Assembly (NCBI GenBank): GCA_024226515.1
Contig: JAAELQ010000239.1
Coordinates: 1 to 64,000 of the forward strand
Length of the DNA: 64,000 nt
Reading direction: 5' to 3'
Source: a bacterium
GTDB lineage: Bacteria > Acidobacteriota > Polarisedimenticolia > Polarisedimenticolales > Polarisedimenticolaceae
The translations under genes were made by a program, and so were the position numbers. This document shows, piece by piece, positions 1 through 64,000 of this stretch. The first letter of the stretch is position 1. Each line of letters begins with the position of its first letter. The notes below the pieces were generated by a model. It ran no database searches, was not told where the DNA came from, and saw only the letters and a program-made list of their open reading frames with translations.

Positions 1-1
1 G

Positions 2-637
2 GGTGTCGAGCAGGACGGTTTCCGCGTGATCTACGGCAACATCCTCGACGAACGCTCGATGCAGCGCGCGCAGCTCGAGGACCGCACGTCCTGCCTCGCC
101 GTGACGACCAACGAAGAGGTCAATCTACTGGTCGCACGCACCGTCGCCGAGGACTTCAAGATCGAGCACTGCTACGTCGCATTGCGCAAGGACCGCCCGC
201 ACGTGACCGAGACGCTGGTGCGCGGCGCGGACGCCGAGGTCGTCTTCGGCGAGCCGCGCGACCTCGAGCTGTGGGACGTCCGTCTGCGTCGCGGCACCGT
301 CTCGCTGGAGCCGTGGAGCCTCGAGGTTCGCCCGGGCAATCTCGATCTCGACGTCCGCGACGAGAGACCGTTCGCCGTGCTCGAGGGCGTGTTGCTGCCG
401 ATGGTCGCGCAGCGCGGCCAGCATGCCGCGCCGGTCAACAGCAAGACGCTTTTCCGCAAGGGCGACATCGTGCATTTCGCGATTTTCGACGAGCAGCGCC
501 AGCAGGCATACGACTGGCTCGAGGAGCGTGGGTGGCTGCGGGTGCCGGATGCGGAGGCCGCCGAGGAAGAACTCACCGAGAAAGAGCCCGCCAAGGCCGT
601 CGACGAAGAGCCCGAACGAGAACTGACGCCCGCCTGA
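2..637 (+). CDS. Cation:proton antiporter, C-terminal RCK/TrkA part (5' partial)
   Basis: The frame is open from base 2, so the gene begins before the window. The visible 211 residues start inside a Rossmann-type RCK_N/TrkA-N fold: the pattern of an IYGNILDE strand, then LAVTTNEEVNLLVA, is typical of the NAD-binding regulatory domain of CPA-type Na+/H+ or K+/H+ antiporters. A TrkA-C-like region follows (KGDIVHFAIF), then an acidic Glu/Lys-rich tail. The membrane part is not visible. In the family this domain sits in the cytoplasm and gates ion exchange in response to nucleotides. The link to an antiporter rather than a stand-alone Trk protein is inference from the long divergent C-terminus. 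Confidence 0.7.
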   Translation, partial: GVEQDGFRVIYGNILDERSMQRAQLEDRTSCLAVTTNEEVNLLVARTVAEDFKIEHCYVALRKDRPHVTETLVRGADAEVVFGEPRDLELWDVRLRRGTVSLEPWSLEVRPGNLDLDVRDERPFAVLEGVLLPMVAQRGQHAAPVNSKTLFRKGDIVHFAIFDEQRQQAYDWLEERGWLRVPDAEAAEEELTEKEPAKAVDEEPERELTPA

Positions 638-655
638 CGCGTCGCCTCGCCCCCT

Positions 656-687
656 AAAAAAAGAGCGACTCCTTGGGGGGGCCGCTC
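656..687 (-). terminator. Rho-independent terminator, minus strand
   Basis: Read on the minus strand, the arms GAGCG (683-687) and CGCTC (663-667) close a stem that extends inward through a G-U and several G-C pairs with one mismatch. The loop is C-rich, and seven Ts follow (656-662 on the plus strand are As). No minus-strand protein gene lies just upstream, so it may end a small RNA. On the plus strand there is no T-tract. Confidence 0.55.
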
Positions 688-750
688 AAAAGCGCAGTGG
701 TATCGGCCGATACGGATGTCAGATCGGTCCGGCCGATTCGTTTGGCAACG
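656..750 (-). ncRNA. Candidate small RNA (weak)
   Basis: A minus-strand TATAAT (756-761) is followed about 90 nt later by the terminator at 656-687. The stretch between holds two further inverted repeats: a perfect palindrome TATCGGCCGATA (701-712) and ATCGG/CCGAT arms at 723-737. No good -35 box is visible at 16-19 bp, and no reading frame is convincing. This is a hypothesis from structure only; the palindromes could instead be operators for the downstream plus-strand gene. Confidence 0.25.
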
Positions 751-833
751 CCGTGATTATACGGCAAACACCGGGCTTTGGCTGCTGACCAGCGGACCGC
801 AAGTTCGCCAGAATTCGAGAGCTTTTCGCCGTT

Positions 834-863
834 TTGGGCGAGCCTGGCGCAGCGCCGTATAAT
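834..863 (+). promoter_or_regulatory. Promoter of GNAT/TonB-receptor genes
   Basis: A perfect TATAAT lies at 858-863 with a weak TTGGGC 18 bp upstream (834-839). Transcription would begin near 870. The ATG at 834 therefore cannot be the start of the acetyltransferase, which must start at 882 or 900. Confidence 0.55.
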
Positions 864-899
864 TCGGGCTCTTTTCCGGGCATGGGCCGAGAGGGGCCG

Positions 900-1427
900 T
901 TGGACGTACGACTCGAGCGCTGCCGTCTGCGTCGCTGGCGCGCCGGCGACGAGGACTCCCTGGCGAAACACGCCGACGATCGCGGCGTCTGGATCAATCT
1001 GCGCGATCGGTTCCCGCACCCGTTTCGCACCGAGGACGCGGTCGAATGGGTCCGCGCCAGCCTGGGAGTCTCACCGCCGAACCAGCTGGCGATCGAGGTC
1101 GACGGCGAGGCGGCGGGAGGCATCGGCATCTCGCCCGACGCGGACGTCCATCGCTTCTCGGCCGAGATCGGCTTCTGGCTCGGCCGGGCGCACTGGGGCC
1201 GTGGAATCATGACCGAGGCCTTGCGGGCCGCCGTCGACCACGCGTTCTCCGAGTTCGAGCTGGCCCGGTTGTACGCGGCGACGTTCGAGTGGAACGGCGG
1301 ATCGCGCTGTGTGCTGGAGAGGAACGGATTTGTTTGCGAGGGACGCATGCGTCGCTCGGTGTTCAAGGACGGGCGCTTCGCGGACCAGTTTCTGTACGCC
1401 CTGTTGAAGGAGGAACACGGGGCATGA
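900..1427 (+). CDS. GNAT family N-acetyltransferase (RimJ/RimL type)
   Basis: A predicted cytoplasmic acetyl-CoA-dependent N-acetyltransferase of 175 residues. It has the RimJ/RimL layout: an RLERCRLRRW opening strand, then GFWLGRAHWGRGIMTEALRA, which matches the acetyl-CoA pyrophosphate-binding loop, then the family-typical NGGSRCVLERNGFVCEG and a C-terminal FADQFLYALL strand. The TTG at 900 is chosen because GAGGGG lies 4-5 nt upstream; an in-frame ATG at 882 is the alternative, adding six residues. The substrate cannot be told; RimJ-like enzymes act on ribosomal proteins, others on small molecules. The stop overlaps the ATG of the TonB receptor gene (ATGA), so the two are probably co-translated. 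Confidence 0.82.
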   Translation: MDVRLERCRLRRWRAGDEDSLAKHADDRGVWINLRDRFPHPFRTEDAVEWVRASLGVSPPNQLAIEVDGEAAGGIGISPDADVHRFSAEIGFWLGRAHWGRGIMTEALRAAVDHAFSEFELARLYAATFEWNGGSRCVLERNGFVCEGRMRRSVFKDGRFADQFLYALLKEEHGA

Positions 1428-4400
1428 GGCTCTCTCCGCGTCACGTTGTCTCGGCGGTGGTTCTGTGTCTGCTCTGCTGCGCGTCCGTGTCGGCCGAGAC
1501 GGGCGGGCTCGAGGTGTTCGTCGCGGACGGCGGCGAGGGCGCGCCGCTTCCCGGCGCCACGGTCACGCTGAGCAACGAGCAGCAGCTCTCTCCGCCCACC
1601 GCGATGCTGACGGGCGAGGACGGCATCGCGCGTTTTCCGGTTCTGCGCTCGGGCACCGAGTACGTGATCGAGGTCGCGATGCCGGGATTCGCCAGGCGGC
1701 GCATCGCGGATCTGCGCGTCAGCACGGACCAGACATTCCGCGTGGACGTTCCGCTGTCCGAGGAGTTCACGCAGACGGTCGAGGTGACCGCGTCGCGCAG
1801 TGTCGTCGAGATCGACAACCAGGAGAAGGCCAGCCGTTTCGACCAGGAGTTCCTGGAGAGCCTCCCGGTCCCGGGGCGCTTCTACCAGAACATGCTCCCG
1901 CTGGCGCCCGGCGTGAACGACGCCGACGGCGACGGCAACCCCAACGTGCACGGCGGCCGCAAGCGCAACTTCAAGGCCGTGGTCGGAGGGGTCAGCAACA
2001 CCGACCCGTTGACCGGCGAATGGCTGGCGCGCATCAACTCCGAGTCGATCGAGGAGATCGAGATCATCACCGCTGCGGCGGGGGTGGAGTACGGCCGGGC
2101 CTCCGGCGGATTCGCCCGCGTCCTGCAGAAGCAGGGCAGCAACGAGCTCGAGGGCGTGGCCAGTTTCCTCTACGCCTCGTCCGAGCTCGACCGCGACGGC
2201 GGCGGCACGAACTCCGTCGTCGAGGTGCCGGACTTCGAGTGGCTGCAGCCCGCGTTCCACATCTCGGGTCCGATCGTGAAGGACCGCATGTGGTTCCGGC
2301 TGTCCCACGAGTACATCGACCGCGAGCAGCCGGTGGCGTTCATCGACCGGCTCGACGTGATCCAGCGCAAGCAGAGCATGAACGACGACCAGATCACGTG
2401 GCAGCTCTCGCCGCGCAACAAGCTGGCGTTCCAGTTTCAGTCGGACCCGCTGGAGATCGAGAACTTCGGCATGAGCTCGCGCATCCCCGCCGAATCGAGC
2501 CAGCGGCTCGAGCGCGGCGGCGAGACCTACAAGCTCACGTGGACCGCGCCGTACTCCTCGCGTTTGCTCGTCGAGACCCAGGTCGCGTACCAGGATCATG
2601 AACGCAACAGCTACCCGCAAAGCGCGGGCCTGTTCAACGGCTGCGTCGCGTTCGGCCTGTTCGGCGGCACGTTCGCATCTCTCGACCAGTCGGGTTGCAC
2701 CAACACCGACACCGGGCGCGTCAGCGGCTCGTATCCCGAGACGTCACTCGACAACCGTCAGCGACTCTCGGTGCGCAGCCAGGCGACCTACTTCCTCGGG
2801 CAGTGGCTCGGCGCGTCGCACCGGTTGAAGTTCGGCTTCGAGGTGGAGAACGAGCGTTACTACCGCGAACTCGAACGGCGGCCCGACATCACGTTCTTCA
2901 CCGAGATGGTCGGGCTGGGCGAGATCGTCGGCACCGCGACCACGCGCGTGTCGGTGCCCGCCTCGTCGGCGGGCCGCGCGACCGGGACCAGCTGGGCGCT
3001 GTACGCGGAAGATCAGCTGCGGCCGGCGAACGGTCTGTCCGTCACGCTGGGCCTGCGTTTCGACCGCGAGGAGATCAACTCGGAGGGGCAGCTTCCGTTC
3101 GACCCCCAGGCCGAAGCGGCGGAGTTCCTCGAGCGGATTCAGACGGAGGACCCCGTCCGTGTCGCGCAGGACGTCTTCACGGCCTACGGCAACATCGCCG
3201 AGTTCCAGCGCGACCTTGCCGCCATCCTCGGTGTGCTGCCTCCGGAGGTGCAACTGGGCTCGGCCGCTCAGCAGAGCCAGATCTGGAATTCGCGGCGCGT
3301 GGCCGACTCGATCAACATGGTCGAGAACAACATCTCGCCGCGCATCGCCGTCGCCTGGGATCCCTGGGCCAACGGCAAGACCAAGTTCGCGGCAACCGCC
3401 GGGCGTTACTACGACAAGATCGTGCTGGCCGTACCGCTGCTGGAGATCGAACCGCCGGAGGCGTCCCTGGTCTTCACCGCGGTGCCGTTCGGCGACGGGT
3501 TCCTCGCGCTCGACCGACCCTCGGGCGTGGCCCCGACGGTCAGCGTGCACATGGTCGACCGCGACCTCGAGACGCCGTATCAGGACGAGCTGTCGCTGAG
3601 CTTCGAGCGTGAGCTGTGGACCGAGAGCTCGATCAAGCTGACCTACGTGCGACGCAAGTTCCGCGACCAGATCCAGGACGAGGACATCAACCACGTCACC
3701 GGCGACCTGGGCCGCTGCGACCGTTTTCCGAGCGGCAACTACGGCGTGGTCAGGAGCCCCGGCGTCGGGCTGGTCCGCGACGAGAACGACGACTTCTACA
3801 CGGACACCGAGGTCGGCGACGGCGACGGGATCATCGACGACTGCACCGGCGATCTGGTGCCGATCGGAGGGGCGGTCCTCGGCCAGTTCCAGGAGGTCGC
3901 CGACGGGCTGCCGGACCTCTACGTGCAGAACCCGGGCTGGGGCAAGCTGCTGCTGGTCGGCAATTTCAACACGTCGGACTACGAGGCGTACGTGCTGGAG
4001 CTCGTGCGCCGGATGTATCGCAGCTGGCAGCTCAACGCGTCGTACACCTGGTCGGAGGCGATCGGAGATGCCGAGGACTTCACTCAGATCCTCGGCAACG
4101 AGCGCAACCTGACCGAGGACGAGCGCGGCTTTCTCAGCTACGACCAGCGTCACGCCGTCAAGATCAGCGCGATGTCGATCACGCCCTGGGGCTTCCGCCT
4201 CGGCGGTTCCATCCGCTGGGAGTCTGGGCTGCCGTACTCGCTGCTGATCTCGAAACAGACCGTCTTCGCCACCCCGCCGCAGTACCAGAATCTGGGCGAC
4301 CGCGACGTCGACGTACGCTTCCGCTATCCGACACGGCAGCGCAACGATCAGCGCAACCCGGACTACTGGACGTTCGACGTGCGACTGGCCAAGGAATTCT

Positions 4401-4555
4401 CGATGCCGCGCGGTGTCGGGCTGCAGCTGACGGCCGAGATCTTCAACCTGCTCAACGACGACACGCTGCGGCTCGAGGACCAGGTCAACGGCATCAACGG
4501 CGGAGAGCGGCGATTCGGCCGCCAGTTCCAGATCGGTCTGCGCCTCGGTTTCTGA
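1424..4555 (+). CDS. TonB-dependent receptor, Oar-like
   Basis: Outer-membrane receptor of 1043 residues. A signal peptide ends near ASVSA (residue about 24). A carboxypeptidase-regulatory-like beta-sandwich (about 26-105) precedes the plug (about 110-230; VTASRSVVEID, then ESLPVPGRFYQNMLPLAPGV), and the rest is a long beta-barrel ending in phenylalanine (QIGLRLGF), as outer-membrane proteins do. The Oar-like class takes up large or polymeric substrates, or acts in adhesion and secretion; the ligand is unknown. A loop near residues 785-805 is rich in Asp and Gly (DTEVGDGDGIIDDC), resembling a calcium-binding turn. It overlaps the GNAT gene by 4 bp, and the next gene follows after 19 bp, so the three may form one operon. 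Confidence 0.88.
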   Translation: MRLSPRHVVSAVVLCLLCCASVSAETGGLEVFVADGGEGAPLPGATVTLSNEQQLSPPTAMLTGEDGIARFPVLRSGTEYVIEVAMPGFARRRIADLRVSTDQTFRVDVPLSEEFTQTVEVTASRSVVEIDNQEKASRFDQEFLESLPVPGRFYQNMLPLAPGVNDADGDGNPNVHGGRKRNFKAVVGGVSNTDPLTGEWLARINSESIEEIEIITAAAGVEYGRASGGFARVLQKQGSNELEGVASFLYASSELDRDGGGTNSVVEVPDFEWLQPAFHISGPIVKDRMWFRLSHEYIDREQPVAFIDRLDVIQRKQSMNDDQITWQLSPRNKLAFQFQSDPLEIENFGMSSRIPAESSQRLERGGETYKLTWTAPYSSRLLVETQVAYQDHERNSYPQSAGLFNGCVAFGLFGGTFASLDQSGCTNTDTGRVSGSYPETSLDNRQRLSVRSQATYFLGQWLGASHRLKFGFEVENERYYRELERRPDITFFTEMVGLGEIVGTATTRVSVPASSAGRATGTSWALYAEDQLRPANGLSVTLGLRFDREEINSEGQLPFDPQAEAAEFLERIQTEDPVRVAQDVFTAYGNIAEFQRDLAAILGVLPPEVQLGSAAQQSQIWNSRRVADSINMVENNISPRIAVAWDPWANGKTKFAATAGRYYDKIVLAVPLLEIEPPEASLVFTAVPFGDGFLALDRPSGVAPTVSVHMVDRDLETPYQDELSLSFERELWTESSIKLTYVRRKFRDQIQDEDINHVTGDLGRCDRFPSGNYGVVRSPGVGLVRDENDDFYTDTEVGDGDGIIDDCTGDLVPIGGAVLGQFQEVADGLPDLYVQNPGWGKLLLVGNFNTSDYEAYVLELVRRMYRSWQLNASYTWSEAIGDAEDFTQILGNERNLTEDERGFLSYDQRHAVKISAMSITPWGFRLGGSIRWESGLPYSLLISKQTVFATPPQYQNLGDRDVDVRFRYPTRQRNDQRNPDYWTFDVRLAKEFSMPRGVGLQLTAEIFNLLNDDTLRLEDQVNGINGGERRFGRQFQIGLRLGF

Positions 4556-4574
4556 TCCGGAAAGCGGAGGGGAG

Positions 4575-5936
4575 ATGCGCTTCCGTCGGTTGATGATTCT
4601 CGCTGCGCCGATGCTGCTCGTATGCGTCGTGGCGTCGGCAGCGGAGCAGCGGCGCGCCGGAACCGACTGGCCCGGCTTCCTCGGTCCGACCGGGGACGGG
4701 GTCTCGTCGGAGACCGGTCTGCTCGAACGCGTTCCGGAGCAGGGACCGCGCATCGTGTGGCAGCACGAGGCGGGCGAGGGCTACGGCGCACCGTCGATCG
4801 CCGACGGCCGGCTGTACCTGTTCGACCGCGTCGGCGACCGCGCGCGATTGACCTGCCGCGACAGCGAGACCGGCCGGCCGTTGTGGGTCCGGGACTACGA
4901 GACGCAATATGAGGATCCTTATGGGTTCTCGGGCGGCCCGCGCGCCGTGCCCGTCGTCGACGGCGACCGCGTCTACACCTTCGGGGTCGAGGGGCGCCTG
5001 CGCTGCCATCGCGCGCAGGACGGCAAGCTGCTGTGGGACGTCGACACTGCGGCCGAATTCGGCGTGGTGCAGAACTTCTTCGGAGTCGGCAGCACGCCCG
5101 TGGTCGAGGGCGAGCTGCTGATCGTGCCGGTCGGCGGCAGCGCGAAGGACTCTCCCGGAGTCCAGTCCGGTGAGGTGCAGCCGAACGGCAGCGGGATCGT
5201 CGCGTTCGACAAGCGCAAGGGGAAGGTCGAGTGGCGCGCCGGCGACGAGCTGGCCAGCTACAGCAGCCCCGTCGCGGCGACGGTCGGCGAGCGGCGGTTG
5301 ATGTTCTGGTTTGCGCGCGGCGGTCTGCTCGCGTTCCGTCCGGCGGACGGCAAGATCGAGTTCTCCCTGCCGTGGCGTGCGAAGAAGCTCGAGTCGGTCA
5401 ACGCGGCCAACCCCGTCGTCGTCGGCGATCGCGTGTTCATCACCGAGGCCTACGCTCCGGGCGGGGCGCTGCTGCAGGTCAAGTCGGACGGCGTCGAGGT
5501 GCTGTGGAAGGACGGCCGCCGCGACCAGGCGCTGGCCAGCCACAGGAGCACGCCCGTGCACCACGAGGGCATCCTCTACGGCTGCCACGGCCAGGGCAGC
5601 GGTGAGGCCGAGCTGCGCGCGGTGGAGCTGGCGACGGGCATGGTGCGCTGGAAGCACCCGGGCCTGGGGCGTACGACGACGCTCCTCGTCGAGGGACACC
5701 TGATCGTGCTGGGCGAGCGCGGCCGTGTGTTGCTGGTCGAGGCGACGCCCGAGGCCTACCGCGAGGTCGCCGACTGGACGCCGACCGACGACGAGGGCAA
5801 GTCGTTGCTCGAGTATCCGGCGTGGAACGCGCCGGTGCTGTCGCACGGGCTGCTCTACCTGCGCGGCAAGGAGCGTCTCGTCTGTCTCGATCTGACGCCG
5901 CCGCCGGATGCGACGAAACCTACGCGGGGGCGTTGA
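4575..5936 (+). CDS. Secreted PQQ-like beta-propeller protein
   Basis: A 453-residue protein with an N-terminal signal peptide (MRFRRLMILAAPMLLVCVVA, cut near SAAEQ) and repeated propeller blades of the PQQ/BamB type: units such as GRLYLFDRV, GDRVYTFGVEG and DGKLLWDV recur through the sequence. The first mature segment, DWPGFLGPTGDGVSSE, is typical of a large family of envelope propellers found beside TonB receptors and in Planctomycetes and Acidobacteria. No BamB lipobox is present, so a role in outer-membrane assembly is unlikely. No catalytic residues of quinoprotein dehydrogenases are evident. GGAGGGG lies just before the ATG. Function is unknown; a scaffold or binding role is inferred. 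Confidence 0.75.
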   Translation: MRFRRLMILAAPMLLVCVVASAAEQRRAGTDWPGFLGPTGDGVSSETGLLERVPEQGPRIVWQHEAGEGYGAPSIADGRLYLFDRVGDRARLTCRDSETGRPLWVRDYETQYEDPYGFSGGPRAVPVVDGDRVYTFGVEGRLRCHRAQDGKLLWDVDTAAEFGVVQNFFGVGSTPVVEGELLIVPVGGSAKDSPGVQSGEVQPNGSGIVAFDKRKGKVEWRAGDELASYSSPVAATVGERRLMFWFARGGLLAFRPADGKIEFSLPWRAKKLESVNAANPVVVGDRVFITEAYAPGGALLQVKSDGVEVLWKDGRRDQALASHRSTPVHHEGILYGCHGQGSGEAELRAVELATGMVRWKHPGLGRTTTLLVEGHLIVLGERGRVLLVEATPEAYREVADWTPTDDEGKSLLEYPAWNAPVLSHGLLYLRGKERLVCLDLTPPPDATKPTRGR

Positions 5937-6036
5937 CCCGCCGCGCCAGGTCTCGAGGGTAACGCAAAGGTTGCGCTCGCATGCGCGTTTCTTTGCGCCG
6001 GATCGATTCGTTCGCGGTATGTTTGCCACAGGCCGG

Positions 6037-6044
6037 AAAGGAGG
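6037..6044 (+). promoter_or_regulatory. Strong ribosome binding site fixing the start at 6050
   Basis: AAAGGAGG ends 5 nt before the ATG at 6050. This selects that codon over an upstream in-frame ATG at 5981 that would place a non-signal sequence before the signal peptide. Confidence 0.7.
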
Positions 6045-6049
6045 CGGTG

Positions 6050-8122
6050 ATGCGCGATCTTCGCACGCAAGTTCCGACCGTTGCACGACTCGTTTCGGGA
6101 GTTCTGCTCGCGGCCCTTCTCGCCACGCCGTCCCTTGCGGCGGTAAGCACCGTCGACCACACGGCTACCGCTACGGTCACCTTCTACCTCGAGGGAGGCG
6201 GAGTCGAGGAGGCCACGGATGCCCTCCCTCCGGGCACGCCCGGCTCGCTGGACGTCGAGCTCGGTACGCCGGGGGCGATCTACGGCCGCGCATGGTTGAC
6301 GTCGGCGTTCTCGATTTCCGGCGGCGCGTTCGAGGCCCATTCGGAATACAACCTGCCCCACGTCGGAAGTGAGTTCGACCATGCCGCTGCGCGCATCATC
6401 TGGACGTTCGAGGTCCTAGCGGACGTGGACTACGTTCTCGACTCGTTGGGGAGTTACCTCTCTAAAGCCTCGTTTCGCTTGACCGACGGAGAGGACTGCA
6501 TCGCGGTGGAGTCCTGGCCGTTCCCGGAGTGTTGCGAGGAAGCGGATCCGTCCGAGTGTCGGCGGGTCTCCGACACGATGCTCTCCGGCACGCTGTCACC
6601 AGGGCAGTACACGCTCAGGGTCTCGACGTACTCGGGTGGCAGCGTTTACGACGACGATTTATCGGAGATCGACTTCTCCATCGACTTCACGTGCACCACA
6701 CCGGGGGACGCGGATTGCGACGCGGCTCCCGATGCGACCGACCTGTGCGTCGATGTGTTCGACCCGGACCAGCTCGACTCGGACGGCGACCTCGTCGGCG
6801 ACGCGTGCGACTTCTGCCCGCTCGATGCGGCCAACGACGCCGACGCGGACGGCCTGTGCGCCGATGTCGACGTCTGTCCGTCCGTGTTCGACCCGTTGCA
6901 GACGGACTCGGACGGCGACCTCGTCGGCGACGCGTGCGACGTCTGCCCGTTCGATGCGGCCAACGACGCCGACGCGGACGGCCTGTGCGTTCCCGAGGAT
7001 GCGTGCCCGCTGGATCCGCTGAACGACGCCGACGGCGTGTGCGCTCCCGAGGATCGATGTCCCGCGATCGACGATCCGATCAATCTCGACTCCGACGGCG
7101 ACGGTCTCGGAGACTACTGCGACACCTGCCCGGTAGTCTCGAACGCCGCTCAGACCGATGCGGACGGAGACGGGGTCGGCGACGCGTGCGACAACTGCGG
7201 CGACGCGGCCAACCCGGCCCAGGCCGAATCCGACGCCGGCAGCACCGCGCACGCCCAGTGGGCGGTCGCGGCGGCCGCATCGAGCGAGTACGACGCGGTC
7301 GACTGGGGCGCGGTGCAGGCGACCGGTCCGCCGGACTCGAACGGCGTGTGCGAGGACGCGGCGACGAACTGGTCGCCGGCCGACTACACGTCCGCCCCCG
7401 AATGGCTCGAGCTGTCCTACGCGGAGCCGGTCCACGCCACCGGCGTGAGCGTCCACGAGGCGCTGGGCGACGGCTTCGTGACGCGCATCGAGCTGCGTGA
7501 CGCGAACGGGACGCTGCACACCGTGTGGGACGAGACCGACACGACGCCCTGCGGCGGTGTGCTGCACGCGAGCTGGGAGACGACGACCTACCTCGTCAAG
7601 GGCGTCCGCGTGACGACGGAGCTGCCGTCCTGGGAGGAGATCGACGCGGTCGAGCTGCTCGGCTTGCGCGGCGTTGCCGGCGACGGCGTGGGCGACGCGT
7701 GCGACAACTGCGCCCACGTCTCCAACGCGGGCCAGGAGGACGCGGACGCGGACGGGTCCGGCGACGCGTGCGATTGCGCGCCGCTCGACCCGGCGCAACG
7801 CCGGCCGGGGCCGGTTTCGGGCCTGGTGGCGGACAAGATCCTCGGCGGCGGTGCGGCGCTGCTGAGCTGGGACGCGGCAGGCGGTGCCGAAACCTACTCC
7901 GTCACGCGCGGCGCGACGGTTTCCCTCGCGAGCGGCGACTACGGCAGCTGCCTGGCGGCCGACGTCCCGGGGCAGAGCCTGGACGACGCCGAGCTGCCCG
8001 CACCGGGCACGGCGTACGCGTACATCGTGCGCGGCGTCAGCACGATCTGTGGCCCTGGCGAGCTCGGGTTTGACGGGGGCGGCGCGTTACGCGCCAACAC
8101 GAATCCCGAGGCCTGTCCGTGA
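6050..8122 (+). CDS. Secreted thrombospondin type-3 repeat protein with inserted discoidin-like module
   Basis: A 690-residue protein. A signal peptide (about 1-30, ending SLAA) is followed by an unassigned beta-rich domain (to about 220). Cysteine-paired TSP type-3 calcium repeats come next (about 224-390; units like DSDGDLVGDACDFCP and DADGDGVGDACDNCG). A module of about 150 residues (394-544; EWLELSYAEPVHATGVSVHE) resembling a discoidin/Pappalysin-type galactose-binding fold then interrupts the repeats. Another TSP3 pair follows (544-580), then a C-terminal fibronectin-III-like segment (LLSWDAAGGAETYSVTRG). Such proteins bind calcium outside the cell and often mediate adhesion; the role here is not known. 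Its stop codon lies in the loop of a small hairpin shared with the convergent toxin gene. Confidence 0.8.
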   Translation: MRDLRTQVPTVARLVSGVLLAALLATPSLAAVSTVDHTATATVTFYLEGGGVEEATDALPPGTPGSLDVELGTPGAIYGRAWLTSAFSISGGAFEAHSEYNLPHVGSEFDHAAARIIWTFEVLADVDYVLDSLGSYLSKASFRLTDGEDCIAVESWPFPECCEEADPSECRRVSDTMLSGTLSPGQYTLRVSTYSGGSVYDDDLSEIDFSIDFTCTTPGDADCDAAPDATDLCVDVFDPDQLDSDGDLVGDACDFCPLDAANDADADGLCADVDVCPSVFDPLQTDSDGDLVGDACDVCPFDAANDADADGLCVPEDACPLDPLNDADGVCAPEDRCPAIDDPINLDSDGDGLGDYCDTCPVVSNAAQTDADGDGVGDACDNCGDAANPAQAESDAGSTAHAQWAVAAAASSEYDAVDWGAVQATGPPDSNGVCEDAATNWSPADYTSAPEWLELSYAEPVHATGVSVHEALGDGFVTRIELRDANGTLHTVWDETDTTPCGGVLHASWETTTYLVKGVRVTTELPSWEEIDAVELLGLRGVAGDGVGDACDNCAHVSNAGQEDADADGSGDACDCAPLDPAQRRPGPVSGLVADKILGGGAALLSWDAAGGAETYSVTRGATVSLASGDYGSCLAADVPGQSLDDAELPAPGTAYAYIVRGVSTICGPGELGFDGGGALRANTNPEACP
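6776..6989 (+). repeat. 129-bp tandem duplication inside the TSP3 repeats
   Basis: An 85-bp stretch at 6776-6860 recurs at 6905-6989 with two base differences. The offset is 129 bp (43 codons), so the reading frame is kept. This near identity at DNA level points to a recent duplication or gene conversion of one calcium repeat unit. Confidence 0.75.
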
Positions 8123-8129
8123 CGGACTA
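8115..8129. terminator. Compact hairpin shared by two convergent stop codons
   Basis: GTCCG and CGGAC form a perfect 5-bp stem whose three-base loop is the TGA stop of the plus-strand gene (8120-8122). The minus-strand toxin stop (CTA, 8127-8129) overlaps the last base of the stem. There is no T-tract, so terminator function is only suggested. Confidence 0.35.
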
Positions 8130-8492
8130 GCGACCGGCCAGCGGAACACGTCGTGAGCGACGGATGGCGCGATCGCGCGTCACCAGCGGGACGTTGTGCA
8201 CGACGCTGGTCGCCGCGATCAGTTCGTCGGCGGGATCGCCCTTGAAGTCGAGGCGCGTCGACGCGCGAGCCACCTCGAGATCCAGCGGCCAGACTTTGAT
8301 CGACTTCAACGTGCGGACGACTTCCGGCGAGTCGAGGTCGACGTCCACTCGTTTCAGCTGGACCAGCTTCGCGATCTCCCACAGCACGATCGCGGAGATG
8401 CTCCAGGGATTCCGTGACAGCAGTGTCTTCTCGCTCCGCTCCAGCGATCCGGCGAGCGCGTGAAGCAGCACGTGCGTGTCAAGGTTCAGCAA
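8127..8492 (-). CDS. PIN-domain toxin (VapC-like)
   Basis: A 121-residue PIN-fold ribonuclease. The expected acidic residues are visible: Asp5 in NLDTHVLLHAL, Glu in AIVLWEIAKL, Asp in GDPADELIAATS, and Asp in PLVTRDRAIR. PIN toxins of type II systems cut tRNA or rRNA with Mg2+ or Mn2+ when freed from their antitoxin. It lies 3' of an antitoxin gene and overlaps it by 14 bp. It converges on the TSP3 gene with only 4 bp between stops. Identification is secure as a PIN toxin; the RNA target is unknown. Confidence 0.88.
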   Translation of the reverse strand: MLNLDTHVLLHALAGSLERSEKTLLSRNPWSISAIVLWEIAKLVQLKRVDVDLDSPEVVRTLKSIKVWPLDLEVARASTRLDFKGDPADELIAATSVVHNVPLVTRDRAIRRSRRVPLAGR

Positions 8493-8703
8493 CGGCGTTC
8501 CAGTCCTGTCCCGTCGTCAGGGCATCGTCATGGATCTCGATTTTCCCCTCGAGGGCACCGATCAACGAGGCAGAGACCTGCGCGAACGGTTTCAGTGTCG
8601 CAACCGGCTTACCGTGCTTGGTGATGACCAACCCGTCCGGATCGAGGTTGTCGAGCAGGGCGAGGCACTGCTCCTTGAACTTCGCTGCTCCGATCGACTT
8701 CAT
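8479..8703 (-). CDS. Antitoxin, Phd/YefM family
   Basis: A 74-residue antitoxin. The N-terminus (MKSIGAAKFKEQCLALLDNL, then ITKHGKPVATLKP) is the dimerising DNA-binding fold of the Phd/YefM family; the C-terminal part (about 45-74) would wrap around and block the PIN toxin. It is the first gene of the pair and overlaps the toxin start by 14 bp, the usual arrangement for keeping antitoxin in excess. GAGG lies 5 nt before the ATG. A palindrome in the promoter suggests autorepression. Confidence 0.87.
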   Translation of the reverse strand: MKSIGAAKFKEQCLALLDNLDPDGLVITKHGKPVATLKPFAQVSASLIGALEGKIEIHDDALTTGQDWNAVAEP

Positions 8704-8727
8704 GGCACCTCACTTCAGTGTGGTCAT

Positions 8728-8756
8728 AATATACGACTAGTCGTAATTTATGTCCA
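8728..8756 (-). promoter_or_regulatory. Toxin-antitoxin promoter with palindromic operator
   Basis: On the minus strand, TGGACA (8751-8756) and TATATT (8728-8733) are separated by exactly 17 bp. A perfect 14-bp palindrome, TACGACTAGTCGTA (8732-8745), fills most of the spacer and touches the -10. Binding of the antitoxin there would block RNA polymerase. The -35 lies immediately beyond the stop codon (8748-8750) of the upstream membrane-protein gene. Confidence 0.65.
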
Positions 8757-10304
8757 TGTCGGCGCCGCGCGGAGCCGGACGCGCATCTCCGCGCCAAGGT
8801 CGAACAGTCGGCCGAGGACGACGCTCCACAGCAGCGTGTTGGCGAGCATCTCGAGGATCTCTTCCAGCACCTTCGAGAAATGCCGGGCGATCCAGTAGGC
8901 CGAATGGTCGAACAGCGCGCGACTCTTGTAGTCGAGCACCGGGTCCGACACGATGCGCACGTACGGGTTCCACGGATGGTCCTTGTCCAGGCTCTCCAGG
9001 AAGTCCAGCCCCACCGACGCCGCGAGCAGCCCCAGCGCCAGCAGCACGACGACGCGAACGCGGAACGCGGGGGACTCGCGCAGCAGGAACCACGCGGTGA
9101 ACAGCCCCGCCGCGACGAACAGCGGCAGGAACACCACGTGCCACGAGTAGCCGGCGGAGCCGTCGAGGATCCCGCCCGAGCGCCCTCCCGCGAGCAGCTC
9201 GCCGAAGAACGAGCCCAACCGCTCATGCAGTCGCGTGCCGTCGTCGAGCGCCATGTAGACGAAGAACAGCGCGACGAACATCCAGCCGCGCCGCATCCCG
9301 GCCGAAGCGCCACGCGCCCGGACGACGAGGTACACCAGCAGCGCCGTCAGGCCGACCGCCAGCGTCTGCATCGAGCTGAACCAGTTGGGCAACGAGTTCT
9401 CGCGCGCCACGTTGAACATGGCGCGGATGTGCGACGTCAGGTCCAGCGCGCGGAGGGCGATGAAGTAGTCGGCGAGGACGAACCCCAGCTGGATCAGGAT
9501 GCAGGCGAGGACGAGGCGCCGCATCGTCCGCGAGCGGCCGATGTGGAACGCACTGACGCCGTCCGGGCATTCCTGCGGGCGAGGCCCGTCGCCGATCGTC
9601 AAGCGCACCTCGCTCGTCGACGCGAACGCATGGCGCAACAGCACCAGCCACAGCACCGCGCCCGAGGCCAGCTCCAGCAGCATCGAGAGCGCCACGTGCG
9701 TCGAATCCGATTCGAAGATCCGCATGGCGCCGGCCGCGGCGAAGCCGACCGCGGCGGCGATCAGCCACGGCCGCGCCCGGTCGCCGCGCAGCGCACGCCA
9801 GAGGAACACCAGCGCCGCCAGCCCCAGCGGGCCGGCCGCCAGGACCAGCAGCACGTTCTCCGCGTGATCCGACGCCATCAGCTCGCGGAGCCCGGTCTCG
9901 CCCGAGCTCCGGATCAGGGCCTCGAAGTGGCGCTCGGTCTGCGCACCAAGCCGGCGATACAGCCGCGCGCCGTTGGCGAGGGTGAGGAACGAGAAGAACG
10001 AGGCCAGGGCGAGCCAGCCGCCCGTGTGCGCACCGCGGCTCCTCACTAGCGCGCGGATCAGCCACAGCGTCAGGCTGATCGTCAGCAGCAGCACCGCCGA
10101 GAACCAGTCGGGGAGGCTCGTCTCCTCCGTCAGGTCGAACAGCTCCTGCAGCGTGTCGAGGCGCGGCCCCACGCGCTCCAGCAGGAAGTACAGCAGCAGG
10201 AAGCCGAGCTCGACGATCGCGCACGCGGCGATCGCGGCGCGAAGCGTTCCACGGGAATCGACTTCGAGCGTCGCGGGGAGGGGAGTCAGCGGCGTGCGAT
10301 TCAG
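8748..10304 (-). CDS. Polytopic membrane protein with two homologous halves, unknown function
   Basis: About 518 residues with some twelve hydrophobic segments. The protein is a tandem duplication. Half A has SLPDWFSAVLLL and ANGARLYRRLG; half B has SLPNWFSSMQTLA and DDGTRLHERLG in the same order. Half B begins with a transmembrane helix (LVLACILIQLGFVLADYFIA). The matching helix of half A (AAIAACAIVELGFLLLYFLL) lies upstream of the first GTG (10172), so the real start must be farther upstream. No ATG, GTG or TTG exists there before the in-frame stop at 10329. A CTG at 10304 with GGAG 7 nt upstream is the best candidate. It follows the alcohol dehydrogenase by 16 bp and looks like the last gene of that operon. 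No family name can be assigned. Confidence 0.6.
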   Translation of the reverse strand: MNRTPLTPLPATLEVDSRGTLRAAIAACAIVELGFLLLYFLLERVGPRLDTLQELFDLTEETSLPDWFSAVLLLTISLTLWLIRALVRSRGAHTGGWLALASFFSFLTLANGARLYRRLGAQTERHFEALIRSSGETGLRELMASDHAENVLLVLAAGPLGLAALVFLWRALRGDRARPWLIAAAVGFAAAGAMRIFESDSTHVALSMLLELASGAVLWLVLLRHAFASTSEVRLTIGDGPRPQECPDGVSAFHIGRSRTMRRLVLACILIQLGFVLADYFIALRALDLTSHIRAMFNVARENSLPNWFSSMQTLAVGLTALLVYLVVRARGASAGMRRGWMFVALFFVYMALDDGTRLHERLGSFFGELLAGGRSGGILDGSAGYSWHVVFLPLFVAAGLFTAWFLLRESPAFRVRVVVLLALGLLAASVGLDFLESLDKDHPWNPYVRIVSDPVLDYKSRALFDHSAYWIARHFSKVLEEILEMLANTLLWSVVLGRLFDLGAEMRVRLRAAPTWT

Positions 10305-10320
10305 AGGTGAGCTCCGGCGC

Positions 10321-11367
10321 TCAGGGAGTCAGCACGACCTTCGTGCAACCCTCGCGCTTCTCGTCGAACAGCTTGTAGGCGCCGGGGCCCTCGGACAGGG
10401 TCATGCGGTGCGAGATCACCGCGGCGAGGTCGTACTTCTTCGACTGCACCATGGGGATCAGCTGCGGGATCATGTGTCGCGCGGGGCAGCGGCCGACGCG
10501 ATAGGTCAGGTTCTTGTCGTAGGCCTCGGCCGGGGTGAACGCGAAGCGCTCCTCGTTGTGCACGCCGACCACGGACACCGTGCCGCCGGGGCGCACGAGG
10601 TTGACCGCCAGCCGGTGCGCCGAGGAGTTGCCGACCAGCTCGAGCACCGCGTCGGCGCCGCGCCCCTGGGTCGCGCCGTGGACGATCGCGCGCGGGTCCG
10701 ATTGCGCGTAGCTGATCGGCGTCGCACCGAGCCGGGCCGCGAGGTCCAGGCGCTCGGGGATCGAGTCGATGGCGAACAGCGTCTCGGCGCCCAGCTCTAG
10801 CGCGCCGGCGATCGCCATCAGCCCGACCGGGCCGCAGCCCACGATGGCGTAGACGCCGCCCGGCTCGACGCCGGCCTGCTTCGCGCAGTAGTAGCCGGTG
10901 GACAGCACGTCGCCCAGCAGCAGGCCCTCCTCGGGAGTGACGTCGTTCGGAATCTCGACCAGGGTCGACGCCGCCAGCGGCACGCGGACCGTCTCGGCCT
11001 GGGCGCCGTGCAGGCCGGCACCCTGCTCCACCCAGCCGAAGAGCTGTCCCGACTCGCAGCGTGCGGTGAGCCCGCGCCGGCAGTAGAAGCACTCGCCGCA
11101 GCTCGTCGTGAACGGGCTGAACACGCGGGCTCCCGGCTTCAGGTCCTTCACGTCTTTGCCGCACTCGGCGACGCGGCCGACGAACTCGTGGCCCATCACG
11201 GTGCCGTGGTCGATGCCCTTCTCGCGACCGTGATACACGTGCAGGTCCGAGCCGCAGATCGCGGAGATCTCGACCTCGACCAGCACGTCGGTCGGTTCGA
11301 CGAGCTTGGGATCCTCGAGGGTCTCGTGGCACACCGAGCCCTGGCCGTTGAATACGAGTGCTCTCAA
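10321..11367 (-). CDS. Zinc-dependent alcohol dehydrogenase (MDR family)
   Basis: A 348-residue medium-chain dehydrogenase. Catalytic zinc ligands appear in ISAICGSDLH and GHEFVGRV; the structural zinc cluster is the four-cysteine run CGECFYCRRGLTARC; the NAD-binding fold has YAIVGCGPVGLMAI. The closest resemblance is to formaldehyde- or threonine-dehydrogenase-like members, but the substrate is not determinable. TTG at 11367 is chosen because it gives the canonical MRALVFNG start 4 nt after the upstream stop; longer readings would run back into the previous gene. It lies downstream of the ABC/GldG/DUF4340 genes on the same strand and is probably co-transcribed. Confidence 0.85.
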   Translation of the reverse strand: MRALVFNGQGSVCHETLEDPKLVEPTDVLVEVEISAICGSDLHVYHGREKGIDHGTVMGHEFVGRVAECGKDVKDLKPGARVFSPFTTSCGECFYCRRGLTARCESGQLFGWVEQGAGLHGAQAETVRVPLAASTLVEIPNDVTPEEGLLLGDVLSTGYYCAKQAGVEPGGVYAIVGCGPVGLMAIAGALELGAETLFAIDSIPERLDLAARLGATPISYAQSDPRAIVHGATQGRGADAVLELVGNSSAHRLAVNLVRPGGTVSVVGVHNEERFAFTPAEAYDKNLTYRVGRCPARHMIPQLIPMVQSKKYDLAAVISHRMTLSEGPGAYKLFDEKREGCTKVVLTP

Positions 11368-11371
11368 GAGG

Positions 11372-12340
11372 TCACGATTCTCCGAACAGTTCGTCGAGCT
11401 TCTGGTCCAGCAGCGACTGGATGCTCGACTCCCAGATGGTTCCGCTGAAGCCGTAACCGTCACGCGTCACGTAGCGCTGCATCTCCTCGCCCTCCGGTCT
11501 GTCGCCGACCAGTACCTCGACGGTCTCGACGACGTCCGGATTGTCCACGGAGGCGACGTGCAGCGTCAACCGTGCCGTCGGATCGGCCAGCCCCTGGGCC
11601 GCCTCATCCGTGCGGCCCTGCGGCTCGGCGATGCGGATCGTCCGGGCGCTGCGCAGCAGCGAGCCGACCTTGGTCGAGTCGAGCACCCGGCCTCTCGCGG
11701 ACTCGGGAGCCTTGACGTGCCACGTGCCGTCGATCCGCTCGAGCTCGAAGCGACCCTGCGCGTTGACGAGATCCAGGGCCACCAGCCGGGCCTCCGGCAC
11801 GTCGATCAGGTCCTTGTCGCACCAGTTCGAGGCGTCGGGGTTGACGTCGTAGCCGGCGACGTCGCGGGCCTCGTAAACCTCGGCCTCGCCTTCGAGCCTC
11901 ACGTGCGACGCGCGGTAGTTGACCGCCGTGCCGATGTACACGTCCAGTCGGGGATCTTCGTCACCGTCACCCCAGACGCGCACGCGCGCCTCGTGGTCGT
12001 CGTCGGCGACCTTGAACTTGTCGTGGTAGCGCTTGCTGGTCACCACGGGGCGACGCACGCGCACGCCGCGCAGATCGTCGACGAGCTCGCCGATCTTCGT
12101 GCCGTCGGCGGGCATTCCATCCAGTTCCTCGATGGTCCAGTCGTCGCCCTGCTTGACCAGCGTGACACGTCGGTCGGGCTCGCTCAGCTCGACCCGCGTC
12201 GCGGCGAAGGCGTCGAGGCCCTCGGCCAGCGGACGGGTCGAGCTGCTGGCGTCGGCCGAGCCGAACGGCGAACGCACCAGCAGGATCACCACAATTTGCA
12301 GCAGCAGGAAGCCGCCGAGCAATTTCTGCGCGCGCGTCAT
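11372..12340 (-). CDS. DUF4340 domain protein
   Basis: A 322-residue protein anchored by one N-terminal transmembrane segment (KLLGGFLLLQIVVILLV). The periplasmic part contains the DUF4340 pattern: repeated beta-units such as DDWTIEELDGMPADGTKIGELVDDL and, near the C-terminus, TWHVKAP. DUF4340 proteins are nearly always encoded next to GldG-like ABC auxiliary proteins, as here: the gene starts 1 bp after the GldG-like stop. It probably forms part of that membrane complex. Its biochemical role is not known. Confidence 0.82.
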   Translation of the reverse strand: MTRAQKLLGGFLLLQIVVILLVRSPFGSADASSSTRPLAEGLDAFAATRVELSEPDRRVTLVKQGDDWTIEELDGMPADGTKIGELVDDLRGVRVRRPVVTSKRYHDKFKVADDDHEARVRVWGDGDEDPRLDVYIGTAVNYRASHVRLEGEAEVYEARDVAGYDVNPDASNWCDKDLIDVPEARLVALDLVNAQGRFELERIDGTWHVKAPESARGRVLDSTKVGSLLRSARTIRIAEPQGRTDEAAQGLADPTARLTLHVASVDNPDVVETVEVLVGDRPEGEEMQRYVTRDGYGFSGTIWESSIQSLLDQKLDELFGES

Positions 12341-12341
12341 C

Positions 12342-14519
12342 TCAGGCCTCCTTCTCGGTCGGGTTCCGCGCGATCGGTGCCGCGCCGGCGTCGAACAGCG
12401 GCTGCGCGTTGCGACGTCGGACGAAGAGGAACACCGCCAGCGCCACGACCACGATCAGCGGCACGGCGTAGTTGACGAACTCGATGGCGAACTGCTCGCC
12501 GCGCTCGACCGCGTCGATGCGGCGCGACGCCAGGCCGCGCGAGCGGATGCCGATCATGTCGCCGTCCATGTTGGTCCAGTCGATCAGGTTCTCGACGAAG
12601 CGCAGGTTCTCGGTGAAGAACCCACCCTCCATATTGCCCAGCGCTCGGGCGACGAAGTCGCTGAGGAACTCGGAGTTGCCCACGACGACCAGTCGCGTGT
12701 CGGGCGATTCCGTGATCGCGACCGACGGGGCGGGACCGTCCTCGTCCTCCACCTCGTTTCCATCGATGTCGAGGTCCGCCTCCGGTCGAGGCTCTCCCTT
12801 CTCGGCGAAGTAGCTCTTGAAGCGACCGTTGAGCGCCACCGCCAGCAGGTGCGGCTCGGTGCCCTCGGCCGGCACGTCGTAGTCGACGAAGGCCACCTGG
12901 CTCACGTCGTCGCTGGTCCACGACACCTCCGAGGACTTCAGGATCGGCAGCGCCTCGATCTCGCCCAGCCGCTTCTCGTCGATCGTCAGCGGGCTGCCCC
13001 AGTAGATGCCGACCGCGTCGAGGCTGGACGTGATGTCGGGGTTGGCGAAACCCTCGTCGCGCACCTGCAACAGATAGGGGTAGGGGGCCATCGACCACGT
13101 GCGGATGGGCCCCAACGCCGTCTGTCGCGTCTCGGGGATCGGCAGCGGCTGGTTTCGATCATCCAACACCAGCGACGGGCTGACCGTCACGCCGTGGTGC
13201 GCCAGCCAGTCGTCGAGCCCGGACGTCATCGGCGTCAGGTTGAGGCCCGTCGCGTCGAAGTTGACCTCGTAGTTGCCCGCGCAGAGCACCACGCGCCCGC
13301 CGCGCATCAGGTACTGATCGAGGCGGAACAGCTGCATCTCGGGCAATTCGCGCGGCTTCAGCACCAGCAGTACGTCGATGTCGTGCGGCACGCCTTCGTC
13401 GGCGCCCAGGTCGATCTCGGCGACGTCGTAGTCCGCCGAGAGGAAGCGTTTGATCTCCTGGAACTCGGGCGGCTGCGGCGGCGGCATCTGTAGCTGCGCG
13501 CGAACCTCCGGCGGGATCTCCGGCTGCGTCGGCGCGACGACGCCGACGCGCTTGAGAAAGCCCGGCGTGTAGCGCCGCAGGCTCTGTTCGATCGTCTCGC
13601 GCACGGTCGCCGTGGTCAGCTCCTCGCCGGTCAGGATCACCTGCTCCAGCACGCCGCCGACGTCGAGCAGGCCGTAGAGATAGAAGCTCTCCTCGCCGAA
13701 GAAGCCGAGCGACATCGGCCGGAAGCCGTAGTTCAGCGAGAGGTCCTGGGCCAGTAGCTCGTCGCCCGTCGGGTCTACTTCCTCGAAGGTGAATTTGTCG
13801 CCGCTCTTCTCCGCGAGCTCGGCCGCGGCCTCGCGCACCGCGTCCGGAACCTCGGCGAGCATCTCGGGCAGACTCTCCGGGCTCATGATCGCGGTGAACT
13901 TCACCGGCTGATCGAGCCGCGCGAACAGGTCGGTCGTGCCCTGGAAGCCGAACAGCACCTTCTTGATGGCGCGCGTCAGGTCGTACTCCAGGTTGCGCAG
14001 GCGCACGTCGATGTCGCCGTCGGGCAGCGGATCGACCTGGATCAGGTCCTGGAAGCCGTAACGCTCGTACTGGTCGCCGTAGCGCACGACCAGCGCGAAG
14101 TAGGCGTTGACGATCCCGCTCTCGTACTTAGAAGCCAGCCGGAACGGGGTGCTGCGCACGCCGAAGCGGCCCGCGGCCTCTTCCTCCGCCGCTTCGTCCT
14201 CGCCCGGATCGAGGATCTCGACGACGACCTTGCCCTTGGAGACGGCGCGGTACTCGTCGAGCAGGTCGACGATCTGCGGCACCAGCGGCGCGAGCTTGGG
14301 GTGCGTGCGGTTGGAGAAGTAGCCGTAGATCGTCAACTCCTCGTCGAGCGATCCGAGAAGGCGCTTGGTGGCCGGCGTGATGGAGAACATGCCGTCGGAG
14401 GTCAGGTCGAGCCTCGCGCCGGACCAGCCGGAGATCAGGTAGTTCAGCGCGACGAGGTTGAGCAGCGCCAGGACTCCGGTGAGTCCGAGCGACAGCAGAC
14501 GATGTCGGTTTCTTGCCAT
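12342..14519 (-). CDS. GldG-family ABC transporter auxiliary protein
   Basis: A 725-residue protein with an N-terminal transmembrane helix (about 8-30, LLSLGLTGVLALLNLVALNY), a large extracytoplasmic GldG/ABC_transp_aux region (LTIYGYFSNRTHPKLAPLVP; VVVEILDPGED) and a C-terminal helix (PLIVVVALAVFLFVRRRN). In Flavobacterium, GldG works with GldA and GldF in gliding; similar ABC sets occur in many non-gliding bacteria with unknown substrates. The ATG at 14519 begins the canonical MARNRH signal anchor; any longer reading would overlap the permease. It follows the permease by 11 bp and precedes the DUF4340 gene by 1 bp. Confidence 0.83.
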   Translation of the reverse strand: MARNRHRLLSLGLTGVLALLNLVALNYLISGWSGARLDLTSDGMFSITPATKRLLGSLDEELTIYGYFSNRTHPKLAPLVPQIVDLLDEYRAVSKGKVVVEILDPGEDEAAEEEAAGRFGVRSTPFRLASKYESGIVNAYFALVVRYGDQYERYGFQDLIQVDPLPDGDIDVRLRNLEYDLTRAIKKVLFGFQGTTDLFARLDQPVKFTAIMSPESLPEMLAEVPDAVREAAAELAEKSGDKFTFEEVDPTGDELLAQDLSLNYGFRPMSLGFFGEESFYLYGLLDVGGVLEQVILTGEELTTATVRETIEQSLRRYTPGFLKRVGVVAPTQPEIPPEVRAQLQMPPPQPPEFQEIKRFLSADYDVAEIDLGADEGVPHDIDVLLVLKPRELPEMQLFRLDQYLMRGGRVVLCAGNYEVNFDATGLNLTPMTSGLDDWLAHHGVTVSPSLVLDDRNQPLPIPETRQTALGPIRTWSMAPYPYLLQVRDEGFANPDITSSLDAVGIYWGSPLTIDEKRLGEIEALPILKSSEVSWTSDDVSQVAFVDYDVPAEGTEPHLLAVALNGRFKSYFAEKGEPRPEADLDIDGNEVEDEDGPAPSVAITESPDTRLVVVGNSEFLSDFVARALGNMEGGFFTENLRFVENLIDWTNMDGDMIGIRSRGLASRRIDAVERGEQFAIEFVNYAVPLIVVVALAVFLFVRRRNAQPLFDAGAAPIARNPTEKEA

Positions 14520-14530
14520 GGTCCGCCCCC

Positions 14531-15253
14531 TCACGCCCAGCGCTTGGCGCGCAGGGCGCCGACGCTGAGGGCCAGGAAGAACAAGGTCAACGATGCGTAG
14601 TACAGCAGGTCGCGCAGGTCGATCACGCCGCGCGCGATGCTCTGGAACCGGCTGCCCGTACCGAGCGCGCGCAGCAACGCGGCCTTCTGGTCCGAGAACA
14701 GGCCGAGGAACGCCTCGCTGCCCAGTCCGTAGAACGCGCCGCACAGCACGAGCGCCAGGATGAAGGCGAGGATCTGGTTCTCGGTCATCGCCGAGACGAA
14801 CTGCCCGATCGACAGGTAGGCCGCGCCGAGCAGCAGCGCTCCGACGTAGCCGCCGATCACCGGACCCCAGTCGAGGTTGCCCATGCGCGAGACCGTGACG
14901 GCCAGCGGAACGGTCAGCGCCAGTCCCACGCCGAGCAGCGCCCAGCTGGCCAGGAACTTGCCCAGCACCAGCTGGTGGTCGCGTACCGGGAGCGTCAGCA
15001 GGATCTCGATCGTTCCCTGTTTCTCCTCCTCGGCCCACAGCCGCATCGTCAGCGCCGGCACGAGCAGCAACATCAGCAGCGGGATCGACTCGAACAGCCC
15101 GCGCAGATCGGCCTGACCGCGCGAGAAGAAGCCGTTGACGTTGAAGAAGGTGAACAGCGCGGTCATCGTGAAGACCAGGACGAACACGTAGGCGATGGGC
15201 GAGTGGAAGTACGCCCGCAACTCGCGTAACGCGGTGGAACGCGTGCGGTTCAT
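14531..15253 (-). CDS. ABC transporter permease (GldF/ABC-2 type)
   Basis: A 240-residue protein with about six membrane helices (FVLVFTMTALFTFF, LLMLLLVPALTMRL, LGVGLALTVPLAVTV, ILAFILALVLCGAF and others). The segment EEEKQGTIEILLTLPVRDHQ is highly characteristic of ABC-2 permeases of the GldF/NosY type. Its ATG overlaps the ATPase stop by 4 bp (ATGA), a sign of obligate co-synthesis. It would form the membrane channel of the complex with the ATPase and the GldG-like protein. Confidence 0.88.
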   Translation of the reverse strand: MNRTRSTALRELRAYFHSPIAYVFVLVFTMTALFTFFNVNGFFSRGQADLRGLFESIPLLMLLLVPALTMRLWAEEEKQGTIEILLTLPVRDHQLVLGKFLASWALLGVGLALTVPLAVTVSRMGNLDWGPVIGGYVGALLLGAAYLSIGQFVSAMTENQILAFILALVLCGAFYGLGSEAFLGLFSDQKAALLRALGTGSRFQSIARGVIDLRDLLYYASLTLFFLALSVGALRAKRWA

Positions 15254-16188
15254 GATGCGACCTCCGGCGTGGATTCGGTCAGTTCCTTGAACACCTGCTC
15301 CAGCGTCTTGTCGTCGCGCTTCAGCTCGCGCAAGGGCCAGCCCTGCGTGCGCGCGACCTCGGCGACCCGCTCCCCGACCTCGGCCTCGCCGTCGAGATGC
15401 AGGCGAAACGTCTTGAAGCCGTTGTCGGCAGGGCCGGGATCGACCGAGCGCACGCCCTCGACTCGGCCGAGGGTCTCGGCTGCGCCGGCGACGTCGTCGG
15501 TCGCGACGCGGACAACCTGGACGCGCGAGCGCGTCAACTCGGACAGCGCGCCGTCGGCCCGGATACTCCCGTCGATCAGGATCACGGCGCGATCGCACGT
15601 GGCCTCGACCTCGGGCAGGATGTGGGTCGAGAGGATGATCGTCTTCGTCTGGCCCATGCGCCGGATCAGGTTGCGGATCTCGGCGATCTGATTCGGGTCC
15701 AGGCCGCTCGTCGGCTCGTCGAGGATGAGGATCTGCGGATCGTGGAGGATCGCCGCGGCCAGCCCGACGCGCTGGTGGTAGCCCTTGGACAGGTGGCCGA
15801 TGGTGCGCGTCATCACGTGGCCGATCGCGCACTCTTCGACCGCCCGGCCGACGTGCTGCCGGACCGACTGCGGGTCGAGGCCGCGCATCTCGGCCATGAA
15901 CGCGAGGTACTCCTGGACCAGCATGTCTTCATAGACCGGCGCGTTCTCCGGCAGGTAGCCGATCTTCTGCTGCACCTCGAGCGGATTCTCGACGACGTCG
16001 AGTCCGTCGACGTGCGCCGATCCGTCGCTGGGCAGCAGGTAGCCGACGAGGATCTTCATCGTGGTCGTCTTGCCCGCGCCGTTCTGGCCCAGGAGACCCA
16101 CGATCTCGCCGCTAGGGATCGAGGTCGAGATGCCGCGCAGCGCCTCGATCTCGCCGTAGCTCTTCTTCAGGTTTCGGATTTCGATCAT
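15250..16188 (-). CDS. ABC transporter ATPase (GldA-like)
   Basis: A 312-residue ATP-binding subunit. Walker A is GLLGQNGAGKTTTMKIL (about 33-48), the signature is HLSKGYHQRVGLA, Walker B is ILILDEPTSGLDP, and the H-loop is LSTHILPEVE. A C-terminal extension of about 90 residues follows the ATPase core, as in GldA and other ABC-2 exporters. It is the first gene of a six-gene minus-strand run and has a near-consensus promoter upstream. The transported substrate is unknown. Confidence 0.92.
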   Translation of the reverse strand: MIEIRNLKKSYGEIEALRGISTSIPSGEIVGLLGQNGAGKTTTMKILVGYLLPSDGSAHVDGLDVVENPLEVQQKIGYLPENAPVYEDMLVQEYLAFMAEMRGLDPQSVRQHVGRAVEECAIGHVMTRTIGHLSKGYHQRVGLAAAILHDPQILILDEPTSGLDPNQIAEIRNLIRRMGQTKTIILSTHILPEVEATCDRAVILIDGSIRADGALSELTRSRVQVVRVATDDVAGAAETLGRVEGVRSVDPGPADNGFKTFRLHLDGEAEVGERVAEVARTQGWPLRELKRDDKTLEQVFKELTESTPEVAS

Positions 16189-16465
16189 CGTGCATCCCCT
16201 CGCGGCGGATGGAGGACGAGGTTCGACCTCGACCCGTCACGGTGAAGGAATTCGAATGTGTTCGGGACCGCGCTCGCCGGGCACCCCGGCCCGCGAAAAA
16301 CCCATAGTACGGGGCGTTTCCATCGCCTGTCAAATCCCGCTAAGTCGCTGCCCACAGCGGACTTCCGGCGCCCCCTCGGGAGGCGCCGAATTTGGGGTGG
16401 CAGCGCCGCCGGTTGTGCTTACTTTGAAGGAAACTCCACTCGCGGCAACGAACTCGGGGGATCCG
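16189..16465. other. Divergent intergenic region
   Basis: 277 bp between the divergent ABC operon and the dioxygenase gene. It holds the minus-strand promoter at 16304-16333. I see no clear plus-strand promoter and no RNA gene. Confidence 0.5.
16304..16333 (-). promoter_or_regulatory. Sigma70 promoter of the ABC/GldG operon
   Basis: On the minus strand a perfect TTGACA (16328-16333) and TACTAT (16304-16309) are 18 bp apart. This is the best sigma70 match I found in the window. It gives a leader of about 110 nt before the ATPase ATG at 16188. Confidence 0.7.
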
Positions 16466-17248
16466 GTGCGCCGTCTGGACGAGCGTGAGATCGAGAGCTT
16501 CTTCGACCGGGGTTACATCACGGTCGCCGGGCTGTTCTCCGCCCTCGAGCTGAAACGGATGCGGTCGGCGTTCGATCGTCTCGAGCGCACCGCGCAGAGC
16601 CTGGGACGCACCGCGACGCACCGCGGCGCACGCTTCGTCCTCGAGCGCGACGAGGACGCCGAGCGGGCGATGCGCATTCACCGGGTCGTCTGGTGCGGCG
16701 CGGCCGAGCCGGTGCTGTCGAACTACGGCCGCGATCCACGGATCCTCACGCCGGCCTCACAGCTGCTCGGCAGCCCCGAGATGAACCAGCTGATCAATCA
16801 GGCGCACTTCAAGCTGCCCGGAGACGGCGTCGCGTTCCCGTGGCACCAGGACAGCGCACATCGGCGCTACGGCCAGGCCGAGTGGCGCGACGTCAACGGC
16901 CGGGGCAGCTACGTACAGACGGTGATCGCCATCGACGACGTCACCGAGAGCAACGGCCCGCTACGCTTCATCCCGTGCAGCGGCCGCAGCGGCCACGTGC
17001 CGCCCGTGCCGGGCACGGACGGCCGGCTGCCCGACGGGCTGGTGGACGAGACGCTCGCCGTCCCGGCCACCATGCGCGCCGGCAGCGTGCTGTTCTTCGG
17101 CCCGTACGTGTTCCACTCCAGCGAGCCGAATCGCTCCGCCCGCCCGCGCCGCGTCCTGATCAACGGCTTCGCCTACCCCGGTGCGAACTCCCGCGACTAC
17201 CCGGGCTGCGGCACCGGCCGGCCGGTCGTCGCGCCGCCCACGGCCTGA
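16466..17248 (+). CDS. Phytanoyl-CoA dioxygenase (PhyH) family protein
   Basis: A 260-residue Fe(II)/2-oxoglutarate oxygenase. The iron ligands are the HxD pair in FPWHQDSAHRRYG and a distal His in VFHSSEPNRS; the Arg in ARPRRVLIN probably binds 2-oxoglutarate. The fold fits the PhyH family, whose members hydroxylate lipids, amino acids or secondary metabolites; the substrate is unknown. The GTG at 16466 is selected because GGGGGA lies about 5 nt upstream and the family N-terminus (LDEREIESFFDRGYITVAGL) starts immediately after. It stands alone, divergent from the ABC operon. Confidence 0.85.
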   Translation: MRRLDEREIESFFDRGYITVAGLFSALELKRMRSAFDRLERTAQSLGRTATHRGARFVLERDEDAERAMRIHRVVWCGAAEPVLSNYGRDPRILTPASQLLGSPEMNQLINQAHFKLPGDGVAFPWHQDSAHRRYGQAEWRDVNGRGSYVQTVIAIDDVTESNGPLRFIPCSGRSGHVPPVPGTDGRLPDGLVDETLAVPATMRAGSVLFFGPYVFHSSEPNRSARPRRVLINGFAYPGANSRDYPGCGTGRPVVAPPTA

Positions 17249-17382
17249 CCGCGACCCCTCCCCGCCGCGTCCCGTCCGTTAGGATCCTGACGCCCTGCGG
17301 CTGAAAAGCGGCCGACAGCCCCGTATTTTGACCGTATGCTCCCGCTACTGTCTGGCTCTGGGGGAGTGGATCGGAGGGGCTC

Positions 17383-19449
17383 GTGCGCAGGGGATTCGTC
17401 TATTCGGCGGCCGTCGCGGTCGTTTTCAGTTCGATTCTGGGCCTGGCGTGGGCCAGCCCGCTGACCGACCAGGGCACCCAGCCGGGGCTGACCTATCCGA
17501 TCCAGGCGTCGAACTCCTGTAAGGGCTGCCACGCCAACTACGACCCGAGCGAGAATCTCGAGCCGTGGAACACGTGGACCGGCTCGATGATGGCCCAGGC
17601 GACGCGCGACCCCTTGTTCTGGGCGGCGCTCGACGTGGCCAACAACGACGTCCCGGGCGTCGGGGACTTCTGCCTGCGCTGCCACACGCCGAACGCCTGG
17701 CTCGCCGGTCGGTCGGAGCCGCCCGACGGCACGGTCGACGGCTGCATGCTCGACGGCAAGATCGACGACCCCAACGCCTCGGACTTCGAGGGCGTGTCGT
17801 GCCACATGTGCCACCGCATGATGGAGAACACCAGCCCGCCCGCCGGCGAGGATCCGCTGTACTTCGAGAACGGTCAGTACTGGCTCGACGACACCGACTG
17901 CGGAGGCCAGGGGCAGCCGTGCCGCCGCGGGCCGTACGATTACATCGCCGAGGGTCTCACCCCGCCACCACACCTGTGGGAGCACTCGCCGTACCACGAG
18001 GGCTCGGGCCTCTGCGGCAACTGCCACAACGTGACGAACCCGGTCGAGAACCTCATCATCGCCGGCGTGGACCAGGGGATCGCGTTTCCCATCGAGCGCA
18101 CATACAAGGAGTGGCAGCAGAGCCTCTACTCGATTCCCGACGGCCTGAATCCCAAGACCTGTCAGAACTGCCACATGCCGGACGCCACAGCGAACCCGAG
18201 CAACGCCTGCGTGCAGATGTCGAACGACCACAACGGCGACATGCCGATCCACGAGTTCGCCGGCGGCAACTCCTGGATCCCCGAGGTGCTGCGCAACGCG
18301 TATCCGGATCTCAACATGGACGCCGAGCTGGCGGCCTCGCGAGACGCGGCGCTCGACATGCTGCAGAACCAGTCGGCGACCGTCGACGTGACCGCGCCGC
18401 TGTTCGTCGTCGACGGCAGCAGCATGAACGCCACGGTCAAGGTGACGAACCTCACCGGACACAAGCTGCCGACCGGCTACCCGGAGGGGCGTCGAATGTG
18501 GCTCAACGTGGAGGCGCGCGACGGCGACGGCGTGCTGTTCTGGGAGAGCGGCGCATACGACACGTTGACGGGCGAGCTGGCCAGCGACGTCCAGCTCAAG
18601 GTCTACCAGACCAAGCCCGGTGTGTGGAACCTCAACAGCACCAACGAGTGCGACACGGCGGACGGCGTCGGCGATCCGATCTTCCACTTCGTCAAGAACA
18701 ACTGCATCAAGCTCGACAACCGCATCCCGCCGCTCGGCTTCACCGGCGGCAGCGACCTCGAGACGCAGCCGGTCGGCTACACCTACCCCGAGACTTTCTC
18801 GGGGTCCGGGATCCTGGTCAACTACGACGAGACCGACTACACGATCTTCGTTCCCTCCGGCACCAAGACGCCGGTCACCGTGCATGCCTATCTGCGCTAC
18901 CAGACCGCCAGCAAGGACTACGTCGAGTTCCTGCTGGACGAGGCGAACGACAACGGGTTCGCCGACGATTGCATCGAACGCAACTCCGGGCTGCCGGGCA
19001 AGACCCGCGCCGAGGTGCTGTACGACTTCTGGACGGCGTACGGACGTTCCGCGCCCGTCGAGATGGACGGGGGCAACGATGCAACGCTGATTCTGCAGCC
19101 GGCCCCCGGCGCGGCGCAGATCCACGAGGTTGCGGATTTCGACGACGGCACGGGCACGATCGACATCACCTACGACCCGGCCTGCGGAGCGACCGATCAC
19201 ACGATCGTGTACGGCGATCTGAGCAATGTGCGACAGCTGCGTTACGACGACCAGGCCTGCGGCCTCGGTCCGTCGGGCCAGGCGAGCTTCAACCCGGGGC
19301 AGGGCAGCGTCTTCTGGCTCATCGTGGGACAGGACGCGACCAAGGAAGGCTCGTACGGCCAGGACTCGAACCGCGTCGAGCGGCCCGAGGCCCAGGGCAT
19401 GTCGAGTTGCGATTTGCCGCAGCAACTGCTCGGTAGCTGCGACCCCTGA
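17383..19449 (+). CDS. Secreted pentahaem c-type cytochrome
   Basis: A 688-residue protein with a signal peptide (about 1-25, ending LAWA). Five CxxCH haem sites lie in the N-terminal 265 residues: CKGCH (46-50), CLRCH (97-101), CHMCH (140-144), CGNCH (211-215) and CQNCH (260-264). The spacing resembles cytochrome c554/octahaem-type proteins. The remaining 420 residues are beta-rich without haem motifs (one unit is VKVTNLTGHKLPTGYPEGRR, known from multihaem envelope cytochromes). It probably moves electrons in the periplasm or at the outer membrane. GTG at 17383 follows GGAGGGG at 4 nt. Confidence 0.87.
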   Translation: MRRGFVYSAAVAVVFSSILGLAWASPLTDQGTQPGLTYPIQASNSCKGCHANYDPSENLEPWNTWTGSMMAQATRDPLFWAALDVANNDVPGVGDFCLRCHTPNAWLAGRSEPPDGTVDGCMLDGKIDDPNASDFEGVSCHMCHRMMENTSPPAGEDPLYFENGQYWLDDTDCGGQGQPCRRGPYDYIAEGLTPPPHLWEHSPYHEGSGLCGNCHNVTNPVENLIIAGVDQGIAFPIERTYKEWQQSLYSIPDGLNPKTCQNCHMPDATANPSNACVQMSNDHNGDMPIHEFAGGNSWIPEVLRNAYPDLNMDAELAASRDAALDMLQNQSATVDVTAPLFVVDGSSMNATVKVTNLTGHKLPTGYPEGRRMWLNVEARDGDGVLFWESGAYDTLTGELASDVQLKVYQTKPGVWNLNSTNECDTADGVGDPIFHFVKNNCIKLDNRIPPLGFTGGSDLETQPVGYTYPETFSGSGILVNYDETDYTIFVPSGTKTPVTVHAYLRYQTASKDYVEFLLDEANDNGFADDCIERNSGLPGKTRAEVLYDFWTAYGRSAPVEMDGGNDATLILQPAPGAAQIHEVADFDDGTGTIDITYDPACGATDHTIVYGDLSNVRQLRYDDQACGLGPSGQASFNPGQGSVFWLIVGQDATKEGSYGQDSNRVERPEAQGMSSCDLPQQLLGSCDP

Positions 19450-19498
19450 CCCGACTCGAGTGAGATCCTCCGGCGCTCTGCCTTTGGTAGAGTAGGTG

Positions 19499-19525
19499 TC
19501 TGCGCGCGAATTTCCGCGCGGCAGG
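19499..19525 (+). other. GC-rich hairpin before the META lipoprotein gene
   Basis: CTGC-GCGCG and CGCGC-GGCAG arms flank an AATTTC loop, with one bulged base. The hairpin lies 16 bp before the GTG start of the lipoprotein gene. It could end the cytochrome transcript or sit in the leader; no T-tract follows. Confidence 0.3.
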
Positions 19526-19541
19526 ATGCCCGGGTGATCTC

Positions 19542-20651
19542 GTGACGCAACTCCACACACTCCTGTTGCTCGCCGCGCTCTGCTGCGTCGGCTGCGCTTC
19601 CGCGCCCGAGAAGCCGGGTCGCCGGGCCGAGCTCGACCCGAACTCTCCCGTCGGGACCGTCTGGCACTGGACGGCGCTGACGGGGACCGAGGCCCTGTCG
19701 GTCGACAAGCCCTCGCGTTACACGCTCGAGCTGAGCCCGGACGGCCGCTATCTGGTGCGGGCCGACTGCAACACAGGAGGTGGCCGATACGAGCTCGCGG
19801 GCGACGGCGTGACCATCGCGCCGGGCATCATGAGCCTGGCGGCATGCGAGCCGGCGTCCCTCGGTGACCGTTTCTCCGCGTCGTTGGGGCGTGTCGCGAC
19901 GTTCGAGCGTGACGGCGATCGCCTCAGCCTGACGCTCGACGACGGCGTGGCGATGCAGTTCGAGGCCGAGCGACCGTTCGATCTCGCCGGCAGCTCCTGG
20001 CTCGTCGGCGGTTACAACAACGGCAAGGGCGGCGTCATCAGCGTTCGGCCGCGCACCACGCTGCACGTCGAGTTCGGCGAGGACGGGACGCTCTCGGGTT
20101 CGACGGGGTGCAATGAGTTCACGGGAAGCTACGAGCTCGACGGCGACGGGATCGCGCTCGGACCCCCGACGGTCACGGAGCGGGCCTGCAGCGCCGAGGA
20201 TCGGACGGAGCAGGAGTCGCAGTTCCTTGCCGCGCTGGCCACGGCCTCGAGGTGGCGCGTCCGCGGCGAACGACTCGAGATGCGCCGGGCCGACGGCCCG
20301 GTTGCGTTGAGCCTCGTCGCGGCCGTTACGGGAACGATCAGCCACCCCACGCGCCGGACGTTACACCCCGACTCGCGGATCAAGATCGTGCTGCTGGATG
20401 TCTCGCGCGCCGACGCTGCAGCGGTCGTGCTGGGCGATCAGGAGCTGTCGGTGGCGGGCCGCAGCGCCCCGATCCCGTTTCGCGTCACGTTCGATCCCGC
20501 CGATATCGACCCACGGATGTCGTACTCCGTACGAGCGACCATCACGCACGGCGACGTGTTGCTGTTCACGTCGACGCAGAGCTACGGCGTGATCACCAAT
20601 GGCGCCCCGCGTTACGACATCGAGGTTCAGGTCGACCCCGTCGGCTCCTAG
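19542..20651 (+). CDS. Lipoprotein with two META domains and a YbaY domain
   Basis: A 369-residue predicted lipoprotein (signal LLLLAALCCVGC, lipid Cys near residue 18). Two META/HslJ-like domains follow: about 35-150 (YTLELSPDGRYLVRADCNTG) and about 150-255 (FGEDGTLSGSTGCNEFTGSY). The last about 110 residues match the YbaY lipoprotein domain (ISHPTRRTLHPDSRIKIVLL; PFRVTFDPADIDPRMSYSV). Fusions of META and YbaY parts occur in envelope proteins implicated in stress and drug tolerance; the function is not proven. The stop codon TAG lies inside a repeat shared with the convergent DksA-like gene. Confidence 0.8.
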   Translation: MTQLHTLLLLAALCCVGCASAPEKPGRRAELDPNSPVGTVWHWTALTGTEALSVDKPSRYTLELSPDGRYLVRADCNTGGGRYELAGDGVTIAPGIMSLAACEPASLGDRFSASLGRVATFERDGDRLSLTLDDGVAMQFEAERPFDLAGSSWLVGGYNNGKGGVISVRPRTTLHVEFGEDGTLSGSTGCNEFTGSYELDGDGIALGPPTVTERACSAEDRTEQESQFLAALATASRWRVRGERLEMRRADGPVALSLVAAVTGTISHPTRRTLHPDSRIKIVLLDVSRADAAAVVLGDQELSVAGRSAPIPFRVTFDPADIDPRMSYSVRATITHGDVLLFTSTQSYGVITNGAPRYDIEVQVDPVGS

Positions 20652-20664
20652 GACAGGCTCCTAG
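20643..20664. repeat. Stop-codon-carrying repeat (copy 1)
   Basis: GGCTCCTAG occurs twice in tandem, separated by gaca. The first TAG (20649-20651) ends the plus-strand lipoprotein gene; the second CTAG carries the TAG (20661-20663) of the minus-strand DksA-like gene. The right half, GGACAGGCTCCTAG, recurs at 43083-43096 and, with one change, at 58912-58925. Confidence 0.6.
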
Positions 20665-21029
20665 CCTCCGCCGTGCTTGCGGTCCACCTCGTCCTGGCAG
20701 TCGAGGCAGTAGGGCGACTCGGGGCGCGCTTCGAGGCGCTTGTGGCCGATCGGGTCCTCGCAGCGCCGACACAGCCCATACGTGTCGCGTGCGATGGCCG
20801 TCAGCGCCTGCTCGACCTGGGCCAGCCGGATGTTGTGACTGCGGCGCGCTGCCGCCGACATGCTCTGCTGCTGGATCGCGTCCATGCGCGTCAGCCGGCC
20901 GATCGGCTCGTCGAGATCGACCGGCCGCGTGCCGTCACGCGTCGCGGACAGCAACTCCTTCAACTCGTCGCGCAGCGAGAGCAGCTTCTGTTTCAACTCC
21001 GCGACCTGATCGGTGGTGAGCTCGTTCAT
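20661..21029 (-). CDS. DksA/TraR family C4 zinc-finger protein
   Basis: A 122-residue protein with an N-terminal coiled-coil part (DQVAELKQKLLSLRDELKEL) and a C-terminal four-cysteine zinc finger (GLCRRCEDPIGHKRLEA, then YCLDCQ). DksA-like proteins bind RNA polymerase in its secondary channel and adjust the response to ppGpp. The typical DksA coiled-coil tip (DxxDxA) is not evident, so it may be a TraR- or YbiI-like variant. It lies 18 bp after the TPR lipoprotein gene, as third gene of a minus-strand run, but also has its own possible -10 just upstream. Confidence 0.88.
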   Translation of the reverse strand: MNELTTDQVAELKQKLLSLRDELKELLSATRDGTRPVDLDEPIGRLTRMDAIQQQSMSAAARRSHNIRLAQVEQALTAIARDTYGLCRRCEDPIGHKRLEARPESPYCLDCQDEVDRKHGGG

Positions 21030-21047
21030 CGGTTCGTCTGCACCGTA

Positions 21048-22613
21048 TCACGGAGCGCGGGACGCTTGCGTCGGCTGCAGCGTGGGGTCGTCGTCGCGCC
21101 ACGGGCGCGGGCACGGGCGGTTGCTCTCGAACAGTGAAAGGTTCCGGCGCAGCTCCTCCACGACCACGGACGGGGCGTCGCCGCGGGAGGCCAGCACCTG
21201 GCGCTGGATGCGAACCGCCGCCGCGAAGTCCCCGTTGGCCGCCGCGACCATGGCCAGCGTCGCGGCGTGATCCAACGTCGGCGTCGTGGCCGCGAGCCCG
21301 CCGGCGAGGCTCGCCGCGCGGACCGGGTCGTGCACCGCGCGGTCCGGACACGTCGCCAGGAGACGCACGAGTACGTTGCGCAGCTCGAGATCGTCGGGGA
21401 GCAGCGTGAGCGCCAGTTCGAGTCGTGCGCGCGCCTCGACCCAGCGGTGCAGCCGGATCAGGACGAGGCCCTCGAGCCGTCGAGCGTCCGCGCGCGTCGG
21501 AGCCCCCGCGATCGCCGCGTTGTACGCGTCCAGCGCCCGCTCGAAGCGGCCCAGGCGCCGCAGCGCGTGACCCAGGTTCATCCGCGCCGCGATCAGCCCG
21601 GGCTGGATCAGGGTCGCGTGCTCGTAGTGCCGCACGGCGTCCTCGTCGCGCGCCGTGCGGGACAGCACGGTCCCCAGGTTGTAGTGCGCCGCTGCGTACT
21701 CCGGGTCCAGACGCAGCGCCTCCTCGAACGCGGCCCGCGCCGCGTCGAGGTTGCCCAGCCTGGCCTCCGCGTGGCCGACGTTGAGGTGCGCCGACGGCTC
21801 CTGCGGGTCCGCCTCGACGGCGCGCCGGAACTCGACCAGCGCCTCGGCATCCCGGCCCTCCGCGGCGAGCGCGGTGCCGCGCGTGTGGTGGGCCAGCATG
21901 CCGGTGCGCAGCGCGCGCATCTCGCCGAGATACGGATCGACGAGCGGCACCGGGATCTCGCCCCGGCGGCCCAGCAGTTCGCGGGCGCGCTCGTCCTGTC
22001 CCAGCCCGCGATAGGCCAGGCCCAACGGGTAGTTGAGCGATGTCGCGCCCGGCGCGAGCTGCCGCGCCGCCTCGTAGTGGCGCACCGCCTCGGCGTGGTC
22101 GCCGCGGGCGGCGGCCACCGCGCCGAGTCCGGCGAGGGCCGCGGCGTGGCGTTCGTCGACGGCTGCGGCGCGCTCGAACTGCTCGGCGGCGCCGTCGCGG
22201 TTTCCGGCCGCCAACGTCAGCCGCCCCAGCACGATCCTGGCCGGAACGTAGTCGGGTTCGAGCTCCAGCACCCGCCTGAACCGATCCCGAGCGTCCTCTG
22301 CAGCGCCGCGCGCGCGGAGCAGGTGGCCCAGGTAGTACGGCCAGCGCGCGGCACCCGGGTCGAGCGCGCCCGCGTTGCGATAGCACGCGGCGGCGGCGTC
22401 GTGGAAGCCGTACGCGTCGTACAGCATGCCGAGTCGGCCGTGCGCGCCGTCGCCGCCGGCGTCCAGCGCCTCGCGCGCGGTCTCGATCCGGCCGCGCAGG
22501 TCGTCGGTCGCCTGCGCCAGGTCGGGGTGCGGGATCGGCTCGGCGCCCGCTCCTCCGCGACTGCAGGCCAGGCACGACGCGATGCACAGCAGGGCGGCGA
22601 TGCGTATCGTCAT
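21048..22613 (-). CDS. TPR-repeat lipoprotein
   Basis: A 521-residue predicted lipoprotein (ALLCIASCLACS, lipid Cys near residue 14-18) made almost wholly of tetratricopeptide repeats: units such as ARWPYYLGHLLRARGAAEDA, AHYNLGTVLSRTARDEDAV and ARMNLGHALRRLGRFERAL. TPR arrays are protein-docking scaffolds. Its ATG overlaps the stop of the CRTAC1-like gene by 4 bp (ATGA), so the two products are made together and may interact. CRTAC1/ASPIC and TPR proteins are a frequent pair in Acidobacteria and Planctomycetes; their role is unknown. Confidence 0.85.
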   Translation of the reverse strand: MTIRIAALLCIASCLACSRGGAGAEPIPHPDLAQATDDLRGRIETAREALDAGGDGAHGRLGMLYDAYGFHDAAAACYRNAGALDPGAARWPYYLGHLLRARGAAEDARDRFRRVLELEPDYVPARIVLGRLTLAAGNRDGAAEQFERAAAVDERHAAALAGLGAVAAARGDHAEAVRHYEAARQLAPGATSLNYPLGLAYRGLGQDERARELLGRRGEIPVPLVDPYLGEMRALRTGMLAHHTRGTALAAEGRDAEALVEFRRAVEADPQEPSAHLNVGHAEARLGNLDAARAAFEEALRLDPEYAAAHYNLGTVLSRTARDEDAVRHYEHATLIQPGLIAARMNLGHALRRLGRFERALDAYNAAIAGAPTRADARRLEGLVLIRLHRWVEARARLELALTLLPDDLELRNVLVRLLATCPDRAVHDPVRAASLAGGLAATTPTLDHAATLAMVAAANGDFAAAVRIQRQVLASRGDAPSVVVEELRRNLSLFESNRPCPRPWRDDDPTLQPTQASRAP

Positions 22614-24352
22614 TCGGCGCTTCCCGTGCCGCGCAGCAGCGTCGCGTACGCCCCGGGGGGCGGCGCCGGCCACGATTCCTCGAGGCCGTCGGGCCAGCGC
22701 ACGCGTACGACCTCCGCGGTCGCCTGGGCGCCGAGTCCCACGAGGATGCGCGGGTCGTTCGACGACAGGTAGCTGGCGGTTCTCCGGACGCGGCGCAGCA
22801 GCGTGCGCCCGTCGGCCAGATCGATCTCGACCCGGGCCCCGACGGCGTCGCAGCGCGTCTCGTCTTCCCGCAACCGCAGGCCGATCCAGCGGTTCCGCTT
22901 CGCGGCCGCGTTGATCAGCAGCCGCGCCGGTCCCGCGTTGTTGGCGATCAGCACGTCGACGTCGCCGTCGTTGTCCACGTCGCCGAACGCCGCCCCGCGA
23001 CTGACCTCCGACAATGCCAGCGCCGGTCCCGCCTCGGCCGTCACGTCGGCGAAGCGCCCGTCGCCGAGGTTGCGGAAGATCTGGTTCGTCTGGTGCAGCG
23101 GGAACGGGTCCCGCTGCAGCGTCAGGTGCTCCAGCGACTTCACGGCGCCGTTGACGACGAACAGATCGAGCAGGCTGTCGTTGTCGTAGTCGACCCACGC
23201 GGCGCCGAAGCCGGTGAACGGTCGGCTGGCGAACCCGAGGCCCGTCTCGAAGCTGCGGTCGTCGAACCTGCCGCGGCCGTCGTTGACGTACAGCGTGTTC
23301 GTCTCGTTGTCCAGATGAGACATGAACAGGTCCTCGTCGCCGTCGTCGTCGAAGTCCGCCGCGTCGATCCCCATGCTGGCCTCGGCCTCGCCGTCCTCGT
23401 TGAACGCGCAGCCGGCCAGCAACGCGTCCTCGCGGAACGTGCCGTTGCCGAGGTTGATCCACAGCTGGTTCGGCATGCCGTCGTTGGCCACGTACAGATC
23501 CGTCCGTCCGTCGTTGTCGACGTCCGTCGTCACGATGCCGAGCCCGGCGGCCGTCGTCCGGCCGATGCCCGCGGCGGCGCTGCGGTCCTCGAACGTCCCG
23601 TCGCCGAGATTGCGCAGCAGGCGATCCGCGACGGGGGCGTAGCTGTTCGGGCCGCAGTACTCGGGCGCGCCCGAGGCCGCGCGGCACGGGCGATGGTCCG
23701 ACAGGTCCACCCGGACGTAGTTGACCACGTACAGGTCCAGCCGTCCGTCCGCGTCGTAGTCGACGAACGCGGCGCTCGAGCTCCAGCGTTCGTCCTGCGC
23801 GCCGGCCGCCGCGGTGACGTCCTCGAACGTCCCGTCGCCGCGGTTGCGCAGCAGCCGGTTCGGCCCGAACGCGGTCACGTACAGGTCCGGCAGTCCGTCG
23901 GCGTCGTAGTCTCCCGCGGCGACGCCCATGCCGTACTCCTCGGCTGCGATCCCCGAGTCGGCGGTGACGTCGGTGAAGCGGAGCTCGCCGGTCTCGACCA
24001 GCTCGTTGCGGAACAGCCGGTCGACGAGCTTCCGGTCCGGCGCCGGTGGGAACGTCGCGTCGTCGAGAGTCTTGCCCGGGCCGAGCATGCCTCCCTGGAC
24101 GAGGTAGGCGTCGAGGTCCCCGTCTCCGTCGTAGTCGAACAGCGCACAGCCGGGCGCGAAGACCTCGACGAAGTACCGCTCGCCGGACATGCCGTCGAAA
24201 TGTTCGAAGCGCAGGCCCGACGCTTCCGCGCGGTCCTCGAACCACGGCGTGTCCGCGTCCCCTGCGGGGCCGCGCGCCGGCTCGCTGCACCCGGCGAGAC
24301 CGATGGCGGCGAGGACCGTGAAGGCGAGGCCGAGACGCGAGAGAGGGACCAT
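22610..24352 (-). CDS. CRTAC1/ASPIC-UnbV family lipoprotein with FG-GAP repeats
   Basis: A 580-residue protein with lipobox AAIGLAGCSE (Cys near residue 22). Seven or so FG-GAP/VCBS calcium-loop repeats follow (LFDYDGDGDLDAYLVQGG; AAGDYDADGLPDLYVTAFG; VDYDNDSLLDLFVVNG), folding as a beta-propeller. The last about 100 residues form the ASPIC/UnbV domain (RLLINAAAKRNRWIGLRL; VRVRWPDGLEESW). It is predicted to sit in the envelope and bind partners or glycans. It heads a minus-strand operon with the TPR lipoprotein and the DksA-like gene, and diverges from the UbiA-like gene with 24 bp between starts. Confidence 0.87.
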   Translation of the reverse strand: MVPLSRLGLAFTVLAAIGLAGCSEPARGPAGDADTPWFEDRAEASGLRFEHFDGMSGERYFVEVFAPGCALFDYDGDGDLDAYLVQGGMLGPGKTLDDATFPPAPDRKLVDRLFRNELVETGELRFTDVTADSGIAAEEYGMGVAAGDYDADGLPDLYVTAFGPNRLLRNRGDGTFEDVTAAAGAQDERWSSSAAFVDYDADGRLDLYVVNYVRVDLSDHRPCRAASGAPEYCGPNSYAPVADRLLRNLGDGTFEDRSAAAGIGRTTAAGLGIVTTDVDNDGRTDLYVANDGMPNQLWINLGNGTFREDALLAGCAFNEDGEAEASMGIDAADFDDDGDEDLFMSHLDNETNTLYVNDGRGRFDDRSFETGLGFASRPFTGFGAAWVDYDNDSLLDLFVVNGAVKSLEHLTLQRDPFPLHQTNQIFRNLGDGRFADVTAEAGPALALSEVSRGAAFGDVDNDGDVDVLIANNAGPARLLINAAAKRNRWIGLRLREDETRCDAVGARVEIDLADGRTLLRRVRRTASYLSSNDPRILVGLGAQATAEVVRVRWPDGLEESWPAPPPGAYATLLRGTGSAE

Positions 24353-24362
24353 TTCGCTACGC

Positions 24363-24368
24363 TATCAT
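24363..24368 (+). promoter_or_regulatory. -10 box of the UbiA-like operon (possible leaderless start)
   Basis: TATCAT ends 8 bp before the ATG at 24377. With a usual start about 7 bp after the -10, the mRNA would begin at or next to the ATG. No Shine-Dalgarno is present. The spacing equals that at 48783-48797. Confidence 0.4.
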
Positions 24369-24376
24369 GCCGCGAC

Positions 24377-25288
24377 ATGTCCGCACCGCTTCCAGCCACG
24401 CTACCGCCGATGGCCGCGTCGCACGCCGTCGCGCGCCGTCCGGCGCCCGCGTCGCTGCAGGTGGTTCAGGCTCTCAGTCTCGACGTGACGGCCGGCGTCG
24501 TCTGCGGCGCGCTGTTCGCATCCCACGTGACCGGGGTGCAGATGCCGCCGGCCTGGTGGTGGCTCCTCCCGGCATGCACGTGGCTGATCTACTCCTGCGA
24601 CCGGCTGCTCGACGCGCGGCGCATCGGACCCGGGGCGCACAGTTTTCGGCATCGGTTCTATCGGCGGCACGCAGGGCTGCTGACCGCGATCACCGCGGCC
24701 GTCGCGCTGTGCGCCACGCTCGGCGTGTCCTTGCTTCCGCTGGAGCTCGTCGTGCCGGGTGCGCTGCTCGCCGTCGCTGCGGGCGTGCACCTGACGCTGG
24801 CGCAGCGCAGCGCCGCGCGGTCCCGTTCGAAGGAGCTGTCGGCTGCGCTGGTCTACACCGTGGGGATCTGGTTCGGCCCCGCCGCGCTGGGCAGCACGCC
24901 CGTTCACGAGCTGTTGCCGTGGATCGTCCTGCACGGTCTCGCCGCCCTGGGGAACCTGTTGCTGTTCTCGATCTTCGAGCTGCAGCAGGATCGCAACGAC
25001 GGGAATCCCTCGTTGCCGTTGGCCTGGGGCGCGGCCCACGTGCGCCGGCTGGTGTATGCGCTGGCCGCATACGCAACGGCACTGGGCCTGGTGCTCGGCG
25101 TCACGAGCCGGCCGCGTGTGTGGCCCGCGCTGGCGGTGCTGCTCGTGCTGAACGTCGTCCCGGCCTTCATGCTGTCGCGCCGTGGTCGATTCGAATCCTC
25201 CGGCCGCTACCGCGCCTGGGGCGACCTCTCGTTCCTGCTGCTGGCGCTGCCGGTCGTCTTGCCCGAGGTGGTGCGCCATGTCGGCTGA
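24377..25288 (+). CDS. UbiA-like integral membrane protein
   Basis: A 303-residue protein with about eight transmembrane helices. Two Asp-containing motifs sit where UbiA prenyltransferases bind Mg2+-prenyl diphosphate: WLIYSCDRLLDARR (about 75-88) and FELQQDRNDGNPSLP (about 205-219). The first resembles DxxxD; the second is less canonical. UbiA enzymes attach isoprenoid chains to aromatic or glycerol acceptors. I call it UbiA-like rather than a named enzyme because the motifs are degenerate. It heads a five-gene coupled operon; the methyltransferase that follows (11-bp overlap) would fit a quinone or lipid pathway, which is inference. Confidence 0.65.
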   Translation: MSAPLPATLPPMAASHAVARRPAPASLQVVQALSLDVTAGVVCGALFASHVTGVQMPPAWWWLLPACTWLIYSCDRLLDARRIGPGAHSFRHRFYRRHAGLLTAITAAVALCATLGVSLLPLELVVPGALLAVAAGVHLTLAQRSAARSRSKELSAALVYTVGIWFGPAALGSTPVHELLPWIVLHGLAALGNLLLFSIFELQQDRNDGNPSLPLAWGAAHVRRLVYALAAYATALGLVLGVTSRPRVWPALAVLLVLNVVPAFMLSRRGRFESSGRYRAWGDLSFLLLALPVVLPEVVRHVG

Positions 25289-26078
25289 GCTCGCCGTCCC
25301 CCGCGCGTCACGGCGCACGGCACGCGGCTTCGACCGCCTGAGCGGCGTGTACGACGCGCTGGCGCGGGCGTGCTTCGGACCGTTGATCCCGCGCAGCCAG
25401 GAGTTGTTCCTCGACGACATGGCGACGCGCGGCAACGCGTTGATCGTGGGCGGAGGCACGGGCGGGTTTCTCGTGTCGCTGGTCGCCGCGGGGTTCCGCG
25501 GGAGGATCGTCAACCTCGACGCGTCCGCATCGATGCTGCGGCGCACGCGCGAGCGCCTCCGCGGGTCGGGTCTCGCCGCGGCGTGCGCAATCGACCACGT
25601 GCAGGGCGGCGTCGAGGCGTTGAGCGACGGGGCGCGGTTCGATCTGGTCTGCACGAACTACTTCCTCGACCTGTTCGAAAACGACGACCTGGTCGCCGTG
25701 ATGCGGAAGCTGGACGGCATGCTCGCGGGGGACGGGTTGTGGCTCTGCACCGACTTCTCGCCGCCGCGTGGCCCCGCCCTGCGCCGGATTCCGACCGCGT
25801 TGCTCGTGTCGACGCTGTACGCCGCGTTCGCGCTGACCTGCGGCGTGCGCACGCGGCGCCTGCCGCCGATCGAGTCGGGGTTCGCCGGCCTGGGCTACGT
25901 GCCTCGCAGACGCGAGACCGTGGGCCGGGGACTGCTGTGGAGCGCGCTGTACCGTCGCGGTGCAGGCGCCGCGGCGATCGGCCCGAACGAGGGGCCGGCG
26001 GCGAATCCTGTTGCCTGCGGCGGGGGCATGTTTCATCATGGTGGACGAGTCACCGAAGCGGGAAACCACGGCCGATGA
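25278..26078 (+). CDS. Class I SAM-dependent methyltransferase
   Basis: A 266-residue methyltransferase. Motif I is ALIVGGGTGGFLVSL (an unusual G where D/E is common), the acidic ribose-binding residue is in IVNLDASASML, and the later core strand is FDLVCTNYFLDLF. It most resembles UbiE/demethylmenaquinone-type enzymes but without a diagnostic substrate motif. The ATG at 25278 lies inside the end of the UbiA-like gene (11-bp overlap) and the stop overlaps the next ATG by 4 bp, so it is translationally coupled on both sides. Confidence 0.78.
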   Translation: MSAELAVPRASRRTARGFDRLSGVYDALARACFGPLIPRSQELFLDDMATRGNALIVGGGTGGFLVSLVAAGFRGRIVNLDASASMLRRTRERLRGSGLAAACAIDHVQGGVEALSDGARFDLVCTNYFLDLFENDDLVAVMRKLDGMLAGDGLWLCTDFSPPRGPALRRIPTALLVSTLYAAFALTCGVRTRRLPPIESGFAGLGYVPRRRETVGRGLLWSALYRRGAGAAAIGPNEGPAANPVACGGGMFHHGGRVTEAGNHGR

Positions 26079-26785
26079 GCACGGAACGACCAAACGAGAA
26101 GACAGCACCGGTGCGCTGCCCGAGCGCCGGTTGCGGCGTGGTGTTCGACGTCCCGGAACGCCGTCTGGGGCGCAACGTCTACTGTCTGGCCTGCGGCGTG
26201 CGGCTCACCGCGCGTCCGGTCGACATCGAGCCCCGTCTGCGACGTCGGCAGGAGACCCATCGTGCAGGGTCGGGTGCGGACGTGCGACGCCTGCCGCTGA
26301 TCGTGCTGGTGGACAACGTGCGCAGCCTGTGGAACGTGGGCTCGATCTTCCGCACCGCCGACGCATGCGGCGTCCGGCGGCTGATGCTGTGCGGCATCAC
26401 CGGATGTCCGCCGCGCAACGAGATCTCGAAGACCGCGCTCGGAGCCGAGGACGCCGTGGCGTGGAGCTACCACGCCGATCCGCTCGAGGCGCTGGCTGCC
26501 GCGGTCGACGACGGTTGCGTGCCCGTTGCGCTCGAGACGGCCTCGACGGCCGATTGCGTTTCGGATGTGCGTTGGCCCGATCCGTGCTGTCTGGTGATCG
26601 GCAACGAGGTCGCGGGCGTCTCGCCCGCGCTGCTCGAGGCGTGCGAGCGCAAGGTGAGCATCCCGATGATCGGAGTCAAGGACTCGTTGAACGTCGCGGT
26701 GGCCTTCGGCATCGCGGCGTTTGCCGCAGCGCGCGACCTCGCCATGCGCGAGGGTCGATCCGCGATGCGCGCGGAGGGCCCATGA
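26075..26785 (+). CDS. SPOUT (TrmH/SpoU) RNA methyltransferase with N-terminal zinc ribbon
   Basis: A 236-residue protein. Residues about 65-230 form a SpoU/TrmH 2'-O-ribose methyltransferase: motif 1 LIVLVDNVRSLWNVGSIFRT, motif 2 CCLVIGNEVAGVSP, motif 3 VSIPMIGVKDSLNVAVAFGI, containing the trefoil-knot SAM site. In front sits a putative zinc ribbon (CPSAGCGVVF at about 14-22, then YCLACG at about 37-42), uncommon in this family. The ribbon may help bind RNA. The target RNA is unknown. It overlaps its neighbours on both sides by 4 bp (ATGA). Confidence 0.85.
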   Translation: MSTERPNEKTAPVRCPSAGCGVVFDVPERRLGRNVYCLACGVRLTARPVDIEPRLRRRQETHRAGSGADVRRLPLIVLVDNVRSLWNVGSIFRTADACGVRRLMLCGITGCPPRNEISKTALGAEDAVAWSYHADPLEALAAAVDDGCVPVALETASTADCVSDVRWPDPCCLVIGNEVAGVSPALLEACERKVSIPMIGVKDSLNVAVAFGIAAFAAARDLAMREGRSAMRAEGP

Positions 26786-27819
26786 GGCGCAGTTCGGTTC
26801 TCCTGTTGTTGCTCGCGATCGTCGCGCCTGCCGCGGTCGCCGCGCCGCCGGTCGCGGAGGCGTCCTCCGGCGAAGAGGCGCTTCGCCTGCCGCACACCGT
26901 CGAGCGTGTGTGGTACCGCACGGACGACAAGCGCACGGCCAAGGGCCGTCAGTTCGCGGGGGACCTCACGCTGACCGAGGACGGGATCGAGATCGACGGG
27001 AAGAAGGGGCAGGCGTTTCTGCCCGCCGAGTCGATCCGCTTCGTCTCCCACGGCACGATGCGCGGAGACGTCAATACCGTGTGGACCGTCCTGAGCATGC
27101 AGCGCCCCGGTTCGACGTGGGTCGTGGGACTGAAGGACGGTCGCAAGCTGGGCTTCGGCGATCGGACGGCCGAGATCTACGACCTGCTGCGGCGCTACAC
27201 GCGACAGCTGGGCGTCGGCCCCTACGTCGTGCCGCCGGGGCACGTGGCCTACGACCGGCTCGACCGCCAGTTCGCGTTTGCCCACCCGGAAGACTGGTAT
27301 CCGTTTCATCGGACGCTGGTCGAGATCGACGAGGGCACGCGCTGGGGCACGATGATCTTCGCGGCGGAGAAGATCGATCCTCCGTCGGCCCGCGAAGCGG
27401 AGGAAGTCTCCGAGCGGCGGCGCCAGGTACTGAAACGCGTCGACCGCGGAGAGGTGGCGGCGTTCTTCGTCGATCGCCGCGCGGTCGAAAAGGGGATGGA
27501 CTGCGACGGCCTCTCCGCCGGCGCGCGCAAGCGCCTGCTGGAGTACGCCGCGGAGAAGAACCTGCTCGGCAAGCACGCCGCTGCGCTCGACGCCGCGGCG
27601 GGAACCGATTCGACGGCGGGGGGCTGCGCCGCGGTCGGGTTCGTCGGCACGAGCGGCGAGCACAGCGTGGAACTGGTCGCGGTGACCGACGGCGTGACGT
27701 TGATGTTGTTCGGCTCGAGCGTGCGCTCGGAGATCGCCGGGCAGGTGCGGGATCCGCTCGACACCGCGCTGTCGTCGCTGTTCTTCGCCGCCGCGAGCAA
27801 GAAGATGAGGGAGCGCTGA
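26782..27819 (+). CDS. Secreted protein of unknown function
   Basis: A 345-residue protein with a signal peptide (MRRSSVLLLLLAIVAPAAVA, cut before APPVAEA). I recognise no family. A beta-rich N-terminal half includes DLTLTEDGIEIDGKKGQAFL and WVVGLKDGRKLGFG, reminiscent of a PH-like fold; residues about 150-190 have a segment (DRQFAFAHPEDWYPFHRTLV) seen in secreted hypothetical proteins that read as PsbP-like. Two cysteines are present, in MDCDGLSAG and GGCAAVGFVG. It overlaps the SPOUT gene by 4 bp and precedes the selenoprotein gene by 3 bp, so it belongs to the operon. Confidence 0.6.
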   Translation: MRRSSVLLLLLAIVAPAAVAAPPVAEASSGEEALRLPHTVERVWYRTDDKRTAKGRQFAGDLTLTEDGIEIDGKKGQAFLPAESIRFVSHGTMRGDVNTVWTVLSMQRPGSTWVVGLKDGRKLGFGDRTAEIYDLLRRYTRQLGVGPYVVPPGHVAYDRLDRQFAFAHPEDWYPFHRTLVEIDEGTRWGTMIFAAEKIDPPSAREAEEVSERRRQVLKRVDRGEVAAFFVDRRAVEKGMDCDGLSAGARKRLLEYAAEKNLLGKHAAALDAAAGTDSTAGGCAAVGFVGTSGEHSVELVAVTDGVTLMLFGSSVRSEIAGQVRDPLDTALSSLFFAAASKKMRER

Positions 27820-27822
27820 GCC

Positions 27823-28368
27823 ATGGCCTGGATCAAGACCGTTTCGCCCGACGAGGCCACCGGACTGCTCAGGCAGATCTACGACGCCGCGATCAAGCGC
27901 GCGGGCAAGGTGTACAACGTCATCCGCATGCAGAGCCCCCGACCGCGCGTGCTGCGCGCATCGACCATGCTCTACATGGAAGTCCTGCACTCGGCCGAGA
28001 ACGCGCTCAGTCGCGCACAGCGCGAGATGATCGCGACGGCCGTCTCGCGAGCCAACGGCTGCCACTACTGAACGGTGGCCCACGGCGAGGACCTCCGGGC
28101 CGAGGTTCAAGACAATCCCGACGCGGATCGAGTGGCCGACGCGGTCAAGACCGACTACCGCGACGCGCCGCTCTCCGAGCGCGACCGCGCCATGCTGGAT
28201 TTCGCGATGAAGCTCACGCTCACGCCGCAGAAGATGCAGCAGGCCGACGTGGAGGCCCTGCGCGCGCACGGCTTCGACGACAGCGCGATCCACGACATCG
28301 TCCAGGCGACGGCGCTGTTCGCGTATTACAATCGGATCGCCGACGGCCTGGGTATCGACCCCGAGTAA
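27823..28368 (+). CDS. AhpD-like peroxidase-related selenoprotein (in-frame TGA = Sec)
   Basis: A carboxymuconolactone decarboxylase/AhpD-family protein of 181 residues if the TGA at 28069-28071 is read as selenocysteine (residue 83). Family proteins have the redox motif C-x-x-C-x-x-x-H; here the sequence is C-H-Y-(TGA)-T-V-A-H, so the stop falls exactly on the second, peroxide-reducing cysteine. The frame stays open for 98 more codons with normal family sequence (LSERDRAMLDFAMKLTLTP; DIVQATALFAYYNRIADGLG). An alternative reading as two genes, the second starting at GTG 28075, would split one conserved domain. A stem-loop follows the TGA. AhpD proteins reduce hydroperoxides or thiols. It is the last gene of a five-gene operon. 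selA/selB/selC are not in the window. Confidence 0.85.
28069..28101 (+). promoter_or_regulatory. Putative bacterial SECIS element
   Basis: Immediately after the TGA, GGCCC (28077-28081) and GGGCC (28097-28101) form a 5-bp stem. Inside it GG (28084-28085) can pair with CC (28095-28096), leaving a nine-base loop CGAGGACCT (28086-28094) with G as its second base. The apical loop begins 15 nt after the TGA, near the range known for bacterial SECIS elements recognised by SelB. Folding was done by eye. Confidence 0.55.
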
Positions 28369-28371
28369 GAA

Positions 28372-28559
28372 GCCAGGGGTCTGACCCAACGTTGCAGGCA
28401 CTTATCGGCGTGGGCAAGCCACGATTGGGGTCTGACCCCTGTCCTTGTTGATGCCAGACCAATCCTGCCTGGCCAGCCAGATAGGGTGAGGGGTCAGACC
28501 CCAATCGTGGCCGTTGCGTACGGTGGTTGTTTCTTGCAACGTTGGGTCTGACCCCTGGC
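28372..28559. repeat. 188-bp nested inverted repeat (REP/MITE-like)
   Basis: Outer arms at 28372-28398 and 28533-28559 are inverted copies (25 of 27 bases). Inner arms at 28418-28440 and 28489-28511 are perfect 23-base inverted copies. Each arm carries a GGGTCTGACCC-type core (or GGGTCAGACCC), so four such cores occur. The element fills the whole gap between two convergent genes: 3 bp after the selenoprotein stop and directly at the TAG of the DUF885 gene. Cores of this kind resemble REP sequences mobilised by RAYT transposases, from memory. No transposase is present here. It may act as a two-way terminator or mRNA end protector. Confidence 0.8.
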
Positions 28560-30314
28560 CTATTGCCGCAGCAGGGCGCGGCGAGCCAGCGGCAGCGGCA
28601 GGCCCAGCCTCAGCAGGCGATCGTGAAACTCGGCCAGCTCGAAGGTCTCGCCGCGGGATTCCTTGTGCCGGCGGTACTCGTCGCGCAGCTTGAAGATCTC
28701 CATCCGGCCGTGCGCGTAGTACAGGTAGGTCGGGTCGTACGTCCCGCGTTGCGTCTCGCGCAGCGCGGGAAACGGCGCGAAGTAGGCGATCTCCTCGAAG
28801 CGCCGGGCAGCCTCTTCGAGCGGAACGTCGTAGACGTGCATCGCGAGGCCCGCGTACCAGCGCGCATGCCGCTGCAGCGCGCGGCGTAGCTGTCCCAGCC
28901 GGACGCGCGGGTCCCCGTCGCCCAGCCCCTCGTCGACCATCATCTGCTCGGTGTAGTGCGCCCAGCCCTCGATGAACGACGCCGGCAGGAATACTTTTCG
29001 CACGTCGGTCGGGATCTGCTGCCGGAACAGCAGCTGGACGAAGTGCCCGGGCATGACCTCGTGCACCGAGATGCCGAGAAGACCGGGACGGTTGAAGTAC
29101 GTCAGGTGTTGCGCCTGCTGCTCGTCGGACCACGCGGGGTCGACGGTGGTGATGTTGTAGTACGCCTCGGTCGCGCGTCGTTCGAACGGTCCTGGCGTGG
29201 ACATCGAGGCGAAGCCGCTGCGCGCATAGCGTGGCGTCGGGCGCACGATCGGCAGCTCGTCGGAGGGCAGCGTGACGATACGCCGCCGCAGGACGAACTC
29301 ACGCGCCTCGTCGACGAAGCGTCGCGCGGTCTCGATCAGCTCGTCGGGCGGGGGGTAGTCGGCCGCGATGGACGCCATCACCTCGCGCGCCGTTCGGTTC
29401 GGGTCGACGCGCGCGGCCTCCTTCTCGACCCAGGCCTGGTACTCGCGGATCGCCGCTTCGTTGAACTCGTTGAGCTCGTCGATGTCGACGTCGATGTGCT
29501 CGTCGTAGAGCAGCTTGCGCTGAAACACGTCACGTCCCAATCGGAACTCGCGGTTCTCGCGCCACGCCAGGTCGTCGCGAAGCCAGACGGCGAAGGCGTC
29601 GAGCTGGTCGACCGCGTCGTTGCGCGCCCGCTTCCAGCGGCGGACGAGCTGCGGATCGACCTGGGCCAGTCCCTGCGCGCGGAGCCCCTGCGGCACCTCG
29701 CGGCCGAGGAAGCCGATCGTCCCGCGCGTGTTGCGCAGGGCCAGCTCGACCCACAACTGCGGGGCGCCGTCGAGGTTCTTGCGCGCGGCGCGAACGACAT
29801 CCTGAACGCCGTGCAGGCGCGTGACGAGGCTCTCGAGTCGTTGCTCGAGCGGCGCGAACTCGCGGTCGATCAGCGACGCGATGCCATCGGCGACGGCGCG
29901 CGTGTACAGCATCGGATTGTGACGCCAGCCGGCGACGTGTTCCAGCTCCAGCAACTGCCCGCGGATCGCGTGCTCGAGGATCTCGCGGTCGTAGCGCTCG
30001 TGGGCTTGCAGCGTGTCGGCGTCGATCGACACCAGTCGCTCGAGCCAGCCATGCAGCTCGCGCGTCGAACGCTCGATACCGCCCGGCGAGAGGTCGGGCA
30101 GGCGGTGATCGTGGTCGTGCACCCCGAGCTGGGTCGCGCGCACGGGCCGTGAAGCGAAGTACCAGCCGAGGAACTCGTCGCACAGCGACGAGAAGGCCGA
30201 TGCGCTGTGGCGTGTCGCGTCGAGGGTCGCACTCGGCGGCGGTTTCGTGTGCGAGCCGCCGCAGGCCACGCATACGGCCAGCAGCGCGAGAAACATCGGG
30301 GCCGTGAGCCGCAT
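28560..30314 (-). CDS. DUF885 family lipoprotein (putative metallopeptidase)
   Basis: A 584-residue predicted lipoprotein (lipobox LLAVCVACG, Cys near residue 18). The C-terminal half carries a thermolysin-like zinc pattern of the DUF885 type: ISVHEVMPGHFVQ (HExxxGH) and, about 30 residues later, SFIEGWAHYTEQM with the probable third ligand Glu. The N-terminal half is helical (DEFLGWYFASRPVRATQLGV). The family is thought to hydrolyse peptides in the envelope, but few members are tested. It is transcribed alone toward the nested repeat; a GTGATACGG motif 12 bp before the ATG may be its -10, with no Shine-Dalgarno. Confidence 0.85.
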   Translation of the reverse strand: MRLTAPMFLALLAVCVACGGSHTKPPPSATLDATRHSASAFSSLCDEFLGWYFASRPVRATQLGVHDHDHRLPDLSPGGIERSTRELHGWLERLVSIDADTLQAHERYDREILEHAIRGQLLELEHVAGWRHNPMLYTRAVADGIASLIDREFAPLEQRLESLVTRLHGVQDVVRAARKNLDGAPQLWVELALRNTRGTIGFLGREVPQGLRAQGLAQVDPQLVRRWKRARNDAVDQLDAFAVWLRDDLAWRENREFRLGRDVFQRKLLYDEHIDVDIDELNEFNEAAIREYQAWVEKEAARVDPNRTAREVMASIAADYPPPDELIETARRFVDEAREFVLRRRIVTLPSDELPIVRPTPRYARSGFASMSTPGPFERRATEAYYNITTVDPAWSDEQQAQHLTYFNRPGLLGISVHEVMPGHFVQLLFRQQIPTDVRKVFLPASFIEGWAHYTEQMMVDEGLGDGDPRVRLGQLRRALQRHARWYAGLAMHVYDVPLEEAARRFEEIAYFAPFPALRETQRGTYDPTYLYYAHGRMEIFKLRDEYRRHKESRGETFELAEFHDRLLRLGLPLPLARRALLRQ

Positions 30315-30379
30315 CGTTCGTGCACCGTATCACACGCCCGAATCGCGGCCGGCGTAATACAATGCGGGCGAGGCGAGCC

Positions 30380-31555
30380 GTGACGACCCCCAGCGACAAC
30401 ATCGTGATCGTCGGCGCCGGGCTGTTCGGGGCCGCCGCGGCCGTAGAGTTGCGCCGCCGCGGGCACGCGATCGTGCTCGTCGATCCCGGACCGCTGCCGC
30501 GCCCCGAGTCCTCCTCGTTCGACATCAGTAAGGCCGTCCGCGCGGACTACGGCGCGGACGAGCTGTACACGCGGCTCGGCGAGCTCGCGATCGAGGGCTG
30601 GCACGCGTGGAACGAAGAACAGGATCGCCCGCTGTACCACCAGACCGGGTTTCTCGTCCTGAGCAGCACGCCGATGACGGACGAGGGATACGAGGGCGCG
30701 AGCTACCGCACGCTGCAGCGGCGCGGACACGCGGTCCGGCGGCTGGACGGTGCGGGGCTACGGCGGTTGCTCCCCGCGCTCTCTCCCGGGGCCTGGGTCG
30801 ACGGGTACCTCAACCCCGGCGGCGGCTGGGTCGAATCCGGCGAGGTCGTTCGCCGGCTGATCGATCGCGCGCGCGCGACCGGCGTCGAGGTGCGCGAGGG
30901 GGCTCGTTTCGAGGGGCTGCTCGAATCGGACGCGGGAGTGAGCGGCATCCGCACCGCCGACGGCGGGCGCATCGAGGGCGACCGCGTGATCGTCGCCGCG
31001 GGGGCCTGGACGCCCGCGCTGCTGCCGTGGCTCGCCGACGTCATGTGGCCCACCGGCCACCCCGTGTTTCATCTCGATCCGGATCGCGCGGCAGCTCACG
31101 AGGTCGGCGCGCCGGTCTGGGCCGCCGACATCGCGCGCACCGGCTGGTACGGCTTTCCACGCAACGCCGCGGGGATCGTCAAGATCGCCAACCACGGTCC
31201 GGGAGGGCGTGCCGCTCCGACCGAGACGAATCGCGCCGTCGACGGCGAGTCGACCGCCGCGTTTCGCCGCTTTCTGGCGGCCGGCCTGGGTTCGCTGAAG
31301 TGGGATAGGATCGTCGGCGGCCGCGTTTGCTTCTACTGCGATACGTGGGACGGCAACTTCTGGATCGACCGGGACCCGGCGCGCCCCGGACTGGTCGTCG
31401 CCGCCGGCGGGTCGGGCCACGGATTCAAGTTCGCGCCCCTGCTCGGGGGAATCGTCGCAGACGTCGTCGAGGGCATCGACAACGAGTTTGCGCCGCGCTT
31501 CGCCTGGCGCGAGCGCGGAGGCCTGACCGGCGAGGACGCACGACAACTGGAGTAG
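30380..31555 (+). CDS. FAD-dependent oxidoreductase (DAO / sarcosine oxidase-like)
   Basis: A 391-residue flavoenzyme of the D-amino-acid oxidase fold. The FAD-binding GxGxxG is in IVIVGAGLFGAAAAVELRRR (about 8-27), followed by an acidic residue in VLVDPGP; the C-terminal FAD motif is VVAAGGSGHGFKFAPLLGG, as in monomeric sarcosine oxidase and N-methyl amino acid oxidases. The substrate is unknown. GTG at 30380 is preferred over ATG 30362 because a TACAAT -10 box covers 30358-30363. It lies 3 bp before archease and is probably co-transcribed with archease and rtcB. Confidence 0.85.
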   Translation: MTTPSDNIVIVGAGLFGAAAAVELRRRGHAIVLVDPGPLPRPESSSFDISKAVRADYGADELYTRLGELAIEGWHAWNEEQDRPLYHQTGFLVLSSTPMTDEGYEGASYRTLQRRGHAVRRLDGAGLRRLLPALSPGAWVDGYLNPGGGWVESGEVVRRLIDRARATGVEVREGARFEGLLESDAGVSGIRTADGGRIEGDRVIVAAGAWTPALLPWLADVMWPTGHPVFHLDPDRAAAHEVGAPVWAADIARTGWYGFPRNAAGIVKIANHGPGGRAAPTETNRAVDGESTAAFRRFLAAGLGSLKWDRIVGGRVCFYCDTWDGNFWIDRDPARPGLVVAAGGSGHGFKFAPLLGGIVADVVEGIDNEFAPRFAWRERGGLTGEDARQLE

Positions 31556-31558
31556 CGC

Positions 31559-31969
31559 GTGTACCGATTCTTCGACCACACCGCCGATCTGGGACTGGAG
31601 GTCACGGCCCCCGACCTGGGCGAACTGTTTCGCGACGCCGCGCAGGGGCTCGTGGCGATGATCGTCGAGCGCCCGCCGCGAACGGGGGCGGGGGAGCCGT
31701 GGATCGTGCACCTGGAGAACGAACGCGACGATTTTCTGTTGTTCGACTGGCTCAACGAGCTACTGTTCCGCTTCGAGACCCGGCACGAGCTTCCGGCGCA
31801 GATCGAGGTCGCGGTGGAAAACGGCCGGCTCGACGCGCGGGTCCTCTGCGCTGCCGTGAACGCGGAGCGCGATCGACCGCTACGGGAGGTCAAGGCGATC
31901 ACGTACCACGAGCTGAGCGTGCGGCGGTGCGCCGCCGGCTGGTCGGCGCGAGTGATCGTCGATATCTGA
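31559..31969 (+). CDS. Archease (RtcB cofactor)
   Basis: A 136-residue archease. The family N-terminus YRFFDHTADLGLEV is present with its conserved His and Asp, the central ERDDFLLFDWLNELLFRFET matches the family, and the C-terminal metal-binding Asp occurs in ARVIVDI. Archease speeds RtcB guanylylation and turnover and changes its nucleotide use. It starts with GTG 3 bp after the oxidoreductase stop and ends 1 bp before the rtcB ATG. Genetic pairing with rtcB is known in archaea and many bacteria. Confidence 0.93.
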   Translation: MYRFFDHTADLGLEVTAPDLGELFRDAAQGLVAMIVERPPRTGAGEPWIVHLENERDDFLLFDWLNELLFRFETRHELPAQIEVAVENGRLDARVLCAAVNAERDRPLREVKAITYHELSVRRCAAGWSARVIVDI

Positions 31970-31970
31970 T

Positions 31971-33434
31971 ATGAAGAAGCAATCGTTCCAGGGTCCGCTC
32001 GAGCGGATCGACGAAAACCGCTGGCGCATTCCGAAGGGCTACAAGAAGGGGATGCGCGTCGACGGGGTGATCTACGCCGCCGAGAGCATGATGCGCAAGA
32101 TCCGCAGCGACCGCGCTCCGGAGCAGGTGGCCAACGTGGCGTTCCTGCCGGGGATCCAGCGCGCCAGCCTGGCCATGCCCGACATTCACTGGGGCTACGG
32201 CTTCACCATCGGCGGCGTGTGCGCCACCGACCCCGCCGAGGGCGGCGTGATCTCCCCGGGCGGCGTGGGCTACGACATCAACTGCGGCGTGCGCCTCGTG
32301 CGGACGAAGCTCGAGCTGGCCGAGGTCGAGCCGAACCTGCGACAGCTCGTGGAGGCGCTGTTCAAGCGTGTCCCGGCCGGCGTGGGGCGCGGGGGCGAGT
32401 ACAAGTTCGCCGCCCGGGATCTGCGCCGGCTGATGGCCGAGGGCGTGCCGTTCCTCGAGCGGCGAGGCCTGGCGACGCGACGCGACGTCGAGTTCACCGA
32501 GGCCGGGGGGGCACTGCCGGGGGCCGACCCGGATCGCGTCAGCGAGCGTGCGGTGGCGCGCGGTGAGGCACAGTGCGGCACTCTCGGTTCGGGCAACCAC
32601 TTCCTGGAGCTGCAGGTCGTCGAGGAAGTGGTCGACGCCGAGGCGGCCGCCGCGATGGGCCTGGTCCAGGGGCGCGTCACGCTGATGATCCACTCCGGCT
32701 CGCGCGGCCTGGGCTATCAGGTGTGCGACGACAACCTGCGCCTGCTGCGCGGCGTCCCGCGCCGGTACGGGATCGCGCTGCCCGACACGCAGCTCGCGTG
32801 CGCTCCGGTCGACAGCGACGAGGGGCGGCACTATCTCGGCGGCATGTGCGCCGCGGGCAACTTCGCCTGGTGCAACCGGCAACTGCTCATGTGGCAGACG
32901 CGTGAGGTGTTCGCCGAGCACTTCGGCCGTTCCTGGGAGCAACTCGGGCTGGAGCTGGTCTACGACGTGGCGCACAACATCGCCAAGCTCGAAGAGCACG
33001 AGATCGACGGCCGCCTGCGCAAGGTCTGCGTCCACCGCAAGGGCGCGACGCGCGCCTTCCCCGCGGGGCACCGCGAGATCCCCGCCGCCTATCGCGGAGT
33101 CGGGCAGCCGGTGATGATCCCCGGCGACATGGGCCGCGCCAGCTGGGTGCTGGTGGGACAGCCCGGCAGCATGCGGCAGACGTTCGGCACGACGTGCCAC
33201 GGGGCCGGACGCGAGATGAGCCGCACCGCAGCGCTGCGCGCGTCACGCGGCCGCAGGATCGATCGAGAGCTGGCCGAGGCCGGGGTGATCGCTCGCGCGC
33301 AGAGCCGCCGCGGCCTGGCCGAGGAGCAACCCGCGGCCTACAAGGACGTCAACCGCGTGGTCGACGTCGTGCACCGCGCGGGTCTATCGAAGAAGGTGGC
33401 GCGTCTGCGCCCGATCGGCGTCATCAAGGGCTGA
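31971..33434 (+). CDS. rtcB: RNA-splicing/repair ligase RtcB
   Basis: A 487-residue RtcB ligase, full length for the family. It joins 2',3'-cyclic phosphate or 3'-phosphate RNA ends to 5'-OH ends using GTP and Mn2+. Hallmarks: MPDIHWGYGFTIGG, GGVGYDINCGVRL (metal Cys), GTLGSGNHFLEL, IHSGSRGLGYQV, and FGTTCHGAGREMSR, whose His (residue 410) forms the GMP adduct. It probably repairs tRNA or rRNA cut under stress. It follows archease by 1 bp. Its 3' end overlaps the convergent PAP2-like gene by 11 bp. Confidence 0.97.
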   Translation: MKKQSFQGPLERIDENRWRIPKGYKKGMRVDGVIYAAESMMRKIRSDRAPEQVANVAFLPGIQRASLAMPDIHWGYGFTIGGVCATDPAEGGVISPGGVGYDINCGVRLVRTKLELAEVEPNLRQLVEALFKRVPAGVGRGGEYKFAARDLRRLMAEGVPFLERRGLATRRDVEFTEAGGALPGADPDRVSERAVARGEAQCGTLGSGNHFLELQVVEEVVDAEAAAAMGLVQGRVTLMIHSGSRGLGYQVCDDNLRLLRGVPRRYGIALPDTQLACAPVDSDEGRHYLGGMCAAGNFAWCNRQLLMWQTREVFAEHFGRSWEQLGLELVYDVAHNIAKLEEHEIDGRLRKVCVHRKGATRAFPAGHREIPAAYRGVGQPVMIPGDMGRASWVLVGQPGSMRQTFGTTCHGAGREMSRTAALRASRGRRIDRELAEAGVIARAQSRRGLAEEQPAAYKDVNRVVDVVHRAGLSKKVARLRPIGVIKG

Positions 33435-34335
33435 GCGGTTTCCCCAGCCGGATCGTCAACGTGAGCCCGCCCGGCTGCAGACCCAGCGCCACCCGACCCG
33501 GGGGCCCGTGAGCTTCGTCGTGTGCGTCGCACAGCGTCTTGCCGACGGCGAAGCCCGCGCTGAGACCGAGAAACACGTCGGGCGCCCAGTGCTCGTCGGC
33601 GTCCATGCGCTGGAAACCGGTCAGCACGGCGCCGCCGTAGAGCGCGGCCGAGCCCAGGCGCTTGCCGAAGCGCACTCCGCCGTGATCTCCGGGACGAACG
33701 CGCAGGTACTGGCGGCGCAGAACCGGCACGACCGAGGCGGCCAGCGCGGCATCGAGCGACACTCCATGACCCGCGGCGTCGAACAGGTCGATCGAGTCGC
33801 CCTCGTTCGGACGCTCGGCGGCCAGCACGAAGCTGCCGCCGTAGGCCGCGGCCGCGCTGTATCCCATCGACTCCATCAGCAGCAGCGCCGTCTCCTTCTC
33901 ACGATCGTTGTGCGTGATCAGCGAGCCGCCCAGCGCGATCAGCGCCAGACTCGGGGCGAACGCTCCCTTCCCCATCGTTCGTACGTCGTCGAGGAACTCG
34001 CTGCGGCCGTCGGAGCTGCCGTCCTGCACCGCCTCGCGAATCTCGTCGCGCAGCAGATACAGCCCGGCGGCCGAGGCCAGCGTGGCGTACAGCTTTCGCC
34101 GGCCTCGGGGTCCGAGGGTGAAGGGCCGGCGGGCCAGATAGCACGCGTCGTAGGCGACCTGGCGCAGCCCGTAGCTCTCGAGCGGCGCCTTCCTCCCGGC
34201 TCGCTCGTCGTCCGCGACCGGCGCCCCCAGCGGCGCCTGCAGCACGAGGGCGGCGAGGAGCCAGCGCGAAACCCGGGCTTTTCGGCGGGTCCGTCTTCGT
34301 CGGGTGGACTTGGAAACGGGCATTGCGGGACCCAT
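33424..34335 (-). CDS. PAP2-superfamily-like membrane/exported protein
   Basis: About 303 residues with an Arg-rich N-terminus followed by a hydrophobic export segment (WLLAALVLQAPLGAPVA). The C-terminal half shows weakened PAP2 phosphatase motifs: AAERPNEGDS, FDAAGHGVSLDAALAASVV (PSGH position reads AAGH) and RMDADEHWAPDVFLG (SRxxxxxHxxxD with the Ser changed to M). His and Asp residues remain, so weak activity is possible; the substrate is unknown. ATG 34335 has AGGGG 4 nt upstream; ATG 34323 is an alternative. The 3' end overlaps rtcB. Confidence 0.65.
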   Translation of the reverse strand: MGPAMPVSKSTRRRRTRRKARVSRWLLAALVLQAPLGAPVADDERAGRKAPLESYGLRQVAYDACYLARRPFTLGPRGRRKLYATLASAAGLYLLRDEIREAVQDGSSDGRSEFLDDVRTMGKGAFAPSLALIALGGSLITHNDREKETALLLMESMGYSAAAAYGGSFVLAAERPNEGDSIDLFDAAGHGVSLDAALAASVVPVLRRQYLRVRPGDHGGVRFGKRLGSAALYGGAVLTGFQRMDADEHWAPDVFLGLSAGFAVGKTLCDAHDEAHGPPGRVALGLQPGGLTLTIRLGKPLSP

Positions 34336-34407
34336 ATTACCCCTGTCGGGCGGTCCGTCCCCCGGCGCGTTGGCGTGCGCCAACTTACTGAGCGGAAAGA
34401 ACTTCGG

Positions 34408-35394
<987 letters not shown>

Positions 35395-35455
35395 CGAGTA
35401 CAATGCGTCCTTCCGCCGCGCCGGGGCCGACCGGGTGCGCGGCACCGGAGGACAG

Positions 35456-37270
35456 ATGATCCCGTTGGAAGACTTCTTCAGAAAACCGGACAAGGTCATG
35501 CTGCGCCTGTCGCCCGGGGGCGACTTCATGGCCTACCTCGGGCCGTGGCAGCGTCGGCTGAACGTCTTCGTGCGCGACATGGCCAGTGGCGAGGCCCGGC
35601 GTGTGACCGAGGCGACCACCCGGGACATCGCCGGCTTCGAGTGGGTCAACCCGCAGCGGCTGGTCTACGTGCAGGACAGCGGTGGAGACGAGAACTACCG
35701 CCTGTACGCCGTGGGCCACGACGGGTCGAACCCGATCGACCTGACGCCGTTCGACGAGGTCAAGTGCGACATCGTCGACGAGCTGGAAGACAACGACGAC
35801 GAGATCCTGTTCCAGATGAACCGGCGCGACCCCCAGCTGTTCGACATCTACCGCATCAACGTCCACGACGGCGAGATGCAGATGGTGGGGGAGAACCCGG
35901 GCAACATCCAGTCCTGGCACACGGATCACGACGGCCGCGTACGCGTCGCGACGACGACCGACGGGGTCAACACGAGCATCCTGTCCCGTGAGACCGAAGC
36001 CGACGACTGGCGCACCGTCGCCGAGTACAACTTCAAGGAGTACGCGCGCCCGTCGCTGTTCACCTTCGACAACGCGGGGCTGTACGTCACCTCCAACGTG
36101 GGCCGCGACAAGGCCGCGATCTTCGAGTACGACCTGGCCACCGGTCGCGAGACGAAGCTGGTCTTCGAGCACGACGACGTGGACGTCGAGCGCCTGTTGT
36201 ACTCCCCGAGGCGCAAGAAGCTGACGGCGGCCGTGTTCGAGACCCACAAGTTGCACTTCCGCTTCTTCGACGACCGGCGTGAGGCGCATCAGCGGTTCAT
36301 CGACGAGCAGCTTCCCGGCCGCGAGAACATCGTCACGTCGCACTCGCGCGACGAAACACGCTTCATCGTGCACAGCGGAAGCGAGCGCACGATGGGTGCG
36401 TACTACTTCTTCGACGCGAACTCGATGACGCTCGAACGCCTGTTCGATCTGTCCCCGTGGCTCGACGAGGAGAAGATGTCGCCGGTGAAGCCGATCGAGT
36501 ACACGTCGCGCGACGGACTGAAGATCCGCGGCTATCTCACGGTGCCCGCCGGTCGCGAAGCGCAGAACCTGCCGCTGATCGTCAACCCGCACGGGGGGCC
36601 GTGGGCCCGTGACTCGTGGGGCTTCAACCCGGAAGTGCAGTTTCTGGCCAGTCGCGGCTACGGTGTGCTGCAGATGAACTTCCGTTCGTCGGCCGGCTTC
36701 GGTCGCTCGTTTCTCGAGGCGGGCTTCGGGCAGTGGGGCCTGACGATGCAGGACGACATCTCGGACGGCGTCGCCTGGGCCGTCGAACAGGGCATCGCCG
36801 ACCCGCAGCGGGTGGCGATCTACGGCGGCAGCTACGGCGGCTACGCCACGCTTTCCGGGTTGACCAAGACGCCCGAGCTCTACGCCTGCGGCATCAGCTA
36901 CGTCGGCGTGTCGAACATCTTCTCCTGGATCGAGGCCATCCCACCGTACTGGAAGCCGTACCTCGAGATGATCCACGAGATGGTCGGCGATCCCGAACGC
37001 GACGAGAAGCGACTGCGCGAGACGTCTCCGTTCTTCAACGTCGACCGCATCCAGGCGCCACTGTTCGTCGCGCAGGGTGCGAACGATCCTCGCGTGCGCA
37101 AGCAGGAGTCCGATCAGATCGTCGAGGCGCTGCGGACGCGCGACGTGCATGTCGACTACCTCGTCAAGGACAACGAGGGGCACGGCTTCAGCAACGAGGA
37201 GAACCGCTTCGAGTTCTACCGCGCGATGGAGGCGTTTCTCGATCGACACATCGGCGCGCGAGCCTCGTGA
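35456..37270 (+). CDS. S9 family (prolyl oligopeptidase-like) serine peptidase
   Basis: A 604-residue peptidase with an N-terminal beta-propeller (residues about 20-330) and a C-terminal alpha/beta hydrolase. The catalytic triad is visible: Ser459 in YGGSYGGYA, Asp544 in GANDPRV, His576 in NEGHGFSNEEN. The oxyanion region NPHGGPWARDSWGF also matches. S9 enzymes cut short peptides or acyl-peptides. No signal peptide is seen, so it is probably cytoplasmic. GGAGGA lies 5 nt before the ATG. The stop overlaps the GTG of the methyltransferase (GTGA). Confidence 0.92.
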   Translation: MIPLEDFFRKPDKVMLRLSPGGDFMAYLGPWQRRLNVFVRDMASGEARRVTEATTRDIAGFEWVNPQRLVYVQDSGGDENYRLYAVGHDGSNPIDLTPFDEVKCDIVDELEDNDDEILFQMNRRDPQLFDIYRINVHDGEMQMVGENPGNIQSWHTDHDGRVRVATTTDGVNTSILSRETEADDWRTVAEYNFKEYARPSLFTFDNAGLYVTSNVGRDKAAIFEYDLATGRETKLVFEHDDVDVERLLYSPRRKKLTAAVFETHKLHFRFFDDRREAHQRFIDEQLPGRENIVTSHSRDETRFIVHSGSERTMGAYYFFDANSMTLERLFDLSPWLDEEKMSPVKPIEYTSRDGLKIRGYLTVPAGREAQNLPLIVNPHGGPWARDSWGFNPEVQFLASRGYGVLQMNFRSSAGFGRSFLEAGFGQWGLTMQDDISDGVAWAVEQGIADPQRVAIYGGSYGGYATLSGLTKTPELYACGISYVGVSNIFSWIEAIPPYWKPYLEMIHEMVGDPERDEKRLRETSPFFNVDRIQAPLFVAQGANDPRVRKQESDQIVEALRTRDVHVDYLVKDNEGHGFSNEENRFEFYRAMEAFLDRHIGARAS

Positions 37271-37965
37271 CCCGACCGTCGAACGACGACGCCCGGGCCG
37301 CGCGGAAGTTCTACGACCGGATCAGCAGCGCCTACGACCTGCTCTCCGATCGCAGCGAGCACGCGGCGCGCGAGCGCGGACTGGAGCTGCTGGAGGTCGC
37401 GCCGGGGCAACGCGTGCTCGAGATCGGCTTCGGCACCGGGCACGCGCTGGTCGACCTTGCGCGCTCGGTCGGGGCGGGCGGCAGCGTCACCGGCGTCGAC
37501 ATCTCCGAGGGCATGCGCCAGGTGGCGCGCGACCGCGTCGCCGAGGCGGGGCTGGACGTCAGCCCGGTCCTCGACGTCGCTGCCGTGCCGCCGCTGCCGT
37601 ACTCGGAGGGCTGCTTCGACGCGGTGTTCATGAGCTTCACGCTCGAGCTGTTCGCCGACGATACGATCCCCGCCCTGCTGGCCGAGACCCGGCGCGTGCT
37701 ACGCGACGGCGGCCGCCTGGGCGTCGTGGCGATGAACGACCCCGGCCCGCACCACGAGAGCCTGCTCGAGCGTGCCTACGGCTGGATGCACCGGCACTTT
37801 CCTCATATCGTCGACTGCCGGCCGATCGCGGCCGAACAGCTCGTCGAGACGGCCGGATTCCGCGTGCTGGAGCGGGACGAGATCGAGATCTGGAGCCTGC
37901 CGGTCAAGGCCCTGGTCGCGGACATTCCGGCCGACGGCGGAACCCCGGGGACGCCGAATCCGTAG
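37267..37965 (+). CDS. UbiE/COQ5-like SAM-dependent methyltransferase
   Basis: A 232-residue class I methyltransferase. Motif I is RVLEIGFGTGHALVDLA (about 43-59), the ribose-binding Asp is in VTGVDISEGM, and the post-core MSFTLELFADDTIPALLAETR resembles UbiE-type enzymes. The C-terminal region (GFRVLERDEIEIWSLPVKALV) is also typical of this group. The acceptor could be a quinone or small metabolite. GTG start overlaps the S9 peptidase stop by 4 bp, so both are co-translated; no functional link is evident. Confidence 0.82.
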   Translation: MTRPSNDDARAARKFYDRISSAYDLLSDRSEHAARERGLELLEVAPGQRVLEIGFGTGHALVDLARSVGAGGSVTGVDISEGMRQVARDRVAEAGLDVSPVLDVAAVPPLPYSEGCFDAVFMSFTLELFADDTIPALLAETRRVLRDGGRLGVVAMNDPGPHHESLLERAYGWMHRHFPHIVDCRPIAAEQLVETAGFRVLERDEIEIWSLPVKALVADIPADGGTPGTPNP

Positions 37966-38007
37966 TTCTCCAGGCGGGCGCCGATCGCCGCGGACGAGGG
38001 AGAGGGC

Positions 38008-38982
38008 ATGAGCCAGAAACGCGGTTGCTTCAAAACGGGATGCCTGGGTTGCGGCGGGGTGGCGGCGCTGATGCTCGTCGTCTCGATCAGTCTGTTCGCC
38101 TTCGGTGTGATGATGGGCAAGCCCGAGGAGAACCGTCAGCAGCGCGAGCTGACCCGTGCCGTGCCGTCGGTCGCGTTGCCCGACACCGGCGATGCGTCCT
38201 CCGACGTGGGGCTGTCGCTGCGCATCCCCGGCGATTTCGAGGTCCCGCCCGAGTCCATGGGCCGCGTGGACCTCGACCTGTCGATCGGCGAGTTCGAGAT
38301 CCTGCCCGGCAAACCCGGCGAGCCGCTGCGCGTCGAGGCGGAATTCGACTCCGGGTCGTTCGAGCTGGAGGAGTCGTTCTCCACCGAGAAGGACGGATCC
38401 TGGGTCTACCGCGTCAGTTTCGGGCGCAGCATCAGTATCTTCCGCTTCATCCGCATGGAAGACGAGACGATGAACCGCGTCAGGATCTACCTGCCGCCCG
38501 ACGTGCCGATCGCGCTGACCGGCGAGCTCGGTCTGGGCGAGTTCAACATCGAGCTGGGCGGGCTGTGGGTGACCGAGACGTCGCTGGAGCTCGGCGCGGG
38601 CGAGCACGAGATCCGCGTCAGCGAGCCGACGGTGGTCCCGATGCGGACGTTCAAGCTGCGCGCGTCGGTCGGAGAGCTCGGCGTCGTCAAGCTGGGCAAC
38701 GCCAGCCCGGCGAAGGTCGACGTGCGCCAGCGCATCGGCGAGACGAGCGTCGACCTGCGCGGCGCATGGCGCACCGACGGCGATGTGTACCAGAAGTGCG
38801 GCATCGGCGAATGCAGCGTCCGCGTGCCCGAGGGTGTGCATCTCGACTTCGACCGCGCGCGCGTCGGGCTCGGCGAGGCTCACGCACACGGTCTGGGCGA
38901 TCTGCCGCCACCGCCCCCCGGGGCGCCGACCGTGAAGCTGGTCGTCAAGGGCTCGCTGGGCGAGGTGCGCGTCTCGCGCTGA
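38008..38982 (+). CDS. Membrane-anchored protein with beta-helical DUF4097/LiaF-like repeats
   Basis: A 324-residue protein. A Cys/Gly-rich cytoplasmic start (KRGCFKTGCLGCGG) precedes one transmembrane helix (VAALMLVVSISLFAFGVMMG). The outer part is a series of short beta repeats (GRVDLDLSIGEFEILPG; GELGLGEFNIELGG; LELGAGEHEIRVSE; ASVGELGVVKLG; VGLGEAHAHGLG), like the right-handed beta-helix of DUF4097 and LiaF C-terminal domains, which serve in envelope stress sensing in Firmicutes. The function here is unknown. GAGGGAGAGG precedes the ATG. Confidence 0.62.
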   Translation: MSQKRGCFKTGCLGCGGVAALMLVVSISLFAFGVMMGKPEENRQQRELTRAVPSVALPDTGDASSDVGLSLRIPGDFEVPPESMGRVDLDLSIGEFEILPGKPGEPLRVEAEFDSGSFELEESFSTEKDGSWVYRVSFGRSISIFRFIRMEDETMNRVRIYLPPDVPIALTGELGLGEFNIELGGLWVTETSLELGAGEHEIRVSEPTVVPMRTFKLRASVGELGVVKLGNASPAKVDVRQRIGETSVDLRGAWRTDGDVYQKCGIGECSVRVPEGVHLDFDRARVGLGEAHAHGLGDLPPPPPGAPTVKLVVKGSLGEVRVSR

Positions 38983-38996
38983 CGCCCGGCAGCGTG

Positions 38997-39926
38997 CTAG
39001 CTGCCCGGGTCGGCCAGCCGCCGCATGCCCTCGTCGAGCGTCATCGGCGTGAACCCCAGGCGCGTGCGGAGCGCCGCCGAGCTGTAGCAGTTGTCGCGCA
39101 TCAGCTTGCGCGCCACGGGCGCGGCGGCGAGCGGGCCCAGCGGCAGCGGCAGCAGCGCACAGCGGATGTCGAGGTTGCGCCGGATGGAATCGGCGATCTC
39201 GCGCAGCGTCGGTGACGCCTCGTTGCCCACGACGAAGACGGCGTTCTCGGCGCGCGCGTTGTCCAGGACCAGATCGATCGCGGCGGCCACGTCGGCCGCG
39301 TGCACCAGCGTCTTGCGGTTGCGCCCTCCGCCGGGCAGGGGGAAGACGCGCCAGCGGCGCATGAAGGCGATCATCCGTCCCACGTTGCCGCGGTCGTTCG
39401 CGCCGAAGACGGTCACGGGCCGCAAGATGGTGTAGCTCAGCGCGGGGTTGTTCAGTGCGACACGCACGAGTTCGCGCTCGGCCTCGAGCTTGTAGTGCCC
39501 GTAGGGTGTGTCGGGCCGGCAGGCGTCGTCCTCGTCGTACACGCCGTCCTTGTAGTTGCCGAAGACCGAGACGGTCGAGATGAACACGAAGCGTTTCGGG
39601 CGCGGCGCGCCCGCGCGCAGGAAGGCGTCGATCAGCGTCTTCGTGCCCTCGTGGTTGATCTTGCGGTGCGCCTCGGGCGACGCGTCGGGCGTGTGCACCA
39701 GACCGGCGAGGTGTACGACGGTGTCGACCTGTTCGAGGCCGGCCTCGAGCGCGTCGGCGTCGGGCCGGCCCAGGTCGCAGGTCACGACCTGCGCGCCCTC
39801 GTCGCGTAGCCGGTCGGACGCGGGGTCGCCCTCGAGCAGCATCACGCTCAGCGCGTGTCGTCCCCGGATGCGGCGCAGCAGCTCGGAGCCGATGCAGCCG
39901 CTGGCGCCGGTGACGAACAGGTTCAA
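38997..39926 (-). CDS. NAD-dependent epimerase/dehydratase
   Basis: A 309-residue extended SDR. The NAD motif GxxGxxG is in NLFVTGASGCIGSELLRRI; catalytic residues are Ser/Thr in VFISTVSVFG and YxxxK in TPYGHYKLEAE; the substrate strand is LRPVTVFGANDRGN. Members epimerise or dehydrate nucleotide sugars such as UDP-glucose/galactose. The TTG at 39926 is chosen because it overlaps the glycosyltransferase stop (TTGA) and gives the exact family N-terminus. It is the last gene of the minus-strand polysaccharide operon. Confidence 0.88.
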   Translation of the reverse strand: MNLFVTGASGCIGSELLRRIRGRHALSVMLLEGDPASDRLRDEGAQVVTCDLGRPDADALEAGLEQVDTVVHLAGLVHTPDASPEAHRKINHEGTKTLIDAFLRAGAPRPKRFVFISTVSVFGNYKDGVYDEDDACRPDTPYGHYKLEAERELVRVALNNPALSYTILRPVTVFGANDRGNVGRMIAFMRRWRVFPLPGGGRNRKTLVHAADVAAAIDLVLDNARAENAVFVVGNEASPTLREIADSIRRNLDIRCALLPLPLGPLAAAPVARKLMRDNCYSSAALRTRLGFTPMTLDEGMRRLADPGS

Positions 39927-41134
39927 CGCAGGACCTCTTCGAACTTGGCCACGATGCGCTCGATCGTATACCGCTGCTCGAACTCGCGTCGAGCGTTCTC
40001 TCCGTGGCGCCGCGTCAGCGCGGGGTCGTCGCGGTAGGCCAGGATCGCCTCGGCAATGCTGTCGGGTCGGTGCACGGGCACGACGCGGCCGCACTCGGCC
40101 TCCTCGATCACCTGCGCCACCTCGCCGCTCGGCTCCAGGTTGGCCACGATCGGCGTGCCGGCGGCGAGCGTGCCGTACAGCTTGCTCGGCACGGCCAGCC
40201 CCTCGCAGCCCTCGCTCAACGAGATCAGCGCCACGTCGGCCGTGGGCAGCGTGTAGCGCAACATCTCCTTGTCCTGGTAGGGGAGGAACAGCGCGTTCGG
40301 CAGCTCGTGCTCCTCCGCGTAGCGCTGCATCATGTCGAGCTTGCCGCCGCCCCCGATGAAGACGAAGCGGATGTCGGCGTGCTCGCGCAGCCGGTCCGCG
40401 GCCTCGACGATCGACTCCATGTCGTGGAACAGGCCCATGTTGCCGGAGTACATCACGACGAACTTGTCGAGCAGCCCGTGCTCTTTCGCGAACGGATTCT
40501 CGGCGCGCGGAGTCGGCCGGACCAGGCTGCCGTCGGTCCAGTTCTCGACGATGCGGATCTTCTCCTGCGGGACGCCCTTGGCGGCGAGCACGTCGCGCAT
40601 GTCGCGCCCCAGCACGATCACCGTGTCGGCGGCCCGGTAGGTCCTGCGGTTGAGCCGCTCCCACAGCCGCGAGACGAGCGAGCCTTCCCTCATGTAGCCC
40701 AGCTTGATCGCGATGTCGGGGTAGACGTCGTGGATCAGGTAGGCGAAGCGCTGTCCGCGCAGACGGCGCATGCACCAGCCGATCCAGGCCAGGAACGGCG
40801 GGTTGGTCACGATCAGCAGCAACCGGTCACGCGGCGCGAACAGCATGCGCCAGAAGACGCCGAGGGCGAAGCTGGTCGAGTTGAGGATCTTGCCGATCCG
40901 GCTGTTCTTGCTGAGCTGCGTGTTGTTGACGCGGCGGATCGTCATCCCGCCGAACTCGATGCGTGACGGGACGCGGTTGGTGTCGTAATACGTCGGTTGG
41001 CCGCACAACGCGTCGACGTCCATGCCCCGCGCGGCCATCGCCTGACCCAGCTCGGTCAGCAGCTGGCCGGTCGAGATCGACTCGGGATGGAAGTACTGCG
41101 AGAGGATCGTGACCTTGCGGACGTCGTCACTCAT
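39923..41134 (-). CDS. Glycosyltransferase family 4 (WbuB-like)
   Basis: A 403-residue GT-B glycosyltransferase. The N-terminal domain has VTILSQYFHPESISTGQLLT; the C-terminal GT4 core has FVVMYSGNMGLFHDMESIVEA and the donor-binding EGLAVPSKLYGTLAAGTPIV region. WbuB-like enzymes add N-acetyl-hexosamines such as L-FucNAc to lipid-linked O-antigen precursors; the specific sugar here is unknown. ATG 41134 overlaps the stop of the sugar transferase (ATGA). A membrane-associated role at the inner leaflet is inferred. Confidence 0.9.
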   Translation of the reverse strand: MSDDVRKVTILSQYFHPESISTGQLLTELGQAMAARGMDVDALCGQPTYYDTNRVPSRIEFGGMTIRRVNNTQLSKNSRIGKILNSTSFALGVFWRMLFAPRDRLLLIVTNPPFLAWIGWCMRRLRGQRFAYLIHDVYPDIAIKLGYMREGSLVSRLWERLNRRTYRAADTVIVLGRDMRDVLAAKGVPQEKIRIVENWTDGSLVRPTPRAENPFAKEHGLLDKFVVMYSGNMGLFHDMESIVEAADRLREHADIRFVFIGGGGKLDMMQRYAEEHELPNALFLPYQDKEMLRYTLPTADVALISLSEGCEGLAVPSKLYGTLAAGTPIVANLEPSGEVAQVIEEAECGRVVPVHRPDSIAEAILAYRDDPALTRRHGENARREFEQRYTIERIVAKFEEVLR

Positions 41135-41808
41135 GACTGAGGCGGCTCGGCCGGCCGCTCGGGTAGTCCGGAAAGCGCGCGCTCGTGCAGCGTGCTTCCG
41201 GGGAGCAGCACGGCCCACGCCGTCAACACGATGAGCTTGACGTCGAGCCAGATGCTCGCGTGGTCGGCGTACCAGCACTCGAGCGCGCCCTTGTACGGCG
41301 TGATCCGCGCCTGGTACGCGCGCGGCACGTCCTCGCGCTCGATGCCGGCGAGCAGCGACTCCTCGTCACGGAACACGATCGACCCGATTCCGGTCATCCC
41401 CGGCTTGACGCGGCTGATCTTCTGCTGCACCTCGTCGGGGTAGTAGCCGAAGACCGTCTCCGTCAGCGGTCGCCAGCCGACGATCGAGATGTCGCCGAAC
41501 AGGATGTTCAGCAACTGCGGAACCTCGTTCAGCTTCGTCTTGCGCAGGAAGTGGCCCATCGGCAGCACGCGCGGGTCGTTCTGCATCGTGATCGTGCCGG
41601 ACGAGGGGCTGTCCTTCAGCATCGTGGCGAACTTGTACAGCCCGAACGTCCGGCGGTCATGCCCGACGCGCTTCTGCCGGTAGAAGATCTCGCCCTCGCC
41701 GCTGAAGCGCAGCAGGACGCAGATCACCAGCCCGAAGGGCAGGAACAACAACAACGCGACCGATGCGGCGACGATGTCGAGGGTACGCTTGAGGAAGCGG
41801 TACAGCAC
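41131..41808 (-). CDS. Polyprenyl-phosphate sugar-phosphate transferase
   Basis: A 225-residue bacterial sugar transferase (monotopic PGT). One N-terminal hydrophobic re-entrant helix (DIVAASVALLLFLPFGLVIC) precedes the catalytic domain: FYRQKRVGHDRRTFGLYKFATM, FLRKTKLNEVPQLLNILFGD and SIVGWRPLTETVFGYY. These enzymes put the first sugar-phosphate on undecaprenyl phosphate to start O-antigen, capsule or exopolysaccharide units. It overlaps the GT4 gene by 4 bp and follows the SDR gene by 1 bp. Confidence 0.94.
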   Translation of the reverse strand: MLYRFLKRTLDIVAASVALLLFLPFGLVICVLLRFSGEGEIFYRQKRVGHDRRTFGLYKFATMLKDSPSSGTITMQNDPRVLPMGHFLRKTKLNEVPQLLNILFGDISIVGWRPLTETVFGYYPDEVQQKISRVKPGMTGIGSIVFRDEESLLAGIEREDVPRAYQARITPYKGALECWYADHASIWLDVKLIVLTAWAVLLPGSTLHERALSGLPERPAEPPQS

Positions 41809-41809
41809 G

Positions 41810-43003
41810 TCACATCTTCTGATCGAGGTTCTTGCCCTTCTCCTCGTGCTCGAGGTCGGGCAGGGCCTCTCGGAAGATCTCGACCATCTCGGCCTTGTCC
41901 CACGTGGGGCGCGACTTGATCTCGGCGATCTTGCGTTTGAACTCGTCGATGCGGGACAGATCCGGCAGGTCGGGGTTGCGGATCACGCCGATGCCGTGAA
42001 AGCGCTGCATGTCGAGCATCTCGCCCGGCACGAAGAACTCCTCGAACGGCTTTTCTCCCGTGGTGTCGCTGTCGAAGAAGTGGCACGGCCACTTGCGCTG
42101 CGGTTCGAGGTGGTCGACGGCCTCGATCGCCTCCGCCTCGGTCGGGAACGGCACGGCCTCGTAACCGGCCCGTTCGAGGAAGCGCACCGCGATCTCGCTG
42201 AACGTGATCAGGTGCAGGTCCTCGTCCAGCTTGGGGAAGAAGATGTCGCGGTTCTCGCCCAGCATGCACGAGGCCAGGCACAGCTCGCCGGCCTCCTTGA
42301 ACGTGACGAAATAACGCCGGACGTCGCGCGGCGCCGACAGCGGCTGGCGCTTGATCAACCGCTGGCGGAACCCGTGCAGCAGGCTGCCGTCGGAGAACGC
42401 GACGTTGGCGAAGCGCGCGGTCGACACGGGCAGCGTTCGGCTGGCGCGGTACAGCACGAGCTCCATCAGGCTCTTGGTGGCGCCCATCAGGTTGACCGGG
42501 TTGGCTGCCTTGTCGGTCGACACGGCGAAGAATTTCTTCGGGCCGATCGAGTCGGCCCACTCCAGCAGCGCCTCGGGGTCGAGCACGTTGGTGTCGATCA
42601 TCCGCATCAACGAGAACGGGTCCTTCTCGCTGCGGACGTGCTTCAGTGCGGCCAGGTTCAGCACGTAGTCGTACGCCGGCTGATCGTCAACGAAGCGGCG
42701 GAACTCGAGTGAGGCGAAACTGATCGGCAGCGTGCGGAAGTCTTCCGCGACGTCGGTCATCGAGCTGCGCACGTCGCGCACCAGCTCGACGAGGTTGTTC
42801 TCGCTGACATCGACGACGTGACACGCGCGCGGCCCGCGCAGCAGGATCTCCTTGACGACGGCCTGGCCGATCGAGCCGGCCCCGCCGATGACCAGGAAAC
42901 GCCCCGCCCCGCACAGACGGCGCAACTCGGCCTCTTGCTCGCGGATGTCGCGATCGAACAGGCCCGGCCCCTGGCGGCCGATGATCTCCAGCGTCTGGTC
43001 CAC
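41810..43003 (-). CDS. Nucleoside-diphosphate-sugar dehydratase/epimerase (CapD/FlaA1-like)
   Basis: About 397 residues of the CapD/PglF/FlaA1 type without the N-terminal membrane part. The NAD motif is RFLVIGGAGSIGQAVVKEIL; the family-typical catalytic strand is NPVNLMGATKSLMELVL, where MGATK replaces YxxxK. Such enzymes act on UDP-GlcNAc (4,6-dehydration and 5-epimerisation, or 4-epimerisation). GTG 43003 is chosen because GGGGAG lies just upstream; a TTG at 43036 has no ribosome-binding site. It is the first gene of the four-gene polysaccharide operon. Confidence 0.85.
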   Translation of the reverse strand: MDQTLEIIGRQGPGLFDRDIREQEAELRRLCGAGRFLVIGGAGSIGQAVVKEILLRGPRACHVVDVSENNLVELVRDVRSSMTDVAEDFRTLPISFASLEFRRFVDDQPAYDYVLNLAALKHVRSEKDPFSLMRMIDTNVLDPEALLEWADSIGPKKFFAVSTDKAANPVNLMGATKSLMELVLYRASRTLPVSTARFANVAFSDGSLLHGFRQRLIKRQPLSAPRDVRRYFVTFKEAGELCLASCMLGENRDIFFPKLDEDLHLITFSEIAVRFLERAGYEAVPFPTEAEAIEAVDHLEPQRKWPCHFFDSDTTGEKPFEEFFVPGEMLDMQRFHGIGVIRNPDLPDLSRIDEFKRKIAEIKSRPTWDKAEMVEIFREALPDLEHEEKGKNLDQKM

Positions 43004-43081
43004 GTTCTCCCCGGAATTATGCGATTCGAAGGCCAAGCATAGGAGAATCTACGGACACGAGCCAGTGGTTGCCGCCCCTTT

Positions 43082-43096
43082 CGGACAGGCTCCTAG
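43082..43096. repeat. Stop-codon-carrying repeat (copy 2)
   Basis: CGGACAGGCTCCTAG: the CTAG provides the TAG stop (plus-strand 43093-43095) of the minus-strand histidine kinase gene, and the remaining bases lie just downstream of it. No matching inverted arm is seen nearby, unlike the copy at 58876-58925. Confidence 0.55.
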
Positions 43097-45444
43097 CTGA
43101 CGCTGTCGACGGTTCCGCTGCCGCTGTCCTCGGTGGCGACGATCGTGGAGATGATCCGCCCCAGCTCGGTCAGGTCGTACGGCTTGTACAGCACCGGGTT
43201 TTCGCTGTTCAGCAGACGCGGCGGCAAATCGACGTCGGGTAGGCCGGTGGCGAAGACGACGCGGCGGCACAGCTCCGGCCGACGCTGTTGCAGGCGGTCG
43301 AAGAAACCTGCCCCGTCCATGCCCGGCATGCGCAGGTCGACCAGCAGCACGTCGAACTCGACCTGCTCGACCAGCCGCAGCGCCTCGGAGCCCTCGCGTG
43401 CGGCCAGTACGGTCCAGCCGCGGTCGCCGAAGTACTCCGTCACGAAGTGCACGATCGACTCCTCGTCGTCGAGGACGAGCAGCCGGCCGCGGAATTCCGG
43501 CGGGGCGTGCTCGGGGTGCCTCCGCGGCGAGTGGACCAGCAGCCCCTCCTCGCGGTCGATCCCCGGCAACTGGATCGAGAACGTCGCGCCCTCGCCCGGC
43601 CTCGACCGGACGGAGATCTTCCCTCCGTTCTCCTCGATGATGCCGTAACAGATCGACAGTCCCAGTCCCGTGCCCCGCCCGACCTCCTTCGTGCTGAAGA
43701 AGGGCAGGAAGACCTGATCCAGCTCGTCGTCGCGAATGCCCGGACCGTCGTCGGTAATGTGGATCTGGACGCGGCCCTCGACGGCTGCGGTCGCCACGCG
43801 GATCGTCCCCGGGTGGCCGCTCTCCTCGATGGCGTGCTCGGCGTTGGTGATCAGGTTCAGCAAGACCTGCTGCAACTGGTGCGGATCGCCCAGCACCGCC
43901 GGCAGCCGCGGCGCCAGCTCCTGTACGACGCTGATGTTGCGCACGCGCATCTCGTAGCTGCGGAAGTCGAGCACCTCGCGAACGAGGTCGTTGATCTCGA
44001 CGAAGCGTCGCTCGGGCTTGTGCTTGCGCGAGAAGGTCAGCAGGCTCTGTACGATCCGCCCGGCACGCTTGGCCTCGGACGTGATGCGCTGCAGCTTCTC
44101 GTACTTGTTCGAGTCGGTCTCGTCCGACGCGAGCAGCTCCGCAAAGCCCAGCACCGACGTCAGCGGGTTGTTCAGCTCGTGGGCCACGCCGGCGACCAGC
44201 ATGCCCAGGGCCGACATCTTCTCGGTCTGGACCAGCTGCGACTGCATCGTCTTCAGGTCGGTGACCAGGCGTGCGTTGGAGAGCGCGACGTCGACGAACG
44301 GCACGAGCGTCTCCAGACGAAGCGCATCGTCGTCGCCGAACGGGCGCCGGCTCTCGTCGTGCGACAGGACGAGCAGGCCCTCGCGCTTACCGCGGATCTC
44401 GAGCGGGGCGACGAGCATGCCCGTCGCGTTCGGCATCAGGGCGTCCAGCGCCGAGCCGCGGAGCTGCCGCAGCGGATCCAGCCGCACCACGGCGCCGTCG
44501 GCGACCAGTCGTTCCTCGAACTCGGTCAGGAAGAGCCGCTCGGGCGGCGGAGTCGCCATCCCGAGATGGGCCATGACGACGAGCCCCTTGCCGGACTCGT
44601 GCTGCAGGGCCAGCATGGCGTCGGTCGCGCGCAGCGCGTCGCAGGCGATGCGCAGAACCGCGTCGCGCAGAAGCTCGGCGTCGAGCTCGGCGCCGATCTC
44701 CAGTCCCAGCCCCTGCAGCGACTGCAGCTCGTTCTCGCGGCTCTCCAGCGACTGCTCGCGCTGGTTCAGCAGCCGCACGATGTAGGCCATGATCCAGATC
44801 GGGATCACGCCCAGCGGCACCAGCCAGGGCGACACGCGCCAGAAAATCGCCATCCCCAGACCCGAAGCGATGCACAGCCCCTCGTTCAGCAGACCCATCC
44901 GCATGAACCAGGTCCAGCGCAGGAACGGCCGGCGATTGGCCAGGCTGATCGCGCCCATCGTCAACAGGTGGTTCGTCGCGGCGAAGGCCAGCACGACGCC
45001 GAGCGCGCCGGCGACGCCGCGCGGTCCGATCGTGGCCAGCGATTCGAATTGCAGCAGCGACGCGACGAGCGCGGCGGCCGCAACGCTCAGGCCCAGCTGG
45101 CCCAGGTTGAACGCGGCGCTCAACGGCGCCCTGCGGTGGAGCTGCCGGTCGATCAGCGTCGTGGCGTAGAGCACGATGCAGGCGAACGCAGGATGGACGA
45201 GGACCAGCAGCGGATAGACGAAGGAGGTTCCGATCTGATGCGAGATGCGCGTCGGCGCCGCGCCGCGGTAGCTGATCGTCAGCGAGGTGGCCAGCCCGGC
45301 GAGCATCCCGAACGCGGCGAACGTCGTCAGCTCTCCGGGAGCGAACGGGTTGGACGCGACGAGCGCGATGCTGGCGACGACGCCGGTTACGACCACGCTC
45401 CAGACGTAGATCTTGGCCGACCGACTGAGGTTGTTCAATGCCAT
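43093..45444 (-). CDS. Hybrid sensor histidine kinase with C-terminal receiver
   Basis: A 783-residue protein. Six to eight N-terminal transmembrane helices (about 10-230) form an unassigned membrane sensor; a GAF-like region follows (about 250-395); then HisKA (phosphoacceptor His in GVAHELNNPLTS), HATPase (N-box NLITNAEHAI, G1 DDGPGIRDDEL, G2 GTGLGLSICYGI), and a receiver domain (Asp in VLLVDLRMPGMDG, Lys in PVLYKPYDL). It would sense a membrane signal and pass phosphate internally. A -10 TATAGT lies about 20 bp before the ATG and no Shine-Dalgarno is seen. The polysaccharide operon lies 90 bp downstream; a regulatory link is inference. Confidence 0.92.
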   Translation of the reverse strand: MALNNLSRSAKIYVWSVVVTGVVASIALVASNPFAPGELTTFAAFGMLAGLATSLTISYRGAAPTRISHQIGTSFVYPLLVLVHPAFACIVLYATTLIDRQLHRRAPLSAAFNLGQLGLSVAAAALVASLLQFESLATIGPRGVAGALGVVLAFAATNHLLTMGAISLANRRPFLRWTWFMRMGLLNEGLCIASGLGMAIFWRVSPWLVPLGVIPIWIMAYIVRLLNQREQSLESRENELQSLQGLGLEIGAELDAELLRDAVLRIACDALRATDAMLALQHESGKGLVVMAHLGMATPPPERLFLTEFEERLVADGAVVRLDPLRQLRGSALDALMPNATGMLVAPLEIRGKREGLLVLSHDESRRPFGDDDALRLETLVPFVDVALSNARLVTDLKTMQSQLVQTEKMSALGMLVAGVAHELNNPLTSVLGFAELLASDETDSNKYEKLQRITSEAKRAGRIVQSLLTFSRKHKPERRFVEINDLVREVLDFRSYEMRVRNISVVQELAPRLPAVLGDPHQLQQVLLNLITNAEHAIEESGHPGTIRVATAAVEGRVQIHITDDGPGIRDDELDQVFLPFFSTKEVGRGTGLGLSICYGIIEENGGKISVRSRPGEGATFSIQLPGIDREEGLLVHSPRRHPEHAPPEFRGRLLVLDDEESIVHFVTEYFGDRGWTVLAAREGSEALRLVEQVEFDVLLVDLRMPGMDGAGFFDRLQQRRPELCRRVVFATGLPDVDLPPRLLNSENPVLYKPYDLTELGRIISTIVATEDSGSGTVDSVS

Positions 45445-45464
45445 GGGTCTCGCACGATTGCCCC

Positions 45465-45519
45465 ACTATACCGCAGCACGCTTTCGCTTGACGTTTGTGT
45501 CGGCCGGCACTGCTATTCT
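45465..45519. promoter_or_regulatory. Divergent promoter region, kinase and enolase-like genes
   Basis: Minus strand: TATAGT (45465-45470) before the histidine kinase, no clear -35. Plus strand: TTGACG (45488-45493) and TGCTATTCT (45511-45519), an extended -10; the spacing of 20 bp is longer than ideal. The two starts are 93 bp apart. Confidence 0.4.
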
Positions 45520-45537
45520 GGTTCCCACGGGGGACTC

Positions 45538-46593
45538 ATGAGCACGTACGCCAGGCTTTCCGACCTTCCGCTGGCCATCGAGGAGTTCGCGCTGGACGGC
45601 ATGATGTTGCGCGTCTCGAGCGAGTTCGAGCGCTACACGACGATCGTGCGACTCGAGGGTCGTGGTGCGATGGGGATCGGCGAGGACGTGACGTACGACT
45701 CCGGCGATCAGCTGCGGTTTCAGAAAGAATGCAAGTCCCTGGAGCTTCCGGGGAGCTACACACTCGACTCGTTCTCGAGCCGGCTCGACGAGCTGGCGCT
45801 GTTTCCGCAAGAACCGCGCTACGCGCCGTCGCTGCAGTACCGACGCTGGGCGTTCGAGAGCGCCGCGCTCGACCTGGCGCTGCGCCAGGCCGGGAGGCCG
45901 CTGCACGACGCCCTCCGTCTCGAACCGGCGCCGGTCCGCTTCGTGGTTTCGCGATCCCTGGGGCACCCGCCGTCGGTGGATGCGCTGCGGGCGATCCACG
46001 ACGGCTACCCGGGTATGGAGTTCAAGCTCGACGCGAACCCGGCCTGGGACGACGAGCTGCTGGCCGAGCTGTCGCGGCTCGGGACGGTGCGGACGGTGGA
46101 TCTGAAGGGCGCCTACGAGGGGACGCCGGTCGACGGCGTCGCCGACGCGGAGCTGTACCGGCGGGTCGCCGAGGCGCTGCCCGACGTCTGGCTCGAAGAC
46201 CCGGCGCTGACGGACGAGACCCGCGCGGCGCTCGCCGGCCACGAGCGGCGCATCACGTGGGACGCTCCGATCCACTCCGTGCAGGACGTCCTGGATCTGC
46301 CCTTCGCGCCCCGCATGCTCAACATCAAGCCGTCCCGCTTCGGCTCGTTGCGTGCGCTGTTCGATACCTACGATCATTGCAATGCGCAGGGCATCTCGAT
46401 GTACGGCGGCGGCCAGTTCGAGCTCGGTCCCGGCAGGACCCAGCTTCACGTGCTGGCCTCGTTGTTTCATCCGGGCGCCCCCAACGACGTTGCTCCGACC
46501 GGCTTCCATGCCAACGACGTCCGGGCCGGGCTGCCGACGAGCCCGATACGGTCCGATCCGGCTCCGGCAGGCTTCACGGGGGTGTTTCGATGA
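45538..46593 (+). CDS. Enolase-superfamily protein (muconate cycloisomerase / OSB synthase-like)
   Basis: A 351-residue protein with the enolase-superfamily barrel pattern. A Lys (FKLDANPAW, about 161), Asp in VRTVDLKG, Glu in VWLEDPAL, Asp in RITWDAPIH and Lys in MLNIKPSRFG fall in the order of Lys, three metal ligands, and Lys expected for successive barrel strands. The usual KxK on strand 2 is replaced, and the Asp-Ala-Asn motif seems to sit on the preceding strand, so strict family assignment is open. Candidates are o-succinylbenzoate synthase or dipeptide epimerase. It overlaps the M29-like peptidase gene by 4 bp. Confidence 0.65.
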   Translation: MSTYARLSDLPLAIEEFALDGMMLRVSSEFERYTTIVRLEGRGAMGIGEDVTYDSGDQLRFQKECKSLELPGSYTLDSFSSRLDELALFPQEPRYAPSLQYRRWAFESAALDLALRQAGRPLHDALRLEPAPVRFVVSRSLGHPPSVDALRAIHDGYPGMEFKLDANPAWDDELLAELSRLGTVRTVDLKGAYEGTPVDGVADAELYRRVAEALPDVWLEDPALTDETRAALAGHERRITWDAPIHSVQDVLDLPFAPRMLNIKPSRFGSLRALFDTYDHCNAQGISMYGGGQFELGPGRTQLHVLASLFHPGAPNDVAPTGFHANDVRAGLPTSPIRSDPAPAGFTGVFR

Positions 46594-47729
46594 CGGCGAG
46601 ACTCGACCGCGACGCGCTACTCGATCTGATCGAGCGTGTCTTCCTTCCGGGCGACGACGAGCGGACGCTGGCTCTGCTGATCGACCTTCCCGACGCGACG
46701 CTGCCCGACCACCCGCTGTGGGCTGAGCGTCGCGAGATGGTGCTGGGTTGGTTTCGCGAGCTGACGCGCCCGGCGAACGGGCGCGGCCTCGACTCGGTGG
46801 AGCTCGTTTATTTCCGCAACGCGCGGCGCAACAACGCCGACCTCCCCGCGACGGGACACGTGTGGGACGGCGGCGCGGTGCCGTCGACGGCGGACGAGGC
46901 GGCGGGGGACGAGGTGCCGCTGTCCGAGGTGTTCTCGCGCAACCGGCTCGTCATCGCGGCGACCGAGCTGTCCGCCACCGCGCCGATGAAGCTGCTGGCA
47001 CCGCGCCACGGACTGCGGGCGGCGACGATGCCCGGATTCACGACGTCGATGATCCCGGCGCTCACGCTGGACTGGGAAGAGATCCACGCGCGCTGCGTGG
47101 CGTTGAAGGAGCGGCTCGACCCGGCCTCGGCGGCCGTGATTCGCTTCGAGGCGGCCGGCTCCATGCACGAACTGCAGCTTGATCTACGCCACCGCAAGGC
47201 CACGGCCAGCGGGGGACTGGTGCGCAAGCCGGGGTCGGCGGGCAACCTGCCGTCCGGCGAAACCTATATCGTGCCGTATGAGGGTGAAGTGGACGGAGAC
47301 CCGTCTCAGACCTCGGGCAGCATGCCGCTCGAGCTGGACGGAGAGCTGCTGGTGTTCGAGATCGCGGGCAATCGTGTGCGCGCCGTGCGCGGCGACGGTC
47401 CGCGGGCCGAACGCGAGCGACGAGAGGTCGAGAACGAGCCCGCGTATTCCAACATCGCGGAGCTGGGCCTCGGCATCCTCTCCGACTACGGGATCCAGCC
47501 GGTGGGCGAGCTGCTGCTCGACGAGAAGCTGGGGCTGCACATCGCCCTCGGCCGTAGCGACCACTTCGGCGGGCAGGTCGGCGCCGCCGACTTCAGCGCG
47601 CCCGACAAGGTGGTGCACATCGACCACGTCTACCTGCCGAGCCTCCAGCCCGCGGTCCGCGTGGTGTCCGTGGATCTGGAGTACGACGGAACGGCCGAGC
47701 GTCTGATGACCGACGGGCGCTACGTCTGA
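46590..47729 (+). CDS. M29-like aminopeptidase
   Basis: A 379-residue protein resembling the M29 (aminopeptidase T) family. Family segments visible: ATMPGFTTSMIPALTLDWEE; LPSGETYIVPYEGEVDG, where M29 enzymes have the PxGExxxxPxE motif with a metal Glu; a second Glu in SNIAELGLGI; His in GLHIALGRSDHFGGQ; and HIDHVYL with His and Asp ligands. This set matches a two-metal centre. It is longer at the N-terminus and lower in similarity than classical AmpS, so peptide specificity is unknown. It starts within the stop of the enolase-like gene (ATGA). Confidence 0.75.
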   Translation: MTARLDRDALLDLIERVFLPGDDERTLALLIDLPDATLPDHPLWAERREMVLGWFRELTRPANGRGLDSVELVYFRNARRNNADLPATGHVWDGGAVPSTADEAAGDEVPLSEVFSRNRLVIAATELSATAPMKLLAPRHGLRAATMPGFTTSMIPALTLDWEEIHARCVALKERLDPASAAVIRFEAAGSMHELQLDLRHRKATASGGLVRKPGSAGNLPSGETYIVPYEGEVDGDPSQTSGSMPLELDGELLVFEIAGNRVRAVRGDGPRAERERREVENEPAYSNIAELGLGILSDYGIQPVGELLLDEKLGLHIALGRSDHFGGQVGAADFSAPDKVVHIDHVYLPSLQPAVRVVSVDLEYDGTAERLMTDGRYV

Positions 47730-47731
47730 CG

Positions 47732-47765
47732 CAAAAAGAAAACGCCGGTCCCGAAGGACCGGCGT
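47732..47765 (-). terminator. Rho-independent terminator of the thioredoxin-like gene
   Basis: A perfect 10-bp stem, ACGCCGGTCC (47742-47751) with GGACCGGCGT (47756-47765), closed by a CGAA tetraloop (TTCG on the minus strand). The minus strand continues with TTTTCTTTTT. It ends the minus-strand transcript 28 bp after its stop codon. On the plus strand the stem also follows the M29-like gene but lacks a T-tract. Confidence 0.88.
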
Positions 47766-47793
47766 CTCACGGATCTCGTGATCGCGCTGCTGC

Positions 47794-48558
47794 TTACATC
47801 ATCGCGCGGACGGCCTGCTCGGACAGGCGGGCCGGGTGGCCGCGCCAGATGACCTTACCGTCCTTGACCATCGCCGCGGCCGGAATGCCGCTGACGTTGA
47901 AGTGGCGGCTGAGGTCGCCGTTCTCCTTGGCGGCCGGGTAGCTGACGCTCTTCTCGGTCATGAACGCGAGCACCTTCTCTTCGGTCGCGCTCTTGTTGAT
48001 CTTGGTCAAGGCGACGATCTGGACGCCGCTCTTGAGGCTGTTGTACATCGCCTGGATCTTCGGCACCTCGCGCTTGCAGTGCGGGCACCAGACTTCCCAG
48101 AAGACGAGCAGCGTCGGCTTGCTGCTGTTGAAGTCGATCTCGGACTCACCCTGGTACCACTTTTCGATACCCCACGCCTTCGGGGCAGCCTTGCCGATCA
48201 CGGCGAGCTCCTGGTTCGTACGGCGGGCGCGCTTGGCGATCTGCGTCGTGCCGTACTTCTTCATGAACTCGTTCATCTTGGTCTTGGCATCGTCCATCTC
48301 GAACGCGCTGACCAGTCGATTGATGTCGGCGTAGGCCTTCTCGGCCTCGGCTTCGAGCTGCGGATTGGCGGCGGCCACGCCACCACCCTGCGCCACCTTG
48401 GCTTCGAGTTGCGCCATGCGCTTCTCGAGATCGGAGATCTTGCGCTTGAGCTCCAGGATCTTCGCGTCTTCTTTGGTCTGGGCCAGCAGCGGCATCGTCG
48501 CCAGGCCGGCCACGATGACCAGGGCCAGCACGATAAGGGTCGAACGTGAACGGAGCAT
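47794..48558 (-). CDS. TlpA/ResA-like thioredoxin with coiled coil
   Basis: A 254-residue exported or membrane-anchored thioredoxin. Hydrophobic anchor LIVLALVIVAGLATMPLLA (about 8-26) is followed by a coiled coil (ILELKRKISDLEKRMAQLEA, about 34-53), a helical linker, and a thioredoxin fold (about 130-254) with active site WEVWCPHCKRE near residue 160 and the cis-Pro loop VSGIPAAAMV. Such proteins reduce disulfides in the periplasm, for example for cytochrome c maturation. The coiled coil suggests oligomers or attachment to a partner. GGAGG precedes the ATG; promoter and terminator are both clear. Confidence 0.88.
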   Translation of the reverse strand: MLRSRSTLIVLALVIVAGLATMPLLAQTKEDAKILELKRKISDLEKRMAQLEAKVAQGGGVAAANPQLEAEAEKAYADINRLVSAFEMDDAKTKMNEFMKKYGTTQIAKRARRTNQELAVIGKAAPKAWGIEKWYQGESEIDFNSSKPTLLVFWEVWCPHCKREVPKIQAMYNSLKSGVQIVALTKINKSATEEKVLAFMTEKSVSYPAAKENGDLSRHFNVSGIPAAAMVKDGKVIWRGHPARLSEQAVRAMM

Positions 48559-48606
48559 TGGTTCCTCCCGAAAGCGGTAATTCTCGATGTAGGTTGGATC
48601 CCGGAC

Positions 48607-48636
48607 ATCATACTTCCTGGGTCTGGCCCGGTCCAA
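48607..48636 (-). promoter_or_regulatory. Promoter of the thioredoxin-like gene
   Basis: On the minus strand TTGGAC (48631-48636) and TATGAT (48607-48612) are 18 bp apart, giving a leader of about 40 nt before the ATG at 48558. The rest of this 238-bp divergent gap holds a perfect CCGACG/CGTCGG hairpin (48737-48752) and the -10 of the plus-strand gene. Confidence 0.6.
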
Positions 48637-48778
48637 TCGGAGGCCCCCGTTCCGGCGCAATTCCGGGGGTTTGTAAACAAAACAGAGCCACGAATCCCCA
48701 TCAATCCCGCCCTGGACCTCCGAACGTAACAACTTCCCGACGAGGCCGTCGGAGGCTCCCCGAGACGCCGCCGCGGTT

Positions 48779-48788
48779 GTGCGATAAT
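48779..48788 (+). promoter_or_regulatory. Extended -10 box, possible leaderless start
   Basis: GATAAT (48783-48788) is preceded by TGC, an extended -10. It ends 8 bp before the ATG at 48797, so transcription should begin within two bases of the start codon. No -35 and no Shine-Dalgarno are seen. The -10 to ATG distance is identical to that at 24363-24377. Confidence 0.5.
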
Positions 48789-48796
48789 CCGCCGAA

Positions 48797-51700
48797 ATGC
48801 TCCGCTTCCCGCAGAATTTCGCCCGCCTGGCCGTGGTTTCTGTGGCGTTCGTCTTCTGTGCCGGGACTCCGGCCGTCGAGCTGCTCGGGCCGTCGGTCAC
48901 CGGCTTCGACGTCGGGCGCGGTCCGGACGACGTCGCCATCGCGGACCTCGACCGTGACGGGACCCTCGATCTCGCGGTGACCAACATCGTCGAAGGCACG
49001 GTCAGCGTCCTGCTCGGAGACGGCAGCGGGGGGTTCGATCGGGTCCAAGATGTGGGCGTCGGTGCGTCTCCGGAGGGGCTGGTGCTCGTCGACCTCGACC
49101 TTGACGGCGTGCTGGACCTCGTCACGGCGAACCGCGACGACGGCACGGTGTCCGTCGCGCCGGGTGGCGGGGACGGGCGCTTCGGCGAGGCGATCGCGAT
49201 CCAGGCCGGCGCAACGCCGGTTGCGCTCGCCGCGGCGGATCTCGACGCGGACGGCGACGTCGACATCGCGGTCGTCAACCGCAACCCCGGCACCGTCTCG
49301 ATCTTGCTCGGTGATGGGGTCGGCGGTCTCTCCGCCGGACCCGTGGTCGGCGGACTCGGGCCCTTCCCGCTGTCGATCGCGATCGCCGACTTGGACGGGG
49401 ACGCCGCGCTGGATCTGGCGGTGGGTAACTTACAGGCAGACTCGGTCAGCGTTTCGCACGGCAACGGCGACGGCAGCTTCGATCCCGTGCCGGTGACCCA
49501 TGACGTGGGCCGCTTCCCGACGGCGGTGGTGGCGGCGGACTTCGACGCCGACGGACGGACCGACCTGGCGTCCGTCAACGGGTTCGACAACTCGGTCAGC
49601 ATCCTGCTGGGCACGCCGGATGGGCTCGTCCGGCAGCTTCCCGACATCGAGGTCGGCGTGTTCCCGCTGGCCGCGGAGGCGGGGGACTTCGATGCGGACG
49701 GCAGCGTTGATCTCGTCGTCGCCAACTTCGACGGCGATTCGCTGAGCGTGTTGCTCGGTGACGGCAGCGGAGCGTTCACCCGCAAATGCCTGCGCTTCGA
49801 CGAACAGGACGGATGTGTGGAGCTGGTCGTCTCCGATCCGCGCGCGGTGCGGCTGGGAGATCTGGACTTCGACGGAGCGCCCGACCTGGCCGTCGCGCTC
49901 CACGACAATGCCAAGTTGGGGGTCCTGCTCGGCGACGGCTTCGGCGGTGTCGGCCAGGCGCGCTCCTTTCCGACCGGCAACGCGCCGCAGGCTCTGGTAT
50001 CCGGCGAGTTCGACGGCGACGGCATCCCGGACCTGGTGACGGCGAACACGCTCGACGGCTCCATCGGCCTGCTGCTCGGCGACGGGCTCGGGGCATTCGT
50101 TCCCGGGTCCGCCCCGGTCGAGGGCTTCGAGTCGCCGGTCGGACTCACGGTCCACGACTTCGACCGCGACGGCAACCTCGATCTGGCGGTGGCCGATCGC
50201 GAGGGCAGCCCGGACGAGGTCGGCATTCTGCTCGGCGACGGCGCAGGAGGCTTCACGCGACACCAGGATCTCGACCTGCCCGATTCGACACTGGCCGAGG
50301 CGCTCGCCGTGGGAGACTTCGACTGCGACGGCGAGGCCGATCTCGTGGTCGTGCACGCCATGCGCTTCGTATTCACCGGCAACAAGGCCAACGTGCTTCT
50401 CGGTGCGGGGGACGGGACGTTCTCCTTCCACGTCGGGCTCGGTATCCGCGACGACAGCGGGCGTCCCGTGGTGGCGGATTTCAACGGGGACGGGGCTCCG
50501 GACCTGGGGGTGACGAGCACGATCGGCCGCAGCCTGCGTCTGTTTCTGGGAGACTGCGCGGGCGGCTTCACGCGCGTCGCCCCCGACATCTCGTTCGAGA
50601 GCGCTCCCGCGTCGATCGTGGTGACCGAGTTCGACGGAAACGACGACCCCGACCTGTTGCTGACGTTGCCGGCGCAAAACGCGATCGCCGTGCTGCTGGG
50701 TCGGGCGGACGCCACGTTCGAGCGTCGCGCGCAGGACATCGAAACCGCCGAGGATCCGCGAGCGCTCACCGTCGCGGACCTCAACTCCGACGGAGACCTC
50801 GACCTCGCGGTCGCGCATCCGGCGATCGACTCGGTCAGCTTCCTGCTCGCCCGCGGGTGGGACGGCAAGTTCAACTCAGGCCCGAGCCTGGCGGTGGGGA
50901 ACGACCCGGTCGCCCTCGTCGCGCTGGATCTCGACCTGGACGGGACGACCGACGTCGCGGTGGCGGAACGACTGGAGTCGCGCGTGTCCGCACTGTACGG
51001 TCGCCTGGGATCGCGCAGTGACGTCGACGCCTCGAGCCGCGTCGACGGTTTCGACGTGAACGCGGTCGCTGCGGCCTTCGGTCTGGAACGTCACGAGCCG
51101 GGGTACCGCCGCGGGGCCGACGTCAGCCTGAACGGAGCCGTCGACGGAGAGGACCTGGCGTTCGTCGCCGCACGCTTCGGGAACGTGGAGCGTCAGCCGT
51201 CGCCGCTGCGGCCACGCGTCACGCAGGCGCCCGCCCCGGCGCCGGGAAGCGTGACGTTGCAGGCGGCCGGCGTCGAGGGCGACCTGCTGACGCTGCGCGT
51301 GGAGATCGACGCCGACCTCAGCCCGTTCAGTGCCGTCGACTTCGCGCTGCTGTTCGAGCCGGATCCGACGGCCGACCCACCCGAGGGCGGGCAGGGCCAG
51401 GTCCTCGAGTGGGTCGCGAGCCGGCCGGGCGACGTACTGGCGGGTGCCCGCGGCCAGTCGGTGACCGTTCAGTCGGGTGGTGTCGGACGGCTGGAGGTCG
51501 GGGTGGGACGCGTCCCGCCGGAGGACCTCGCCGCCTCGGGCCGCGGCAGCCTGGTCGACCTCGTTTTTCGCGCGCGGCGGTCGGGACGCTCGCTCATGCG
51601 CTTCGCGCCGTTCCGGCGCGAGCTGCCGACGCTGCTCTCGATCGACGGTTGCCCCGAGCCGAACGGCTGCGCCGTCCCGAGCGTCGCTTTCGCCGGTGAG

Positions 51701-52381
51701 CCGATCGAGGTCGAGGTCACGATCGAGGGCTCGCCCGCGGCGGGGCAGAAGATCGCGTTCGCGCCGTCGAGCATCGACTTCGGCGAGGTCGCTCCGGGAA
51801 AGACCGAGCGGCGCGAGCTGCGGCTGTCCAACCTGGGCATCGCGCCGCTGGAGATCCTCGAGGTGCGCTCGACGTCGGAGGTGTTCGTGTCGTACCTGCG
51901 TCGCCCCGTGACCGTGTCTCCCTTCAGCTTCGTCGAGGTGCCGATCGAGTTCTCGCCGGGCGAGCAGGCGATTCACGCCGCCGATCTCGTCGTCGAGTCG
52001 AACGATCTGCAGCGACCGACGGTCTTCGTCCCCGTCGGCGGCAGCTCGGGGTTTCCGCTGGCGGTCACGCCGCGGCGGGTCGAATTCGGGACCGTCGCGG
52101 TCGGGGACGAGGAGTCCCGCACATTGGTGATCGTCAATCGCGACACGATCCCGCACACGCTGAGTGGATTCGAGGTGCCCGACGCCCGTTTTCTCGTTCA
52201 GGTCGGGACGTCCGTGCTGCAGCCCGGCGAGCGCGGCACCGTCGACGTCCGCTTCCGACCGGACGCGGCCTCCACCGCACGGGAAGAGCTGCGCCTCCTG
52301 TTCGACGCGCCCGAGAACCGCACGATCGTCGTGCCGCTCTCGGGAGCGGGGGACAGTCCCCTCCAGCAGCCCACTAGTTGA
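48797..52381 (+). CDS. Large secreted FG-GAP propeller protein with dockerin and cohesin-like modules
   Basis: A 1194-residue exported protein. A signal peptide (about 1-27) precedes some fifteen FG-GAP/VCBS repeats (about 35-735; DLDRDGTLDLAVTN, DFDADGRTDLASVNG) forming one or two beta-propellers. Next comes a dockerin-like pair of calcium loops (about 742-796; DASSRVDGFDVNAVAAAFG and LNGAVDGEDLAFVAARFG), a cohesin-like beta-sandwich (about 815-975; SPFSAVDFALLFEPDP), and two ASH/choice-of-anchor type domains (about 990-1187; IDFGEVAPGKTERRELRLSN; VEFGTVAVGDEESRTLVIVN). Probably a cell-surface or secreted binding protein. Its end overlaps convergent apaG by 8 bp. Confidence 0.85.
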   Translation: MLRFPQNFARLAVVSVAFVFCAGTPAVELLGPSVTGFDVGRGPDDVAIADLDRDGTLDLAVTNIVEGTVSVLLGDGSGGFDRVQDVGVGASPEGLVLVDLDLDGVLDLVTANRDDGTVSVAPGGGDGRFGEAIAIQAGATPVALAAADLDADGDVDIAVVNRNPGTVSILLGDGVGGLSAGPVVGGLGPFPLSIAIADLDGDAALDLAVGNLQADSVSVSHGNGDGSFDPVPVTHDVGRFPTAVVAADFDADGRTDLASVNGFDNSVSILLGTPDGLVRQLPDIEVGVFPLAAEAGDFDADGSVDLVVANFDGDSLSVLLGDGSGAFTRKCLRFDEQDGCVELVVSDPRAVRLGDLDFDGAPDLAVALHDNAKLGVLLGDGFGGVGQARSFPTGNAPQALVSGEFDGDGIPDLVTANTLDGSIGLLLGDGLGAFVPGSAPVEGFESPVGLTVHDFDRDGNLDLAVADREGSPDEVGILLGDGAGGFTRHQDLDLPDSTLAEALAVGDFDCDGEADLVVVHAMRFVFTGNKANVLLGAGDGTFSFHVGLGIRDDSGRPVVADFNGDGAPDLGVTSTIGRSLRLFLGDCAGGFTRVAPDISFESAPASIVVTEFDGNDDPDLLLTLPAQNAIAVLLGRADATFERRAQDIETAEDPRALTVADLNSDGDLDLAVAHPAIDSVSFLLARGWDGKFNSGPSLAVGNDPVALVALDLDLDGTTDVAVAERLESRVSALYGRLGSRSDVDASSRVDGFDVNAVAAAFGLERHEPGYRRGADVSLNGAVDGEDLAFVAARFGNVERQPSPLRPRVTQAPAPAPGSVTLQAAGVEGDLLTLRVEIDADLSPFSAVDFALLFEPDPTADPPEGGQGQVLEWVASRPGDVLAGARGQSVTVQSGGVGRLEVGVGRVPPEDLAASGRGSLVDLVFRARRSGRSLMRFAPFRRELPTLLSIDGCPEPNGCAVPSVAFAGEPIEVEVTIEGSPAAGQKIAFAPSSIDFGEVAPGKTERRELRLSNLGIAPLEILEVRSTSEVFVSYLRRPVTVSPFSFVEVPIEFSPGEQAIHAADLVVESNDLQRPTVFVPVGGSSGFPLAVTPRRVEFGTVAVGDEESRTLVIVNRDTIPHTLSGFEVPDARFLVQVGTSVLQPGERGTVDVRFRPDAASTAREELRLLFDAPENRTIVVPLSGAGDSPLQQPTS

Positions 52382-52763
52382 TTGCGTGGGGTTCGCTGAG
52401 GGCGAACGGGGCGATCTCGACGTCGAACGGCTCGCCGGTCCCGGTGACCAGCTGATACGTGCCGTGCATCGTTCCGAACGAGGTCGCCAGTGGACAGGCC
52501 GACGTATAGGAGAAGGACTCGCCGGGCCCGAGCGTCGGCTGCTGGCCGACGACACCGGGCCCGCGGACCTCTTCGACCTTGCCGTTCGAGTCGGTGATGA
52601 TCCAGTGCCGGCTGAGCAGCTGCACGGTCTCGGTCCCCTCGTTGGAGATGCGGATGTCATAGGAGAAAAACCAGGCGTCACGGGCGGGATCCGACCGTTC
52701 GGGGACGAAACGGGACGTCACCCGGACTCGGATCTCTCGCGTCACCTTCTCGGAGCCGTCCAC
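52374..52763 (-). CDS. apaG: ApaG domain protein
   Basis: A 129-residue ApaG protein, full length. It shows the single beta-sandwich pattern: VRVTSRFVPERSDPARDAWF, FSYDIRISNEGTETVQLLSR, HWIITDSNGKVEEVRGPGVV and MHGTYQLVTGTGEPFDVEIA. In enterobacteria apaG is next to the rRNA methylase and Ap4A hydrolase genes and is linked to divalent-metal tolerance; its molecular role is uncertain. Here it is alone. GTG start with GGAGGG 8 nt upstream; a TATATT -10 (52793-52798) lies in the gap shared with divergent malate dehydrogenase. Confidence 0.92.
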   Translation of the reverse strand: MDGSEKVTREIRVRVTSRFVPERSDPARDAWFFSYDIRISNEGTETVQLLSRHWIITDSNGKVEEVRGPGVVGQQPTLGPGESFSYTSACPLATSFGTMHGTYQLVTGTGEPFDVEIAPFALSEPHAIN

Positions 52764-52840
52764 TACCGAATCCCTCCACGAAAGATGCTAAGAATATAGC
52801 GTTCTCACCTGCAGACAAACCGACGAATGAGGATGAACCG

Positions 52841-53854
52841 ATGAGCTACATCACCGACGATAAACTGGCTATCTTCGGATCGGCCGGGGCGATCGGGTCC
52901 AACATGGTCCAGTCCGCGCTGAGCCTGGGCCTGACGCCCAACGTCTCAATGTTCGATCCCTTCGACAAGGGCAACGAGGGGGCGGCCGAGGAGATCTATC
53001 ACTGCGCCTTTCCCGGCGCGCGCGTGACGTGGACCTCCAGCGCGGCCGAGGCGCTCGAGGGGGCGTCGTACCTGATCTCCTCCGGTGGCGCGCCGCGCAA
53101 GGAGGGCATGACGCGCGAGGATCTGTTGAAGGGCAACGCCGAGATCGCCGCGCAGCTCGGGCGCGACATCAAGCAGCACGCGCCGGGCCTCAAATTCGGC
53201 GTCGTGATCTTCAACCCCGCCGACATCACCGGGCTGGTCGCGCTGGTCAACTCCGGCCTCGCCCCGTCGAAGATCTCGACGCTGGCCGCGCTCGACAGCA
53301 CGCGCCTGCAGACCGCGCTGGCGCAACACTTCAACGTCGCGCAGGACGAGGTCACCGACTGCCGCACGTACGGCGGGCACGGCGAGATGATGGCGGTCTT
53401 TGCCAGCACGGCCCGCGTACAGGGACGTCCGCTGTCCGAGTTGATCGGCACCGACGAGCTCTCTACCGACGCGTGGGAGGAGATCAAGGGGCGTGTGCGC
53501 CAGGGCGGAAAGCGCATCATCCAGCTGCGCGGCCGCAGCTCGTTCCAGAGCCCTTCGCACCAGTCGCTGATGATGATCAAGGCCGTGATGGACGGCAAGG
53601 GGTACGACTGGCCGTGTGGCGCGTTCGTGCACTCGCCGGGCGACGGCTTCGAGAACATCCTGATGGCGATGGAATCGAAGCTCACGCGCGAGGGGCTGGC
53701 CTGGGAGATGCCGCACGGAACCGACGACGAGCTGGCGGCGTTGCGTGCCTCCTACGAGCACGTGACGAAACTGCGTGACGAGACGATCGAGATGGGACTC
53801 TTGCCGCCGCTGTCCGACTGGGCGAACGTGAATCCGAATCTCTACGGTCGGTGA
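52841..53854 (+). CDS. mdh: Malate dehydrogenase-like NAD-dependent dehydrogenase
   Basis: A 337-residue LDH/MDH superfamily enzyme. NAD motif GSAGAIGSNMV (GxxGxxG); substrate arginine in GGAPRKEGMTREDLLKGNA; cofactor loop VVIFNPADITG, where NPAD replaces the common NPVD; catalytic His in CRTYGGHGEMMAVF. Malate dehydrogenase interconverts malate and oxaloacetate in the TCA cycle. The divergent sequence means that related 2-hydroxyacid substrates cannot be excluded. GAGGATGA lies before the ATG. It precedes pgk with a 1-bp overlap (TGATG). Confidence 0.82.
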   Translation: MSYITDDKLAIFGSAGAIGSNMVQSALSLGLTPNVSMFDPFDKGNEGAAEEIYHCAFPGARVTWTSSAAEALEGASYLISSGGAPRKEGMTREDLLKGNAEIAAQLGRDIKQHAPGLKFGVVIFNPADITGLVALVNSGLAPSKISTLAALDSTRLQTALAQHFNVAQDEVTDCRTYGGHGEMMAVFASTARVQGRPLSELIGTDELSTDAWEEIKGRVRQGGKRIIQLRGRSSFQSPSHQSLMMIKAVMDGKGYDWPCGAFVHSPGDGFENILMAMESKLTREGLAWEMPHGTDDELAALRASYEHVTKLRDETIEMGLLPPLSDWANVNPNLYGR

Positions 53855-55044
53855 TGGACAAGATCGACATTCGCGACCTGGACCTCGACGGCCGGAAGCT
53901 GCTGCTGCGCGTTGACTTCAACGTGCCGCTGCGCGATGGGGGCGTGGCCGACGACAAGCGCATCGTCGCCGCTCTGCCCACGCTGCGGCATGCGCTGGAG
54001 CGCGGGGCGGCCGTGATCCTGATGAGTCATCTGGGGCGACCGAAGGGGCAGGTCAAGCCCGAGTTCAGCCTGCGTCCGGTGCGCGAGCGGCTCGAACAGC
54101 TGCTCGAGCGCCCGGTCGGTTTCGCCGAGGACTGCGTCGGAGCTCCGGCCGAGTCCGCGGCGGCCGACCTGCGCCCGGGCGACGTGCTGTTGCTGGAGAA
54201 CCTACGCTTTCACCCGGGAGAGCAAAAGCCCGAGACGGAGCCGGACTTCGCCGAGCGCCTCGCGCGACTCGGCGATGCCTACGTCAACGACGCCTTCGGC
54301 ACGGCGCACCGCGCGCACGCGTCGATGGTCGCGGTCGCCGAGCGCTTCGAACGCCGCGCGTCGGGTCTTCTGCTGGCGCGCGAGCTGGACTACTTCGGCC
54401 GCGCGCTGTCCGCGCCCGAGCGGCCGTTTCTCGCGATCCTCGGCGGCGCCAAGGTCGGCGACAAGATCCCGGTCATGGGGCACCTGCTGGACAAGGTCGA
54501 CCGGCTGCTGGTCGGCGGAGCGATGGCCTACACGTTTCTGAAGGCGCTGGGCAACGACGTCGGCGCATCCCGCGTCGAGCAGGATCGTCTCGAGACCGCG
54601 CGCGAGATCCTCGAGCGCGCCGCGTCGCGCAACGTGGAGATCCTGTTGCCGAGCGACCATGTGTGCGGCGCGGAGTTCGACGAGGGCACCGAGCGGCGCG
54701 TCGTGGAGCAGACGGCGATCCCGGAGGGCTGGATGGGGCTCGACATAGGGCCGGGGACGGTGGCGCGGTTCTCCGAGGCCATCGGCGAGGCCGGTACCAT
54801 CGTCTGGAACGGGCCGATGGGCGTGTTCGAGTGGGCTCCGTTCTCCGAGGGGACGCTGGCCGTGGCGCGCGCCTGCGCCGCGAGCGGCGCGACGACGATC
54901 GTCGGCGGCGGGGACTCGGTCTCCGCGGCCAACAAGTCGGGCGTCGCCGACAAGTTCAGCCATATCTCGACCGGCGGCGGCGCCAGTCTCGAACTGCTGG
55001 AAGGCAAGCTGCTGCCCGGCGTTGCGGTTCTCACCGACCGCTAG
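53854..55044 (+). CDS. pgk: Phosphoglycerate kinase
   Basis: A 396-residue phosphoglycerate kinase, normal length. It transfers phosphate between 1,3-bisphosphoglycerate and ADP in glycolysis. Signatures: LLLRVDFNVPLRDGG, VILMSHLGRPKGQ, LLLENLRFHPGEQ, YVNDAFGTAHRAHAS, ILGGAKVGDKIPV and the nucleotide loop GGGDSVSAANKSG. The ATG shares one base with the mdh stop; a GTG 3 bp earlier is an alternative. tpiA follows after 19 bp, the common pgk-tpiA order; mdh in front is less usual. Confidence 0.97.
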   Translation: MDKIDIRDLDLDGRKLLLRVDFNVPLRDGGVADDKRIVAALPTLRHALERGAAVILMSHLGRPKGQVKPEFSLRPVRERLEQLLERPVGFAEDCVGAPAESAAADLRPGDVLLLENLRFHPGEQKPETEPDFAERLARLGDAYVNDAFGTAHRAHASMVAVAERFERRASGLLLARELDYFGRALSAPERPFLAILGGAKVGDKIPVMGHLLDKVDRLLVGGAMAYTFLKALGNDVGASRVEQDRLETAREILERAASRNVEILLPSDHVCGAEFDEGTERRVVEQTAIPEGWMGLDIGPGTVARFSEAIGEAGTIVWNGPMGVFEWAPFSEGTLAVARACAASGATTIVGGGDSVSAANKSGVADKFSHISTGGGASLELLEGKLLPGVAVLTDR

Positions 55045-55063
55045 GTCGCGAGGAGTATGAGCC

Positions 55064-55816
55064 ATGCGTAAACCGATCGTTGCCGGTAACTGGAAGATGC
55101 ACAACACGGTCGGCGAGTCGATCGAGCTGGCTGCCGAGGTCAAGCGACACGTGGCCGAGATCGACGCGGTCGAGATCGTGCTTTGCCCGCCGTTCACGGC
55201 GCTCAAGTCGGTCGGCGACCTCGTGCGCTACGGCAACATCGGCCTCGGCGCGCAGACGGTTCATCCCGAGCCGCAGGGCGCGTTCACGGGCGAAATCTCG
55301 ACGGCGATGCTCTCCGACCTGGACTGCGCGTACGTCGTGGTGGGCCACAGCGAGCGGCGTACGCTGTTCGGCGAGACCGACGCCGGCGTGCGGCGCAAGG
55401 TCGAGGCGGTGCTGGACGCCGGCATGCGGCCGATCGTCTGCGTGGGCGAGACGCTGGAGCAGCGCGACGCCGGGCAGGCCGACGACGTCGTGCGCGAGCA
55501 GGTCCGTGCAGCGCTGACCGAGCTGAATCGCGAGTTGCGAGACACGGTCGTGGCCTACGAGCCGGTATGGGCCATCGGGACCGGGCGCACCGCGTCACCC
55601 GAGACGGCGCAGGCGGCCCACGCGCTGATCCGTGCAACGATCGCCGAGCTGGCGACCGCGGCCGTGGCCGACGAGGTGAGAATCCAGTACGGGGGCAGCG
55701 TCAAACCGGACAACGCCGTGGAACTGTTCGGCTGTCCCGATATCGACGGCGGTCTGATCGGAGGCGCGGCGCTCGATGCGGGCGCGTTCGTCAAGATCGT
55801 CCGCGCCATGCTCTGA
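55064..55816 (+). CDS. tpiA: Triosephosphate isomerase
   Basis: A 250-residue triosephosphate isomerase. It interconverts dihydroxyacetone phosphate and glyceraldehyde-3-phosphate. Active-site residues are visible: Asn and Lys in VAGNWKMHNT, His in YVVVGHSERRTLFGE, Glu in AYEPVWAIGTGRTA, and the phosphate loop YGGSVKPDN. GAGGAG lies upstream of the ATG. It follows pgk and precedes a lipoprotein gene by 18 bp. Confidence 0.97.
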   Translation: MRKPIVAGNWKMHNTVGESIELAAEVKRHVAEIDAVEIVLCPPFTALKSVGDLVRYGNIGLGAQTVHPEPQGAFTGEISTAMLSDLDCAYVVVGHSERRTLFGETDAGVRRKVEAVLDAGMRPIVCVGETLEQRDAGQADDVVREQVRAALTELNRELRDTVVAYEPVWAIGTGRTASPETAQAAHALIRATIAELATAAVADEVRIQYGGSVKPDNAVELFGCPDIDGGLIGGAALDAGAFVKIVRAML

Positions 55817-55834
55817 TTTCCGGAGGACTCCGCA

Positions 55835-56623
55835 ATGCCGATCCGCCTCGTCACGCTCTCGATCCTGCTCGTCGCCGCGCTCGGCTGTGGCGTGTCGACC
55901 ACGCAACAGGCCGCGACGCCGGAGGATCCGGCGACCCGCGTTCAGGTCAGCGCCGAGTCCGACGAGCGGGCGATCGAGATCGCGCAGAGCACCGTCGAGC
56001 GCATGGGCGGCTGGGAGGCCCTCGACTCGACGCGCTTCGTCCGCTGGCATTTCTTCGGCCGCCGCTGGCACCACTGGGACCGGCACTCGGGCGACCTGCG
56101 CATCGAGTCCGAAGACGGACTGTGGCTGATGAACGTCCACACCAAGGAAGGCCGCTACTGGGAGAAGGACGCGTCGGTCGAGGATCCCGCGAAGCTCGCC
56201 GAGGCGCTCGATCGCGGCCACCAGATCTGGGTCAACGATTCGTACTGGATGTTCATGCCGTACAAGATGCTCGACCCGGGCGTCACGTTGAAGTACTCCG
56301 GCGAGCGAACGCTCGAGGATGGGCGCGCCGCCGACGTGCTCGACCTGACCTTCGCCGGCGACGCCGGGTACACGCCGCAGAACCGCTACGAGGTCTTCGT
56401 CGCCCGCGACACCGGCCTGGTCGAGGCCTGGGCCTTCTTCGCCGAGGCGCAGGAGACGGAGCCGCGCTTCACGATGCCGTGGGCCGCCTGGGAGGAGTTC
56501 GGCGAGATCAAGCTGGCGACCAGCCACGGGCGGGACGCCGACTGGGGGATCCGCGTCTACGACGACCTGCCCCGGTCGGTCTTCGACAGCCCCGAGCCCC
56601 CGCAGATCGAGACGACTCGGTAG
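55835..56623 (+). CDS. Lipoprotein of unknown function
   Basis: A 262-residue predicted lipoprotein (lipobox LVAALGCGVS, Cys near residue 18). A beta-rich body has many aromatic residues: VRWHFFGRRWHHWDRHSGDL, DGLWLMNVHTKEGRYWEKD, YWMFMPYKMLDPGV. This pattern resembles LolA/LppX-like barrels that carry lipids and a set of Bacteroidetes hypothetical lipoproteins; I cannot name the family with confidence. It follows tpiA by 18 bp with GGAGGA before the ATG. A strong hairpin lies directly after the stop, so it probably ends the mdh-pgk-tpiA transcript. Confidence 0.65.
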   Translation: MPIRLVTLSILLVAALGCGVSTTQQAATPEDPATRVQVSAESDERAIEIAQSTVERMGGWEALDSTRFVRWHFFGRRWHHWDRHSGDLRIESEDGLWLMNVHTKEGRYWEKDASVEDPAKLAEALDRGHQIWVNDSYWMFMPYKMLDPGVTLKYSGERTLEDGRAADVLDLTFAGDAGYTPQNRYEVFVARDTGLVEAWAFFAEAQETEPRFTMPWAAWEEFGEIKLATSHGRDADWGIRVYDDLPRSVFDSPEPPQIETTR

Positions 56624-56627
56624 GACA

Positions 56628-56651
56628 CCCCGTCCCCGTCCGAGGACGGGG
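56628..56651 (+). terminator. Hairpin after the mdh-pgk-tpiA-lipoprotein run
   Basis: CCCCGTCC (56628-56635) and GGACGGGG (56644-56651) form a perfect 8-bp GC stem with an eight-base loop, 4 bp after the stop codon. No T-tract follows, so termination could be weak or Rho-assisted. Confidence 0.5.
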
Positions 56652-56771
56652 CGATCGCCTCCGAATCCCCGGAATCGCGCGTTTCCCCGCGCGGCGTCCC
56701 CGCCGCGACCTGGCACCCGCCTTGCTGTTTCTACAGGACGGGACGTGAGGTCCGATTCGCTGGAGGCGATC

Positions 56772-58880
56772 ATGCGGAACAACCGAGCCGACACCACCCT
56801 ACTCTCGATTCTCGCGGGCGCCGTTCTCCTGCTGTCCGCACCGGCGGCGGGCGACGCCGAGCCCGACGCGCGCCGCGCCTACGCGAAGCGGCAGGACCGC
56901 GCGCGCACCGCGCGCCGTGCGCCGCAATCGCCGGCCATGCCCGACGGCCTGCGTATCGAGGCCTCCGGACCCGACGTCGAGTATTCCGAGAAGCACGGCA
57001 AGCGCCCCGCCGCCTCGCGCACCGCGCGCCGTCCGGCCTCGCGCCTCGAGCGGCGGGCCGAGCTGGCCGCCGAATGGTCCGCGCGTCGGCTCGCGGAAAC
57101 GACCGGACGACGCGAGTACTACCGCGTCGGTTTCTGGTACGGGCTGCAGTCGGCGATCGACGAGACCTCGCTCGGGGATCGTGACTTCGCAGCAGGCCGG
57201 CGCTCCGGATTCCGCTCTCTCGTGGCGCGCGACGAGGGCGTCGACCTCGGCCGTAGCGCCGCGCGCGAACGCGCGAACTCAGCGGCCGTGGCCCGGGTCG
57301 AGCGCCAGTTCCGCGACCTCTCGACCGAGCCGCGCTTCGAGCCGCGGGCCGCCGCCGCCTCGTTCGAGCCGCGAGTACGCCTCGTCGAGCCCCGGCTGCA
57401 CGACGTGTTCGCCGACTATCCGGTCGCGTCTTTCGTCCAGCTCGACAGCTCGGCCGACCTGTTCTTCTCCGGCTGGGACTACGACGCGTGGCGCCTCTAT
57501 CGCTGCGACCGCTTCGGACGGTTCTACGACGACGACTGGATGCGCGCCTCCGCGGGGTTCGACTTCTGGAAGTCCAGTCGCCGCCGCGCGGAGTACTGGT
57601 TCGCGCTGAATCGGCCGGAGGCCCGCCAGCGGTTCCGCGCGGCGTTCGAGCACGCGTTCGCCCACGAGCTGGCGCGGCGCGTGTCACGGCTGGGGGCGTC
57701 GTACGACCTCGGTTTCGACGAGGGCTGGTTCTACGGAGCGTTCGTGCGTGAGGAGTTCGAGTACCGCCGCGGATTCGAGCGCGGATATCGAGATACCGTC
57801 GCCCGATCGGCCGAACGGGCGTTCCGCGACGCGTATCCCGCCGTCTACGAACGCGCATACGGCGCTGAGTTTCGCGACTGGTCCGAGAGCGTGCGTCCCG
57901 AGATCGTATCGATGCGCCTGTACGACGGCGACGACGACGGCGTGTTCGAGCCCGGCGAGGACGTGCGGATCGACTACCGTCTCGTCAACTACGGCGGCGC
58001 CGGCGCCGAGCTTCCGGTGCGCGTCGACGGCAGGGTGCTCGAGCGCGGAGCGGCCTCGACCGTCCGGCTGCCCGCGCGACGACGGATCGACTCTCCCGAG
58101 CCGCTGACGGTGCGGATCCGCCCCGGAACCCCGGCGAAGACCCGCACCCGGATCGAGTTGGACATCGCCGGCGCCGGTTACGAGGCGCCGCTGACCGTGA
58201 CCTGGCCGTTGCGCTTCAACGGGCGTCGCATCGACGCGCGCCGCGACGACCTCGCCGGAGAGGTGGCGCTGGACGTCTTCGTGGGCAATCTGAGCCGGCG
58301 TCCCGTCGACGCCACGGTCGAGTTGATCGATCGCGCGAGCGGGGCACAGCTCGACATGCAGCGGATCGGCTCCGTGGGGGCGGGAGACGACGTCTCGCGC
58401 GTCTTCCTCGCGGTCGGCCTCGATCCGCTGGCGCTGATCGCCGGTCGCGTCGCGTTGGACCTGACCGTACGCGCCGACGGGATCGTGCAGGATACGCACT
58501 CGGTCGAGCTCGGCGGGACGGCGCGCGACCTGGCCAACGACGACCTGCTGCGGTTCATGCTGCGGCAGGCGCGCGACCCGCGCGAGCCGCGCCGTCGCAT
58601 CGACGCCGCGCGCGACCTGATGCTGCAGCGAATCCGGACGGACTGGCGCGCCGCCGTGCGCTCGAGGGGCAACCCGTACAAGTCCGATCTGCGGCGCGGC
58701 ACGGCCGGGACCGCGCTCGGACGGCTGGTGCGGGCGTACACGACCGAGCGCTCCGCGATCGAACGTCCGGACGTGTTCTCCGGCCTCGAGGGAGAGATCG
58801 TCGCGCTGTCGCGTACGCTTCCCGGAGCGCACCCGTTTCTGCGGAAGTCGATGCGCCGGCTGGCGGCTCCGTTGCCCTAG
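56772..58880 (+). CDS. Large exported protein of unknown function
   Basis: A 702-residue protein with a signal peptide (LLSILAGAVLLLSAPAAG). The first about 100 mature residues are Arg/Ala-rich and basic. A central region (about 115-375) is rich in Arg, Phe and Tyr with repeated DLGFDEGWFYGAFVREEFEY-type units. Residues about 378-560 contain two beta-sandwich stretches like CARDB/NEW3 domains (YDGDDDGVFEPGEDVRIDYR). The end is helical and basic. I do not recognise the whole. GGAGG 7 nt before ATG 56772 sets the start. It lies back-to-back with the sortase gene; a partnership with the sortase system is possible but unproven. Confidence 0.6.
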   Translation: MRNNRADTTLLSILAGAVLLLSAPAAGDAEPDARRAYAKRQDRARTARRAPQSPAMPDGLRIEASGPDVEYSEKHGKRPAASRTARRPASRLERRAELAAEWSARRLAETTGRREYYRVGFWYGLQSAIDETSLGDRDFAAGRRSGFRSLVARDEGVDLGRSAARERANSAAVARVERQFRDLSTEPRFEPRAAAASFEPRVRLVEPRLHDVFADYPVASFVQLDSSADLFFSGWDYDAWRLYRCDRFGRFYDDDWMRASAGFDFWKSSRRRAEYWFALNRPEARQRFRAAFEHAFAHELARRVSRLGASYDLGFDEGWFYGAFVREEFEYRRGFERGYRDTVARSAERAFRDAYPAVYERAYGAEFRDWSESVRPEIVSMRLYDGDDDGVFEPGEDVRIDYRLVNYGGAGAELPVRVDGRVLERGAASTVRLPARRRIDSPEPLTVRIRPGTPAKTRTRIELDIAGAGYEAPLTVTWPLRFNGRRIDARRDDLAGEVALDVFVGNLSRRPVDATVELIDRASGAQLDMQRIGSVGAGDDVSRVFLAVGLDPLALIAGRVALDLTVRADGIVQDTHSVELGGTARDLANDDLLRFMLRQARDPREPRRRIDAARDLMLQRIRTDWRAAVRSRGNPYKSDLRRGTAGTALGRLVRAYTTERSAIERPDVFSGLEGEIVALSRTLPGAHPFLRKSMRRLAAPLP

Positions 58881-59472
58881 GAGCCTGTCCGCGCGATACC
58901 GGTGATGACTCGGACAGGCTCCTGGCCTGCACGACGTAGCGCAGCGGGCCCGGCGTCCAGGCGTCGAACGGCCAGCACGTGACGAGGGTCAGGGTCGTGG
59001 CGTCCGACGGCGCCACGACCTGCGTGTCGCGGGCCGAGCGGATGGAGAGGTCCACGACGCGGTACTCGCGAACGCGCTCCATGGTGCTGAGCCGGATCGC
59101 GTCCCCGACGACGACGTGCTCGAGAAAGGCGAACCAAGTGTCGCGGTGTCCCGCGATCACGCTGTTACCGGCGGCGTTGGGCGCCGCCGTCCCGTCCAGA
59201 TGCCCGGGGCCGAAGGCCAGAGACGTGCCGCTCGCCCCGGACAGCACCGTACGTCGCACACCGAGCCGGGGCAGGTCGAGTCGCGCGATCGGGTGCGTGT
59301 CCGCCCAACTCCACGGACGATGCACCGCCCCGTCCCGCAGCCTCGCCTCGAACGCACGCTCGATCAGCTTCTCGGCCGCGACGGCCTTCAGCGCCAACCA
59401 ACCCTGCTCTCCGAGCAGGCCGGCGCCACACGCCAGCAACGAGAGGGCCAGCGCAACCCGCGCGCGACTCAC
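58555..59472 (-). CDS. Class GN-type sortase (stop apparently lost)
   Basis: A cysteine transpeptidase of the marine/class GN type: one N-terminal membrane anchor (VALALSLLACGAGLLG), then the sortase barrel with His109 in NSVIAGHRDTWF, Cys166 in TLTLVTCWPFDAW and Arg178 in GPLRYVV. It would cut the sorting signal of the VIT/VWA protein encoded just upstream and attach it to the envelope. GTG 59472 overlaps that gene's stop (GTGA). The natural end is near residue 183 (base 58924). As sequenced, the frame runs on for about 122 codons antisense to the neighbouring gene; one extra base in the repeat (CCTAGGCC instead of CCTGGCC) would restore a stop. Deletion or sequencing error are both possible. 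Confidence 0.85.
   Translation of the reverse strand: MSRARVALALSLLACGAGLLGEQGWLALKAVAAEKLIERAFEARLRDGAVHRPWSWADTHPIARLDLPRLGVRRTVLSGASGTSLAFGPGHLDGTAAPNAAGNSVIAGHRDTWFAFLEHVVVGDAIRLSTMERVREYRVVDLSIRSARDTQVVAPSDATTLTLVTCWPFDAWTPGPLRYVVQARSLSESSPVSRGQAPRATEPPAGASTSAETGALREAYATARRSLPRGRRTRPDVRSRSARSCTPAPAVRARSRPCRAADRTCTGCPSSARRRASPSGFAAASGRARRRCDGAARAGRAPAAA
58876..58925. repeat. Stop-codon-carrying repeat as inverted pair (copy 3)
   Basis: AGGAGCCTGTCCG (58879-58891) and CGGACAGGCTCCT (58911-58923) are perfect 13-bp inverted arms with a 19-base loop. The left arm supplies the TAG stop (58878-58880) of the plus-strand gene. The right arm reads CTCCTGG instead of CTCCTAG, and the minus-strand sortase frame passes through it. 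It probably acts as a terminator for convergent transcripts. Confidence 0.7.
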
Positions 59473-61424
59473 GCCGCGCCTCGAGCCCGGCCGAGCGCCA
59501 GCGCCAGCAGCCCCGCCAGCAGGAGGCAGACACCCGCGAGTCTGCGCAGCGGGCCGTCCGTCCCGCCGCGCGGTAACGCTCCGGCGATGCGGGCCGGCGT
59601 CGAGGCCGTCATCGCGGTCGGAGTGTCGTCGACCGCGACGAGGCTGGTGAAGCGGGTCACGAGATGATGATCCAGCGCGACGTCGATCACGGCGCGGCGC
59701 ACGTCGGCCGGGTCGGCTCCCTCGTGCATCCGATCCATCAGGCTCTCGACCCTGGCGCGCGCCCAGCGCAGGCCGACGCCGCTGGCTCGCGGTGCGTCCA
59801 GGTCGAGGGCCACCTCGGTATCGACCCACCCCGCTCGCGTGTAGCCCTCGATCGACACCGAGCCGGCGTCGCCCCGGCCGAGCCGCGCGGAGACCAGCAG
59901 GGGTTCGCCGGCATGCAGGTCGGGCAGGCGCGGCGGGTAGATCTCGGTCAACTCGACGCCGTGAATGCGTAGCTGCGGGCTCTCCATCACCGGCCGGTCG
60001 AGTCGGGCGAAGAAGGCATCGATCTCGTTCGTCGCCGTGTCGACGTTCGAGACGAAGGTGCACAGTCCGCGTCCGACCCGCGCCATCTTGCGCATCAGGT
60101 ACCCGTTGGGTGCGTGGCCGATGCCGATCGCGTGCAGCCGCGTGTCTCCGAGCCGCTCGACGATGCCGCCGAGAACCTGTTGCTCGTTGCCGACCGCTCC
60201 GTCGGTCAGGAAGACGATGCGCTTCACGTTCGCCGAGCTCGACTCGGCGATCAGCGACAGTCCGCGCATCAGCGCCGGGTAGATCATCGTGCCGCCTCCG
60301 GCCTCGAGCTGTTTCACCCAGTCGCGCGCCGCGTCCAGGCTCTCCTCGTCGGCCTGGAGGAACGTCTCTCGAAACGCGGCATGGCCTCCGTTGAACTTGA
60401 GCACGTTGAAGCGATCCTCCGGACGCAGCCGGTCGAGTGCCGCGAGGAGCGCCGAGCGCGCCTGGGCGATCGAGGGCCCGTTCATCGAGCCCGAGACGTC
60501 CACGACGAACAGCGTCTCGGTCGGCAGGCCCAGGCCGGCCTCGCTGGCCGGAATCGGCGGCAACAGCATCAACAACGCGTAGTCGCCGTCGGCGCCCGAC
60601 TCGACGAACGCCGCCGCCGTCGGCTCGGAGCCGCGCCGGGGTGTCCAGTGCAGCGCAAAGTCGCGCTCGGCCAGGACCTCGGTGGACTCGGGGCTGATGG
60701 CGAAGGCCGAGCCGTCGCGGACGGTCGTGACGCCGTGCGACGCGGAGCTCAGCTCCTCGAGCTCGAATCCGGGCTCGAGTCGGACGCGGATCGTGGCGCG
60801 TGGGACGGACCGTTCCGCGGAGTGGCTGCACTCGAGCGCCGCGACGGGATTCTCCGAACCCGGGGGGTGGAAACGAGGTGTATACGTCAGCGGGAAGCCC
60901 ACGGAGAACGTACCCGCGTCGTACTGCGCCTCGTGCACGTACTGCAGCTCGACGACGACGATCTCGCCGGCGTTGATGTTCGCCGCGGCCGTGGTGAACA
61001 GGTTCGGGCGGTGCTGTTCCACCAGCGCGGCCTTGCGGCCCGTCTCGCGCGCGGCCGCGTACGTCTTGCGCGCCGCCTCCTTCTCCTCGATGCGGGAGAC
61101 GATGCGCCGGTCGCCGATGCGCATCTCCATCGAGTACACGGCCGCGTTCTCCGGCAGCGGAAAGACGTACAGCGCCTCGATCGTCTCGTGTGTCGGGTTG
61201 ACGAACCGATGCGTCACGCTGCCGTGAACCATCAGCCCGGTGATCTCGAGCTCGACCCCGATCTCGACGATCGGCAACGGGATCCATCCTGCCTCGTCGC
61301 GCCGCAGCAGTTCTCCCGCGCGCACGGCGTCCAGCGGGATGGGCCGCTCCTCGGATGGTGCGGCACGTGCGACCGGTGCGACGACGAACAGGACGAGGAC
61401 CAGACCCAGCAGGTGGCGACTCAT
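59469..61424 (-). CDS. VIT/VWA sortase target protein
   Basis: A 651-residue exported protein of the marine sortase-target type. Signal peptide (MSRHLLGLVLVLFVVAPVAR, about 1-21); VIT domain (about 40-170; VTHRFVNPTHETIEALYVFPL); von Willebrand A domain (about 303-480) with an intact MIDAS DVSGSMNG; and a C-terminal sorting signal: LPRGGT followed by a hydrophobic helix (LAGVCLLLAGLLALALG) and Arg-rich tail. It is the substrate for the sortase encoded next to it. VIT/VWA proteins bind metal-dependent protein ligands at the surface. AAAGGAG lies 7 nt before ATG 61424. Confidence 0.92.
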   Translation of the reverse strand: MSRHLLGLVLVLFVVAPVARAAPSEERPIPLDAVRAGELLRRDEAGWIPLPIVEIGVELEITGLMVHGSVTHRFVNPTHETIEALYVFPLPENAAVYSMEMRIGDRRIVSRIEEKEAARKTYAAARETGRKAALVEQHRPNLFTTAAANINAGEIVVVELQYVHEAQYDAGTFSVGFPLTYTPRFHPPGSENPVAALECSHSAERSVPRATIRVRLEPGFELEELSSASHGVTTVRDGSAFAISPESTEVLAERDFALHWTPRRGSEPTAAAFVESGADGDYALLMLLPPIPASEAGLGLPTETLFVVDVSGSMNGPSIAQARSALLAALDRLRPEDRFNVLKFNGGHAAFRETFLQADEESLDAARDWVKQLEAGGGTMIYPALMRGLSLIAESSSANVKRIVFLTDGAVGNEQQVLGGIVERLGDTRLHAIGIGHAPNGYLMRKMARVGRGLCTFVSNVDTATNEIDAFFARLDRPVMESPQLRIHGVELTEIYPPRLPDLHAGEPLLVSARLGRGDAGSVSIEGYTRAGWVDTEVALDLDAPRASGVGLRWARARVESLMDRMHEGADPADVRRAVIDVALDHHLVTRFTSLVAVDDTPTAMTASTPARIAGALPRGGTDGPLRRLAGVCLLLAGLLALALGRARGAA

Positions 61425-61667
61425 GGCGGGCTCCTTTGCGAATCGACGGCAACCAGGGGAGACCGCACGATGCGTGCCACGCTCAATCGATCGGTGCGAC
61501 GGGGGAATCTGTGCCTCGCGAGGCCGGGCGCGTGTCATCGGCGACACGTCCCGTGTCCAAGCAGACCCCGAACAATGCCCGGCCCCCGGGGGTCCTATAG
61601 AATGAATGCGTCCTTTTGGCGGGTCCGAACGTACAAGTCAAAGAGCTGCGATTCCGGGAGTCGGTCC
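61425..61667. other. Divergent intergenic region
   Basis: 243 bp between the sortase-target gene and the phosphatase gene. A plus-strand -10-like TATAGAAT (61596-61603) lies about 65 bp before the phosphatase ATG, and a CCCCCGGGGG palindrome (61583-61592) sits just upstream of it. No RNA gene is seen. Confidence 0.4.
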
Positions 61668-63803
61668 ATGAAGCTGCGCACCAAGCTCATCGTCGCGTTT
61701 CTGCTTCTCTCGGTCGTGCCGCTCGCCGGGATCACCGCGTTCTCTTACAGCTCGTCCCTGCGTGCGTTCCATGAGACGGTCGAGGCGGAGGCGCGCTACA
61801 CCACGTCCCAGATGGAGCGGCGCGTCGACCTGGCCACCGAGGACCTCGGGCGGCGCATCGAAGGGCTGGGGCAACTGCCCTACGACGACGTGGTCGCGGC
61901 CGCGCAGCCCGGCGAGCGCGAGCTGCCCGCCCGCCGCTTCCTCGACGAGCTGGTGGACCGCATGGGCGACTCGGCGCCACTGCTCGACTCGCTCGAGTTC
62001 GAGCCGGTCGAGATCTCGGACAGGCCGCAACCGCAGAAGGGCGGACCGACCGCGCCGCGGCCGCACGTGATTCACCTCTCGCGGATCTGGTCGACGCACT
62101 CGAAGGAGGCGGGGGAGCGCGTCGACGCCTCGCCGACGATCTTCCGTGTCGGCGACGTCTCACTGTTCGTGCCCGGCGAGGAGCTGCAGCAGGACATCCT
62201 GGCCGGGGTGCAGGACTTTCTGCCGCAGGAGATCCGGGCTGCGCTCGAGGAAGGAACCGAGACCGAAGCCGAGGCCTCCGTGCTGATGCAGGTGGCCAAG
62301 CTCGGCCAGCTCTCGGTAGAGATGTCCGACGAGATCGAGCGCAAGGTCGCGGCGATGGAGAAGGAGATCGAGCGGCGCCATCGACTGCGCGGCTCGTCCA
62401 CGTCGACCCCGGCCCCGGCTCCGGCCGCGCTGCGTCCGTCGTCGCCGGAACCGCCCGCCCCGCCCCAGCCGGCTTTCGCCAAGGAGTTCGGTTGCGAGGT
62501 GCAGCGTGACGGCGAGCGCGTCGGCAAGGTCCGCGCGACGATCAACGCCCGACGCGTGCTGCACAGCGTTCTGTCGCGCACCCAAACGGAACAGGGCGAA
62601 ATCCCCTTCGCGATCGATGCGGCCGGAAATGTGTACACGCCCGACGCGCAACACGAGGGGCTACTCGAGGAGCTGAACGTCGGTGCCCACGACATCGGCG
62701 CCGAGCCGACGATCTCCGACAACTGGGCGATCGTGACGCGCGAGGATCCCAACCTGGGCCTGGTGTTCGGCATCGCGCGGCCGATCGGGGACTCGCTGGA
62801 GAACATCCGTGGCGCCACGGGACGCAACCTGTTCTACGGTCTGGCGATGATCGGCGTGGCGATGATCGGCATCGTCCCGCTGTCGACGCGCATGACGCGC
62901 AACCTCACCGAGCTGTCCGACGGCGTCGATCGGCTGGCGGACGGCGATCTCGAGGCCCGCGTCTCGGTCCGCTCGCGCGACGAGATCGGCCGGCTGGGTC
63001 GCGCGTTCAACAACATGGCGGGCGAGCTGCACGAGAACCAGCGTCGCCTGGTGGCGCAAGAGCGGCTGCACAAGGAACTCGAGATGTGTCGCCAGATCCA
63101 GGACGAGCTGCTCCCGCCGCGGCAGGGCAGGCTCGGCCTCGGCGAAGTGCGCGCAATCTCGATTCCGGCGCGCGAGTTGGGCGGGGACTTCTTCAACTAC
63201 TTCACGCTCGATGACGGTAGCCTGGCGATCCTGATGGGAGACGTGTCCGGCAAGGGTGTTCCCGCGGCGCTGCTGATGGCCAACGTGCAGGCCACGCTGC
63301 GCGCTCGCCTGCCGTTCCAGCGCGGACTGGCGGACCTCGTCGCCGGACTCGACCGTGAGATCGAGACCAATACGCCGATCGAGACCTACGTGACGCTGTT
63401 CGTCTGCGTGCTCGATCCCGATGGACGCAGCCTGCGCTACGTCAACGCCGGGCACAACACGCAGTACGTCTGCGGCGAGTCGGGCAGGATCGAACGACTG
63501 ACGACGGGCGGCCGTCCCGTGGGCCTGCTCTCGGGCGGCCCCTACGACGAGCGCAGTGTTTCGCTCGAGCCTGGCGACCTGCTGTGCCTGTTCACCGACG
63601 GGTTGACCGAGGCCGCGGACGCCGGCGGGGCCGAGTTCGGCGAGGCGCGGCTGGAGAAGCTACTGCAGGAGCACACGACGCGGCATCCGGGTGACGTCGT
63701 GGCGCGCATCGAGAAGGAAGTGCGTCGCCACCGCGGGGACACCGAGGCGGCGGACGACGCGACGATGCTGGTGTTGCGCCTGGACGGGGGCGCGGCGACC
63801 TAG
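61668..63803 (+). CDS. RsbU/SpoIIE-type PP2C phosphatase with sensor and HAMP domains
   Basis: A 711-residue membrane protein. A first transmembrane helix (LIVAFLLLSVVPLAGITAF) is followed by a periplasmic sensor with a long insertion rich in Ala/Pro (SSTSTPAPAPAALRPSSPEP), a second helix (GLAMIGVAMIGIVPLST), a HAMP domain (RLADGDLEARVSVRSRDEIG), a short coiled coil, and a SpoIIE/RsbU phosphatase domain with metal Asp residues in ARELGGDFFNYF, ILMGDVSGKGVPAAL, LCLFTDGLTEA and EAADDATMLVLR. RsbU-like enzymes dephosphorylate anti-sigma-factor antagonists. GGGAG precedes ATG 61668. No cognate partner switch genes are in the window. Confidence 0.93.
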   Translation: MKLRTKLIVAFLLLSVVPLAGITAFSYSSSLRAFHETVEAEARYTTSQMERRVDLATEDLGRRIEGLGQLPYDDVVAAAQPGERELPARRFLDELVDRMGDSAPLLDSLEFEPVEISDRPQPQKGGPTAPRPHVIHLSRIWSTHSKEAGERVDASPTIFRVGDVSLFVPGEELQQDILAGVQDFLPQEIRAALEEGTETEAEASVLMQVAKLGQLSVEMSDEIERKVAAMEKEIERRHRLRGSSTSTPAPAPAALRPSSPEPPAPPQPAFAKEFGCEVQRDGERVGKVRATINARRVLHSVLSRTQTEQGEIPFAIDAAGNVYTPDAQHEGLLEELNVGAHDIGAEPTISDNWAIVTREDPNLGLVFGIARPIGDSLENIRGATGRNLFYGLAMIGVAMIGIVPLSTRMTRNLTELSDGVDRLADGDLEARVSVRSRDEIGRLGRAFNNMAGELHENQRRLVAQERLHKELEMCRQIQDELLPPRQGRLGLGEVRAISIPARELGGDFFNYFTLDDGSLAILMGDVSGKGVPAALLMANVQATLRARLPFQRGLADLVAGLDREIETNTPIETYVTLFVCVLDPDGRSLRYVNAGHNTQYVCGESGRIERLTTGGRPVGLLSGGPYDERSVSLEPGDLLCLFTDGLTEAADAGGAEFGEARLEKLLQEHTTRHPGDVVARIEKEVRRHRGDTEAADDATMLVLRLDGGAAT

Positions 63804-63806
63804 CGT

Positions 63807-64000
63807 CTACTGGATGCCGATCAGCACCAGCTCGACGCGCCCGGGGATCTTCCGCGGGTTGCCGCTCAGCTCGTGGATCGCTTTCGTTCGCGCGTCGACC
63901 CACAGCTCGACCTCGCCTTCCATCTTGAGGAAGCCCTCGTCGGCGTTCTCGGGGTCGGCGGGGATGATGCGCAGGCGTTGTTCGCGGAACTCGCGCCGTC
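63807..64000 (-). CDS. C-terminal end of a DUF3108-like protein (5' partial)
   Basis: A minus-strand frame is open from the window edge to a TAG at 63807-63809, giving 64 residues: RIIPADPENADEGFLKMEGE, then VELWVDARTKAIHELSGNPR and a final GRVELVLIGIQ. The ELWVD and final VEL strands resemble the end of DUF3108 proteins, periplasmic lipocalin-like folds. The stop lies 3 bp after the stop of the convergent phosphatase gene. The assignment is tentative because most of the gene is outside the window. Confidence 0.5.
   Translation of the reverse strand, partial: RREFREQRLRIIPADPENADEGFLKMEGEVELWVDARTKAIHELSGNPRKIPGRVELVLIGIQ

Follow-up and report, generated by a model that had tools for sequence, protein, structure and literature searches.

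We asked whether a TGA inside an AhpD-like reading frame is a selenocysteine (Sec) codon, as the initial annotation of this locus proposed, or whether it marks a broken gene or the boundary between two separate ones. The locus lies in a 64,000-nucleotide stretch of bacterial DNA that was analysed as a whole (hereafter the window), and all features of the gene described below are on its plus strand.

A single TGA interrupts a TIGR01926-type reading frame

When we translated positions 27823–28368, we found a 181-residue frame that carries one TGA at codon 83 (28069–28071) and ends at a TAA (28366–28368). A GGAG at 27810–27813, 9 nt 5' of the ATG, is a plausible ribosome-binding site judging from the sequence. 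The motif around the TGA reads C-H-Y-U-T-V-A-H; Cys80 (28060–28062) opens the C-x-x-U motif and His87 (28081–28083), which is invariant in our alignment A2, completes C-x-x-U-x-x-x-H. A plain gene caller splits this gene, as had been anticipated: the list of open reading frames shows one piece of 82 aa and another of 97 aa, and the region 3' of the UGA (28072–28365) appears there as a separate ORF that begins at a GTG at 28075.

The description of the locus as an otherwise continuous AhpD/CMD frame with one TGA proved exact. The read-through product matches TIGR01926 (peroxid_rel), the COG2128/YciW-type "peroxidase-related" family of AhpD-like proteins, with 169.5 bits as compared to a cut-off of 81.8 (E 6e-50), and the match covers residues 2–180 and spans the TGA. 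The same product matches the Pfam CMD domain (3.3e-12), and PDB entry 2pfx aligns with residues 18–178. We modelled the read-through protein from an alignment of nine sequences (mean pLDDT 79.8), and the predicted fold resembles the TIGR01926-type crystal structures 2pfx, 2prr and 3c1l with a TM score of about 0.78. The proton-relay residues E68 (28024–28026, also invariant in alignment A2), C80, Y82, U83 and H87 are present and correspond to E36, C48, Y50, C51 and H55 of PA0269 (PMC3141380), an equivalence that we read from residue spacing and alignment A2. At the level of sequence, membership in TIGR01926 and the set of proton-relay residues are far beyond what chance would give.

The TGA is conserved in dozens of genomes

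To see what relatives carry at this codon, we searched 297 genomes and found a match of E 1e-20 or better in 77, most of them with exactly one TGA. Among 70 family members (the window included), the codon is TGA in 62 and Cys in eight, in agreement with the expectation that an alignment of the AhpD family would have either Cys or Sec at residue 83. Five relatives that were fetched afterwards all have the TGA (5/5). Records titled Zixiibacteriota, Latescibacterota, Pyrinomonadaceae and Planctomycetota likewise contain the TGA form.

These data bear on the reading that the gene is a pseudogene, in which a nonsense mutation or a sequencing error turned a TGC or TGT Cys codon into TGA. Seen in one genome alone, such a gene could be explained by the change of one base in a Cys codon. 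However, dozens of genomes within and beyond the phylum share this TGA at 38–66% protein identity; the frame is open on both sides, and many pairs have nearly saturated synonymous sites. With conservation of this extent, a recent nonsense mutation and a sequencing error are both excluded. The pseudogene reading is thus already refuted, and the probability that we leave to it is negligible. Decay downstream of the TGA, which had been named as a sign of a pseudogene, is not seen in the relatives, which are intact there. In the nearest relative, purifying selection is weaker 3' of the TGA (pN/pS 0.71 versus 0.30 upstream), while most other pairs look alike on both sides; near-saturation of synonymous sites in many pairs gives these dN/dS comparisons supportive weight only.

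Some Cys forms (L092 from genome G038, L052 and L099) are nested inside Sec-containing branches of the protein tree, which suggests from sequence that Sec was replaced by Cys repeatedly; the genome that hosts L092 still has selA. In another relative (L106, G167:C117), a CMD domain with a TGA (C-S-Y-U) runs on without a change of frame into a further segment that resembles the beginning of another such domain, possibly a fused two-domain selenoprotein.

The genome encodes a complete Sec machinery and uses TGA as a normal stop

The window's genome assembly is 6.5 Mb in 320 contigs, 97.5% complete with 5.15% contamination. The initial annotation had treated the absence of selB or selC as an argument for a pseudogene; we found all of selA, selB, selC and selD. 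The matches are 530 bits for selA, 327 bits for selB (one full-length copy), 70.8 bits for the tRNA-Sec, to which ARAGORN assigns the anticodon TCA, and 321 bits for selD. A second "SelB" match on contig C278 reads as EF-Tu and was discarded. The selD gene has an in-frame TGA of its own: in this SelD (L018, G000:C172:42160-43086, minus strand) the TGA stands in CAASGG-U and is followed by the hairpin GGUCC-GGA-GGACC. We considered whether the Sec genes come from contamination, and the composition test argues against it. The stretches that carry them have the GC content (0.68–0.69) and tetranucleotide profile (r 0.98–0.99) of the window, and contamination is therefore unlikely; for comparison, a genome of the same family also gave r 0.98 and more distant genomes gave 0.41–0.90.

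Across the 297 relatives, 61 of the 66 genomes that have the TGA form also carry selA, whereas the figure is 134 of 231 for those that lack this form (Fisher p 2.6e-8, indicative only because the genomes are related) and four of 11 for genomes with the Cys form only. The five TGA-form genomes (5/66) in which selA was not detected include three that are 72–75% complete and two that are 91% complete.

We sampled the selenoproteome of the window's genome and observed other TGA-containing frames. A second AhpD-like gene with a TGA (L080, G000:C157:15551-16075, minus strand) has the motif C-R-Y-U-V-A-H-H. On the contig that also holds the tRNA-Sec, a DsbA/Thioredoxin_4-like frame (L123, G000:C189, about 18,084; TGA 3083–3085, minus strand) reads EFSEFQ-U-PYC and matches PF13462 at 1.4e-29; its score for NF041057, an NCBIfam seleno family, is below the cut-off, and judged by its sequence it is probably another selenoprotein. 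The genome is likely to encode at least two further selenoproteins.

Another reading takes the UGA as decoded by something other than Sec, either in a reassigned code or by a near-cognate Trp or Cys tRNA, or takes the locus as two separate proteins. The GTG at 28075, just past the TGA, does allow a second ORF of 97 aa; however, the active-site motif straddles the TGA. TGA also serves as a normal stop more often than TAA or TAG in the window, where it ends 22 of 29 strongly coding ORFs, and thus the code is not reassigned. The genome has the full Sec set with a tRNA-Sec whose anticodon is UCA, and none of the Cys-type homologues that we collected has Trp at residue 83, where all have Cys. We consider non-Sec read-through or two separate proteins highly improbable.

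Several lines of evidence, namely the match to the family, the TGA shared among relatives, the genes for Sec incorporation and a hairpin with covariation (described below), indicate that the TGA encodes Sec, as the initial annotation had proposed, and we are confident that the gene encodes a selenoprotein, one product of 181 residues with a UGA-encoded Sec83.

A scan for coding signatures also flagged a TGA at window position 55814, which lies in one frame between a tpiA-like end and a secG-like start. We rejected it as a recoded codon; it appears to be a normal stop that separates two neighbouring genes.

A covarying hairpin downstream of the UGA

The proposed SECIS hairpin lies at 28089–28108, 24 nt past the UGA, and has a 7-bp stem (28089–28095/28102–28108), a 6-nt loop (CGGGCC, 28096–28101) and an energy of –8.5 kcal/mol. 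The bSECIS rules call for a loop of 3–9 nt with a G in its first two positions, a distance of 16–37 nt from the UGA and an energy of at most –7.5 kcal/mol (PMC13188914), and the hairpin fits them, with its G at the second loop position. When we ran RNAalifold on 12 orthologues of the window's clade, we obtained a 7-bp hairpin at nt 21–27/34–40 (T of the UGA = 1) in which 84 of 84 cells are paired. In 19 homologues, 96.2% of the cells of this stem are paired and the outer pair is C-G in ten sequences and G-C in nine, figures that are inflated because part of the 19 sequences were grouped by their pairing in this register. No shuffle or sliding control on these 19 sequences came near the hairpin in cells paired or in covariation. 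In a protein tree from which the Sec residue had been left out, the group defined by the hairpin falls into a single clade, with one change (support 72/86, 66% of bootstrap trees), and two sequences fetched after the hairpin had been defined (L125 and L126) form 7/7 pairs each. For the leucine within the stem, 17 of 17 codons are CTC; in the rest of these genes, CTC accounts for 94 of 260 leucine codons.

The window sequence taken alone gives a different picture. There, the hairpin is no more stable than synonymous shuffles (z 0.67), and the minimum-energy fold of the single sequence favours another stem. Because the single-sequence signal is not significant, the case for a SECIS rests on the family. 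The initial annotation had pointed to a GC-rich stem that begins 6 nt past the TGA; such a stem can be drawn (28077–28081/28097–28101), but the fold does not exceed shuffles in stability (z –1.38), and 75.8% of the stem's cells are paired versus 75.4% when shuffled. As a conserved signal we rejected it, since it behaves like shuffled columns in both the 12 and the 19 homologues.

The gene could encode a selenoprotein while SelB recognises a different stem, such as 28077–28101, or other cues. The preference of the minimum-energy fold for the other stem and the unremarkable hairpin at 28089–28108 in the window alone both speak for this; against it, covariation is found only in the hairpin at 28089–28108, which also satisfies the published bSECIS rules (PMC13188914), and the other stem behaves as shuffled columns do. 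We judge a signal elsewhere to be quite unlikely, and the hairpin at 28089–28108 is very probably the SECIS. Within the window, Rfam gave no match at its gathering threshold and ARAGORN found no tRNA.

The hairpin lies further from the UGA in the window's clade

We compared the position of the hairpin among family members, again counting from the T of the UGA. In most other members, the stem is at nt 14–20/24–30 with the loop at nt 21–23, and in some the loop is at about nt 22–26. In the window's clade, the stem is at nt 21–27/34–40 with the loop at nt 28–33, and the distance to the UGA is about 7 nt greater. When the nearer position was tried in the window's clade, 61.9% of cells were paired without covariation, and we rejected it. 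Within the window's own genome, SelD and the AhpD-like paralogue (L080) have the hairpin at nt 14–20/24–30 and the DsbA-like gene has its loop at about nt 22–26. The Cys homologues form at most 5/7 pairs in the two main registers that were tested.

On balance, we favour the view that the recoding hairpin was shifted by about 7 nt in the window's clade, apparently once, while SelD, the DsbA-like gene and the paralogue keep the nearer position. We found no description of such a shift in this family in the literature examined. A distance of 16–37 nt from UGA to loop is accepted for bacteria generally (PMC13188914), so the shift is a variation within known limits. If it is real, one SelB must accept two spacings, and the lineage offers a natural experiment on the distance between SECIS and UGA; orthologues and paralogues with differing SECIS positions would make a clean set for the spacing tolerance of SelB.

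Proposed role of Sec83

We propose that SelB, bound to the hairpin at 28089–28108, would deliver Sec-tRNA(Sec) to the UGA at 28069–28071, and that the ribosome would make one 181-residue protein with the active site C80-x-x-U83-x-x-x-H87. From its sequence, this protein is a putative peroxidase or thiol-oxidoreductase. Sec83 would most likely be the activated nucleophile that attacks a peroxide or an oxidised partner; it would then form a selenenylsulfide with Cys80, which a cellular reductant would reopen.

In redox selenoproteins the attack is usually made by Sec, which argues against Sec83 being the resolving residue, as the initial annotation had worded it. That wording is also doubtful by homology: in Mycobacterium tuberculosis AhpD, Cys133, the second Cys of the motif and the equivalent of Sec83, lies exposed at the bottom of the active-site cleft and makes a mixed disulfide with AhpC, whereas the first Cys is partly buried (PMC6626918). 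This homology favours Sec83 as the attacking residue, the reverse of the earlier wording, and we think it probable that Sec83 attacks and Cys80 resolves. For AhpD of Burkholderia thailandensis, the more important Cys of C-x-x-C was reported to be the first (PMC6626918), which would suit a resolving Sec83; against this stands the exposed second Cys that bonds AhpC in the mycobacterial protein, and we regard a resolving Sec83 as unlikely.

The gene neighbours include no obvious redox partner. Upstream is a protein without a Pfam match; downstream are a DUF885 protein, a FAD-dependent oxidoreductase and RtcB. Parts of the order TrmH-type methyltransferase (assigned by sequence), protein without Pfam match, this gene and DUF885 are kept in a genome of the same family (G002), and the order is partly kept in a further genome (G003), which fits vertical descent. 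Just 3' of the gene, at window positions 28367–28564, there are REP-like palindromic repeats around GGGGTCWGACCCC in four copies, with one 23-nt perfect inverted pair; the exact 13-mer is found at 11 genomic sites, often in clusters.

Comparison with known systems

By score this protein is not a classical AhpD, as it misses the TIGR00777 cut-off by far (23.4 versus 191.95). M. tuberculosis AhpD, a TIGR00777 protein, has in common with it the C-x-x-C-x-x-x-H core and the proton-relay residues; a role as partner of AhpC would be putative for the window protein. The peroxidase-related proteins 2pfx, 2prr, 3c1l, 2oyo and 6k40 share fold and motif with it at 36–40% identity in structural alignment and have Cys where the window protein has Sec, as seen in the alignments of 2pfx and 6k40. 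The NCBIfam seleno equivalogs NF041238 (AhpD_rel_CFYUT) and NF053654 (GroundWater_YciW) are related CMD-fold selenoproteins, and the window protein misses the cut-off of both (69.7 versus 175 and 40 versus 310, respectively).

The match is with the AhpD-like CxxU selenoproteins of COG2128/TIGR01926, which are of the same domain family, have C-x-x-U with Sec as the second residue, and have Cys homologues. These were described from 27 sequences in 2005 (Zhang et al., PMC1088965), AhpD-like 1 was represented by 299 sequences in GOS (PMC2398784), and an AhpD-like CxxU selenoprotein is listed as TIGR01926 in a 2026 review (PMC13188914). The Sec form is common in this lineage (66 of the 297 relatives searched), and therefore annotation should read the UGA through. 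Thus, the window gene is a further member of a selenoprotein family known since 2005, for which a redox role was likewise proposed; unlike most of the AhpD-like CxxU members that we collected, its clade has the SECIS hairpin about 7 nt further downstream.
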